Shown in pieces: positions 1-64,000 of a DNA stretch of 64,000 bases (within the stretch, counting starts at the first letter, position 1; every line of letters begins with the position of its first letter). The notes under the pieces are model-generated. The model searched no databases and was not told where the DNA came from. It worked only from the letters and a program-made list of their open reading frames with translations. The position numbers and the translations under genes are program-made. This DNA comes from Colius striatus. Lineage: Eukaryota; Chordata; Aves; Coliiformes; Coliidae. Location of the stretch: positions 2,116,513 to 2,180,512 of the forward strand of contig NC_084781.1 in assembly GCF_028858725.1 (NCBI RefSeq), read 5' to 3'.

Positions 1-184
1 TTCCAAAGAAACAAAATCCCCAGATCTTCTATGGAATGGAAGAGATGTGGGAGGGGAAATAAAAATACCAAGAGATCCCCAAGTCAGAGACACCAACCAG
101 CCAAGAAAATGCACACCTACTATGAGGAGGAGGAAGCAGAGCTGGTGGTGGACCCACAGCTTGGAGAAGGTTGAAGCAGGGAAG

Positions 185-235
185 AGAGAGAGAGAGAAAG
201 AGGGAGAAAGGGAAAGGAAAAGAGAGAGTCCCCCA
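185..235. repeat. GA-rich simple repeat
   Basis: A purine-only run of gagagagaga and gaaagggaaagg blocks. It is low-complexity and lies in MSANTD2 intron 1. Confidence 0.7.
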
Positions 236-3200
236 AAGCAAAGATTGTCCAACCTTCCTTACTCTGGTAAGAAGACACAAGGTAATTAAATGGATATGCC
301 TAAGCTATTCAGCTAGGAAAAGATAGATTACTTACATATTTTGCCTTCCTTACTAACTCACTCTGTCTCTTGTGAAGCTGCTGAAATTTAAAAGAGGTCA
401 AATCAATAATGCTCCAAATTGCCAAGACTTCCATAGCAAGCATTCAAGTAAGAAACAATCCTTAGATGGCTCTTAAAGAAGCTTTGTCTTAAACACAGTG
501 TTGAGGTTGAAACCTCCTTGGAGGGGACTAAGATGCAAAACAAACACCCTGTTAGTCTGCTTCTGGTCATCCCCCCACCCCACTGACAGCTGAGAGGGAT
601 CCTGATGGGTTTTGTGCTACCAAACTCTTATTTCACCTCCCAAATTCAATGTGTTAGATTGCTCAGGTTCTGGACTGAATGGCAAAGCTGTCTCTGGAGT
701 CTATTTAAGCATGACTTTGGGAACAGCTAGCCCTGTTCACTTTCCTTTCTAGAGGAGGACTTTGTGGACATAGCATTTCAAAAACCACTTGGTTAGGGGT
801 TTTTTTTCCTCCTCCCACAAGGCTTTTTTACACCTTCAGAAAGCTCCAAGCTACCTAATGCTCCTGGTTTTAACAGCATCAGTGGGAAAGGAACACATTT
901 CTAACTCATTTCCTTGTGAAACTCAGAGCCCTGGGGGCAGAAAACTTCTAAGCAGTGAGTCAGTTTAACCCCAAAATGACCAACTCCCTCCCCCCACAGT
1001 AAAATTTAACCTGCAGAGGCCACAATAGCACCAGAACTCAGTGGTTTTAAGGTGGAACTTTCACTGATTTTGCCACCAAACCAAACATCACCAGATTTTC
1101 TGTCAAAACCTCAGCCCCAACCAACCACCTTTGTCAACCTGGAAGCGAGGACTCGGCCAGGAAAGCTGTTGCTATTCATTGTGGGGAGATTTGGCTTCCC
1201 AGTGCTGGGGGTATTAATAAATGTAGGTGGTAAAATTCAGCAACAAGAAGCCCTTGGGTACATTGAGGTAGTTTTGGCCCTGATAAGAGCGTTGGAAGGA
1301 AGGTGGCCCAGGTTTTTCGCTCTGATGTGTCTCCTTTCAGCTCAAATCTCACTGAGTGACAGGGGCAAACTCTTGTTTCACTCTAAAATCCACCCCAAAG
1401 TCAGGCTTCAAAACAAAAGTCCAGTTCTTACATCTGCCCTGGCTTCTCCATTGGAGTAAAGCCCAGATGTAGAAGCTCCAGACAAATTTCTTAGCAGCCT
1501 TTAAGCTAAAGAAAGGATTTTTGGGTTAACCAAATCCATTGATCCCTCCTGGGCCACCCAACAGCCACTTGCTCAGTTTGAATCCCTCAAATATCTCTCC
1601 CTACTGCTGGAGCTGAAAGTGTCTCACACTGGTTGTAGCCTGCTAGTCATTAACTCTTCTCATTCAGGCTGCAAACCAACTTATTTAAGCAGGAATATAA
1701 CTTAGCATCAGGTCAAATGGAGACTTGGTATGAGAATTAAAGGGAGCAATGAAGAAAAGGGGCAAAAATAAACGAGCAAGACTGTCACTGCTTGCCATGA
1801 GTACTTTTAAGCTTACTGCCTTGGCACTTCTGCATGAGCCATGTTTTGTCTCCCCTTCTGATGGTACATCAGAGGGATGATCACCTCAAATGTGGTGCTT
1901 TCAAAAGCACCAGAAGGTCTGTGACCAAGCAGCCAGCAGCTCCTCGGAACTGTTTTCCTAAACAATCAAGATCCCCCATTATCTCCTCCCTCCTGGAGGT
2001 AATCCCAAGGTTTCTCCACCAAGCAGTCCCTACCACATTGCCAAGTGATGTTCACCTCCAAACAACCAGGTCAGCTCCGTTTCAGGGATGCCCACAGGCT
2101 TCTGGGTGGCAGGGGTGAGGTGGGATCAGACCGACGGCTCTCCCTCTGCAGCTGCCCGTACCTCCCACGATGGATTTTCTTCAGATGCCCTAGGGTAAGA
2201 CCTAAATAATTGCTCCCATTTCAAAAGAAACCTCCACCTGGATATCTTATGGGTTTAAACACCTTTCTCCCAGCAGCTTACTCTGATCACCAAAGAGTTT
2301 AAGATCGAGGTTTATCTTACGCACCTCCTCTATTCCTCCCGGTGTCCAGCTCAAGTCCTGCTCCGTGGTTCCTAAAGTGCACACACATAATATTGATACA
2401 GATAGACAAGAAACCAGGAAATTTAGGACAAGTAACTGCAAACAGACCTGATGAATTGACCAGTGACTGCACAAAGCTGGAAGAGACCCGAGGCTTTTGC
2501 TTATTGTTCTGCAACGCTGCCTGCAATACGAAGACAGGTTATCCCCACCCCCTTCAATTCACAGGGGTGAAATCCAAGAGCTCAAGGTGGATTTTAGTCA
2601 CCATTTCTAATTTAGGAGCTTTCACCTTCTCTACAAGTGAAGACACAGGAGAATCAATTCATTGCAGCACATCTGAGCAGTGTTTGTGATCATCAAGCCT
2701 CGAGGGAAGCTGTAGCCAACAGTTCTCCTCCCAGCAACAAACACACACGTGAGGGAGAAGCACAGGACAGGGAGGTTTTGATACAGAACCCAAGGGATGG
2801 TTCAACATGAGAAACTCCAGATCCCTGATCTGAGATGTGTTCTTACTCAAGGAGCAGTTAAGGTGGCCTACAGGGGTGTCCACATTAATCTGTTGAAAGC
2901 TGAGAGAGGGAGGCTCAGAGCACACAGCCTTCAGCTCCAAAGATGCTCTTTCACTTCATGCAAGACAGAAGCTCTTGGCTTCACATCCCCAATTAGAAAG
3001 GCAGTTAATTAATTGCTTCTCCTCCTTCATCTCACCACAAGATGAAGCTAGGTCAGGACAAAAGAAAGTGCTTTTGAAAGCTGGAGTGGTCACAGGGCAC
3101 ATAGGGATGAGCAGCACAAGGAAAGGTCTTGCAGTTCTTCACTTCTGAGTTGGGACAGTGGGAGCAGAAGGCAACAGACGTGACTCCGACAGTCTGCTAG

Positions 3201-4810
3201 CTCCTGGACTTGGAGGTTAAAAGGTGTTTGGAAGGCAGAACATGAGACTTGGAAGGGATATCACCACAAGAAGCCTATCCAGAATAAAAAAGAGAAGGAA
3301 GAGAACCTTTTAACTCTCAAAGAGTGCCTCTGCTGACTGAACCAGAGCCACCAAGTCCCAAGACTCCTCTGCAAAACACCTTTGGTATGAAACATGGTGG
3401 CATCTCAAGTGGGAGCACAGAGAAACTGGTTGTCTGATCATGTTAGGAACCAGAGACCTCTCTGCACATAATGCCTTGAAGAAGCAAAGTCACCCTAGGA
3501 GACACAGACAAGCTAGAACCTAACAAAAACCCCACAGCTGATCTCCCACCACTGCCAACTACTAAACCACAATTAAATACATCTTAAAAGGAAGCTCCTG
3601 TACAGGCAGGAATTATCTACAGAAGGTAGAGGTTGGCTTAGATGAGGGAAGACTTTGCCAAAGACCAAAAGGGAAGGAAGTCAGGGTATAATAACCTAGG
3701 GCATGGAGTGATGGGTGACCCAGTTACATCCAAACAACCAGAGTAGAGTGTTACAGATGCACAACACTCACAGCAGAAGCTACTGGACAGTCAAGACACC
3801 CATCCTGCATGTGTAAAGTGAGACTGGTGCCTGTTGGGATAACACAGCTGCTCTGAGAGTGGGTTTGCTCCACACAATGCTCAATTCCCAGAGGTGTTCC
3901 TCTGATGCAGCCTCAAACTATATCCAAGGAGGAGTAAACCAAGTCAATCTGTCCTTTGACACATAAGACTTGATTCTTTTCTGGCTCATGTGATCAGAAA
4001 GTTGTTCCCACTTACCCAAGGACTGAAGGACTCAAGGAGAGAACAAATGCAAGATTAAGGTTGAAAAGAAATGGAAGGCAAAGTGGTTTTGAAGGTGGCC
4101 AGTTGGCTGGTTGCTACAAAAAAACCCCACCCCAGTGTACTGATGCTCCATCAGTTTGAGACCTTCAAATGAAGATGCAGCCTCTGCTCAACCCAACAAT
4201 GAAACTCTGGATGAAATCCAAGCCCTGGTGTCATGGAGGAGGTCAAACTAGATAACTCCAGGCATTAGATTTGAGCCAGTCTAGCTCATACAGCCTTGCC
4301 TTCCTTAAAAACAGCTTCACCCAAGGCTTAAAAATGGATTGTTTAGATGGTTTAACAGCTCAAAAACCACAGCCCCACGAGGAATCAGCCCTGTTGGCAC
4401 AGCTTGGCATCCAGCTTTCGAGCCACAGCTGATACTCTGGTGTCATTTTTCATTCCTTCCCATTTCATGTGGGTTTGTGGCATTTGCTTTTCCCCTTCCT
4501 GTCTCTGCTCTCTCTGTTTAACCATTCTTCTTCAAAGTTGTCTTTTTTCCTTTGAACAACAAAACCCCACAAATTGCCTGTGTGGCAGAAAACCACAACC
4601 CAAGAGGAACCTCCAGTGAGGGGTGAGGAAGAGGTCATCACCTCCAGAAAATCCAAGAGCCAGGAGGGAGGTGTTGGAGCTGTTCCTCTTGGAATACACA
4701 GCCTGGCATGGACTCTGTGGAGAGGCCAACACACTTCAGTGTGTCCCTCACAAAACAAAAGGTGAACTTGTGCTTGGAGCAGCTGTGGAAATGGTCCCAG
4801 ATTCGTTTTC

Positions 4811-4978
4811 ATGGAATCATTTTGGTTGGAAAAGAGCTTGAAGTTGATGGGAGTCCAACTACTGACCTCACCCTGCCCAGCTCAGCACTACCCCATGGCC
4901 CTCAGCACCTCAGCTCCAGGGCTTTGGGATCCCTCCAGGGCTGGGCACTCCCTCACCTCCCTGGGCAGCCCATTTCAA
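4811..4978 (-). mobile_element. CR1 LINE 3' fragment, reverse orientation
   Basis: The segment opens with ggaatcattttggttggaa and runs into the 'agagcttgaag..gtccaac' and 'cctggg cagccc' blocks typical of the reverse complement of an avian CR1 3' end. It is 5'-truncated, as most CR1 copies are. Confidence 0.8.
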
Positions 4979-5154
4979 GAGGGATGAAAAACACATGAAT
5001 GACTCTTGAATGAGCTGCTAGTTGTAGGGATGGACAGGATCTACATGAGGTTGCCCAAGGTCAAGAGCCAGGTCCTGCCTTTGGGCCTCCCCAAGCCCAG
5101 GCACAGCCACAGGCTGGGGCAGAGGGGCTGGAAACTGCTGCAGGGAAAGGGCCT

Positions 5155-5395
5155 GGGGGGGCTGGTGCTGAACAGGAGCCAGCAGCGTGCCCAGGGGGGC
5201 AAGAAGGCCAAGGGCAGCCTGGCTGGGATCAGCAGTGGGGTGGCAGCAGGAGCAGGGCAGGGATTGTCCCCTGTGCTGGGCCTTGGGGAGGCTGCAGCTC
5301 CAGGGCTGTGTCAGTGCTGGGCCCCTCACTCACTGCCACAGGGACACTGAGGGGCTGCAGCGTGGCCAGAGCCGGGCACTGAGCTGGAGTCAAGG
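5155..5395 (+). mobile_element. CR1 LINE internal fragment
   Basis: Contains gccagcagcgtgcccag, aagaaggccaagggcagcct and the cagggacactgaggggctgca block. These are internal CR1 sequences in forward orientation, and nearly the same segment recurs at 55.55-55.79 kb. No intact reverse transcriptase is present. Confidence 0.8.
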
Positions 5396-6149
5396 TCTGT
5401 TTCCAAAGGAAGAAACCAGGAAAAGCTGCTGGAAGGGTTACAAGTGAATCCCTACATTTGAACCAGCCCCTTCCTGAGTGGCTCCAACCCAACAGTGGCC
5501 TCGTTCCAGGAGCACAAAAAGCAGATGCAGATGTTGAGAGACAAAAATCTGAAGGGGGATCCTGTTTGAATCAGGACAGAAAGCATCTACACCATCCAAC
5601 TTCCTTCCCTGGAGCTGACTTTTTAACCTGTCCAGCTCATTTCTAACCCACTCTTCAAAGCTTTGAGGGGGGAAGCAAGTGTCCCTGGAGAAAGCCAAGA
5701 TGGAAATGCAGTTCTCAAAGGAGTTGCAGCCAGTGTGTTTTAAGCACAGCTTGCTTCTACAAGAGATCAGCAAATGCCATCCCCTCGATGGGTATTAAGT
5801 AGAAATACCCTTAAAAAGGATGGAAATGTGGAAGATTCTGGATAAGAAATGGAATGAGGCAGCTCTGTGCTGCTTTGGCACCACCTCCCAGTGCTGGCTG
5901 CAGCTCAGGCAACATTCCAGTTGTCCTGCTCTGTCTCACTTCAGGCACTGACCCCTTCCACATCCAGAAGTGATGTTCACCCTCAGAAAATGAGAGTCAA
6001 GCATCCAAATCCAGCTGGAATCCTACCAAAACTGGGATGTTTGGGGTTGGCAGCAGCTACTGCAACTCTCTTAATACTCCCCATAGCAAGGGGAACTCCT
6101 GGCTCTGGTGAGGAACCCACAAGGCCTAATCTCACTGCAAGCAGGGGTG

Positions 6150-6350
6150 GAAGAAAACGTCCCTCAAGCTGCTTCCCACGCTCTTGTTGATGCCCCCCAG
6201 GATGCCATTGGCCCTTCTTACTGCTGATGTCTATTTGCTGCCCACCAGCACTCCCAGATCCCTCTCCTGGAGGGGAGAGCACTCCCAGGGGAGGGGAGCA
6301 CTCCCAGATCCCTCTCCATCAGGTCACCCCCAGCCTGTCTTGGTGCAGGG
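6150..6350 (-). mobile_element. CR1-like fragment, reverse orientation
   Basis: Contains ccccccaggatgccattggc and the 'cccaccagcactcccagatccctctcc' type block found in reverse-oriented avian CR1 elements. A short local duplication of the last part (agcactcccagatccctctc) follows. Boundaries are approximate. Confidence 0.55.
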
Positions 6351-7739
6351 GGGGTAGATTCTTTCAAGCCTGAATGTCTCAGGAGCAAAGATGTATTGGA
6401 GCATCACTTCTAAAGGGAGGATGGCATCTTGCAGCTGTCACCAAAACTCTTTGCTCTGACCCCAAAACCAACCACAAGCTGCAACCAGCTCTACCCAAAA
6501 GCATTGCTTGAACCTTAACAGAGAGTTCTGGGCTTGCTTTAACAGCAAGACTTCTCCTCACAGCCTGCTTAGCATCCCCTGAAGCACAGACAGCTGCAGA
6601 GCCACCACGACCTTCTACCAAGCAGCATGGGGCAGGACAAAGCCAAACCACCTCCAAAAACATCTCTATCCTGCACCAGCCTCCAGCCAAGCCCCAAAGT
6701 TGGTGACATCCAAAGCTATTCAAGCAACAAGCTCTTTGAAAGCTGCTGAGACAAAGAGGTTCCTCACCAAACAAAACCTTTGGATGTGGCTCAAGGGAGA
6801 GAAACACCCCAGAAGCAAATTCAAGGAGTCAGTAAGTCAACATGAGGACAAAGACATCAAGAAACTAAAGCAGCTCCAGGAAGTGAAAGGGTTTGTACCA
6901 TTCTGAGCAGCTGCTTTTAGGGATGAAGCTCCAGTGGCATGGGATTGAAGGGGAAATCCCAGCCTGACTGGGGTTTAACAGCACAGAAGCAAAGAGCTTC
7001 CCCCCATCCCTTGTGAGAACAAGCCATTGCTTGTCCTTTCATTGATTGGCATTTTAAGGGGTGGCAGGAACAGCCAAAATGGGTTGGGAAAGGGGGGAAA
7101 TGAAAAGCTGGAGGGAGCTCAAAGGGTTTAACTCAGCCTCCCCAAGCTTCATTTGTGTTTAGAGACTGAATTTAGGTTCCCCACCTCATCCAAATCTCTC
7201 CTGGGGGGTAGAAAGAGGACAAGGCACCAAACTGTAGCCACCAAACTCAGCCCTTGCCCTTCTCCCCAAGGAATAAAGTGGAAAGACCCCACCTTTAGAG
7301 CTGCCCTCAGAAGCAGCACAGCCCAGGGGGGGCTCTGGAACACAGCTCAGTTAAAGTAAAGAGGTTCCTGAGGGCACAGCACACTCTGGGGTGGGATTAG
7401 GGAAGATGCTGGACCCTGCAAAAGCAATTTCAAAGCAAAGGAAGGAGGCAGGAGTGCAAGGGGCAACCACAGCCTGAGGCAGCCCCTGTTACTGGGGTAA
7501 CTGGGAGCTCTTTTTCCCCCCTTGGGGAGCTTCAGGGAGAAGCTGATGTCATCCCTTCACAGCCAGATGTAAGGGGCACTGAGACAACCCACCAAGGGCC
7601 ACAGTGCCCACCACACTGAAGGAGGCAGCCCAGGGAGAAGGATGCTGCTGGGGGCTGGGGCACTATGCCTTTCACCCCTCAGGACCACAGGATGCTGCCA
7701 GAGCTCACCTTGAAAGGGTGATCCCAGGGGTCTGAGGGC

Positions 7740-8680
7740 CCCTAAAGTCAAAGCCCCAGGAGGGACTGAGCTCAGGGGATGCCCACACCCAGGGCTAAAG
7801 CATGCTGCAGCAAACTGTCCATGGTGGGAGACTCTGATGGGGTGAGCCCAGAAGAAAGGGGACCTTGCACTCAGGGACAAAGGATGCTCAGGGAAGCTGC
7901 CAGTATGGGGAGATCCTGTTGGGGTGAGCCCAGGGGATGGGGTGCCCCCAGACTTGCTGAGCTGAGCCCAGGGGATGCCCACATCCAGGCCTAAAAGATG
8001 CTGCAGCAAGATGCCAGCAAGGGGACACCTTAGTGGGGTGATTCTAGGGGATGGGGTGCCTCCAAACTTGCTGGGGTGAGCCCAGGGGATGCCCACATCC
8101 AGGGCCAAAGGATGCTGCAGCAAACTGCCAGCAAGGAGACAATCTGCTGGGGTAAGCCCAGGGGATGGGGTGCCTCCCAAACTTGCTGGACTGAGCCCAG
8201 GGGATGCCCACACCCAGGGGTAAAGGATGCTTCAGCAAGATGCCAATAAGGAGACACCTTAATGGGGTGATTCTAGGGGATGTGGTGCCCTCAAACTTAC
8301 TGGGCTAAACCCAGGGGATGCCCACACCCAGAGCTAAAAGATGTTGCAGCAAGCTGCCAGCATAGGGAGACCATGATGGGGTGATTCTAGGGGATGGGGT
8401 GCCTCCAAACTTGCTGGGGTGAGCCCAGGGGATGCCCATACCCAGAGCTAAAAGATGCTGCAGCAAACTGCCAGCAAGGGGACTCACTCTGCTGAGGTGA
8501 GCCCAGGGGATGGGGTGCCTCTAAACTTGCTGGGCTGAGCCCAGGGGATGTCCACACCCAGAGCTAAAAGATGCTGCAGCAAGATGCCAGCACGGAGACA
8601 CCCTGCTGGGGTGATGTCAGGCGATGGGGTAGCCCCAGACCCAGGGCCACTTGCCGGCCTGAGCCCAGGGGATACCCAGG
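7740..8680. repeat. ~115-bp tandem repeat in MSANTD2 intron 1
   Basis: About eight units, each with gagcccaggggatgccca, then a 'ccaaaggatgctgcagcaa' type block and 'gccagcaaggagac'. Unit starts fall near 7773, 7970, 8083, 8197, 8308, 8424, 8538 and 8657. Divergence is moderate, with single-base and few-base differences. Long ORFs across it are artefacts of the repetition. Confidence 0.85.
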
Positions 8681-8791
8681 GATGCTGCAGGGAACATCCT
8701 GAGATCAGGGGCCGCGGTGCCACCCCGGGAGACACCCTCCCTCCCCCCGCCTCCTGTCCCCAGGGGCCTCTCCACCCGCCCCAGGGAGTAC

Positions 8792-9271
8792 CTTGATGCG
8801 CTCCCGGCACTGCGAAGGGGTGCGCTCGTAGCCCAGCTCGGCAAGGGCGCGGGAGACGCGCTCGTACATGGCGGGCCCGGGGGCTTTGCTGCCGAAGACG
8901 GTGCCGGCGCCTTCCAGCTGCTGGTACCGCGCTTCCACCAGCCGCTCGTTACCCCACACGGCGATCAGAGCGTTGGTCTCCGCCGGCGTCCACGACATCC
9001 CACGGCAAGCGGCGGCTGCGGCCGCGGCGGCGGCACCGCCCGGGGAGAAGGAGACGGACGGCGAGGCCCCGCCGCGGCCCCCCAACCCGGCCCCGCCGGC
9101 CGCCGGCCCCGGGCCCAGCGGGGACGCGCCGCTAGGGGTTGAAGGGTCGGATAGGCTGGGGTTGCCGTCGCTCAACGCTCCCGGAGAGCCCGGCGACAGC
9201 ACCTCCATCTTGGGGATCTTGAGCGGCGGCTCGGCGGGCGGGAGCTGCGAGGAGCCGCAGGACGCCGCCAT
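8792..9271 (-). CDS. MSANTD2: MSANTD2 exon 1 (Myb/SANT-like domain protein), partial
   Basis: First coding exon of MSANTD2, a nuclear Myb/SANT-like DNA-binding domain protein whose biological role is poorly defined. The ATG is at 9271 in good context (gccgccATGgc is not used; the start is gcggcgtcctgc-proximal MAASCGSS). The exon encodes 160 residues: a low-complexity N-terminus with the conserved [10 protein letters not shown] and [14 protein letters not shown] blocks, a poly-Ala run near residues 80-90, then the SANT-like domain beginning [20 protein letters not shown] and continuing through [13 protein letters not shown]. The donor AAG/gtactc lies at 8791-8790, exactly after ERIK as in the mammalian gene. 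Remaining exons lie outside the window. The head-to-head neighbour is ROBO3, about 8 kb away. Confidence 0.93.
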
Positions 9272-9460
9272 GTTGGAGATGCCGGACCGAGCGGGCGGAA
9301 GTGACGGCGGGCTGCGCCGGGGGGAGGGACTTCCGGTAAGGGCGGAGTGTGTGGGGCGTGGTCAGAGGCGAGGGGGCGTGGCTAACCGCGGTGGGGGGCG
9401 TGGTCAAATGGTGGGCGGGGCTTATCCCGAAGGGGGCGTGGTTAGAGGGGGGCGTGGTCT
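9272..9460 (-). promoter_or_regulatory. MSANTD2 CpG promoter with clustered GGGGCGTGG boxes
   Basis: The sequence directly upstream of the MSANTD2 start is very CpG-rich and includes a ggaagtgacgg ETS/CRE-like element near 9297 and cttccgg near 9329. From 9352 to 9457 there are about six GGGGCGTGG or GGGCGGGGC boxes within roughly 105 bp, matching the Sp1/KLF family consensus. No TATA box is visible, as expected for a CpG-island housekeeping promoter. The transcription start itself cannot be placed from sequence alone. Confidence 0.65.
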
Positions 9461-9559
9461 GTCCCGCGGGAAAGGGCCCCGCGTGCGTGGGAGCGCTGCG
9501 GGGTACGGGGGTGTCCCCCGAGGGAAAGAGGGCTCCGGACCCTTCAGACGGCCGAGGGA

Positions 9560-10615
9560 GAGGGGTCTCACAAGCCCTTTGGAGCCCCGAGGAGAGGGGT
9601 TCCCCAAGCCCTTTGGACCCTCGAGGACAGAGGACCCCAAGCCCCTTCGGATCCCCGAGGATAGGGGCACCCCAAGCCCTTTGGACCCGCGAAGATAAGG
9701 GCACCTCAAGCCCTTCAGACCCCGGAGGATAGGGGCACCCCAAGCCTCTTTGGACCCCCGAGGATAGAGGTTCCCCCAAGCGCTTCAGACCCGTGAGGAG
9801 AGGGGCACCCCAAACCTCTTTGGACCCCCGAGGATAGGGGCACCCCAAGCCCTTCAGACCCCAGAGGATAGGGGCACCCCAAGCCTCTTTGGACCCCCGA
9901 GGATAGAGGTTCCCCCAAGCGCTTCAGACCCGTGAGGAGAGGGGCACCCCAAACCTCTTTGGACCCCCGAGGATAGGGGCACCCCAAGCCCCTTCGGATC
10001 CCAGAGGATAGGGGCACCCCAAACCTCTTCGGATACCCGAGGATAGAGGTTCCCCCAAGCCCTTTGGACCGTGAGGAGAGGGGCACCCCAAGCTCTTCAG
10101 TCTCCCGATGATAAGGGCACCCCAAGCCCTTCAGACCCTCGAGGATAGAGGACCCCAAGCCCCTTCGGATCCCTAAGGATAGGGGCACCCCAAGCCCTTC
10201 AGACCCCAGAGGATAGGGGTTCCCCCAAGCCCTTCAGACCCTCCAGGGACAGAGATATCCCAAACCCTTTGTACCCTCGAAAAGAAGGGTACCCCAAACC
10301 CTTCGGATCCCCGAGGTATAGGAGCTCCCCAAACCCTTGATGCTCTTGAGGTAGATGGGCACCTCCAACCCTTGGGGTATAGGGACACCCCAAACCCTCC
10401 AGACACTCGAGATATAGGGACACCCCAAAGCCTTCAGACTCCTAAGGGAGAAGAGCACCCCAAATCTTTCAAACCCATAAGGAGAGAGGCATCACCAGAT
10501 CTTCAGATCCTCAGAGGAGAGGGGTACCCCAAACCTTAGGGACTCCTGAGGGAGAAAGACACCTCAAACTCTTCAGACCCATGAGGAGAGGGGCACCCCA
10601 AACCCTTCAGATCCC
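9560..10615. repeat. ~33-bp minisatellite upstream of MSANTD2
   Basis: About thirty degenerate copies of a unit like ccctttggaccc ccgaggataggggcaccccaag. The array begins within about 300 bp of the MSANTD2 start codon. Copies in 9720-10080 include a near-perfect higher-order duplication: the block at 9730-9840 recurs at 9865-9975. Copies decay toward 10.6 kb. ORFs of 70-240 aa across it arise because 33 is a multiple of three. Confidence 0.88.
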
Positions 10616-10779
10616 TCTTGGTCATCTGCACCCCAGCACTGAGCACCCTCAAATGTGGGGCTCAGCACCTCCTATATACTCCAGCCGTGGAGCCTACTCC
10701 CATTTAGGAGGGAGCCGGGGTCCCTATCCCCCAGCCCTGCCAGTTGCTGCCCAGTGACCCCAGTGCCACGGAGAGGGGG

Positions 10780-11190
10780 GAGGTCCCTCATTAACGAGAT
10801 GGACACCAGAGGGGTCTTGATTTGATTAATGACCTGGGGAGGACAGCAAATGGAAGGGGGTGTGGGGGGGTGCAGCACCCCATCTGTGTCCCCAACTGTT
10901 CCTCCCATAGCCTCCATCTGAAGGGGATTGGGGGGGAGGGGAGTGTCTGTGGGGTTCCCCCCCCCTCTGCCCTGGGCAGTGGCATTGGCGTAATTAAACG
11001 CTTTAATTAGCAGTATGTTGGTTAAACAAATTGGGAGGGGAGTGGTGTGTGTGTGTGTGTGCGTGAAACAAACCCATCGCTGCCCCTGTCCCTGGGGATC
11101 CCTGTCCCCCACATCTGGCAGCAGAGCAGCGCTGAGCAATCAGGGGCCATAATTATCCCCTTCTAATTACTGGGATTAGGGGCTGGCGAT
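10780..11190. promoter_or_regulatory. Candidate regulatory island with homeodomain motifs
   Basis: In an otherwise GC-rich satellite region this segment is AT-rich and non-repetitive. It carries tgatttgattaatgacc (10817), cgtaattaaacgctttaattagc (10990-11012, described in parts: TAATTAAA and TTTAATTAG), aggggccataattatcccc (11141) and tctaattactggg (11162). TAATTA is the core of LIM- and other homeodomain sites. The island sits between MSANTD2 and ROBO3 and could be an enhancer of either gene. Function is inferred, not shown. Confidence 0.4.
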
Positions 11191-11779
11191 GGGGTGGAGC
11201 TGCAGGAGGGGACACACACACCACATCACCCCCCCTTACCAGGCAGAGAAGGGGGTACAGGGCTGGTCAGGCTCTTTGTCACCAGCTGCCTGGATCCAAA
11301 GTGAATACCCCCAAAGGGATGGCTCCAAAAGAGCTGCACCCGCTGCTGGTGTGTTCCCAGAGGGATGTCCCCACTGCCACCCCCGTGACACGTCCCCGCT
11401 TCTGGCACAGCCCCAAGCCCTGCCCTTATCCCCAGAGCCGCCTGCCCACGGGGACACAGCGCTGCCTGTCCCCGTCCCCAGCAACCTGAGCCCCGGGATG
11501 GGGAGCCATCAGCCCCTTTCCCTGTCTCTAAGCCCCACGGGCTGCTTGCCAAGCCCCGACGAGGGGGGCTGGGCTGGGAGGAGGGATGCAAATGAGGTTA
11601 ACGGTTAATTAGGGACTGAAAAATTCATTACCCCTGCAGAGCGGCTGATTGCGATGCAGCCCCGCGTCCCCCTCAGGGCCCTTTGGCCACTTGGTAATGA
11701 CAAGGGGATGGGGGGGAGAGGGGGAGGAGGCTGGGGATACCCCACCTTGAGCAGCCCAATGCCTCTGAGAGTCATTCCT

Positions 11780-12165
11780 GTACAGAGCTGGGGCTGTTCT
11801 CAGCCTCCCTGCTTCACCTGTGCAACGAGCTGTGGTTGTTCTCAGCCTCCCTACTTCACCTGTGCAATGGGCTGTGGCTGTTCTCAGCTTCCCTGCTTCA
11901 TCTGTGCAATGAGCTGTGGCTGTTCTCAGCTTCCCTGCTTCATTTGTGCAATGGGCTGTGGCTGTTCTCAGCCAGAATTGCCCGTGCAATGAGTTGTGGC
12001 TGTTCTCAACCTCCCTGCTTCACCTGTGCATTGTGCTGTGGCTGTTCTCAGCCTCTCTGTTCAATGAGCTGTGGCTGTTTTCAGTTGGGCTTCACCTGTG
12101 CAATGAGCTGTGGCTGTCCTCAGCCAGGATTGCCCGTGTAGTGAGTTGTAGCTGTCCTCAGCTCC
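11780..12165. repeat. 42-bp minisatellite
   Basis: About nine copies of a 42-bp unit containing gctgtggctgttctcagcct and ttcacctgtgcaatga. Two shorter variants carry the block cagaattgcccgtg. It is intergenic, and the 14-codon periodicity gives meaningless ORFs on both strands. Confidence 0.88.
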
Positions 12166-12292
12166 TTTGAGGTGGAGGGGAGGTGAACATCCTTTCTGCT
12201 CCCCAACACTCCTCCACCATCTTGCTCGAGCCAAGCTCCCAATCCAACAAAGATAATTAACAGCTGGAAAAGACAAGTCAATGGACACAGAT

Positions 12293-12395
12293 CAGGATCA
12301 TAGAACTGGTTTGGTTGGAAAAGAGCTTGAAGCTGCTGGAGTCCAAGCCCTCCCCTCACCCTGCCCACCACTACCCCATGGCCCCTGTGACTAAA
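12293..12395 (-). mobile_element. CR1 LINE 3' fragment, reverse orientation
   Basis: Starts gatcatagaactggtttggt and continues through gaaaagagcttgaagctgct and ctaccccatggccc. This is the reverse complement of a CR1 3' end, heavily 5'-truncated. Confidence 0.75.
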
Positions 12396-12409
12396 CACTC
12401 TTCCTTCAC

Positions 12410-13110
12410 AATTAACCTCCAGGCTCCAAAACAAGGGCTCCCAAAAGAAGTAGAAACTTATTAACGGTAGCTAATTAAAACCAAAGCTTTAATCAGTCTG
12501 AATCGTGGAAACCGACGCAAAGATGCCAGGGTGGGGTGTTGGGGCCGCTGCCTGCCCTGCACACGGGGTACCCAGCAGCATCCTCATCGCTCAGGAGCTG
12601 CATCTCCATCCCCGGAGCCTCAGCCATCCCTCCTCCAGCTGCCCCGGCCGCTTCACAAAGGGGACCCAGGCGGGTTGGTCCAGCGACACGCCTCTGCCTT
12701 TGTCTGCCTTTCAAAACCAATATCCCGGCCCCAGATGGGTTAATACATAATGCAGACAAGCAAATAATTGCTTGCCTTTGTAGGGCCGTCAGCGCTGGGT
12801 CCCCGGCCCTCTGATCCCCCATTAGCGGCCATGCAAACGAGCCTTCCACCCAATTAAGCCCAGCTTTGATCGAGCCTTTCCCAATGATGTGGCGGTCCCA
12901 AACTAACGATTCGCACATGAGCCACTACCTGTTAAACCCGGAGCCGGCTTCCTTCGGGGCCGAGCAGCCCTCGCCCCTCGCCGTGCCCCAGCTGCCGAGC
13001 CCCTGCCCGCCTTCCCCCGGCCCTGAAGGGAGGCTCGGCTGATGAATGAGCTCGCCCAAGTCTATATTAAAGAAGCAGAAATGGGATGTTAATAGACCCC
13101 CGAGTCGCTC
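12410..13110. promoter_or_regulatory. Candidate regulatory island, AT-rich homeodomain and E-box motifs
   Basis: Unique sequence between two satellites. Motifs include cttattaacggtagctaatta (12458), gctttaatcag (12485), gttaatacataatgc (12738), caaataattgcttgc (12760), cccattagcggcc (12818), cacccaattaagccc (12847) and tctatattaaagaag (13061). An ataattaacagctgg block (TAATTA next to a CAGCTG E-box) lies just upstream at 12251. The mixture resembles a conserved developmental enhancer, but conservation cannot be tested here. Confidence 0.4.
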
Positions 13111-13379
13111 GTTTCGAGAACACATGGGCTCCGCTTCCCGAAGGCGCCGGTAATGAGGCGGGCTGGGACGCCTGCGAGGAGACCTCGACCCTCCAGCCTC
13201 CTGCTCCTGCCAGGAGTGGGGGAGAGACGGGCTGACACTCAGCCTCCACATCCCACAGCTCATCTCCGGGTCAGCCCCCAGAGCATCGCAATCTGCTCCC
13301 CTAAAGCATCCCGCTGCCAATCCCGAAAGCATGCGGTGCCCTCCCTGAAACATCTCGGGCTCACACCCTGGTATTGTCT

Positions 13380-14440
13380 CCCAAAGTATCAGCACCTCGG
13401 CATCAGCACCTGAAGTGTTCCAACACCGTCTCCCAAAGCATCCCAGCATCAGCACCTGAAGTGTCCCAGCACCGTCCCCTAAAGCACCCCAGCATCAGCA
13501 CCTGAAGTATTCCAGCACCATCCCTCCCAGCACCCCAGCATCAGCACCTGAAGTATTCCAGCACCATCCCTCCCAGCATCCCAGCATCAGCACCTGAAGT
13601 GTCCCAGCACCGTCCCCTAAAGCACCCCAGCATCAGCACCTGAAGTATTCCAGCACCACTCCCCAAAGCATCCCAGCATCAGCACCTGAAGTGTCCCAGC
13701 ACCATCCCCTAAAGCATCTCAGGATCAGCACCCCAGCATCAGCACCTGAACTGTTCCAACACCATCTCCTAAAGCATCCCAGTATCAGCATCCCAGCATC
13801 AGCACCTGAAGTGTCCCAGCACCATCCCCTAAAGCACCCCAGCATAAGCACCTGAAGTGTTCCAACACCATCTCCTAAAGCATCCCAGCATCAGCACCCC
13901 AGCATTAGCACCTACAGTGTCCCAGCACCATCCCCTAAAGCATCCCAGCATCAGCACCCCAGCATCAGCCCCTAAAGTGTCAGCATCATCCCCTAAAGCT
14001 TCCCACCATCATTCCCTATGGCATCTCAGCATCAACCCCCGAAATATTCCACCACTGTGCCCTAACACACACAGGCATCTCTCCCTCCATCCCAGCATAA
14101 TCCCCTGGAGCACCTGGCATTGTGTCCTGCAGCATCCTGCTATAATCCTCTAAAATATCTCACCAGCATCCCCCAAAGCACCATCCCCTAACATCTACAG
14201 GCATCTCTCCCTCCATCCCAGCATAATCCCGTGGAGCACCCTGGCATTGTCTCCTGCAGCACCCCAGGGGCATCTCCTAAAGGATCCCAGTGTATTTCCC
14301 CAATAAATACCAGCACCATCTCTTACAGCATCCCAGTGCACCCCCTAAAACACCCTGGCCTTATCCTTTGGTGTATCCTGGCATCACCCCCTAAAGAATG
14401 CCACCATCATCCCCTACAGCACCCCAGGGTTGTCCCCTAA
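13380..14440. repeat. ~46-bp minisatellite
   Basis: More than fifteen degenerate copies of a unit containing ccagcatcagcacctgaagt, gttccagcaccatc and cctaaagcatccc. The cleanest 46-bp periodicity lies in 13440-13900. Beyond 14.0 kb the units diverge and change length. Confidence 0.85.
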
Positions 14441-14514
14441 GGGTTCCAGTGCACCCCCCCCAAACCACTCCTAAAGCAACTCAGGGTCAGTCCCTAAATC
14501 ATTCATTCACCCAA

Positions 14515-15150
14515 GTCCACCCTGCCACCCCTCTAGCACCCCAAAGCCACACTCCAGCACCCCAATGTCACTCCTCCAGCACCCATTGTCATCCCCCAGC
14601 ACTCCAGTGCCACTCCCAGCACCTTAAGGACCCCAGTGCTACCCTCCAGCACTCCAGTGAGCCCTCAGCACCCAGTCACCCCCCAGCACCCCAGTGCCAC
14701 CCCTCCAACATCTACTGTCACCCTTCCAGCACTCCACTGCCCCCTCAGCACCCAGTCACCCACCAGCACCCCAGTGCCACCTCTCCAACATCCCCTGTCA
14801 CCCCATCACCCCTTGCCACCCCCCAGAACCCCAGTGTCCCCTCAGCACCCAGTCACCCACCAGCACCCCAGTGCCACCCCTCCAACATCCCCTGTCACCC
14901 CCATCACCCTTTGCCACCCCCAGCACCCCAGTGCCACCCCAGCACCCCAGTGCCACCCCTCCAACATCCACTGTCACCCCCCAGCACCCCAATACCACCC
15001 CCAGAACCTACTCTCACCCTTCCAGCACCCACTGTCACCCACCACCACCATCTACTACCCCTCTGGCACCTCAATCCCACCCTCAGCATCCCCTGCCACT
15101 TCCCTACCACCTCGCAGCACCCTCTGCCACCCCCCAGCTCACCCCCCTCT
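14515..15150. repeat. ~20-bp C-rich minisatellite plus poly-C run
   Basis: Repeated blocks of cagcaccccagtgccacccc and ctccaacatcccctgtcacc in varying order. The array ends in a poly-C tract at about 15157-15169. The strong C strand bias makes quadruplex or i-motif structure possible. Protein-like ORFs here are low-complexity shadows. Confidence 0.82.
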
Positions 15151-15489
15151 CATCCCCCCCCCCCCCCCCAACCTCCCGCCGTGCCACAAACCTATAAATA
15201 TTCAAAAAGCTGCATTTTGCAGCAAAACTGCCCGGCTGGGGCTGGGGGGCTCCCGGGAGGGATGTTAATAACGGGGCTGCCAGAAATTGCCCCCCCTCCC
15301 TCGCTTCAATAGAGACCGGGGAGGGGGGGATGCAGCAGCTCATCTGCCCAGGCAAACATCTCATGGCTTGGTGCCTCAGTTTCCCCACTCCAACCCTGCC
15401 CAAGGGGGGAAAATAAAGCGGAATGAGCGAAAAGAAGGAGGAATAACTAAAAACAAACTTTGGGGGGAGTGTGGAGGGTGGATTTGGGG

Positions 15490-15830
15490 GACATTGGCAG
15501 CTTAAAGCCTTCGCAAACAGCCGCTAATCGCCGAATAAAAGGGCAATTAAACGGCGAGGCAGCGGGAATAAATCCGTTAAGGAGGAGGTGATGCCCCCGC
15601 GCTCGCTGTTTGCCCGGCTGATTAACGGGGATGAACCAGGGGGATTATCCATCGGGATGAAGCCGCTTCCTTTGTTTCCTTTCCCCATCCCAAGCCGGAG
15701 CGGTGATGGATGCGGGTGTGTCGGCTCCTGCAGCCCATCACCGCAGCCTCAGGCTTTAATCCCTACAACTCCCCCCTCCAAAACAAACCACCCCATACCC
15801 GCCCCAAATCCCAGGATTGCCGTTAAAAAC
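15490..15830. promoter_or_regulatory. Candidate regulatory island upstream of ROBO3
   Basis: Non-repetitive sequence with ccgctaatcgccgaataaaa (15518), gggcaattaaacggcg (15540), aataaatccgttaagg (15566), tgattaacggggatgaa (15618) and gggattatccatcggg (15639). Repeated TTAA/ATTA cores sit in a CpG-containing context between satellites. I infer a possible cis-regulatory element; there is no coding potential. Confidence 0.35.
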
Positions 15831-16159
15831 TTCCCTCCTCTCGCAATACTCGAGGAAAAAGGGCTTTAACGCTCTCTCTGGGGATTTACATCCCGTGTTC
15901 CTGGGGTGGAGATGTCCCATCCCCGCAGCTTCAGGGACACCCAAATTGTGGGGGATTCCACAGCATTTCATGCTCCAACGTTCCTTTCAACTCCTGTCCC
16001 GCGGGTTTATTGGGGTAAGAGTTGGAGCAATCGGTTATTCTGTGGGTTATTTCTTTTTCCTCTCCCTTTTTTCTCTCCTCCCCGCCCCGGGAGGATCGTA
16101 CCGGGAAATCCTCGGGCTGCAGCATCCCAAAGTGCACTCGCCTGCTTTCCCTCCTGCTC

Positions 16160-16406
16160 CAGATGTGCATCCCCGTGCCCGGCTGTGGCTGGAGTCCCCC
16201 AGATGTGCCCAGCTGCCCCAGACAGCTCAACTCTCCCCAGATGTGAACATCTCAGAGACCCCTGATGCTCCCTCCAGATGTGCACCCCCGGGGACTGGCT
16301 CCACACTCCTTCCAGATGTGCAAAGGAGAATGGGCTCACCTCACCAGCCAGACGTGAGGCTCCCTCTCCCCCTGCCCGTTGCAGCCCAGATGTGCACGCA
16401 GATGTG
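16160..16406. repeat. Decayed ~38-bp repeat retaining CAGATGTG E-box cores
   Basis: Seven exact CAGATGTG octamers start at 16160, 16200, 16238, 16275, 16313, 16387 and 16399, and one variant (CAGACGTG) starts at 16349. All except the last are spaced 36-40 bp apart. The sequence between them is largely unrelated, so this is either a degenerate minisatellite whose core has survived or a periodic E-box array. CAGATG is the E-box type preferred by neurogenin/NeuroD/Atoh class bHLH factors. It lies about 1 kb upstream of the ROBO3 start codon. Confidence 0.6.
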
Positions 16407-16504
16407 TGTCCCCCCTCCCCAGTCGTCCTCCCTCAACCCCCATCCCCCTTTTGCTCCTGAACCCCAACATCACCCCCACTTTCACCCTCTTCCAAGGAGG
16501 TCTC

Positions 16505-16640
16505 TAACACCAGGGTAATGAACCCCGTTCATGATTTCCACCCCCCGTCTCAACGGGGAACTGCCAGAGCAGGCGCATCGCTTCACACATCAGCCCCGGC
16601 GCATTAATTAAGCGGCTAATTGCTAATTGGGAATTCAAAG
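16505..16640. promoter_or_regulatory. Homeodomain-motif cluster proximal to ROBO3
   Basis: Contains agggtaatgaaccccgttc (16512), gcgcattaattaagcggc (16598) and ctaattgctaattggga (16615). These are four TAATT/ATTA cores within about 130 bp, roughly 750 bp upstream of the ROBO3 ATG. Mammalian Robo3 is known to depend on LIM-homeodomain factors Lhx2/Lhx9 in commissural neurons. That this cluster mediates such control is inference. Confidence 0.4.
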
Positions 16641-17089
16641 GCATCATTCACCCACGTTTGTGTGTCTCATCCCACCCCGCCCGGGTTGAAGGCCACCGCT
16701 GGTCTCCCCCACCCCAGAAGCGGGTCCCGTCCCACCCCGCACCCTGAAGCTGGCTTTTGGGGTTCACTGAGGGAGCACGGGAGTGTGTCCCCGTGTGGGA
16801 CTTTAGCTGGGGGAGTGACATCAGCCCGGTGGGGTGTCGGGTTATTTGGGACGAGGCCAAGACAGCACAGCCATCCCTCAGACCACCCACCCCCAAGGTC
16901 ACCCCAATACTTCTCCATCCTCTTCCACGGAGCCTCCGCCTCATATAGAACCCCCCTTTATCCTCACCCCTGCTTCTCAGAGCAAGGGGTAGGGGAGTGC
17001 CAGGGACAACCACCCCCCCGCCCCTTCCAGTACTGGCCGCGCCCCTGTTCCGCGCTGGACCCGGGGGGGCGGCGCCGAGGGCTCAGCCG

Positions 17090-17360
17090 AGTCGAGCCGA
17101 GCCGAGTCGAGTCAAACCAGGTCGTGCCAGAGCCAAGCTCATCTGAGTGCAGCCGAGCCGAGTCCAGCCGAGTCAAACCAGGTCGTGCCAGAGCCAAGCT
17201 CATCTGAGTCCAGCAGACCCGAGTCTAGCCGAACCGAGCCGAGTGGAGTCAAACCAGTCGTGCAGAGCCAAGCTCATCTGAGTGCAGCCGAGCTGAGCCG
17301 AGCCGAGTCAAATCAGTCGTACAGAGCCAAGCTCATCTGAGTGCAGCCGAGCTGAGCCTA
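17090..17360. repeat. 59-74-bp tandem repeat in ROBO3 5' flank or leader
   Basis: Four copies share gtcgtgccagagccaagctc and atctgag, with the block agccaagctc starting at 17131, 17192, 17266 and 17325 (spacings 61, 74 and 59 bp). They are separated by gagccgagtc-type pentanucleotide runs. The array ends about 20 bp before the ROBO3 ATG, so it is probably transcribed as 5' leader. Confidence 0.8.
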
Positions 17361-17376
17361 GCCGAGCCGTGCCGGG

Positions 17377-20300
17377 ATGCTGCGGTACCTGCTGAAGACG
17401 CTGCTGCAGATGAACCTGTTCGCAGACTCGCTGGGAGCCGAGGGCTCCAACTCCTCTCAGCTCCTGCTCGGTATCAACCAAACCATCGCAGCTCTCCACG
17501 TCCCCGGCTTCCCCCCGGGCAACGGTACGTGGCATCGGTTCCCCTCTCCCTGTCCTCTTGTCCCGGGGTCTCCCCGCCTCTGGTCCAGCCCGTAGCCCCC
17601 AAGCCCAAGCTGGGATCCCACCGGCACCGGATCCCCAAACTGGTCCCGTTTCCCTACTCCGGAATCTGTCCCGTGTCGTGAGACAGAAGAATCGGGAGTG
17701 GTACCCTGTGCCCACAGAGTCCCCGTGATCCCAAACCGGGACCAGCCCAGTGTCCCCAAACCGGGACCAGCCCAATGTCCCCACACTGGCCCCTAGACCC
17801 TATGTCAGGACTGGTGTCCCCAAGCCACCCCCCGTGTCCCCACATCTCTAACCGGGAGGGATACCTATTCCCAAACTGTTCCCATGTCCCCACACTAATC
17901 CTCAGGGGACCAGCTCCGTGTCCCCAAATCGTCTCTGTGTCACCACACCTCCTCCCTGACTGAGCTGGAAGATACCCCATGTCCCCAATAAGTCCCGTGT
18001 CCCCAATCTCCAAACTAGAATCGACCCAGTGTCCCCAAACCAGCTCCAGTGCCCCTAAACTGTCCCTGTATCCCCACACCCAATCTCACCCTGAGCTGGG
18101 AGATACTTTGTGTCCCCAGACCACCCCTGTGTCCCCAAACCAGCCCTGCGTTCCTGAGCCAGGAGGGACCCCAAACTGTACCCATGTCCCCAAACTCCCA
18201 GTGTCTGAGCCAGGACAGACACCGTGACCCCAAACCAGCCCCGTGCTCCCAAATCATCCCTGAGCAGATGGGGTGGGAGGCAGTCAGGGGCAGAGTGGGC
18301 TGGCTGTGGGTACCAAAGGGGTGCAGAAGACCATGTCCACCCGAATTAGAAGCCTTTGTTTTTGAGCTTTTCCCCTCTTTTTATGAGTCTGAACTTCCCC
18401 CTTCAGCCAGCTCTGGGTGGCCAAAGAGAGGGAGGGGTTATCCCTAACCCCTCATGAGACCCCCCACCTCGAAACAGGAGGGAGCCTGCTCTGACCCTTT
18501 GCTCATCCCAATTAGCCACGGAGCCCAGCTGCGGCTTCCTCGCTCCTGCTGTGCCCACCCCACCCGCTGCTGCCCCACGGGGTACCCGGTACCCTGCAGC
18601 ATCCTTCCCTAACCCCATGGCAGCCGCATCCCGTCCCCATGACAACACACGACCACTCCCCCCCACCTCCTCTCCTCTTTCCCTACGGCAGAATCCCACC
18701 CTCAGCTGGAGGACACAGCCCCCCGGATCGTTGAGCACCCCACGGATCTCCTGGTCTCTAAGGGAGAACCGGCAACTTTGAGTTGCAAAGCAGAAGGTCG
18801 CCCATCCCCAGCTGTGGAGTGGTACAAAGATGGGGAGAGGGTGGAAACAGACAGGGAAGACCCTCGTTCCCACCGCACCCTCCTCCCCGGGGGGTCCCTC
18901 TTCTTCCTCCGCATCCTCCACGGTCGCCGAGGGAAGCCTGATGAGGGAGTCTACGTGTGTGTGGCCAGGAATTATCTAGGAGAGGCCATCAGCAGGAATG
19001 CCTCGTTGGCAGTGGCCGGTGAGTCCGCCCTGGGGGTGGGGACACGGTGGGGAGGGGGATTTGGGGGGTGGGGAGTGACACTGCTGAGCCCACTCTGCTC
19101 TGGCAGCTGTTGGAGGGCGGGGGGTGAGGGGCTGTGAGGATGCTGGGGGGGAAAAAGAGGGGAAAAGGAGTGAAAAGAAGCAGAAAGAAGGGGAAAGACT
19201 TGAAAAGAAGGGAAAGAACTAGAAAGAAATGCAAAGGAGTTAAAGCAGTTGAAAAGAACTGAAAGTAAGTGGAAATAAGTGGAAAATAGTGAAAATAAAT
19301 GGTGAAAACAAGTGAAAAGAAATGAAAGGAAGGAGAACTAAGTGGAAATATATGGAAAGAATTGGAAAGAAAGGAGAATAGGTGGAACTAAAAGTGAAAA
19401 GAAACACAACTGAGCAAGAAAAGTGGAAAAGAAATGAGAAGAAATGGAAAGAAACAGGAAGAGGTGAAGGGAAATGAGAGGAGATGGAAAGAAAGAAACA
19501 CCAGGGGAAAACAAGTGGAGATAAATGAGAGGGGAAATGAAACTTAAGTGAAAAAGAATGGAAGTGGTTGAAAAGGAAGGGAAATAAATGAAAGCAGAAA
19601 TGACAATAACTCAAAGTGAATCAAAACAAGTGACAATCCAACCAAATCCATGACAACCAATGCAAATAATGCCCTTGAGGCCACCCACCTCCCCCAGTGC
19701 TGCCCCCTCCACGCAGCCCCCACTGGGCGTGGGCACAGGGATGGGGAAACTGAGGCAGGATGGGGAAACTGAGGCAGGATGGGGAAACTGATCTCCTTTT
19801 CCCCCTTGCAGTGCTGAGGGATGATTTCCGACAGCCCCCCGGGGACGTGGTGGTGGCAGCGGGGGAACCGGCCGTCCTGGAGTGTGTCCCACCCCGCGGG
19901 CACCCCGAGCCCAGCGTCTCCTGGAAGAAGGATGGTGCTCGGCTGAGTGACAAGGATGAGCGTCTGACGGTGAGGGATAATGGGAGGGGAAAGGGACCCA
20001 AAATCAGGGGCCCCATCCAGGTTGAACTGGGCTGCTTGGCAGATCCGTGGAGGGAAGCTGATGTTGGCCACCACCCGCAAGAGCGACGCCGGCGTCTACG
20101 TCTGCGTGGCCACCAACGTGGTGGGGGAGAGGGACAGTGAGCCGGCTGAGCTGGTGGTCTTTGGTGTGTGGGGACAGGGAGGGCGTTTTGAGGGGTGTTG
20201 GGGGGGGTGTCATGCTGACAGGATTGATGGTTGCTATCCCTCAGAGCGCCCGGCGTTCGGCAAGAGGCCCCTGAACCAAGCGGTGCTGGTGGAAGGGACG

Positions 20301-23300
20301 GTGGAGTTCCCCTGCGAGGTGGTGGGTGACCCCCGGCCGGCGGCTCGCTGGCGCAAGGAGGAAGGCGAGATGCCAGCGGGCAGGTAAGCAGGAGGGCAAG
20401 GGAGGGAGTTCTGGCATTGCTGTGTGACTGGTATCTCGTGTCCCCATTGCATCCCCATCGTGTCCTCATCACATCCTATGTCCCTATTGTGTCCCCATCA
20501 CATCCCCATTGTGTCCCCATCGCATCCTACATCCCTATTGTGTCCCTGTCACATCCTGCACCACCATCACATCCTCATCACATCCTACATCCCCATCACG
20601 TCCCCATTACATCCTAAATCCTTGTTGCATCTCCATCGCATCCCCATCATGTCCCCATCACATCCTACATCCCTATCGTGTCCCCATCATCTCATAATCA
20701 CGTCCCCATCACATCCTACATCCCTGTTGCACCTCCATTGCATCCCCACCATGTCCTCATCACATCTCCATCACATCCCCATTGTGTCCCCATCACATCT
20801 CCATCACTTCTCCATTGTGTCTTATCACAAGCTACATGCCTATCCTGTCCCCATCACATCCCCATCGCATCTCCGTCATGTTCCATCACATCCTAGATCC
20901 CTATTGCATCCCCACCACATTCCCATCACATCCTACATCCCCATTGTGTCCTCATCACATCTCCATCGTATCCACATCGTGTCCCATCACATCCCACATC
21001 CCTATTGTGCCCCAATGACATCCCCATCATGTCCCACCACATCCTACATCCCCATCACATCCTACATCCCTATGGCGTCCCCATCACATCCGTATCACAC
21101 CCCCATCACATCCCATGTCCCTCTGGATTCTCCTGGCACCCCGACATGCTCCCTGGTGTCCCCAGGTGGGAGGTGCTCCCTGACAACACGCTGCGGATCA
21201 GCCGGCTGCAGCCCGAGGACGAGGGCACCTACACCTGCGTGGCCGACAACAGCGTGGGCAGGTCGGAGGCATCGGGCACCCTGACGGTGCATGGTAAGGG
21301 GAGGGTTCCCTGAGGGAGCACCTATAGGTGCTGGCAAAGCAGCTGGGCAAAAAGCCCTTGTCTCTCTTGGTGCTTGCTGTGGCAGTGCCCCCTCAGATCA
21401 TCACTGGGCCCCGTGACCAGACTGTCACCCCTGGCCAGAGCGTCACCTTCCAGTGCCAGAGCAGAGGCAACCCACCACCCGCTGTGTTTTGGCAGAAGGA
21501 GGGTAGCCAGGTCTGTCCCTCTTCCTGTCCCTGTTCCTATCTCTGTCCACATCTGTGTCCTCATCCTTGTCTCATCCCTATCCCCGTCCCCCTTCTTGTT
21601 CCCATCCTTGTCCCTGTCCCTGTTTCCATCTCATCCCATCCCATCCCTACCCCTGTGCCCATCATGTCCGTCTCCATCCTCATCCCATCTCCATCCCTGT
21701 CCCTGTGTCCACTCCAACACCATCCTTGTCTCATTCCATCCCCGTCCCTGTTCTCATCCTTGTCCCCATCCCTTTCCTCATCCCTGCCCCCATCCCATCT
21801 CATCCCATCATGTCCCATCCCCATCCCTATGGCCATCCCATCCATCTCCATCCCCATTCCTGTCCTAATCCTTGTCCCCATCCCCATCCTTGACCCTATC
21901 CCTATCTCCATCACATCCCCATCCTTGTCACCATGCCAATTCCCATCCCTGACCCTTTCCCCATCTCAATCCCACCACTATCCTCGACTCATCCCATCCC
22001 CATCCCCATCCCCATCTCTAACCCTGCCCCTATCCCCATCTCACCCCACTCTCTGCCCCTTCCCTTCCCCCAGACTCTGCTGTTCCCAGGGCAGCCCCCA
22101 CACCCCACCTCCCGCTTCTCGGTGAGCCCCAACGGTGCCATCACCATCACCGACGTGCATCCCTCTGATGCCGGTTCCTACCTGTGCCAGGCTCTCAGCG
22201 TGGCTGGCAGCGTCCTGGCCAAAGCCCGACTGGAGGTGGCAGAGGGTAAGTGCCACACTGGCAGAGAACAGACACACTGGTGCCCATCCAGGACCAAAGA
22301 TAAGTTTCCCTTCATCCCTCTTCACCACAGCACTGGCTGAGCCCCGACCGCCGGTGATCCGCCGGGGTCCTGCTAACCGGACGGTGCTGCCGGTGGGCTC
22401 CACGGCACAGTTGCCATGCTGGGTAGGGGACGGGGACCCCCCGGCTCGTGTGGGGTGGCTGAAGGATGGGAGTGCACTGGTGGGTGCCCAACCCCGTGCC
22501 AGTCTGCTGGAGAATGGCACCCTGCAGATCACCCACCTCCGGGTGAGCCCGCCCCGGGGGGCATTGCCGTGGGGGCAAAGGGAGATGGGTGCTGGGGACA
22601 GCGGGTGCTCAGAGTGGTGGGTGTAAAGGGATATGAGTGCTGGGGTGTGGTGGGTGCAAAAGGAGATGAGCACTAAGGACAGTGGGTGAAGAGGGAGATG
22701 GGTGCCCAGAGTGGTGGGTGTAAGGGGTTGTAGGTGCAAAGGGTAGTGAGTGCTGAGCGTGGTGGGTCTAAAGGGTAGTGGGTGCAAGGGGTTTTAGGTA
22801 CCAAAGGCAATGAGTGCAAAGGGTGCTCAGGGTGGTGAGTGCCCAGGGTGGTGGGTGCAAGGGGTGGTAGATGCAAAGGGATGTGGTTGCTCAGGGTAGT
22901 GGGTGCAAAGGGAGATGGGTGCTGAGGGTGGTGGATCTAAAGGGTGATGGGTGCAAGGGGATCTGAGGGTGGTGGGTGTCGAGGTGCCAGGTGCTCAGGG
23001 TGATGGGGCAGGAGCTCTTCCCTTTACAGGTGACGGACTCGGGGCACTACGAGTGTGTGGCCACCAGCTTGGCGGGCGAGACACGCTGGGGCAGCTTGCT
23101 GGAGGTCCAGGGTGGGTCATGGGGACATGGCTGCACGTGGGGACATGGCGACACCTGGGATGAGGCCACCCTAGATCTCCATGCATCTCCCCACAGGTGA
23201 GGGATCCAACCTCTCCCTACCTTTCCCTGAGCCTGGGGTGCTCCCCGGGCCACCCTCCACCCCTCTGGTCACCAACATCACCAAAAGCAGCGTGACCCTG

Positions 23301-26300
23301 AGCTGGAAAGGGAACCAGGACAGCACCACCAGCGATGTCACCTACATAGTGGAGGCTTTCAGGTAGCACCAAGCATCCTCTCCAGGCACAGAGGTGACAC
23401 GATAGCCTGGGGTCACCCCACCATGATCACCCCTGTCCCCTGGCAGCCAGGCAGCGGGTGGCCCGTGGCGGACGGTGGCGGCCAACGTGGCTGGTGAGAC
23501 CCACACGGTGAGCGGCCTCAGCCCCGACACCGTCTACCTCTTCTTGGTGCGGGCGGTCAACAACCACGGGCTCAGTGACCCCAGTGGCATCTCCGAGCCC
23601 GTGTGCACCCAAGGTGAGACCCAGTGGGGACGCTGATGGAGGGGCCATGGACCCATCACCCTTGGGTGCATCTTCACTTGGTGACATCAGTGGAGGTGCC
23701 CATGGACCCATCACCCTTGGGTGCATCTTCCCTTGGTGACATCAGTGGAGGTGCCCATGGACCCATCACCCTTGGGTGTATCCAAAGTTGGTGACATCAG
23801 TGAAGGTGCCCATGGATCCACCACCCTTGGGTCCATCTTCCTTTGGTGATGTTGATGGAGGTGTCTGTGCTCTCACCACCCTTGAGTACCTCTTCACTTG
23901 GTGACACCAATGGAAGTGCCCATGGACCCACCACCTTTGGGTGCATCTTCAGTTGGTGACACCAGTGAAGGTGCCCATGGATCCACCACCCTTGGGTCCA
24001 TCTTCACTTGGTGATGTTGATGGAGGTGTCTGTGCACTCACCACCATTGGGTGCATCTTCAGTTGGTGACACCAGTGAAGACGCCCACGGACCCATCACC
24101 CTTGGGTGCCTCTTATGTTGGTGGCACCAGTGGAAGTATCTATGGACCCACCACTCACATTTTTGGCAGAGGCTGCCCCCACTCAGCAAGGGCTGGACCC
24201 TGAGCGAGTGCAGCGGGAGCTGGCACAAGTGGCCGTGCACCTCCAGGAGCCCGTGGTGCTGCCCCCAGGCACCGTCCACCTCTCCTGGACCGTGAGTGCC
24301 ACATCATGCCCCCGACCCAGTGCTCCCAGTGCCGAGCATCCCCCCCAATCCCACCCTCCCCTCGGCTCCGCAGGTGGAGCGCCCGACGCCCTTCCTTCAG
24401 GGCTACCGGGTGCTGTGCCGGCGGCGCGGCGGGCGCTGGGAGGAGGCACGGGCAGCTGGGGCACCGGGGGAACGGGGGGCTCTGCTCACCGACCTGCGCC
24501 GGGGACAGGACTACGAGGTCAAGGTCCGACCCTACTTCCATCACCTCCACGGCCCCGACAGCGCCGTGCGCGCCCTGCGCACTCCCGAGGCGGGTGAGTG
24601 AGGGGGGACGGCACGGGGGGAAGGGGGTCCGTGGGGACCTCCTGGAGGTGCCAGCTCCCGTGTGTGCCACCCCGCAGCCCCCAGTGCCCCGCCTCGAGCC
24701 GTCAGCGTGGCCGGGAACGGCACCAGCGTCCGCATCTCGTGGCAGCCGCCGCCGCCGGCCGAGCAGAACGGCGTGATCCGCGGTTACTGGGTAAAGCCGG
24801 AGCGCGCTGGGGATGCGGTGGGTCCCCCTCTGCCCCCACCGTGACCTTGTCCTGCCGTCCCCTCTCGTTCCTGCTCCAGATTTGGTGCTTGGGCAACGAG
24901 AGCCGCTTCCACATCAACCAGAGCGTGGAGGGGACGGCGCTGGCGACGGTGCTGAGGGGACTGATCCCCGGCGTCCCTTACCGTGCCGAAGTCGCTGCCG
25001 CCACCGGCGCCGGCGTGGGAGCCCGCAGCCCTCCCGTGCCCATCCGCATCGGTGAGTCCCTCCTCGCTGCCTCCCTCCCCTACGAGCCAGGGAGGGGGGA
25101 CGCCGAGGTTTCTCCCCACACCCCCCCGCAGCCCGCTGGGGACCGCTGCTGTGTCCCCCACGTGTCGCTTGCAGCCCCCCCGGCAGAGCGGGATGCTGGG
25201 CCGGTGGGTGGGAGCAGCGTGGCCGGGCGCTTGGCCGAGGTGGCCCGGCAGCCGGCCTTCATCGCCGGCATCGGCGGCGCCTGCTGGGTCATCCTCGCCG
25301 CCTTCGCCGCTTGGCTCTACGGCCGCCGCCGCAGGAAGAAGGAGCTCAGCCACTTCACCGGTACGGGGCAGGATGCTACCCCTGGGAACAGCCCCCTCTC
25401 CCACCCTGTCAGCCCTCACCCACACCACCATCTCTCTCTTCACAGCCTCCTTTGCCTATACACCCCCGGGCAAGCCCATAGGTGCCGCGGGAGCCCGGCG
25501 CGGCCTCACGCCGCCGGCTCTTCCCGCCGTCGCCTTCCCAGCTCTGGCACATGGCAGCCCCAGGTAACCCCCCGTTCCTTCTCCTGGCATCCCCTGCTCC
25601 TCCAGGACCCCCAGCACCACCCCCGGCATCCCCTCACCCATCTCCTCGCAGGGCAGCCACCGGCGCTGGGTACCCGTGGCTGGCAGACGTGTGGCGCAGC
25701 GGCACAGCCGGTGCCACCGGGTGCTTGGGGACCACCGAGAGATACTACAACGGTGAGAGGGGAAGGCGACTGGAGCTCAGCTTGTGGGGTGGGATGGTCA
25801 CGTTCAGCCCTGATGGTGCCGAAACGCCCCCTGCAGACGCCGGCATCACCCGTTACATCGCCCAGACGGAGCAGTTTGGGGCAGGGGCCGGCGAGGGGCC
25901 GGTTTACAGCACCATCGAGGCAGGCGGTGAGGAGCTCCACGCTTTCCCCCGGCCCTTCTCGCAGCATGGGACCCCTTACCCCGAGGGGGGTCCACAACCC
26001 ATGGATACCCTGGCCCCCCAAGCACCCCGTGGCTGGGCTGAACACGGTAGGGCGGTGGGATGGTGTGGGGAGGGATATGTGGGTGCTGGTGGCACCGTCC
26101 TCTCCCCACAGCCCCCCTCTCCCCCTCGCAGCGTCCTTCCTCGCTGCAGGGGCCAAAGCGAAGAAGCTGGGGCAAGCGGTGAAGCCACCTGCGGTGAGCT
26201 GGACAGAGCTGCTGCCCCCACCACCCTCAGCCAGCGAGCTCAGCCGCTGCACCCAGGAGGAGGAGGAGGAGGATGAAGAGCAAGAAGCAGTCAGAGGGTG

Positions 26301-27830
26301 AGTGTAGGGGGAGCTTGGGGAAGCTGAGGCGTGCTGGCCCCCAGCACCCACCCTGTGGGCTCTGCTCTGCAGGCTGAGGATGGAGGAGTGGTACCCTGGT
26401 GAGGATGTCCCCTGTGCCACTGCTGCATCCTCGCCCGTGGCCTCATCCGGCTGCCGGTCCACTGCCACGCTGACGCCGTCGCCCCGCACCGCTGAGGACA
26501 TTGCCCACCTCCATGACTTCGATAGCCCCCGCCTCACCCGGTAGGAGATGAACCTTGCTTGGTCCGGCTGTGCCATGGAGGTCTGGATGTCCCATTGGGG
26601 TCTGGATGTCCCATCATGATCCAACCATGCTGTCATGATCCAGCCCTCCTGTGCCATCATGGTCCAGCCATGCCATCAGGGTTTGGATGTCCCAATGGGG
26701 TCTGGTCCAGCCATGCCATCAGGGTTTGGATGTCCCAATGGGGTCTGGTCCAGCCATGCCATCAGAGTTTGGATGTCACAATGGGGTCTGGTCCAGCCAT
26801 GCCATCAGGGTTTGGATGTCCCAATGGGGTCTGGTCCAGCCATGCCATCAGGGTTTGGATGTCCCAATGGGGTCTGGTCCAGCCATACCATCAGGGTTTG
26901 GATATCCCAATGGGGTCTGGATGTCACATCATGATCCAACCATGTTGTCATGATCCAACCCTACTGTGCCATCATGGTCCAGCCATGCCATCAGAGTTTG
27001 GATGTCCCAATGGGGTCTGGATGTCCCCACTGTCAGTCACTGTGCCCCTCATTAGCTCCTCACCCCCTTCCACCTTCACCCCACACTCCTCTCTTTACCA
27101 GGAGACCCTCCTATGGCACCAGCACTCCGCCACGGGCACCCAGCCCCTCACTGAATCCGGATGCCAACCAGGGCCACCCATCCCGAGCCCACCGCCTCCC
27201 TGGCACAGGTGAGCCCTTGGAGGGTGGGTGCACATCTCATTGACTGAGGGGTCCTGACCCTGCCATCATCCTCAGGGAAAACACGTGAGGAGACCCCAAA
27301 AAGTCGCCCAAAGCCCAAATGCAGCCGCTACCGGTGCGAGAAGCAGCCAGGAGGTGAGTAGGGGGAGAAATGAGGGGTGTCTAAGGGGTGTTCTGGGGGG
27401 ATCTAATGGGGGTTCCCAGGGAGGGTCTAAGGGGGGTCCCAGGGGGGTCTAAGTCAGCTCCCTCCACACTACAGACCTGCCACCGCCACCGCTGCCGCCG
27501 CCAGGCGAGAGCCCCATCCCCTCGCTGGAGCGGGAGCCGAGCAGGGTTCCCCATCGCCCACCCCGCGGGGGTAAGTCAGAGCCACGGCGGTTTGGAAGGG
27601 GGAGCATCACCCCCCGACCCCCTCCATCACCTCTCCCCCTTCCCTTTGCAGACGAAGCAATGCCCTGCTCCAAACCCTCCTGCTTGCCACGAGGCCAAGT
27701 GTCCGGCAGCTGCTCCACCACGGGCAGCGTCTCGTCCCGCGGTTCCACCGGCTCCCGCGGCCGGACCCTGGGAGAGCGCCGGCACCGCCCGGGACCTCCA
27801 TTGCCCTGCCCGCCACAGGAGAAGCGATGA
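17377..27830 (+). CDS. ROBO3: ROBO3, roundabout guidance receptor 3 (complete, 26 coding exons)
   Basis: Single-pass receptor controlling midline crossing of commissural axons. Exons: 17377-17524, 18692-19018, 19812-19969, 20043-20163, 20245-20383, 21166-21293, 21386-21510, 22074-22245, 22331-22542, 23030-23111, 23197-23362, 23447-23613, 24170-24291, 24374-24593, 24678-24790, 24880-25051, 25175-25360, 25446-25563, 25652-25752, 25837-26046, 26132-26297, 26373-26540, 27102-27208, 27276-27353, 27475-27570, 27652-27830. All join in phase, giving 1326 aa (human about 1386). The N-terminus [19 protein letters not shown] is nearly invariant against human ROBO3. Five Ig domains (exons 2-10, residues ~50-537), three FN3 domains (exons 11-16, ~538-857), a transmembrane helix [16 protein letters not shown] (~886-907), then a tail with CC0 ([13 protein letters not shown]), a CC2-like [11 protein letters not shown] and the CC3 proline block [10 protein letters not shown]. 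No CC1 motif is visible, as known for ROBO3. Exon 21 has a second acceptor 18 nt downstream (26150). Most larger introns are minisatellites. Confidence 0.95.
17690..18260. repeat. Degenerate 'gtccccaaac' repeat, ROBO3 intron 1
   Basis: Irregular units of about 25-35 bp built from tgtccccaaaccggacc, gtccccacac and gagctggga blocks fill the first half of ROBO3 intron 1. The rest of the intron (18260-18691) is unique sequence without an evident feature. Confidence 0.75.
19140..19620. repeat. Purine-rich GAAA-type tract, ROBO3 intron 2
   Basis: Nearly 480 bp of almost pure purine on the plus strand, made of variants of ggaaaagaaatg and gaaagaaagg. It fills most of intron 2 between the Ig1 and Ig2 exons. 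Such strand-asymmetric tracts can form triplex (H-DNA) structures. Confidence 0.85.
20420..21125. repeat. 'CATCACATCC' repeat, ROBO3 intron 5
   Basis: About 700 bp of shuffled short units such as gtccccatcacatcc, tacatccctattgt and atctccatc. It splits the Ig3 domain between exons 5 and 6. The 286-aa ORF reading across it is Ser/His/Pro low complexity and is not a gene. Confidence 0.87.
21510..22070. repeat. 'CCATCCCTGTCC' repeat, ROBO3 intron 7
   Basis: About 560 bp of pyrimidine-rich hexamer and dodecamer variants (cccatc, cctgtc, catccttgtc). It starts immediately after the exon 7 donor and runs to the exon 8 acceptor, interrupting the Ig4 domain. Confidence 0.87.
22560..23015. repeat. 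'gtgggtgcaaaggg' repeat, ROBO3 intron 9
   Basis: Variable units of about 15-30 bp such as gtgggtgcaaagggagatg and gtgctgagggtggtgg fill intron 9, between the two exons of Ig5. Confidence 0.83.
23640..24155. repeat. 55-bp minisatellite, ROBO3 intron 12
   Basis: About nine copies of a 55-bp unit containing catggacccatcacccttgg, gtgcatcttcacttggtgac and atcagtggagg. The cleanest unit starts are 23647, 23702 and 23757. The array lies between the FN3-1 and FN3-2 exons. Confidence 0.88.
26560..27030. repeat. 43-bp minisatellite, ROBO3 intron 22
   Basis: Tandem 43-bp unit (gccatgccatcagggtttgg, then atgtcccaatggggtctggt, then cca), nearly identical in 26660-26900 and degenerate at both edges. Low divergence suggests recent expansion and likely length polymorphism. 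Confidence 0.9.
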
Positions 27831-28059
27831 AGGGCGGAGTCGGTGGCGGGGTCTGGGGACACGGGGATGGGATCTTTTGCGGGGGGGGAGGGATGTGGGG
27901 ATGCTCTTTAATTTCGGAGTGGTACCATGTACAGAGGCAGCGGCCGGCGGCAGAGTGAGGAGGGGGATGAGGATGCTCGGGGTGGGACTAGGGAAGGCTG
28001 GATGGATAAAGGATGCTGGGGAGGGAATGAAGAGGATGTGCACGGTAAGGATGCTGGGG

Positions 28060-28478
28060 AAGAGGCTGGAGCACAAGGGTAATGAGGAGGGGCTGAGGGA
28101 ATTGGAGTGTTCAGCCTGGAGAAAAGGAGGTTGAGGAGCACTCTCTGCAACTCCCTGACAGGAGGCTGCAGTGAGCTGGGGGTCAGGCTCTTCTCTCCAG
28201 TAATGAACGACAAGACAAGAGGAAATGGGCTCAATTTGCCCCAGGGGAGGTTGAGGTTGAAGCTGAGGCAGAACTGTTTCCCTGAGAGGGGTGTCAGCCC
28301 TGTGCCAGGCTGCCCAGGGAGCTGGGGGAGTGCCCAACCCTGGAGGGATCCCAAAGCCGTGGAGCTGAGGTGCTGAGGGCCATGGGGTAGTGCTGGGCTT
28401 GGCAGGGTGAAGGGAAGGCTGGGACTGCAGCAGCTTAAAGCTCTTTTCCAACCCAAATGGTTCTCTGATTCTATGATG
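28060..28478 (+). mobile_element. CR1 LINE 3' fragment in ROBO3 3'UTR
   Basis: Forward CR1 with ggagtgttcagcctggagaa, ctctgcaactccctgacagg, ctgaggcagaactgtttccc, tgccaggctgcccagggagc and the terminal ggttctctgattctatgat. It is 5'-truncated and has inserted into transcribed 3' sequence of ROBO3 in sense orientation. Confidence 0.9.
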
Positions 28479-28817
28479 CTGGGCAGGGATGAAGAGGAGG
28501 AGGGTGTGAGGATGCTCAGGGTAGGACAAGGAGAGTCTGGATGGACGAGGATGCTGGGGAGGGACAAAGATGCTGGGGAGGGATGGAGAGGATGTTCAGG
28601 AGGGATGAGGAGGATGCTCAGGGAATGATTAGGACCCTGGTGATGACAGTTGCTGGGGGTGAGGACCCTGGGATGAGGAATTTGGGGAGGGATAGGGACA
28701 CTGATGGGGACATTGTGAGGACAAGGACTCTGGAGAAGGAGGGACACCCACCCACCTTGGTGCCACTCTTTGTGAGTGGCTTTTGGTAGCAAAGAGCCCC
28801 TTTTTGGGGAACCACTA

Positions 28818-28823
28818 AATAAA
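28818..28823 (+). terminator. ROBO3: Polyadenylation signal AATAAA, probably ROBO3
   Basis: The hexamer in accactAATAAAgctgc-type context (cactaaataaagctgc) lies 988 bp after the ROBO3 stop and is followed by T/G-richer sequence (ggctctgcctctgctcttg). It is the only plus-strand AATAAA seen between the two stop codons. Confidence 0.6.
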
Positions 28824-28983
28824 GCTGCATATTAGCTGAGCTGAGGGGGCTCTGCCTCTGCTCTTGCCGTGTCCTACACCCTGGGGACTGCCACACTCCT
28901 GTCCCTCCTGTCCCTGGTCCAGGGGCTGCCACTCCCTGACCTGTGGCCACCTGGAATGAAAAGGGGATATTTTCCAGCCCCTG

Positions 28984-31900
28984 TTATGAGTGACATCGTG
29001 TACCCGCTGTGCCCATCACCCTGGCATCCGGGCACTGCTCACCATGCTGCATGATGCCCACAGCTGCCTCTGTCCCAGCTCTCCTTGGCACCCCCAGTGC
29101 CATCCTCCAATCCCAGGTGGGAATGGAGACCCCGGGCAAGAAGACTCCCTCTGAGGGTGATGGTGGTGGTGAGAGACCTGCCAGGGAGAAGGCAGGAGAT
29201 GGTGGCATCATGATGGGGCCACCACCCCCAGGGGGATGATGCATGAGGGGTCTGGGCATGCTTCACTCACCCCCATAGCCCCCATCAGTGTCCTCAAGGC
29301 TGAAGCAGAGGCCATCGACGGCCACAGCCAGTGCCCGGGCAAAGCTGGCATCCAGGAGGAAGGAGCCATCGCAGGAGCTCACCAAGCTGCAGCGGGCGCT
29401 GGCAAAGTTGTCCTCTGAGACTGACCCCCAACTATTCAGCAGTGACCCCTCTGGAGAGCCTCTGGTTGCTGGCTGCTCTTCCTCCTCCTCTTCTTCCTCC
29501 TCCTCCTCCTCACCCAGCTCAGAAGCTGGTGGCCCATAGATGTAGCCGTAGGTGTGCAGAGGCGAGAGGGACCGTGGCATGGTGGGCACTGGGGGGCTGT
29601 GAGGGACAAAGTTGGGATGCTGCTGGCAGTGGGGGATCCTGCCATTGTAGTGGTGTCACAGGGGGGATGGGGTTGTACCTGAGGGAGGTGGTGTCCTCGT
29701 TCATCTCCAGGTCTTCAGCCACTTGCTGTGGCGTGAGGACCCCGTCGCTGAACGTTGGTGAGAGGCGACCGGTGACCGGAGACCTGTCCCTGGGATTCCT
29801 GGTGCTTGGGGACACATCCTTAGGGTGCCTGGAGGCCAGGAGCGTGTCCCTCCGGTGACCAGTCACTGGAGACATCTCTTCAGGGTGTTTGGTGACTGGG
29901 GATGAGCTCTTGAGGTGCCTCATGGCTGGTGACACATCTCCAGGGTACCTGGTGGTCAAGACCATGTCCCTTGAGTGCCTGGTCACTGGTGATGGGTGCC
30001 TGAGGCACCTGGCAGCCAGGGACACATCCTTGGGGTACCTGTTGCCCAAGAATGTGTCCTTGCATTGATTGGGGACTGGAGAAATCTCCACAGGGTGTCC
30101 AGTGGCTGGGGACACATCTTTGGGATGTCTGATGGCTGGGGACGTGTCCTTGGGGTGTCTGGTGCCCAAGAACTTGTCCCTTTGGTGGCTGGGGGCTGGG
30201 GACATCTCCTCAGGGTGTCTGGTGACCGAGGATGTGTCCTTGGGGCAGCCAGTGGCTGGGAATCTGTCCTGGGGACGCCTGATGGCTGGTGACATGTTCT
30301 CGGGGTACCTACTGGACAGGAACATGTCTGTTGGGTGTCTGGTCATCGGTGATGGGTCTCTGGGGTACTTGGTGGCCAGAGATGTGCCCTCGTGGTACCT
30401 GGTGGCCAGGAACTTGTCCCTGTGGTGCACAGTGGCTGGAGACTTCTCCTGGGGCAGCCTAGTGACTGAGGACATGTCCCTTGGGTGCCCCCTGGCTGGA
30501 GACATGTCCTCAGAGTGTCTGGTGGCCAGTGGCTTTTCCCTATGGCTCTTGGTCACTGGTGGTGAATCCCTGGGGTACTTGGTGATCGGGGACATGTCCC
30601 TGGGGCAGCTGGTGACCAGAGACGTGTCCTCGGAGTGCCTGGTGACCGAGACCGTGTCCCTCTGGTTCCTGGAGGCTGGTGATGGCTCCTTGGGCTGCTT
30701 GGTGGATGGGGACATGTCCCTGGGCTGCCTGGTTACTGGTGACACATTCTTGGTGTGCCTGGTAGCTGGGGACATGTCCTTGGGGTGCTCAGTCACCAAG
30801 GATATGTCCCTAGGGCACCTGGTGACCAGTGACACTCCCTTGGGGCTCTCAGAGGCCAGAGATGTGTCCCTGGGGTACCGGGTGGCCAGAGACATGTCCA
30901 CAGTGACTGGAGATGCATCCTTGGTGATAGGGGAGGTGTTCCTGGGGCACACGGTGGCCGGGGACCTGCAGGTGCAGAGAGACACAGTGGCTTTTGCAAC
31001 AGGAGGTTGGGGTGCAGGGCACCAGACACCCAGACTCACCGTGTCACCGGCGGGTGCCAGGCGTGGGGTGGCCTCGGCGGTGTCACTGGTGACCCAGTGC
31101 CACCAGAGCCCATCGAGACACTGCCCCTCTGTGATTTGGGGGAGCTGAAGACCGGCAGCCCTCTGGCCATCACGGCAGCATCGGTGTCACCGTCATGTCC
31201 CCTTCGCTGAGGCCACCCTGCTGCTACCTCCAAACCCGTCACCCACTCGCCGGGGCCGCCCATGAGGGCCGGGGTGCTGTGCACTTGGTGCAGCTCTGCA
31301 AGGACACAGAGCTGTGAGCCCCCTCCTCCCCACAGCCCTCCCGTGGCACCCCCTCCTGCCCCATAGACCCACCTCGCTTGCGGGTGCACACCCGGGAGTC
31401 GGAGTTGGGGGTGCTGGGTGAGGTCCTCACCCCAGGGTGCCCCGCACGGAAGCTGCTGTGGGTGGGAGGCGTGGGGGGGCCAAAGCTTGATGGCTCCAAG
31501 GACAGGGCTGGAAGTATGAGAGGGGTCAGAGCACCCATGGGTGCTAGTTGGGTGTCCCCTGCCCCCCTCTGCCTTCCCCAGGTCCCATGGCAATGGGGAC
31601 CACCCAGTTGGGGGTCCCAGATGGGGATATCAGGCACCTTTTGATGATCCCCTTGTACCCTGGGAGAGTCCCAACATTGGGTGGGGGTCCAGTGGCAGCA
31701 GGTGAGGGGTCCCATGGAACTACAGAGAGGTCCCAGGGGACTGAGTGGGGAGTCCTATGTGGGGGTCTCATTGGGATGAGTGGGGAGTCCTGTGGTCACC
31801 TGGGGGTGGGTTCCATAGCACTAGATGAGGATCCCGTGGCTCTGAATGGGGGTCCCAGCCCAGGGCCTCATTGAAAGACTGGGGATCCCATATCTCTGAG

Positions 31901-34900
31901 TGGGGATCTCAGCCCAGGGGCTCACTGGAGGGATGGGGGTCCCGTGACTCTGAGTGGGGGTCCCAGCCCAGGGGCTCACTGGAGGGATGGGGGTCCCGTG
32001 ACTCTGAGTGGGGGTCCCAGCCCAGGGGCTCACTGGAGGGATGGGGGGTCCCATGACTCTGAGTGGGGGTCCCAGCCCAGGGGCTCACTGGAGGGATGGG
32101 GGTCCCTGCCATCGCTGCCCAGGAGCCGACTGCTGAGGCTGCTGCTGCTGCTGAGGTTTTGGGGGGCACAGACGGGTTTCCAGGGGCCACCAAGCCACGG
32201 TGAGTCACCAGCCATCAACCTGTGGGGTGAGGAGCATCACTGGGGCCATCCCATCCCCACCACCCTGGGGGTTACCACCACCCAACCCCACGGCCTCTCA
32301 CCTGCGTCGAGCCGCGGCGTCCCGGCTGGCGCGGCGCTGGCAGAGGAGGAGGAGGAGGGCGAGCAAGGCCAACCAGAGCAGCGAGCCGGTGGCGGCGATG
32401 ACGGCAGGCTGCCTCAGCACCCGCACCACCACACTGCTCCCTGCTGCCAGCCCTGTGAGGGTCCCACCAGCGTCACCCTGCTGCCACCACCCTGACCCAC
32501 CACACACACACACACACACACCCCCCCACACACACACCCCCACACCGCTCCCCATCCCCTACCCAGGGCTCCACAGGTGACGTTGCTGGGGACCCCCAGG
32601 CCTGCACTGTTGAAAGCTGCCACCTGGAAGCAGAATTCGGCCCCAGGGCCTGGCAGGAAGGTTTCCAGGTGGTGGGTGCCTCCGTCGACTGTCCTGTTGG
32701 TGGGACGCTGCCAGCCCTCGCCTGTTGACCAGACCTGGCAAGCACCAAGAGGATGGGCACCCTTAGATGGATCCCTTGGATGGGCTCTCATTGATGGACT
32801 CACTTCATGGACCCTCTCTGAGATGAACAGCCCCTGGATGAGGCTTCTTGGATGAATCCCCTTGATGGACAAGCTTGGATGGGCTCCCTTAGGTGAGTCC
32901 ACTTGATAGACCCCCACTGATGGAACCTCTCTTTGGATAGATGACTCCTTTAGATGAACCCCCTTGGGTGAACCCATTTGGATGGACCTCCTTGGGTTGA
33001 ATTCCCTTGGACGACCCACTTTGATCCCTTGGATGGATCTCTTGTGCTGGACCTCCACCTTGTTTGGCCTCTTTGGATGAACTTCTTTGCCTAGATCCAT
33101 GTTGGATGGATCACTCCGACTGATCCCCCTTAGACAGACCCCTTGGATGGACCCCTTTTTGCCTTCCCCCACCCTGTGACCCCCCAAACCTTGTAGCCCT
33201 GGATGATGCCATTGTGGGCTTCAGCAGGAGGTGGCTCCCAGCTCACGACCACGGTGCCATTCTCCATCTCAGGCCGGCCCACCATGACGTGCTGAGGTGC
33301 CGCGCTCGGCACTGCGGGGACAGAACGGCTGAGACCCCCCTAAGGGCACCCCCAGCTGCCACCCCTCATCCCGGGGGGGCACCCCTCACCCAACACACCT
33401 TCCTCAGGTATCCAGAGGTATCTGCTGTTGCTCTCCAAGCCCTGGATCCCTCCAGCGTAGGGTCGGACCTTGAACTCGTACTTGTGGCCCCTGCGGAGCG
33501 CGGGGACAGTGGTGCTGAGCTCCCTGCCCGTGTCGTGCTGTGCCCACGATGTGGCCCCAGGGAGGAGGCAGCGGTACAGCACCACGTAACCCTCCGGCAC
33601 CGGCGCCGGCGTCACCATCTAGAGAGGATGGGGAAGGATAGGAAACATGGTGGGATCCGGATGGGACACGGGGATGGAGGCTGGAGCCTCATCTCTGTGC
33701 CGTGTGTCCCTCCACCCCTGCAGGGGGGACGTGCCAGTGTCACACCAACCCGCCAGCGGAGCCGGACGGCGGCACTGGGCAGCGCCGTGACGTTGTCCAG
33801 CTGCAGCCGCACAGCCAGGAGGTCCCGTGGTGCAGCCTCTCGCCGGTCTGTAGGGCAGAGGGTGGTTAATGGCAGTGCCAGGCAGAAGAAGATCTCCCAA
33901 CACCTGCCCAGGCACCCATGGCTGGAGATCCTGATGGAGACTCCTCCAATGGAGCTCTCTTGGATGGAACCCCTCAGATACTCTTTGATGGATCTGTCTT
34001 GGATGGACATGTGTTGGGTGGACCCCATGGCATGGATAGACTTCCTATGATGCTTCCCTTTTAGATGGACCCTTTGGATGGATACTTCTTGTCAGATCCC
34101 CCTTTACTGGACCCTCTGACCTTGGACAGACCCCCTCTTAAATGGATTCTCCTGGAAGAACCCACTTGGAAATGATCCCTTTAGGTGGACTCTCTGGAAT
34201 GAATCCTCTGGATGAACCCCTATCTAGATGTATCCCCTTAGATGGCTCCCCTTCTAAGGACATGCTTGGATGGATCCTTAGATGGATGCTTTTAGATGGA
34301 CCTCCTGAGAAGGACCCACTTTGAAAGCAACCCCTTTCATTGACCCTCCTCAAATAGACCCCCTTAGATCACTCAGTTGGGTGGACTTTTTTATGATGGA
34401 CCTCCTTGGATGGACCCCATGGATGGACTCTTCTTGGATGGACCTCTTTGGATGGACCCCATGGATGGGCTCTTCTTGGATGGACCTCTTTGGACGGACC
34501 CCATGGATGGACTCTTCTTGGATGGATCTCTTTGGATGGACCCCATGGATGGACTCTTCTTGGATGGATCTCTTTGGATGGACCCCATGGATGGACTCTT
34601 CTTGGATGGATCTCTTTGGATGGACCCCATGGATGGACTCTTCTTGGATGGACCTCTTTGGACGGACCCCATGGATGGACTCTTCTTGGATGGACCTCAT
34701 GGATGAACCTGCCTCGCCTAGATTCCCCATGGATGACCTCCCTTGGATGAACCCCTATAGATGGACTCTTGTTGGACAGATCCCCTTTGTGTGGCCCCTC
34801 AGACAGCCCTGGGTGCCCATGGAGGTCCCATCACTGACCCTCCACGCTGAGGTGGGCGGTGGCGGCGGCGGTGCCCAGCTGGCTCTGCGCCGTACACACG

Positions 34901-35870
34901 TAGGTGCCGGTGTCAGCGGGGGTCACAGCAAAGAGACGCAACGTGTGCTCCCGATCCACCTCATACCTACGAGTCACCACATCTCCATCAGCTCCCTTAT
35001 CACCCCACCCCAGGGCTGGGACATCTCCATCCATTCCACCACCACCTACCTGCCCCAGGGCAGGTCCCCACTCTCCTTGTGCCACTGTACCCTTGGCGCC
35101 GGGTCACCTTGGGCACCGCAGCCCAGCTCCACGGTGCTGCCGGCCGCCACCGTGGCATCGCTCGGGCCACGCACGATGCTTGGCTTCTCTGTGGGAGGAG
35201 GGAGGGAGCAGAAGGTGACATCAAGGCTGGGCATGATGTGTCCACCACCCACGGGAGCCCCTTGGCTTACCCAGGACGGAGACACGGGCACCCCGGCTCT
35301 CCCTCTCGCCCGCCGCGTTGGCTGCCACGCAGATGTAGATCCCAGAGTCGCTCCGTCGCGCCGCTGCCACCCTCAGCTTCCCGTTGGTGACCACGTAACG
35401 GCCACCCACCAAATCCAAGGCCACCCCATCTTTCTTCCAGCTGACACGGGGCTCGGGGTGCCCCGAGGGGGGAACACAATCCAGCTCCAACGCTTGCCCC
35501 GCCGTGGCCACCAGATCCCCCGGCTGCAGGCGGAAGTTGTCCCGCAGCGCTGAGGGGAGGGGACAACGTGGGTGAGGGTTTTTCAGGGTACCCCCCACCC
35601 TCCCCACCCCACATCATCCCCAAGGGGAAGGGGGAATCCTTACCAGCCGAAGTTTGGGGTGCCACGGCTGTACCAGGGGGGTGGCAGCCTGTGGGGTGAC
35701 AAGGGGGCTGGTGGGTGCACCGAGTGGGCACAGTCTCACCCCGCTCAGGGTTGGGGGGGCAGAGTTAAGGGTATTTTACCCCCCCCATCCCAGGGGCTGC
35801 ACTCACCTCCTCGGTGCAGCGCGGTGAGGCAAAGCCCCAGGCCCAGCACGGCCACCCAGCCGCCCGCCAT
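28984..35870 (-). CDS. ROBO4: ROBO4, roundabout guidance receptor 4 (complete, 15 coding exons)
   Basis: Vascular roundabout receptor. Exons, 5' to 3': 35870-35807, 35549-35271, 35188-35050, 34966-34839, 33847-33750, 33618-33399, 33311-33190, 32734-32563, 32452-32302, 32219-32089, 31507-31373, 31295-31040, 30965-29679, 29596-29271, 29174-28984. Phases agree throughout, giving 1232 aa (human about 1007). Signal peptide [18 protein letters not shown]; two Ig domains (residues ~22-203); two FN3 domains (~204-407); transmembrane helix [14 protein letters not shown] (~430-445); then a Ser-rich tail with [23 protein letters not shown], a decapeptide array (~632-1018), [14 protein letters not shown] and the conserved [20 protein letters not shown] block. 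Both Ig domains match Ig2 and Ig3 of ROBO3, not Ig1. The C-terminal ~45 residues do not resemble human. Exon 10 could use other donors, and a 24-nt microexon at 35667-35644 is possible. Confidence 0.92.
29767..30965 (-). repeat. ROBO4: In-frame 30-bp coding array: ~40 decapeptide repeats in ROBO4
   Basis: ROBO4 exon 13 begins at its acceptor directly inside a tandem array of about 38 ten-residue units plus two seven-residue ones. Examples are [50 protein letters not shown] and [10 protein letters not shown]; the consensus is MSPVTRHPRD. Unit identity is low, so the array is not newly made, yet the 30-bp phase has no indels except in the two short units near the start. About 22 Ser-Pro dipeptides make it a potential multisite target for proline-directed kinases. 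It is followed in the same exon by the conserved [16 protein letters not shown] segment, and all phases to neighbouring exons hold. Confidence 0.9.
31871..32110 (-). repeat. ROBO4: 54-bp minisatellite carrying ROBO4 exon 10 end and its splice donor
   Basis: Units of 54 bp (one of 55) contain gacccccatccctccagtga and gcccctgggctggg. Similar 'ctcactggaggg' blocks on the plus strand start at 31921, 31975, 32029 and 32084. Each unit includes a ccctcca/gtgagc donor. The first donor (32089/32088) keeps the frame with exon 11. The array starts within exon 10 coding sequence (GRDPHPS) and spreads into intron 10. Confidence 0.8.
32503..32546. repeat. (CA)n microsatellite, ROBO4 intron 8
   Basis: A run of CA dinucleotides broken by C-runs occupies much of the 110-bp intron between exons 8 and 9. 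Its length is probably polymorphic. Confidence 0.9.
32755..33165. repeat. Degenerate 'TTGGATGGA' repeat, ROBO4 intron 7
   Basis: Irregular ~14-16-bp units such as cccttggatggatc and gatggaccccttt nearly fill intron 7. They are the same family as the repeat in intron 4, although three exons lie between the two. Confidence 0.8.
33900..34800. repeat. 'TTGGATGGACC' repeat with 42-bp higher-order array, ROBO4 intron 4
   Basis: Intron 4 is filled with short degenerate ttggatggacccc-like units. In its centre (about 34384-34715) they are organised into seven nearly identical 42-bp higher-order units, starting at 34426, 34468, 34510, 34552, 34594, 34636 and 34678, each with gactcttcttggatgga and ctttggatggaccccatgg. 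ORFs of up to ~126 aa on both strands are repeat artefacts. Confidence 0.9.
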
Positions 35871-36110
35871 GCTGGCCTGGACAGCTTCCTCCCTCAGTCT
35901 CCCCCTTCCCTGTCCCTCCCTGCCAGCACCGGAGCCGGATCTGGCTCCGGATGGGGGGGGACAATAGGCGGACGCAGGAGCCGGGAAGTGCCGGAGGGGG
36001 TGGGGGGGAGGTGGTGAGGCCATGGTGGTGGGAGCACCAGGCACAACGGCACCAGCAGCGGGGTTGGGGCCACCAGCAGTTAATGAGTGTAATTAATCAG
36101 GAGAAACTCC
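35871..36110 (-). promoter_or_regulatory. ROBO4: ROBO4 5' leader/promoter region
   Basis: Upstream of the ROBO4 ATG is GC-rich, TATA-less sequence. A gggaagtgccgg ETS-type element (35983-35994) lies about 115 bp upstream of the start codon, and a gtgtaattaatcagg block lies near 36088. The endothelial promoter of mammalian ROBO4 is known to use Sp1 and the ETS-family factor GABP. Equivalence of this site is inference. Confidence 0.4.
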
Positions 36111-36364
36111 CCCTGCCACATCCAAAGGGAGAGGAATGAAGAAGAAACGAGCTCTCGGATGGGGACACCATCAGTAGGGACCAGAGTGAACGGTCCAGAG
36201 CCTCCCAGGCTTCTCAAGCTTAAATTGGTGTGTCAGCCAGGTGCATCGGGCTCATCCAGCCTCAGCTGCCACCCACCTCTCATGTGTCCCCTTCCCCAGG
36301 GGTGGGGGACCCCATCCCACAAAGACACCCAGGGGTGCTGTCACTGGTCAGGTAGTACTTTTAG

Positions 36365-36370
36365 TTTATT
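36365..36370 (-). terminator. HEPACAM: Candidate HEPACAM polyadenylation signal (AATAAA on minus)
   Basis: Plus-strand tttatt in tttagtttattggttag reads AATAAA on the minus strand. It is the only minus-strand canonical hexamer I found between the HEPACAM stop (38447) and the ROBO4 promoter, implying a ~2.1-kb 3'UTR. Confidence 0.45.
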
Positions 36371-36699
36371 GGTTAGTAGTGCACCCCGAGCACCCCAGGG
36401 TGTCCCAGCACCCATCCTGGCTGCTCCCCCCTCCTCTTCTCATCCTAAACCTATTTCCCAGGAAGGCCCTGGGAGGAGAGGAGTTGGGGTGTGCCCCAAA
36501 ACTGGGGGATTTTCACAGAAAATCCAGGCGCAGCAGAAGGGCAGCAGGAGTCCACGTTTAGGGGACGGTGCAGCCGAGGTGGGGGAGAGGAGTGACTCCC
36601 CCCATATTTGGGCTGTGTGCTGGGGTGGTGGGCATGTTGCTCTGGCACATGCTGGGTGTGTGTGTGCTGGCTCCGTGGATGCTCTTTTCACACCCCTCC

Positions 36700-38250
36700 T
36701 TCTGCAGACTCTGTGTGTGCCCCTCCTTGCACGCTTGCTGCACGCTCCACACACGCCCAACGTGAACACCCCACGTGCATGGCCTCCTGCGTGTTCCCTG
36801 CGTGTCCTTCTCTCTTCCTGCATGCTCTCTGCCAGCACCTCCTGCATGGCCTGGCATTGACACACGTGGGGTCTTACCTGTATATTCTCTGCATGCTCCA
36901 TGCTCTGTGCTTCCCCCCCCTCTTCTGTGCACATAAATCCATCCATGTACACCTTGTGCGTGTTCCCCACAGCCCTGTGCTCTCCCTTGCACGTTCTGTG
37001 CCTGCTCCCACCACACACCTTTGGGTGCACACCTTGCATGCTCTCCCTGCATGCTCTGTGCATGCTCTTGCTGCATGCTAAATCTATGCACACCCCCTCT
37101 GCATGTTCTGTGTGAGCGTGGCCTCTTGTATACCCCGTGTCTGCACTCTCTGCATGCTGGAGGTGTGCCCTCTTGCATGCTTCACCACTGCTCTCTCTGC
37201 ACAGACTGCACGCTCTCTCTGCACGCCCCCTGCATGCCCTCTTGCACACTCACTCTGCACACTGCCTGCACACTTGGCCCAGTATATTGTGTATATGTCC
37301 TCCTGCATGCCTCATGCACACTCCGTAGGATCCTCCTTGCACACTCCACGACTGCTCTCTCTGCACAACCTGTGTGTGCTTTCTCTGCACACTTTGTACA
37401 ATCCTCACTGCATGCAGCTCTTTCCACACACTGTCTGCATATTCTGTACAATCTCTCTTGCACACTGCATGTAGCTCTCTCCACACACTGCCTGCATGCT
37501 CTGTGCTTGCCCTCTCACATGATCTCTCCAGACACTGCTTGCATACTGTGTACTATGTCTCTTACATACTGCATGCAGCTCTTTCCACACACTGCCTGCA
37601 TGCTCTGTGCATGGCCTCTTGCATGATCTCTCCACACACTGCCTGCATGCTCTGTGCATGCCCTCTTGCATGCTCTTTCCACACACTGCCTGCATGCTCT
37701 GTGCATGGCCTCTTGCATGATCTCTCCACACACTGCCTGCATACTGTGTACCATGTCTCTTCCACACTCCTTGCAGCTCTCTCCACACACTGCCTGCATA
37801 CTGTGTACCATGTCTCTTGCACGCTGCATGCAGCTCTCTCCACACACTGCCTGCATGTTCTGTGCATGCCCTCTTGCATGCTCTCTCCACACACTGCCTG
37901 CATGCTCTGTGCATGCCCTCTTGCATGCTCTCTCCACACACTGCCTGCATGCTCTGTGCATGGCCTCTTGCATGCTCTCTCCACACACTGCCTGCATGCT
38001 CTGTGCATGGCCTCTTGCATGCTCTTTCCACACACTGCCTGCATGTTCTGTGCATGGACTCTTGCATGATCTCTCCACACACTGCCTGCATGTTCTGTGC
38101 ATGGCCTCTTGCATGCTCTCTCCATACACTGCTTGCATACTGTGTACCATGTCTCTTCCACACTGCTTGCAGCTCTCTCCACACACTGCCTGCATACTGT
38201 GTACCATGTCTCTTCCACACTGCATGCAGCTCTCTCCACACACTCCCTGC
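36700..38250. repeat. 47-bp TGCATG-rich satellite downstream of HEPACAM
   Basis: From about 37.48 to 38.25 kb there are about sixteen near-identical 47-bp copies containing ctctccacacactgcctgca, tgctctgtgcatg and gcctcttgcatg. From 36.7 to 37.48 kb related but shuffled short units occur (tgcatgctctctgc and similar). Because 47 is not a multiple of three, long Cys/His/Met-rich ORFs appear in all frames; they are not genes. It lies between HEPACAM and its only nearby AATAAA, so it is probably transcribed. Confidence 0.9.
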
Positions 38251-38446
38251 ACGCTTGTCCCGGCCAGAAAGCCACCAAAGCAGCAGCCCAGGAAGACAGG
38301 GGACGGAAGAGGGGAGCTCCAGCTGGGATCAATAGCAAATTAGTGACTTTACGCCGAGCCGAACGGTGCCCGGTGGCGGGAGCAGAGGCCGTGTCGGCAT
38401 CCCCACTCACTCCCTCGCCACCAAAGCGCCAACATGTCCCCCCTGC

Positions 38447-43756
<5,310 letters not shown>

Positions 43757-44849
43757 TTCGGGCAGGCTCGCCCCCCGAATCGCTTCGTTTCCCCACTCCG
43801 GGCACGTCCCTCGGCGCTCCCAACTTGGCTTTTTGCCCAGCTGGGGTTTCTTTCTCTTTTTTTTCACTCCTTTTTTGTTGTTGTTTCTTTTCCTCTGTGT
43901 GTTCTTGCTTGTCTCAATAGGGCCCTGTGTCCTGGTGGCTTTCGCTTCCCCGGCGGCCTCGAGCTGACATTTCTTTTAGGGGGGGGAGTGGATAAAAAAA
44001 CCCTCTTAGATTTGCAATCCTCATCACACACTCACACTCTGTTTCCATGTTTTCCTCATCCAATCCTCCCCCCACCCTTCCTCCGTGCTCTGTTTCCATG
44101 TTTTCCTCATCCTGGGGTGATGCTGGAAATGAGGGGCATCACCTTATGGGTGCTGGCATGAGGTATAAACCCCCCACACCACTCCATCCTGGACAATCCT
44201 GTGGGATTTAAGGCTACAAGCATCCAAACAAGCCCTCTATTAAGTTGGGGGGTTGTTTTTAGACCCCTCTTCCCCCAGATGAAGCCCCCTCCCTCTCTTT
44301 CTTCTTCCAGTCCTCCCAGGCTTTCAAATGAAGCCATGGTTGAGTCCAGGCTTCGTTCCAGCTCCAGTGCCAATTAGTGCTGGTTCCCCAGGCACTGCTG
44401 AATAGGGCAGCAGGGATGCAGGGCAGGATGCCCAGAGCCATTGCCCAACCCCCTCACCCACCCTCCCTGAGACCTGCCAAGCTCATTACCCCAGTGAGTC
44501 CCCCCCTCCACCCCCCCAAAGCGCCTCCCTGCCCTCAAAAGTGGGGCCCAGGCTTCTGAACACAGTAACATAGTGGGGTGCAGTTGCTTTGGGGGATGCT
44601 TTTCTGTTTGGGGAGGGGGACAGACGTTATGGGGGTGATGCTACAGTGAAGCGTTTTTGGGGGGACTCTATGGAGGGACATTGTGCTTTGTGGGGGGGGT
44701 CTCAGTGATGCTCTGAGGGATCAGTATGGGGGGGGTGCTTTCAGGAGGGTGACGTTGGAGGTTTAGGGGTGTTCCGGGGGTTGTTTTGGGGGTGTTTGGA
44801 GGGGAAAAGAGAACAATCACACCCCGTACACACAGCACCCTGCCGGAGG
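43757..44849. other. HEPACAM-CCDC15 intergenic (divergent promoters)
   Basis: The two start codons diverge across about 1.5 kb. I see a moderately GC-rich HEPACAM upstream region, T-rich tracts, a short duplication of ctctgtttccatgttttcct (44037 and 44088), and G-rich runs from 44.57 kb onward. There is no coding sequence and no clear TATA box for HEPACAM. Confidence 0.5.
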
Positions 44850-45000
44850 CCAGACTCGAACCCGCGGTCGCAGGAGCGGGGGCGGGAATCGGGGCGGGGG
44901 CGGAAGTGGCGCCGGGATTTGAAGCGCTGGGGCTGAGGCGGAAGTGGCGGTTGGTGAGGGCTGAGGGGGGCCCGGCGGCGTGAGGGGGGTGTGCAAGGGA
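44850..45000 (+). promoter_or_regulatory. CCDC15: CCDC15 CpG promoter with two ETS sites and 5' noncoding exon
   Basis: CpG-dense sequence with two gcggaagtggcg blocks (about 44900 and 44938), matching the ETS/GABP consensus. A good donor (ggttg/gtgagg) at 44953/44954 suggests that a short noncoding first exon ends there and splices to the acceptor at 45275. The exact transcription start is unknown. Confidence 0.55.
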
Positions 45001-45280
45001 TGGACGGGCTGGAAGGGATAGAGGGGAGCGTGAGGGATGAGGGGAAAGCGGCCAGGGGCTGGGGAGAGAGGGGGTTATGGAGCGGGGCTGAAGGTGTGAG
45101 GGGTGAGGAGTGGGGCTGTGAGGGGTGAGGAGATGGGGGGTGACACGGGAGCGGCGTGAGCCAGGGAGGGTTGAGGGGTCACGGGTCAGCGCGGGGCGAC
45201 TGTGGGGAGCTGTGGGTGCCGGTTAAGGCGTGTGAAGGGAACTCGCTCAACCTCCTGTCTCTACCCCTTCTCCAGGGCTG

Positions 45281-48200
45281 ATGCAGCCGCCTTCGAAGGA
45301 GCGGGCCCGGCGGGCCGGGGAGGCCCCGAGGGGACCTCGGGCGAGACCCCCGCGGCAGAGCTGGAGAGTGCTGGCCGAGAGGAACCCGAGCGTGGCCCCT
45401 GTGGGAGCCTGGGTGGAGAGCGGCCCAAGGGAGCTGGAGGAGAGCCAGGCCTTTGTGAGTGGGCACCTTCCAGGGTCAGCAAACCCCATGGGTGGAAGCC
45501 ACAGGAGCCTCAAACCAGCTTTATCCTCTGCTTGAAGGCAGCCAGCAGCTCTGCTCCTAAAGAGACTGTTTTAATGGTCTTTAGTTGGGTGAAAAATCCA
45601 CTGTGGTGTCCACACAGCCTACACAAGCCCACAGCATCTGTCTGCATCAGTTCCCCTGTGAATAAACAGTGTAATTTAGGGGGGAAAAAATGCATCAGTT
45701 GGTGGGGGAATACAGCTTTAACCAGCTGCCTTTGATTGCTTAATTATTTGTACTGTGTGCTGGACCTATAGATTTTTTTCACCATGCTGCTGGAAGCTAC
45801 CTGTCAGCCTGGGTAGCTAAAACTCCACAGGTTTGTGCACCCTCACATGAGATTTTTCTTTCCTCACTGTTCCCAGCTGCTCCTTGGTTTATCAGTGCTG
45901 GGACTTCACACTGTAGCCTTTAGTTTGAGGTGCCCATGCCTGGCTGACCTCTGTCTTCCCTGGATTGATGCTGTGCTTTACCTTCCCATTCATCCATAAA
46001 GGATTGCTTTATTCCACATTGCTAATTTGAACCCCAAAAAGTGGAGTGTTTTAGGGTCTGGAGCCAGCCTGGGCTGTACTCTATTAGAAACATCTCTATT
46101 GATGCTTATCTCGGGGATTTCTGCTTTGAGGGTTATTACAAGAGTAAAAAATGAGTTCAGTCCTCTGTAATTAATGTTACAGAAGCTCCTGCCCCTCTGA
46201 GGTGATTTATTTCAGTCTTGTAATTTAAATCCTGGAAGGCTGAAGGAATAGATGGAAATAAATCATCTCCATATTCCACCTCAGTGTTCCTGGATGTAGG
46301 GAGCATCTGACCTGCTGTTCCCTAAGTTGATTTTCAGTCTTGCCCCTCTCACACTTGTATTTTTCCTGCTTTAGCCAGGAGAGCAATGCCAGTTTTCCTT
46401 ACACCAAGCTAGTATCAGCAGAATTGCTTGGTGTGGCTCCAAGTGAGAGGAATAAAAAGAAAACAACCCCAAAGTGACTTTTATTTGTAGCTCACTGCTT
46501 TTCATCTTTTGCTTTGGGTGGTTAAAACATTCTTGGGGCTGTAACCCTCTGCAAACTGCTTCCAGCCTTGCAGAGTTCCTTGTGGATCCTAACTGGGAAT
46601 ATTTGAATGTCCTTTCACAGGAGCAGGAGTGTGGGGAGTTCCTTTGCAGAGGGTTAAAGGAGGAAGGCTGCACACTCTGTATCTGGCTCGCTAATTTCAA
46701 TCCAAGCTTGTAACAATTCAACAGATGTGGCCCAAACTCTCGCTGCACCGGTTTAGAAACCAAACATGAAGTTTGCTGTGGGTGCTGCTTGCCTGCCTTG
46801 TGTGGTGTGGGAAGGAAAGATGGGATACAGGTGTGGTGGAGCCAAAACCCTGGTGAAACCTGCTTTTGCCTCTTGCAGGCCTCAGCGTTTCGGGTGGAGG
46901 AGGAGCTGAAAGAGCAGCAGAGGGAGAAGGCAGCCAACCTGCAACGCTTCCAGGGAGAGGTGCAGCAGCGGGTGAACCAGCAGGTCAGGATGAGGAGGAA
47001 GCAGCAGCTGCAGCAGTCCTATGAAGCAGTAAGTAGCTGTGGCCCCTGCCTCTGAAACCAGCCTGAAATGAGGGGGTAAACGTCAGAGTGTTAATAAGAA
47101 ATGAGGAAACTAGGGGTGAAAGCAGAGCCTGTGGCCACAGTGTCCCCTTGAGGAAGGTCCTTGTTACTCACTCTGATGCTGAAGGTGCTGTGAGCCTTTT
47201 GCCTCCCCATGGAGCAGTCACTGGCTCTCTGGGGCAGCAGAACAAACAGCATCTCAGTGCCCTATGTGGAAGTAAAAACCACCTGGGCCAAGTTGGGAAC
47301 AACATGGATGTCTCCTTGTTGCATTGGAAGCAAAGCAGCTTGTAGAATCATACAGTTGTTTTGATTGGAAAAGCCCTTGAAGCTGCTGCAGTCCCAGCCC
47401 TCCCTTCACTCTGCCCAGCCCAGCACTACCCCATGGCCTCAGCACCTCAGCTCCAGGGCTTTGGGATCCCTCCAGGGCTGGGCACTCCCCCAGCTCCCCA
47501 GGCAGCCTGGCACAGGGGCTGACACCCCTCTCAGGGAAACAGTTCTGCCTCAGCTCCAATCTCAGCCTCCCCTGGGGCAACTTGAGCCCATTTCCTCATG
47601 TCCTGTCATTCATTACTTGAGAAAAGAGACTGACTCCTTGTCTCACTCCAACCTCCTGTCTCCCCTCAGCCTCCTCTTCTCCAGGCTGAACACCCCCATT
47701 CCTAAAAGTTTTAGGGGCCTAAAACTGAACACAGCACTTGAAGTGCAGCCTTGGATTATTTCTTCAGTCCTTTTTCCAGGACAGTCAAAGAATTCTCAAG
47801 TGACTCTTCCTCACTATCTCCACATTCCCCTTTCCCCTGTGGGCTTGTTTTAGGTTACCCTGTGATGAATATATTTAATCCTTTCTACTTTTAAAACAAC
47901 TTGCTAGGGAGATTTGCCAGAAAACTCACTGTGGAGCAAGAAGGGAATGCACTGAAATGTCAATGGTTTTGGCTGCCCTGGGGTGTTTGGGCTGTTTCCA
48001 GGGCTTGGGAGACACGGTTGAGTGGGGATGTCCTCATGTAACTCCGAACTGAAAGCCCACAGATGCCTTCAGCCCCTGAGAGCCTGACAGCTCCTTGTGC
48101 CCCCTCCCAGCAAAACTATTCCTCCACCAAACTAAGCCAGCAGCTCCTGCCCAGCATGAGTGATGTCCTGCAAGGTGATGGTTTGATATTGGGGTGAGGG

Positions 48201-51200
48201 AGCCCTGGCCCAGGCTGCCCAGGGAGGGTGTGGAGGCTCCTTCCCTGCGGTTTCCAAGCCCACCCGGACACGTTCCTGTGCCCCCTGATGGAGGGGAACC
48301 TGCTTTAGCAGGGGGTTGGGCTGGATGAGCTCTGCAGGGCCCTTCCAGCCCCCACCCTTCTGAGATTCTGTGATTTGCACGTGGCTTTTGAACTCTGGGC
48401 TCTGTCTCCTGACAGGCTGAGAGGGAAAGAGACGTTGCCGTGCGCTACTCGGACTCCATCCTGCGCCTGACCCCCAGGAAGAACACGTGTCTGTTCCGGA
48501 GCCACCCCACACCCCTCATCTGCAGCCCCTGCTCAGCCCAGCACCAGGGGCTGCCTGGAGAACCTTTCCAGCAACAGGCAGCTGAGGTGAGCAGGTCCCC
48601 TCCTCCCCTTCTCATCTCCCCGTTCACCGTGCCAGATGCTCGTGGTTTGAAATGGAGGATGAGCAAGATTTCTTTGACGTCTCATCCCTGATATTGGAGT
48701 TGTTTTCTTAATACCGAAGGAAACCTTGCCTTCTGTTTTCATCTGGTTTAGTGACTGTTGTCATCCCCCTCCACAGTGCTCTTCTCAACAGCAGGAGGGA
48801 TAGTGGGTGCCCCCTCCTGGGAGGACGCTGAATTTCCCAGTGTGTCATGCAGAGCGCTGGCACTAGGTGGTGCCACCGCACTGCAGCTTCTGTCATGCCA
48901 GCCAGGAGCATGGGCTGGTGAAATCTTGCAAAACACACCTTAGGGACTGTTTTGAGCTTGGTTTTGGGGTTTTTTAAAGAGCGATGCTTATGCTGCATTT
49001 GGCATTTCGTACAGTGAGTGTGTTTACCCAGGAGCTGGAGTTATTCTGCTTGAAGTACCACTCCCCTTGGGGTGGAGAATCACTTCTGGCAAGATAATGA
49101 GGGATCTTGGACTTGTGGAATCTCAGTGAAATTATTTGGGAGCCCTTTACCTCACGTGGATCAGGGTTGCAGGGTGTTGAGGTGGCTCTGAACGATGCCT
49201 TGGGTCATAGGTTACCTTACACTTATGTGTGAAGCTAATTGTGCCTTGAGTTGCACTCCCTTGGTAAAGCACCTTGGTTGGAGTGAGGTCCATTAGGAGA
49301 TCTCCCTCTGTGCAGTGAAACTACCTGATATAGCCCTGTTGGTGATTTCTTGTTGGGTCTTCTCTTTACCTTCCCTCTTGATGGCAGCTGAGCAGAACCA
49401 TGCAGCAAGTTCGGCACAGGCTGGCGTCCTGCAAAACCATGTCCCAGGGAGAGGGTCCTCCTGAGCTCCCTGGTGGCCTCTGGAAGAGGGAGGTGAGTGA
49501 AGGGTTGCTGGGGGGAGGGTAAGAGGAGTTACCCTGCAAACACTTGAAGGTCTGGCTCAAATTAGCAAATCCAAAGTGTGGTTTGGTGGGTTTCTCCAGC
49601 AGAAGTGAAATAAACTGGGCTTCAGTGACTCACTTGATGCTTAGCCCAGGGATTTCAGTGGCCCCAAGGGCTCTGTCCCTCTGTTCCTGCTGTCTGTCAG
49701 AGAAGGCAGCAGGTTTAAGTGGATGTAAACTTGTTTGTGGTGATTAACAAGAGAGAAACTAGGAAATGAGAATTCAAAAAGGATTTCTTAAAGGCTAAGA
49801 TAGTGATCTTGGTATCTGGGGGGAATGTGATGATCAGTCCTCACCTTAGCTGCCTTTATTCAGCAAACCTCAACAACTCTTTCCCTTGTTTCACGTGGAT
49901 GACAAAGATCTGGAGGGTTTTCCTCACCCAGGCTTGGCTTCTGGTAGAGAATTGTTGGCACACATCTGCTTTCCTTGAAGCAGTAACCCCAAGGAGGTCA
50001 GTCCCAAGGGCCTCACATTTTTGTTCTGCCGAACTTCATCCTACTTTTGTTACTGCCTTTCTCAAGAGCAGCTTTGTGTAGCAGCAATTAGCCTGTTTTC
50101 TGTGCCAGAACCTTTCTTAAACTGATGTACTTTGTCCACCCTGGAGAACACCAGCAGTGACCCAACCTGATAGTTTGTCTTGTTGCCTCCCCCAGAGCCA
50201 GTTTCCTGCCCATCTTGCAATACTTCATTCCCATCTCTTTCTCAGGTTTACCAAAGGTGAAGTAAACCTTGGCTGGTTGTTATCTAGAAAATGCCTTTCA
50301 TAGAAAGGCAGCTTGGGCTCTTCCTCCTCTGTGTACTGTTGGATTTCAGCTTAAGGACGGCATCTTTGGGAAGGAGAGTTACAGCCACGGTGTAATTATG
50401 GGCTGGAAAACCTCCTTATCTATTGTGGGCATCACACATACCTCTCTCTAAGTTCCCACTGCCTTCAGACTGCTCAGTAGGATGGAGCCATCCATTACTT
50501 GGTTCTTAGCAGCTGTGAATGATGCTGCTGCCCAGGTGAGCCAGGAGGATTCAAGAGACAGAGAATGGGAGGACTGTGGCAAGTCATCCAGGCTGAGGGG
50601 AACAAGGCTGGGAGGGAGATCATCCTCCCACTCAAATGACTGCAGCTACAGTAACTCTATGCTCTTTTCAAACCTCTGGCAAGGAGGATTTAACAGCTTC
50701 CTGAAGCAATGTATTCTAGGAGATTTGTGTTCTAGCTAATTGATTTATGGCATTACTCTGGTTTATTACTCCCAAGATAATAGTGAAAAAAAGCTCTAAT
50801 ATTAATCTGAACCTTTCTCCCTGGGTGAAGGTTTGCCATGTCCACAGCTAGGCCAGGACAGCAGCTTGTTCCCTTCTCCTCAGATGCAAGAGGCAGGACC
50901 TAATGACTGTGGTAACTGCTGACACAGTGCACTGCCTTGCCCTTTGCTTTTGTCCTCCCTGAATTTCCTTGTGCTCTCTTTTCCAGCTGATTTCTTTGTT
51001 TTTTAGCCAAGTGTTTTTAAGCCTGTTCTCAAATACTTTTATTTACTGATGTCCTACTTGAGGCTGTAGAATCAAGATGCTGCTTTCTTCTGTCATCCAG
51101 GCTGATAATGAAATGATCAAGCAGAGCTAGTCCAGTTCTTTACCCTGGTTTTGTGCAGTGACCTTTTGAGCCTGACTCTGGGCAGTGTTTTGCACCTCCC

Positions 51201-54200
51201 ATGGAATGGGAATCATCAAACAGATAGTTCCTTACACAAGTGTCAAATTAGGCCATGCCAAATGCTCAAACCCATATGTCTTTGGCCATGCTTTTGCCTG
51301 AGGCCTCTTCCTTCTATTGTAGGAGGAATTCAAACCAGCTAGACATGACTTGCTCCTGACAGATTTATGCTTGGTTGCTGCTTATCTTGTTTCTTAGCAG
51401 CTTACAGGCAGTTTGCAAGGTAATTTCTCTTGTTTTACCAAAAGCATTCTGGTTAAACCCTTGAGGCTAAACCCTTCTTTTTAGTATTTCCTTTTCCTCT
51501 CCCTTATTTGAAGACAAAGGCTCCTTCTGCCCTTTTCTGATAACCTGAACCCCCACAGGTTTTGGGGGGGAGGGAGCTGTTAGCACCTTGTCTGCCACTC
51601 CTACCCAAACCAGGGGCAGCTGTCTGGTGTTTCATGTGTTCACCAAGTCCTCAGCTGCTTTGCCTTTAGGGTTTGGTTGACTGTTGTAGGCCTCCAGCTT
51701 GACAGCACCCAATTTCTATTCCCCAGATGACCATTCCCAGAAGTTGATGGTTTTCTTTCCACAGTTTCATTTTCTCCTGCCTTCAGGGCTTCAGAACATC
51801 TGTACAAAGCAATAACCATTCCTCTCTTTCTTCTCTTACCTTCACCAAAGCAGCTCTCCTGCCTTTGTTTCTGTCATAACAGGCTCCATTCTTAAATTAC
51901 TGTTAAATAGTTTCATGTTTTGACTAAGTCTGGGCTGTGCTGTCCTTCCTGTACTGCAGCAGAGCCATTGCTAAGCCATCCCTGGGGTGACCTGCCTTCT
52001 CCTCCTGCTCATCCTCCCTCTCTCAGCAGTCCTTCTTTTCCCTTCCTGAGCATGCTGGAGGAGAAAAGAGATAAATAACGAAAAAATCCTGGCTCCAAGC
52101 TTGCTCCTGGCATTTTGATTTTTTTAGTTTGGAGGAAACAATCTGCTGCTTCTCAAAATATTGTTAATTGCCAGGGGGAGAACCTGCCCACTTACCATCT
52201 GAAGGAGTACAGCATGTACTTGCTGTTGCTCCAGAGATCCCCTCAGCTCCTGGAGAGGCCCTTTACCTCATGCACCTCTCTCCCTCTGTTTCTATACTTG
52301 GTGAGACTTATCATGAGTTGCTAAATTCAGGGTTTCAGGCTCTTGTGCCCCTCATCTCGAGGAGCTCTTCACAACAAGCACCCTCAGGTTAAATGCAGGA
52401 AGGGGGTTGATATTTCCCTCAACACCAAAGCAGTTTGAATCCCATCTTTCTACCTTTCTTCTCCAGAAAGCAGAGTCCTGTCAGACAGCTGAGGTGCCTG
52501 CTGAGGGAGAGGAACTGCTGCTGCTGGGACATGATGACCTCCCAGCTGAGCTGAGGGACCAGGCTGAGCATGGCCATGACTTCTACATCAAAATGGCATT
52601 TGAAAAAGTAAGCCTTTGCCTTTGAAAAAGTAAAATGGGGCTGGGCCAAGCTGCAGAGGTTTTGGGTTGGGATTTGGGTTTATTTTGGCAGAGAGTAGGG
52701 CAATTGTTCCCTCAAAACCTGGTTAACTTTTAAGCCTGCTGTTGGCAAAATGGGCTTGAGAGCAGTGTTGAAGCAAACTGAGATTGGTGGCCTCTTTCAC
52801 TGCCTTCAGAGAATCCCAGAGTGGTGGGGGCTGGAAGGGCCCTGCAGAGCTCATTCAGCCCAACCCCCTGCTACAGCAGGTTCCCCTCGCTCAGGGGGCA
52901 CAGGAACGTGTCCAGGTGGGTTTGGAAACCTCCTGAGAAGGAGCCTCCACACCCTCCCTGGGCAGCCTGGGCCAGGGCTCCCTCACCTCAGCACCAAAGG
53001 ACTTGCTCCTGCTGTTCCAGTGGAACTTTCTGTGTACCAGCTTGTGCCCATTATCCCTAGTCCTGTTGCTAGACACCCCAGAAAAAAGTGTCACCCCATC
53101 CTCCTGACACTCGCCCTTCAGGTACTTTTAAGTCTTGATGAGGTTACCCCTCAGCCTTCTGCAGGCTGAGCAGCCCCAGGTTCCACGGCCTTTCCTCACC
53201 AGAGAGATGCTCCAGTCCCCTCTGCATGTTGGCAGCCCTGTGCTGGCCTCTCTCCAGCAATTCCCTGTCTCTCTTGAACTGGGCAGCCCAGAACTGGACA
53301 CAGAACTCCAGCTGAGGCCTCATAATCGGGGCTTCAGAGGGGGTTTTGTTTGTGGTTGTCTCAGAACAGCAGCTGTGTCAGTGCTCACAGGAATCTGAAG
53401 CTGAGTGGAGGCAGCAGTGGGGTGGAAAAGCTGCAGGTAATGGACAGGATCATCCTGAAACCTCCCAGGAAAGGGATAAAAACCACCCCAGCTTTATATG
53501 GAGGAAGGAGCTTCCTGTGCCTTGGTCTAGTGAAACATCTGCCTCAAACACAGCAGGATCTGCCTGTGAGGGCTGAACTGATGTATTTATTGAGGCTTCT
53601 TGTTTGGAGGCAGACTTGAAGCACAGGCATGGAAACTGACCTGATTACCTGGAGTAATTAGCAAATACTTTCTGAATGTAGCAGCTGGTGATTAGGTCAG
53701 GGAGGAGCAGAAAAACTGGCTGGACATAGTGAGGGGAGGGAGAGAGGCAGGTGGAGGTTTGCTCTGAGGTTTTGGCTGTTGAATTCCCCTGATGCTTTGT
53801 TTATTTGCATTATTTTTCTTGTACTTCCCAAAACTCAATAACAGTTTGGCAGAGGGGAGGGGTGAATCCATATTTAAACTAAACCAAAGGCCACCTCCAG
53901 AGGATATCTTCAGGAGTGTTTCAACAAAGCTTTGGTGTTCAGGCTCCGGCATGGAGGTGGTGTGTGTGTGTCTCTCCTGACTCCAGCCAACCCCAAAATT
54001 GATTCTCCCCCACTGCTGAGGGATCAAGTGGAGAAGACTCAACTCCAGCAAGGAGTATTTTGCTGAGGGAAAAAGAAAAACTTGGCTGTGAAGATACTGA
54101 TGCTCCTCTTTTCCATTTATCTTCCAGTACTGTGATGGCTCAGTGAAGGACTGGAGCCTTCCTGAGCCTCCCCAGAATCCCCATACCGACTACCAAGCTC

Positions 54201-57200
54201 CCCTCCTACTCTGGGCTGGTGTAGACCAAGAGGAAACCAAGAAGCAGGTTTGTCTGTTGGAGCTGAACCCTTATGGTTTCACCTTCAGTTCAGGACTGGA
54301 AGGTACTCAGCATAGAATCATAGAATGGTAGAGGTTGGAAGAGACCTCTAGAGATCACCTGGATGAGAAGACTCAAGAGAAGCCTTCATCTGATAGCTTT
54401 AGAAGTTTGATGGTGTCTAAGCTCTTGGTTAAACCTACCAGGTTCTGGTTTTTCTTCCTCTAAGATCTGTGGTGATCATAAGTGGAATTGGTGTGTGCTT
54501 CTCCTTCAAATCTGGGATCTAAATAACATGGAAGGGCTGGAGGAGAAACAGGCTGTTGATTGTGCCTGACCAAACAAAAGGTGTTGCTTTCTGTGGTTGT
54601 GTGGAGAGAGAGAGAGAGAGATGATGCCAAAAAGGCTTAAAAGAAAACCCCAAAACACTCAAAGCCCAACAAACCTCCACTAAATCTTGTCTGGGCATCA
54701 CTTAAGAGGCAGGGAGGTCTTGTCTAGCTGCTCCTTCCCCCAGCTCTTCCCTCTGCCCCTTGCTTTTTATCTCCTTGGCTCAGATCCACCTGGAGATAAC
54801 AGGTTTTGCAGCTCTCTATGGTTTTTTTCCACCTAGTTCCTCTCTCCCTTCAGCCTGATGATCTCTCCTGCTCCTTGGTCTCCAGCTCTGCAGGATGGAT
54901 GAGCTCAACCTCACACTCTTGGGGTTGGTGGGGGAAAAATATCACATGTTAAACTTTCTGGCATGAGGAAGCTCAAATGAGCCACATACTGACTGATACC
55001 CAGTGCAGGTGGGAGGGCTTTAGCCAGGCAGTTTCCCTTCCATTGCTGCATCAATGGGCTTAGCCAAAGCCCAAAGTACAGTTCCCTTGTGCTGGCCATT
55101 GCTGATGCTTCACCTCAAATGCTGGGTTTGATTGTGGGCCCCCCACTGCCAGAGGGACACTGAGGTGCTGGAGTGTATCCAGAGCCTGGCACCGGAGCTG
55201 GGGAAGGGGCTGGAGCACAGGGGTGCTGGGGAGGGACTGAGAGAGCTGGGAGTGATCCCAAATGACCTCTTCTGAGGTGCCTCTTCTTTCTCACAGCGTC
55301 AGAAAGAGTATCTGAGGTACAGACGCCTCTTCATGAGCGTCGAGCGTGAGCAGGTGAAGGAACAGCAGCGGCAGAAGGAGAGGCAGAGGAGAATCGCTGA
55401 GTGAGTGTGTGTGGCTGAGAGCCAGGGCTCTGGGGGCACCTGCTGGGGCACAGGTAGTGTCACCCAAAGGCTGGAAGGGCCTCAGGGGCTTGGCTGTGGC
55501 TGGAAAGCTGGCCTAGAGGGAAACACCCTGGGGGAGTTGGTTCACAAGAGCTGAATAGGAGCCAGCAGCGTGCCCAGAGGGGCAAGAAGGCCAAGGGCAT
55601 CCTGGCTGGGCTCAGCACTGGGGTGGCAGCAGGAGCAGGGCAGGGATTGTCCCCTGTGCTGGGCCCTGGGGAGGCTGCAGCTCCAGGGCTGTGTCAGTGC
55701 TGGGCCCCTCACTCACTGCCACAGGGACACTGAGGGGCTGCAGCGTGGCCAGAGCCGGGCACTGAGCTGGGGAAGGGGCTGGAGCACAAGGGGCTGGGGA
55801 GGGGCTGAGGGAATGAGGGTGTTGAGCCTGGAGAAGAGCAGGCTGAGGGGAGACAGGAGCATTCTTTGACACATCCTGACAGGAGACTGCAGTGAGCTGG
55901 GAGTCTATTCCATCTGAGTGACAGGACAAGAGGAAAGGGGCTCAAGTTGCCCTAGGGGAGGTTGAGGCTGGAGCTGAGGCAGAACTGTTTCCCTGAGAGG
56001 GTTGTCAGCCCCTGTGCCAGGCTGCCCAGGGAGCTGGGGCAGTGCCAAGCCCTGGAGGGATCCCAAAGCCGTGGAGCTGAGGTGCTGAGGGCCATGGGGT
56101 GGTGGTGAGCTTGGCAGGGTAAAAGGAGGGCTGGGACTCCAGCAGCTTCAAGCTCTCTTGCAACCAAAATAATTCTATGATTCTGGTGTGAACCAGGCAA
56201 GGGGATTTTGGAAAGTGCCTGTGCAGCCCAAATGCAGAGGCTTGGAGAACACTGCCCAGCTTGGTATGAAAACAACTCCCCATGGTGAGGTGATGTTTTG
56301 CCTCCAGGCCTGCAGACTGCCCCCAACAGATTAAAAGGGCCATTTAATCAACTTTTTAATCAGGAGTGTGTTAATAGAGACTCTGCAATACAAATGCCAG
56401 CTGTAAAGCCTGACTTATCTTTCAGTGCCCACTCTGTTAACTCTGGGGAGGGGAGTCATTCAATCAACACCCTCTGCCCAGGTTGAGTCTTTCCCAGGTG
56501 CTCAGTACTTCTCCTCCCTGAGTCTCCTGGCAGTTGTGAGCCAAAAGGTCAGGCTGTGAGAGTTACAACTTGCCAAACTGATTCTTGGGATCTGATCCCA
56601 AACCCCTGTGCTGCAGTCCCTGCTCAGAAACTTTGGGGTGAGGTCACATTGTTGTTGTTAAACAGATCTTATCTGCAGGATTTGGTTTTTAGTATCGGAC
56701 TCTTCACCCTCACAGCTATAAATGTATATATAGTGTAATAAAAACCATTTCCCAGCATTTGTTCCAGAGTTGAAAACTCACTATGGGTGTAAAAGTATCA
56801 GGACTTGTTTTGGTGCTTCAGTCATCTTCTCCCTTTTAAGGAGGAGCTCTGCAAATTGACACCAAAATAGGAAAGAAAGTCTCTTTTGTTTCATCTGGGC
56901 CTCGCTCTAAAATAAACCAGAGATGGAGCTGTGCAGGTCACTGTCTCAGCAGTGGGAGCAGGACAAGAACCCCCAGCACAGCATTTTCACTAAGAGAGAG
57001 GGATTGCCAGTCTAAAGAAGTGCTCCTTATGCATTCCTGGTGTTTAGATTGGCACTGGGAGCTCCAGAGACCTTTTGCTGCCCTGGGAATGCTGGTGGGG
57101 ATTCCTTCCTCCTCCATGCATGAGGAGAAGGGAAGGCTTTGCAATTACTCAGTGTAAAGCCAGGAGTTGGCCTTGGCCTTAGTTTCTATAGCAGAAGGAT

Positions 57201-59676
57201 TTATGGTGGGGTAGTTAAGGCTTTCCTGCAACTTCATCTAAATAACATTTTGGAGTTTATAAGTTTGGCTTCAGTGTTACTGGAGTGTGTCCAAAGAAGG
57301 TCAGTGAAACTGGTGAAGGGTTTGGAGCACAAATCTGATGGGGAGCGGCTGTGAGAGACCTGGAAGTGTTCAGTCTGGAGAAGAGAAGGCTGAGGGGAGA
57401 CATAAGCACTCTCTGCAACTCCCTGACAGGAGGTTGTAGCAAGGTGGGAATCGGTCTCTTCTCTCAAGTAACAGATGATAGGACAGGAAGAAATGGGCTC
57501 AAGTTGCTTCAGGGGAGATTGAGGTTGGAGCTGAGGCAGAACTGTTTCCCTGAGAGGGGTGTCAGCCCCTGTACCAGGCTGCCCAGGGAGCTGGGGGAGT
57601 GCCCAGCCCTGGAGGGATCCCAAAGCCGTGGAGCTGAGGTGCTGAGGGCCATGGGTCAGTGCTGGGCTGGGCAGTGTCAGGGGAGGGCTGGGACTGCAGC
57701 AGCTTCAAGCTCTTTTCCAACTGAAACTATCCCATGATTCTGGATGTAAAAAATTGACCCCCCAGCTAGAGGATCAACCAAAATGTCTCATTTGATTATG
57801 CTCCCCCCTTCTCAAGCTTCTACTCAGCCTTGATGCTTGGCTTGGCAAGGATTGGCCTAGAGCATGTTACTGCATTTGGTACTCAGCAGGAAGGTGGCAC
57901 ATGCTCTGGTTTAAAGTCTTTGTGCTTCACAAATGATGTTTGTCAGGGGAACATGCTTTGCCTTTGGTGGGACTTCTGCAGCCCAGGTTGCACTGAGAGT
58001 GCTGGAATGCCATGTAGGTGCAAGGGAGATGAGGAAATTGAGGAAAGATTTGGTTAAAAATGCCTCTTAGAGCCAACCTTTGAGTAGGCTTGGGATCCTT
58101 GGAGCTTCTCTGCTGTAGCCAGCACTCCCCTGCAGCCCTATTATGCTCCTTGTACTGGAAGCTGTAAGGACAGCTTACAGCAGGATCCAGACTGCCCCAT
58201 AATCCAAAGAAATCACGTGGGGAGGTGTAGCTGTTGGATATTCAAGAGCCCAGGCACTGCCCTGGGTTTTGGAAGGACAGAAGAGCAGCTCTTTTGGATC
58301 AGCAATCATTTCTGATCCCTGTCACCTGCTGTGAGTAGTTTAAGCAAAAGTTGCAGCGTGTGGAGCCCCTTTCCCTGATCTCCCAGCCCCAGGGCTGGTC
58401 AGGCACAGAGGCTGTGATGGGGAAGCTCCTTCTCTAAGTGTGTATGTGCCTGCAGGATCAAGGGCAAGAAGGAGCAGCAGCGCTGGGAGGAAGAGCAGAG
58501 GATGCAAGAGGTGGCTGAGCAGCACAAAGGCCCTGAGGGAGAGGCAGCCTGTGAAACCCTTGCCCAGCTCCAGCTGGAGGAGAGGAGAGGGAAGAAGGTT
58601 AAGGACAAACAGCAGCGGAATAAAGAGCACATGAGGTACATCTGGTACATCCAGATCCCCTCTCCCTGTGCAGAGATGGCTGTTACTGGGCAAAGGGGAA
58701 TGGTTTGTATCCCTTACAGGTACATTGAAGCTCTAAGAGCCCAGATGAAGGAGAAGATAAAGCTATTTAACGTCGATCTGCCTCCACTGTGCTCCTGTGG
58801 GTCAGATTTCTGGGACTCCCACCCAGACACCTGTGCCAACAACTGCATCTTCTACAGAAACCACCAAGGTAAGAGCTCCTGCTTCAGGACAGATGCCTGA
58901 CCTGAATCCCTGATGATCCAGGGAGAAACTGAACCTGGGTAGGTGTTTCTATGGTCTTGGGTTGCTGTGTAGAGAATGCTCCTACAAATAATACTCCAGA
59001 GAGAGGAAGGCAGGTGCTCTGCTGCTCGTCTCTTAGAGCTCTTCATCCCTTCCGGGGGCATAGTGGCATCCTCAGCAAAGCACCAGCCTCTGGGATGGGT
59101 TAAATAGCACTGCTGTAGTACAGAGGTGTGTTGGTAGGAGGAGAACTGTGAGGAAAACACTAAAACAGAGTCTTTAGGGGCACAAGAAACCTCTTTGCCT
59201 TAATCAGTGGCTGAGAGAATGCAAAGAGGTGGGTGGGAATTGTCTTCCTTGGGTGATGGGGAGTGCTCTGATCTTGAGTATAGCTTGGAAACATACCTGA
59301 GCAACAGAGGGTTGTCTTCTAGGGGGGAAAAAACACAGAGGAACTGGGGGTTTATAAAACAAGTGTGTTGCCTTTCCTGCTTTGGCTTCATACCACTTTG
59401 TACTAGGGAGCATGCAGGGTGAGCAGGGATGTGTGTGGAAACCGACGGGCACGTGGGGTTGTCCTGAGAACCAGTTCCCCTCCCTCTGCTTCCCAGTAAA
59501 AGCCTGAAGCTCAGCCCAGTTTGTGGGGCTGTCAGTAAAACCCTCATCCCTTAACGCTGCTTCCCCTGTGCCCCTCAGCCTACAGCCAGGCTCTGCACTC
59601 CGTGCTCTCCTCCTGCGCCGTGCCTCCGCTCCGGGACTTCACCGTGCTCTGCGCTCGCCCGGGGACGCGGCCCTGA
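45281..59676 (+). CDS. CCDC15: CCDC15, coiled-coil domain-containing protein 15 (10 coding exons)
   Basis: Coiled-coil protein, linked in mammals to the centriole/cilium. Coding exons: 45281-45454, 46879-47028, 48416-48586, 49388-49492, 52467-52607, 54128-54247, 55297-55400, 58456-58635, 58720-58868, 59579-59676. Phases agree, giving 463 aa. Matches to mammalian CCDC15 include VLAERN..PVGAWVE (exon 1), [31 protein letters not shown] (exon 2), RYIEALRAQ, and the hallmark C-terminal [20 protein letters not shown] followed by AYSQALHS. Glu/Lys/Gln-rich helices in exons 7-8 are predicted coiled coil. The human protein is about twice as long, the missing part lying in the middle; I saw no extra exon in the 3-kb intron 49493-52466. 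The long introns carry several CR1 pieces. The first coding exon's acceptor is at 45275, only 5 nt before the ATG. Confidence 0.88.
47344..47780 (-). mobile_element. CR1 LINE 3' fragment, reverse orientation (CCDC15 intron)
   Basis: Starts agaatcatacagttgttttg and continues through ctaccccatggcctcagcac, ctgggcactcccccagctcc and ttctccaggctgaacaccc. It is antisense to CCDC15 and 5'-truncated. Confidence 0.88.
48135..48380 (+). mobile_element. CR1 LINE 3' fragment abutting a CCDC15 exon
   Basis: Forward copy with gaggctccttccctgcggtt, gggttgggctggatgagctc and the end ccttctgagattctgtgatt. It finishes only about 35 bp before the acceptor of the exon at 48416, so it forms part of the intron 3' end, including the likely branch-site region. 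Confidence 0.85.
49493..52466 (+). other. CCDC15: CCDC15 intron 5, unique AT-richer sequence
   Basis: Three kilobases without recognisable exons, LINE fragments or satellites. Composition is much less GC-rich than the ROBO3/ROBO4 half of the window. The human gene has extra coding sequence at this position; none is visible here. Confidence 0.6.
52805..53345 (-). mobile_element. CR1 LINE fragment, reverse orientation (CCDC15 intron)
   Basis: Starts tcagagaatcccagagtggt and continues through gagctcattcagcccaaccc, caccctccctgggcagcctg, ttgctagacaccccagaaaa and aactccagctgaggcctcat. At about 540 bp it is among the longer CR1 copies here. It is the same subfamily as 48135-48380, in the opposite orientation. 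Confidence 0.88.
54313..54365 (-). mobile_element. Short CR1 3'-end remnant, reverse orientation
   Basis: The sequence agaatcatagaatggtagag, then gttggaagagacctctagag, then atcacc is the canonical reverse complement of a CR1 3' end, truncated to about 50 bp. Confidence 0.8.
55125..55268 (+). mobile_element. CR1 LINE fragment upstream of a CCDC15 exon
   Basis: The gattgtgggccccccactgc, agagggacactgaggtgctg and tggggaaggggctggagcac blocks match CR1 internal sequence. It ends about 30 bp before the exon acceptor at 55297. Confidence 0.75.
55545..56186 (+). mobile_element. CR1 LINE 3' end, ~640 bp
   Basis: Forward CR1 containing aggagccagcagcgtgccca, cactgccacagggacactga, gcctggagaagagcaggctg, tgaggcagaactgtttccct and the 3' terminus aataattctatgattctgg. 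It is the longest copy in the window and nearly matches the 5155-5395 segment in its 5' part. Confidence 0.92.
57270..57745 (+). mobile_element. CR1 LINE 3' end (CCDC15 intron)
   Basis: Forward CR1 with gttactggagtgtgtccaaa, gtgttcagtctggagaagag, tgaggcagaactgtttccct and the end tatcccatgattctgg. It is 5'-truncated. Confidence 0.9.
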
Positions 59677-59876
59677 GGAGGGAACCAGCCTCAGCCGGGA
59701 CCTTGGGGGCCGGGCTGGCGTTTGGGGGCCGGGCCGGGCTGTGCCAGCGTCCCCCCGCTCCCGGCTCCACCTTTGCTGTCCCCTTCCCTGGGCCCGGTGA
59801 AGCTGCAGCTGGCGGTGAAGGAGCCGTTGGCTCTGCAGGATGGGCTTTGCAGCAAGCACTTGGCGTTCAGATGTGG

Positions 59877-59882
59877 AATAAA
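59877..59882 (+). terminator. CCDC15: CCDC15 polyadenylation signal AATAAA
   Basis: The hexamer in gatgtggAATAAActgttt lies 201 bp after the CCDC15 stop and is followed by a T-rich stretch (ctgttttgaagggttctttg). This implies a short 3'UTR. Confidence 0.75.
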
Positions 59883-60179
59883 CTGTTTTGAAGGGTTCTT
59901 TGCCTCCTTTGGAGTGAGAAATGAGGAGAAACAAAGTGACTTGAGTCAAGCTCTGCCTTCCTTCCCCCTCCCTTCTCTCCCAGTCTCTCTGGTGATGGTC
60001 CAGAGCCAGGTATTTATTGCTCCTTCACATTCTTCTGGGTGATGATCTTTTCCCCCAATAACATCCAGCTTGTATTTTGCTCTAGAAAGGAGCTGCCCTT
60101 TTCTTTCATCTCTCTTTAATCTCCAGGTGCATGTGACACTTTCTTTCTTCCTTCCCTTTGTTTTTACCATCCCTGACGT

Positions 60180-60480
60180 CTCCCAGTCCTGCCCGGCACT
60201 TGCACCATTAACCCCTCATTAATATTTACTGCTCGCCTGCCGCCACCTCTCCAATATTAACCAGGGCCCGGAAGGAGCGGTGGCCGAGCCGTTGTGTCCC
60301 TTCTTCCTCCCCTTCCCACCCCCGACCCTGGGCCGGAGGCGGCTTCGTAGGGGATGTTCCCACCCCGCGACCCCGGGCCGGAGGTAGCGGGAGGCGGCCG
60401 GTAGGGGATGTTCCTCTGGAGAATCATTCGCAGCGGCCGCTGCTGTTCATTAACTGCACTTTGCGTCAGGGGAAGCCGCC
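60180..60480. promoter_or_regulatory. Candidate regulatory island with ~60-bp GC-rich duplication
   Basis: Contains cattaacccctcattaatat (60208), ccaatattaaccaggg (60251), tcattaactgcactttgcg (60448) and a partial duplication: ttcccacccccgaccctggg with ggccggaggcggcttcgtag versus ttcccaccccgcgaccccgg with ggccggaggtagcgggaggc. Each copy ends taggggatgttcc. It lies between CCDC15 and SLC37A2, 0.6-0.9 kb upstream of the latter. Confidence 0.35.
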
Positions 60481-60584
60481 GCCGACCTCGCGGGGCACTC
60501 GGGAAGCAAAGGGCTTAAAGTTGGGGGTTGTGGGAGGGTGATTTAGGGGCAGCTGAGGACAAGTGTTTCCTTGGCAGGTCCCCA

Positions 60585-60822
60585 AAGCTTCACGCCTTAG
60601 GGGCATCCCATGGTTGTCCCTCGTTGGAGGAGCACTCACCCCTCCCCGACGGATGATTTTGGGGTGTAGGGATGATGTTGAGCTAAAGCCATTGTTGAAG
60701 CCAAAGCTTCACGCCTTAGGGGCATCCCATGGTTGTCCCTCGTTGGAGGAGCACTCACCCCTCCCCGAGGGATGATTTTGGGGTGTAGGGATGATGGTGA
60801 GCTAAAGCCATTGTTGCTACCT
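60585..60822. repeat. 119-bp tandem duplication upstream of SLC37A2
   Basis: Two adjacent copies of a 119-bp segment, beginning aagcttcacgccttaggggc and ending ctaaagccattgttg. The shared cacgcc starts at 60591 and again at 60710. They differ at only a few bases (for example gacgg versus gaggg), so the duplication is recent. It lies 290-530 bp upstream of the SLC37A2 ATG. Confidence 0.92.
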
Positions 60823-60969
60823 TGAGCTCAAGGGTGCAATGGGGATCCCCTGGAGCACGAGAGGGCTTTGGCTGGAGGGAGAAGAGAGCAGGGCAGGGGA
60901 GGGGAGGCTTAGTGGAAAGCAGGGCACCAAAGCCCTGGGCTGGAAAAGCTAAAACCAGCATTTTCCGCT

Positions 60970-61110
60970 GGAAAAACAGCCAGTGGGGCCGGTCCCGGCG
61001 CCCCGCGGGGGGGTTGGGGGGCGGTGCTGGGGCCGGGCCGGGGCGGGGAGCGGCGGCCCCGCGGGGACTGAAAAGGACGCGGGCGGGGAGCGGCGAGCGG
61101 CAGCTCGGCC
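60970..61110 (+). promoter_or_regulatory. SLC37A2: SLC37A2 CpG-island promoter/leader
   Basis: Extremely CpG-rich sequence (ggtcccggcgccccgcgggg, ggggccgggccggggcgggg) runs into the SLC37A2 ATG at 61111 and continues into intron 1 as far as about 61390. GC boxes are present and there is no TATA box. The transcription start cannot be fixed. Confidence 0.6.
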
Positions 61111-64000
61111 ATGAGGGCAGCGCTCGCCCCCGGTGTCCGCCTGCTCCGCGCCCTCCCCCGGGACAGCCGGTGAGCGGGGACCGCGGCGGGGGGAACCGGC
61201 GCCGGCGCCGGGCCGGGGGGCACTCGCCTGGGGACCGGCAGCAGGATGGGGATCGGCCCTGGACCAGGGGAGTGGCTCCGGGAAAGGCACCGGCGCCGGG
61301 CCGGAGTTCACTCGCCCGGGGACCAGCAGCGCCCGTCGGGTCCCTCGTGAGAGCGGATCCGGGCCGGTGGCCGCCGCCGCTTTAATTTCGGCTGTTTAGT
61401 TTCTCTGAAGCCTGTTTGTTGCCAAACAATCCTCCTCCCCACCGATCCTCCTCCTCACCCCCGCGCCTTGCCTTTCCATCTGCGGTTTCCCTGCCAGACC
61501 AAACCCAGCCGTCCGTCGGGTACCGCAGGGATGTTTCTCTTCCCTTTGCTCCCCTCGGGCATCAGCGGTGATTTTAACGGGCCGGGAGTTGTTTTTTGGG
61601 GTTGGGTGAAGGGAGTGAGAACCGGGAACTTTTCAGCTGCAGTCCCGAAGCTGCGAGTTGTGATTTGCAGCGTGTCTCAAACTGTTGCAGTTTCATGAAG
61701 TGAAACTGGGAAGAGGAGCGAGATTTGCTAAAACCGACCCAAAGAAACAACGGAGGGTTTTTTTCGGTTTGGTTTCGCTGGGTTTTTCTTGCTAAACTTG
61801 GAGCAATCCCGTGACACCGCTGCAGCTCCCTGCGAACCGCTCACATCCCCTTCGCTGCCTTAAAACCCTCCCTCAGTGCCGGACAGGCCCCCGGGGCGAT
61901 GCTCAGCACACTCCGCAGGGTGCTGCCTCCTATTTGACGTTCTCTAGGCTTCATCCATCAGCTTCGGGAGCTCGTTTTTTCCTTCATTTAATTCAAGCAA
62001 AAGCGATAAAGTCGCTCCACGGTGGAGGAACCGGAGCGAGGATTACTCAGGCCATCAGCCCCGCCTATTGTTTTTCCTGCCTCGGTTTTAATTGCCGCCG
62101 GGACTGAGGATGAATCAGCCGCCTTCTCCTGCCCCGTTTCCACCCGCGACGCTGTGGAGGGTGTTTCCTCACTCCTGGCTTGCCAGGACAGTCGCTGGAG
62201 GAGTTGGGGGAAGGAAACACTGATTAGTGCTTCTCCCCCTCTCCAAAACTCGTCTCTTTTTTTAAGCCACCATTTGGAAGGGGTGGTCACGTCACTGAGC
62301 CAGTTCAGCTCGTTCATCCCGCAGAATTGTTCCCCTTTGGTGCTGAGGGGGGATTTTGTGGGGCAAACAAGCAAAACCTCCCTTTTCCCCCCCTTTCCTC
62401 TGGGTTTCTGGGCTTTGCTGGTTGGGATAGTGACAACTCCCCTGTCCCTGTCCCCATCTCCTGACCTCTCTCCTCACTTCATCCTGCAGGTACCGGGGAC
62501 TGACGCTGGTGCTGACCTTCCTCAGCTACACCAGCTACCACCTCTCCAGGAAACCCATCAGCATCGTCAAGGTCAGCTCCAACCTCACCCCAGCTATGGC
62601 TGGGAAAGGATGTGAGTGTCTCCTCAAGCATCCTGATTTCACCCCTTCTCTCTCCCTCACAGAGCCAACTGCACCCCAACTGCTCAGCCTTGGGCCCAAA
62701 CCCCCACAACAACTCCAACAGCAGCACGTGGTGCAGCTGGGCACCCTTTGGTAAGGCTGAGCCCTCCCCCCAAAACCACCCTTCTAGCAGCTGAGACGGG
62801 CTCCCCTGCTTCCAGAGGAGTCAGGTTGTGGCTGCAGGGCTTTGGCAGGGGGCCTGCAGCTCATTAGACACCCAGAGGTAATTAAGCAGCGTGTATGTGC
62901 CCCGTGCCCCCGAGCCAAAGGGCAGCCGTGGGTGGTGAAATCAGGGCCAGGTCCCAACACCCCTGGCACCCTGCCACGCTCCCAGGGCTCCATCCCTGGG
63001 GAGGAGGGTTTTGGGGATGAGGATGAGCCACAGGGAAGGAAAACAAAGATGTGAAGCTGATGTGGCCCTAATATTTCTCTTCCAGATGGGGGTAACTACA
63101 ATGAGCTTTTTGGGGCACTGGATAATGCCTTCCTGGTGGCTTATGCCATCGGGATGTTTATCAGGTACCCAGGGCCCGGGCACCCCTTTCCCTCCACATG
63201 CCACTTTGCACCAGGAAACTGGTTTCCATTGGGCTGGGAGCCACTCAGGATCACCTCAGACAGCTCCTCTCTGTGCTCTTCCCTCTCTCTCCACAGTGGC
63301 ATTTTCGGGGAGCGCCTTCCCCTGCGCTATTACCTGTCAGGGGGGATGGTGCTGAGTGGGCTCTTCACTGCACTCTTCGGCCTTGGCTACTTCTGGAACA
63401 TCCACGTCCTCTGGTACTTCATTGTCATCCAGGTGTGTCCATGCTGCAGGATGCTCAGCCTCTGGATCACCCCAGCTTTTTCAGGGATGAGTTTTTGAGT
63501 GGGACAATAGTGGGTGTTTCCTCTCCTCACAACACCCACTCCTCATTTAGCAACGGGAACCATCCCAACACCTCAGGAAGTAGAAGAAAAATACCCCAAA
63601 CTGACTGTTTTCTTGACAGCTGTGGGATATTTGGGGGGGATTTTGGAGCCTGGCTGCTTAGTAACAGCATCAAATCAGCACCATGTGACTCTGCCCATCT
63701 CCTGGCAGGTCTGCAACGGGCTGGTGCAGACGACTGGGTGGCCCTCTGTCGTGACATGTGTTGGAAACTGGTTTGGGAAGGGCAAGTGAGTGTTTCTTTG
63801 GTGTGTTTCCCCTTCCTCCTCCTTCCTGGGAGCCTCCCTGGGTGATGCTGACCCCGCTGTGTCCCTGCCCAGGCGAGGTTTGATTATGGGTGTCTGGAAC
63901 TCGCACACCTCCGTCGGCAACATCTTAGGGTCGCTCATCGCCGGTGTCTGGGTCTCCTCCTCCTGGGGCCTGTCCTTCATCGTGCCTGGCATCATCATCG
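61111..64000 (+). CDS. SLC37A2: SLC37A2, glucose-6-phosphate/phosphate antiporter (exons 1-7, partial)
   Basis: ER-membrane, phosphate-linked sugar-phosphate antiporter of the major facilitator superfamily. Exons: 61111-61169, 62490-62571, 62663-62750, 63086-63164, 63297-63432, 63709-63785, and 63873 to the window end. Phases agree, and 216 residues are visible. The N-terminus MRAALAPGVRLLRALPRDSR parallels human MRSSLAPGVWFFRAFSRDSW. TM1 covers GLTLVLTFLSYTSYHLSRKP, and the conserved RKPISIVK motif follows. Exon 3 encodes an Asn-rich luminal loop (HNNSNSSTWCSWAPF) with potential N-glycosylation sites. Later segments LDNAFLVAYAIGMFISG, GERLPLRYYLSGG, QTTGWPSVVTCVGNWFGKGKR and NSHTSVGNILGSLIAG are near-identical to mammalian SLC37A2. 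The ATG follows a CpG island directly. Confidence 0.94.

Follow-up and report, generated by a model that had tools for sequence, protein, structure and literature searches.

A diverged ten-codon tandem array in a probable coding exon of ROBO4 in Colius striatus

Tandem repeats within coding exons are already a known kind of sequence, one example being the ten-codon repeats of involucrin. MUC7 contains a coding minisatellite, or subexonic repeat, composed of 69-bp PTS repeats (PMC4997351). Repeat blocks occupy the introns of genes on chicken dot chromosomes, where 'sequence stuttering' sometimes copies the edge of an exon together with its splice site; in the sections of that report consulted here, no repeat block was observed crossing into an exon (PMC12954441).

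The array described here lies in the predicted cytoplasmic tail of the guidance receptor ROBO4 of Colius striatus. It resembles coding minisatellites of the MUC7 type in being a Ser/Thr/Pro-rich tandem repeat within a predicted coding exon, with a unit that is a multiple of three and a frame that is kept; it differs from them in its place, a receptor tail rather than a secreted protein, and in its copies, which are strongly diverged, neighbouring units being no more alike than distant ones. The surprise is the size and place of the array and not its nature. On the sequence evidence we consider exon 14 of ROBO4 very likely to contain a coding minisatellite, presumably kept open and in frame by selection that constrains its sequence only loosely. 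Among the titles and abstract openings retrieved on ROBO4 in chicken and other birds, tandem repeats and related subjects, none mentions the array. To our knowledge the human ROBO4 tail is without such an array; the exon structure of human ROBO4 was not found in the literature searched.

The window, meaning the whole stretch of 64,000 nucleotides analysed, occupies 2.12-2.18 Mb of a 7.2-Mb contig (NC_084781.1), and the genome searched comprises 1.21 Gb in 191 contigs. On the minus strand 16 coding exons of a predicted gene were placed between 35870 and 29043, all in frame; AG precedes 15 of them (all except the ATG exon) and GT stands behind all 16. The model encodes 1229 residues, a final small exon being left out of the count. 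In the sections consulted of one account (PMC3933320), ROBO4 is described with a pair each of Ig and FN3 domains; Pfam calls two I-set domains and a single fn3 in the present ectodomain, residues 225-416 match ROBO1 chain 4hlj, and the top PDB matches are Roundabout 2 and 1, as expected of a Roundabout-type receptor. The tail carries ROBO blocks (exon 15 against the ROBO1 tail, E 3e-22) and the neighbouring gene is ROBO3-like and convergent, an order that we take to be shared with mammals. Judged by its sequence and neighbourhood, the predicted minus-strand gene is ROBO4. The sequence-only reading had reached the same identification, and its boundaries, length, splice dinucleotides and frame for the array exon were right (Table 1): AG stands before the exon and GT behind it, its phases are 2/2, and both junctions are in frame with the adjoining exons 13 and 15; what it had called exon 13 is exon 14 when the ATG exon is counted as 1.

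Table 1. Predicted features at the ROBO4 locus and its neighbour, numbered from the first base of the window.
Feature	Position	Strand	Remarks
ROBO4 exon 13	31040..31295	-	CC2-like position; last codon split; in frame with exon 14
ROBO4 intron 13	30966..31039	-	74 nt
ROBO4 exon 14	29679..30965	-	1287 nt; GT-AG sites; phase 2 in, 2 out; predicted
30-bp array	29753..30964	-	41 units; consensus SPATRHPKDM; within exon 14
Alternative acceptor	29738..29758	-	AG at 29749-29748; exon start 29747; phase 2; score -0.19
Block after array, 3' of repeats	29679..29749	-	taken as counterpart of the ROBO1/2/3 LTP block
ROBO4 exon 15	29271..29596	-	HTYGYI and WGSxSED blocks; ROBO1 tail match E 3e-22
ROBO3-like gene	18721 to ~27.8 kb (end by eye)	+	convergent with ROBO4
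ROBO3 counterpart exon	26373..26540	+	168 nt; phase 2 in, 2 out; without array

Several minor features of the locus may be recorded here. Exon 15 encodes a run of 12 glutamates (window 29476-29511) arising from a CTC/CTT repeat on the plus strand. Minisatellites also lie between exons of the ROBO3-like gene, one of 43 bp at 26660-26920 and another, probably of 55 bp, at 23637-24154, and a stretch near 28.0-28.5 kb is presumably CR1-like. Chicken ROBO4 is listed among differentially expressed genes, with no exon detail, in the sections consulted of one study (PMC9249230); the qPCR primers given for chicken 'ROBO4' in the available part of another (XM_015298082.1; PMC6003946) have no exact match in the window, which reflects either a species difference or a mislabelled record.

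The position of the array can be compared with the other ROBO genes of the same genome. Two ROBO genes, which we take to be ROBO1 and ROBO2, were located on another contig (C1) with the ROBO4 tail as query. We assume that exon 13 and its ROBO counterparts may be given the name CC2; the ROBO1 counterpart carries LPPPPAHPPPHSN near its end. CC0 and CC2 are both described as present in ROBO4 in the sections consulted of the earlier account (PMC3933320). The exon that follows the CC2 exon measures 252 nt in ROBO1, 261 nt in ROBO2 and 168 nt in ROBO3, has phases 2/2 in all three, as in ROBO4, and bears an LTP block in its 3' part; the ROBO4 exon differs in its length of 1287 nt and in its array, which is absent from all three counterparts. 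Ahead of the LTP motif in the same exon stand 54 residues in ROBO1, 54 in ROBO2 and 32 in ROBO3, so the ROBO4 exon should extend well upstream of its own LTP block, as it does, by 409 residues, when the array is taken as exonic. Position and intron phase suggest that the LTP block of ROBO4 is homologous to those of ROBO1/2/3, the residue-level signal being weak: its alignment gave p 0.066 with ROBO3, 0.66 with ROBO1 and 0.71 with ROBO2, and MAFFT did not place it under the LTP of ROBO1 and ROBO3. Introns 12, 13 and 14 of the ROBO4 model are alike in length (77, 74 and 82 nt).

The repeats begin directly behind the acceptor at 30965, as had been observed from the sequence alone. The proposed number, about 40 decapeptides, was close to the exact count of 41: 39 units have the full 30 bp, while units 2 and 3 have 21 bp each. 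We read the short units as 9-bp deletions; a wraparound aligner instead places 5- and 7-bp insertions there, summing to 12, and under either alignment the frame is recovered after them. The low identity attributed to the repeats is borne out by a mean of 0.586 over pairs of the 39 full units, with 0.867 for the best pair; self-match at lags of 30, 60, 90 and 120 is 0.55-0.57, and the copies depart from their consensus at 28% of sites. Neighbouring units are 0.568 identical, against 0.586 for random pairs, so that homogenisation at lag 1 is absent (p 0.94; of the ten lags, p was 0.045 at lag 7 and 0.06 at lag 8). Homogenisation between neighbours is likewise absent in four of five control arrays, and its absence is thus not distinctive. 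The 21-bp units were left out of this comparison, as of the permutation test and codon models below. The 428 full codons of exon 14 contain no stop, and the sole stop-free frame of the array is the one fixed by exon 13 and the downstream block: the three sense frames hold 0, 8 and 10 stops and the antisense frames 12, 2 and 19, which makes the warning in the sequence-only reading that both strands would be open nearly, if not exactly, right.

Its more general caution, that the length of an open frame proves little, was well founded, and an open frame was rejected as proof of coding, 27 stretches of the window being stop-free over 250 codons or more. These include both the array and its antisense; the stretch containing the array runs to 555 codons, and two others are longer, at 567 and 581. 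Elsewhere in the genome, one 30-bp array is open in three frames and another in four, each array being 2.3-2.4 kb long. In a permutation test in which the substitutions of the 39 full units were shuffled among like consensus bases, there were no stops where 2.5 were expected (p 0.075 and 0.096), and no clear shortage of nonsynonymous changes was found, with 234 observed where 238 were expected (p 0.28 and 0.37). Constraint looked slightly greater, if it differed, in the antisense codon register, which had 207 such changes for an expectation of 220 (p 0.03 and 0.13). Codon models, which are uncalibrated in this setting, were fitted as GY+F3X4 on a fixed tree, and gave the sense frame an omega of 0.582, lower than in any of the other five frames; with kappa fixed at 6.5, 2 dlnL against omega 1 was 8.65. 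The antisense register gave 0.62 and two wrong frames 1.9-2.0. Under MG+F1X4 the sense frame, at 0.743, was third lowest of six (0.638-1.143), the antisense register being at 0.638. The low antisense omega, the values in the wrong frames and the MG ranking together make the codon-model result weak support for coding.

The frame of the array is never permanently lost across 334 substitutions to consensus, whereas in 18 window arrays selected automatically there are 77 indels of lengths not divisible by three in 658 substitutions, and a hand-picked set of control arrays (12, of which 11 were measured) shows on average many frame-breaking indels. When the 14 control arrays with at least 20 substitutions are taken singly, 11 predict at least five breaks in 334 substitutions and three predict none. 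Outside the window, three 30-bp arrays, which came from a protein search and are hence biased towards open ones, all lack such indels, in 114, 134 and 24 substitutions. Averaged over the window controls, the probability of no break is 0.07 and that of at most two, the like-for-like count, is 0.14; adding the three outside arrays raises these values to 0.14 and 0.24. The aligner also gives the ROBO4 array its cancelling 5- and 7-bp insertions. Since indel rates differ widely between arrays and are low in the outside 30-bp arrays, frame conservation, which lies in the right direction, is not significant against controls, and indels too were rejected as proof of coding.

Choosing between an exonic and an intronic array turns mainly on the exon structure of the paralogues and on the splice sites. 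Scored with a matrix built from ROBO4's own other acceptors, the acceptor at 30965 reaches 10.7 bits, fourth among the gene's 15; it tops the 115 AGs between 31030 and 29681, and across the window only 0.5% of AGs on the minus strand score as high. Were the array an intronic minisatellite, exon 13 would join position 29747 and the true exon would have 69 nt (DGVLTPQQV...). The AG at 29749-29748 does yield phase 2 and a clean reading frame, and its score, matched or exceeded by 12% of minus-strand AGs in the window, surpasses two of the gene's other 14 acceptors; tandem arrays are present in several ROBO4 introns (for example at 34395-34776 and 31824-32106), the stuttering blocks of chicken, in the sections consulted, keep out of exons (PMC12954441), and the array itself has no clear purifying signal and a frame conservation that is not significant. 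The acceptor at 30965, however, is about 11 bits stronger than that at 29747, would be encountered first, only 74 nt from the donor, and has the array beginning exactly at its exon side, and the shorter exon would leave three residues before LTP against the 32-54 of the three paralogues; we accordingly regard an intronic array as improbable. GC3 is 0.735, inside the span of 0.50-0.88 found in the other exons, and the CpG observed/expected ratio of the array, 0.19, falls between 0.56 in the other coding sequence and 0.06 in five ROBO4 introns; similarity between intron 13 and the array is within chance (p 0.18). The exon 14 array is most probably coding, as the sequence-only reading had proposed, the chief grounds being the acceptor and the way the exon is built in the paralogues.

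Even as exonic sequence, the array might be used optionally, either as an exitron, spliced out in part or entirely from internal sites, or as a skipped exon, so that long and short tails coexist. Because no other of ROBO4's 16 donors scores as low as that at 29679 (-2.32), partial or optional inclusion of exon 14 is a real possibility, if a minority one: the exon is symmetric (2/2), so that skipping preserves the frame, more than a dozen of the 67 GT sites in 30965-29673 beat its own donor (the best, 4.97, at 30313), and further AGs inside the array score up to 7.88. Skipping would, on the other side, cost the LTP block. That the array should be an artefact of assembly is scarcely credible. 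GC-rich avian tandem arrays are difficult to sequence, according to the part consulted of one source (PMC6792250), but duplicated reads would appear near-identical, and these units are diverged to the extent given above; the genome search with the repeat protein, moreover, found one place of 100% identity among the best candidates scored.

If the exon is included and translated, the array would supply 404 residues, or 405 up to the SDGVLTP block. A large in-frame addition had been foreseen, at about 390 residues, as had abundant Ser-Pro sites, put at about 22; the 405 residues include 25 Ser-Pro, count 65 basic residues to 41 acidic ones, and fall below the charge-hydropathy boundary (0.386 against 0.435), on the disordered side. 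The predicted product is probably a disordered spacer of some 400 residues, rich in Ser, Pro, Thr and charge, and it probably separates the CC2-like region from the conserved C-terminal blocks. Since the copies are without clear purifying selection, a loosely constrained spacer fits them better than a conserved docking repeat. A selected module for multisite phosphorylation or docking would find its motifs in the 25 Ser-Pro sites and in 14 instances of [RK]xxSP, but any Ser-Pro/basic repeat would give such a density, and with 28% divergence from consensus and no clear excess of synonymous change we think a module of this kind unlikely, though individual Ser-Pro sites may be phosphorylated. As a translated spacer, the array would make up about one third of the modelled protein (405/1229) and about one half of the cytoplasmic tail (405/770), and would constitute a natural test of how much length the ROBO4 tail of a vascular receptor tolerates. 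The CC2-like region in ROBO4 is described as recruiting Mena in the sections consulted of one account (PMC3933320).

The array may have arisen in a segment, between the end of the CC2-like exon and the LTP block, whose length varies among the four ROBO genes compared here. In ROBO4 this segment would have become a run of tandem ten-codon units, for which the seed could have been the SP[AV] stretch found ahead of LTP in the paralogues, a guess for which the residue-level signal is weak. With a unit length that is a multiple of three, units could be gained or lost silently as regards frame, and growth of the array would for that reason be tolerated, while stops and frameshifts would delete the C-terminal blocks and should be purged. 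Nothing above chance linked the unit to neighbouring exon or intron sequence in any of nine stretches compared (two of them overlapping), and the present copies give no sign of recent local duplication. Avian neutral rates lie near 2e-9 per year. With about 0.35 substitutions per site (Jukes-Cantor, from an identity of 0.72), the array would on this clock be well over 100 million years old. A tentative and rather doubtful proposal is that the array expanded before living birds diversified, that its turnover then ceased, and that its frame has been preserved ever since as the copies accumulated changes; were it true, a basic, Ser-Pro spacer of about 400 residues would alter ROBO4 signalling in the endothelium of birds generally.

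Relatives of the repeat were sought more widely. A Pfam search returned Extensin_1 alone, below its cut-off (19.6 against 105), a PDB search found no match up to E 1, and a scan of viral_contigs for stray vertebrate DNA found none. Against its own genome, the other 12 matches of the repeat protein among the best candidates scored are 21-37% identical, and by self-match the loci of the weaker ones (L003-L009) resemble other simple arrays. TRF, run on five of these loci, found 30-bp arrays with substitutions at L003, L004 and L005, a perfect 30-bp array at L009, and no array of period 28-32 at L008. The arrays at G000:C40:1008844-1011279 (L003, L006) and G000:C39:41295573-41297384 (L005, L007) are young, with 94-95% identity, 2.3-2.4 kb in extent, indel-free, and open over more than 850 codons. 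That at G000:C57:7364-8074 (L004) covers 911 nt at 97% identity, and all five of its indels are of 9 bp, so that 9-bp steps are not special to ROBO4.

The ROBO4 array is like stuttering, as described in the sections consulted, in being a tandem expansion of local extent within an avian gene rich in minisatellites; the difference is that stuttering blocks are confined to introns and this array lies within a predicted exon (PMC12954441). It also lacks the copied exon edge or splice site of the exon form, the neighbouring stretches showing nothing beyond chance, and for this reason we do not class it as stuttering; at most it would be the coding outcome of a similar process. If translated, it would represent repeat expansion within a coding exon in a bird gene that has expanded repeats in its introns as well. 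Intron 11 of ROBO4 contains, at 31824-32106 on the minus strand, a 54-bp array that does have the exon-stuttering form: three further copies of the exon 11 end with its donor (32089) follow at 32034, 31980 and 31926, at a spacing of 54-55 bp. Splicing from one of these copies would lengthen the exon by 55, 109 or 163 nt, a frameshift in every case.
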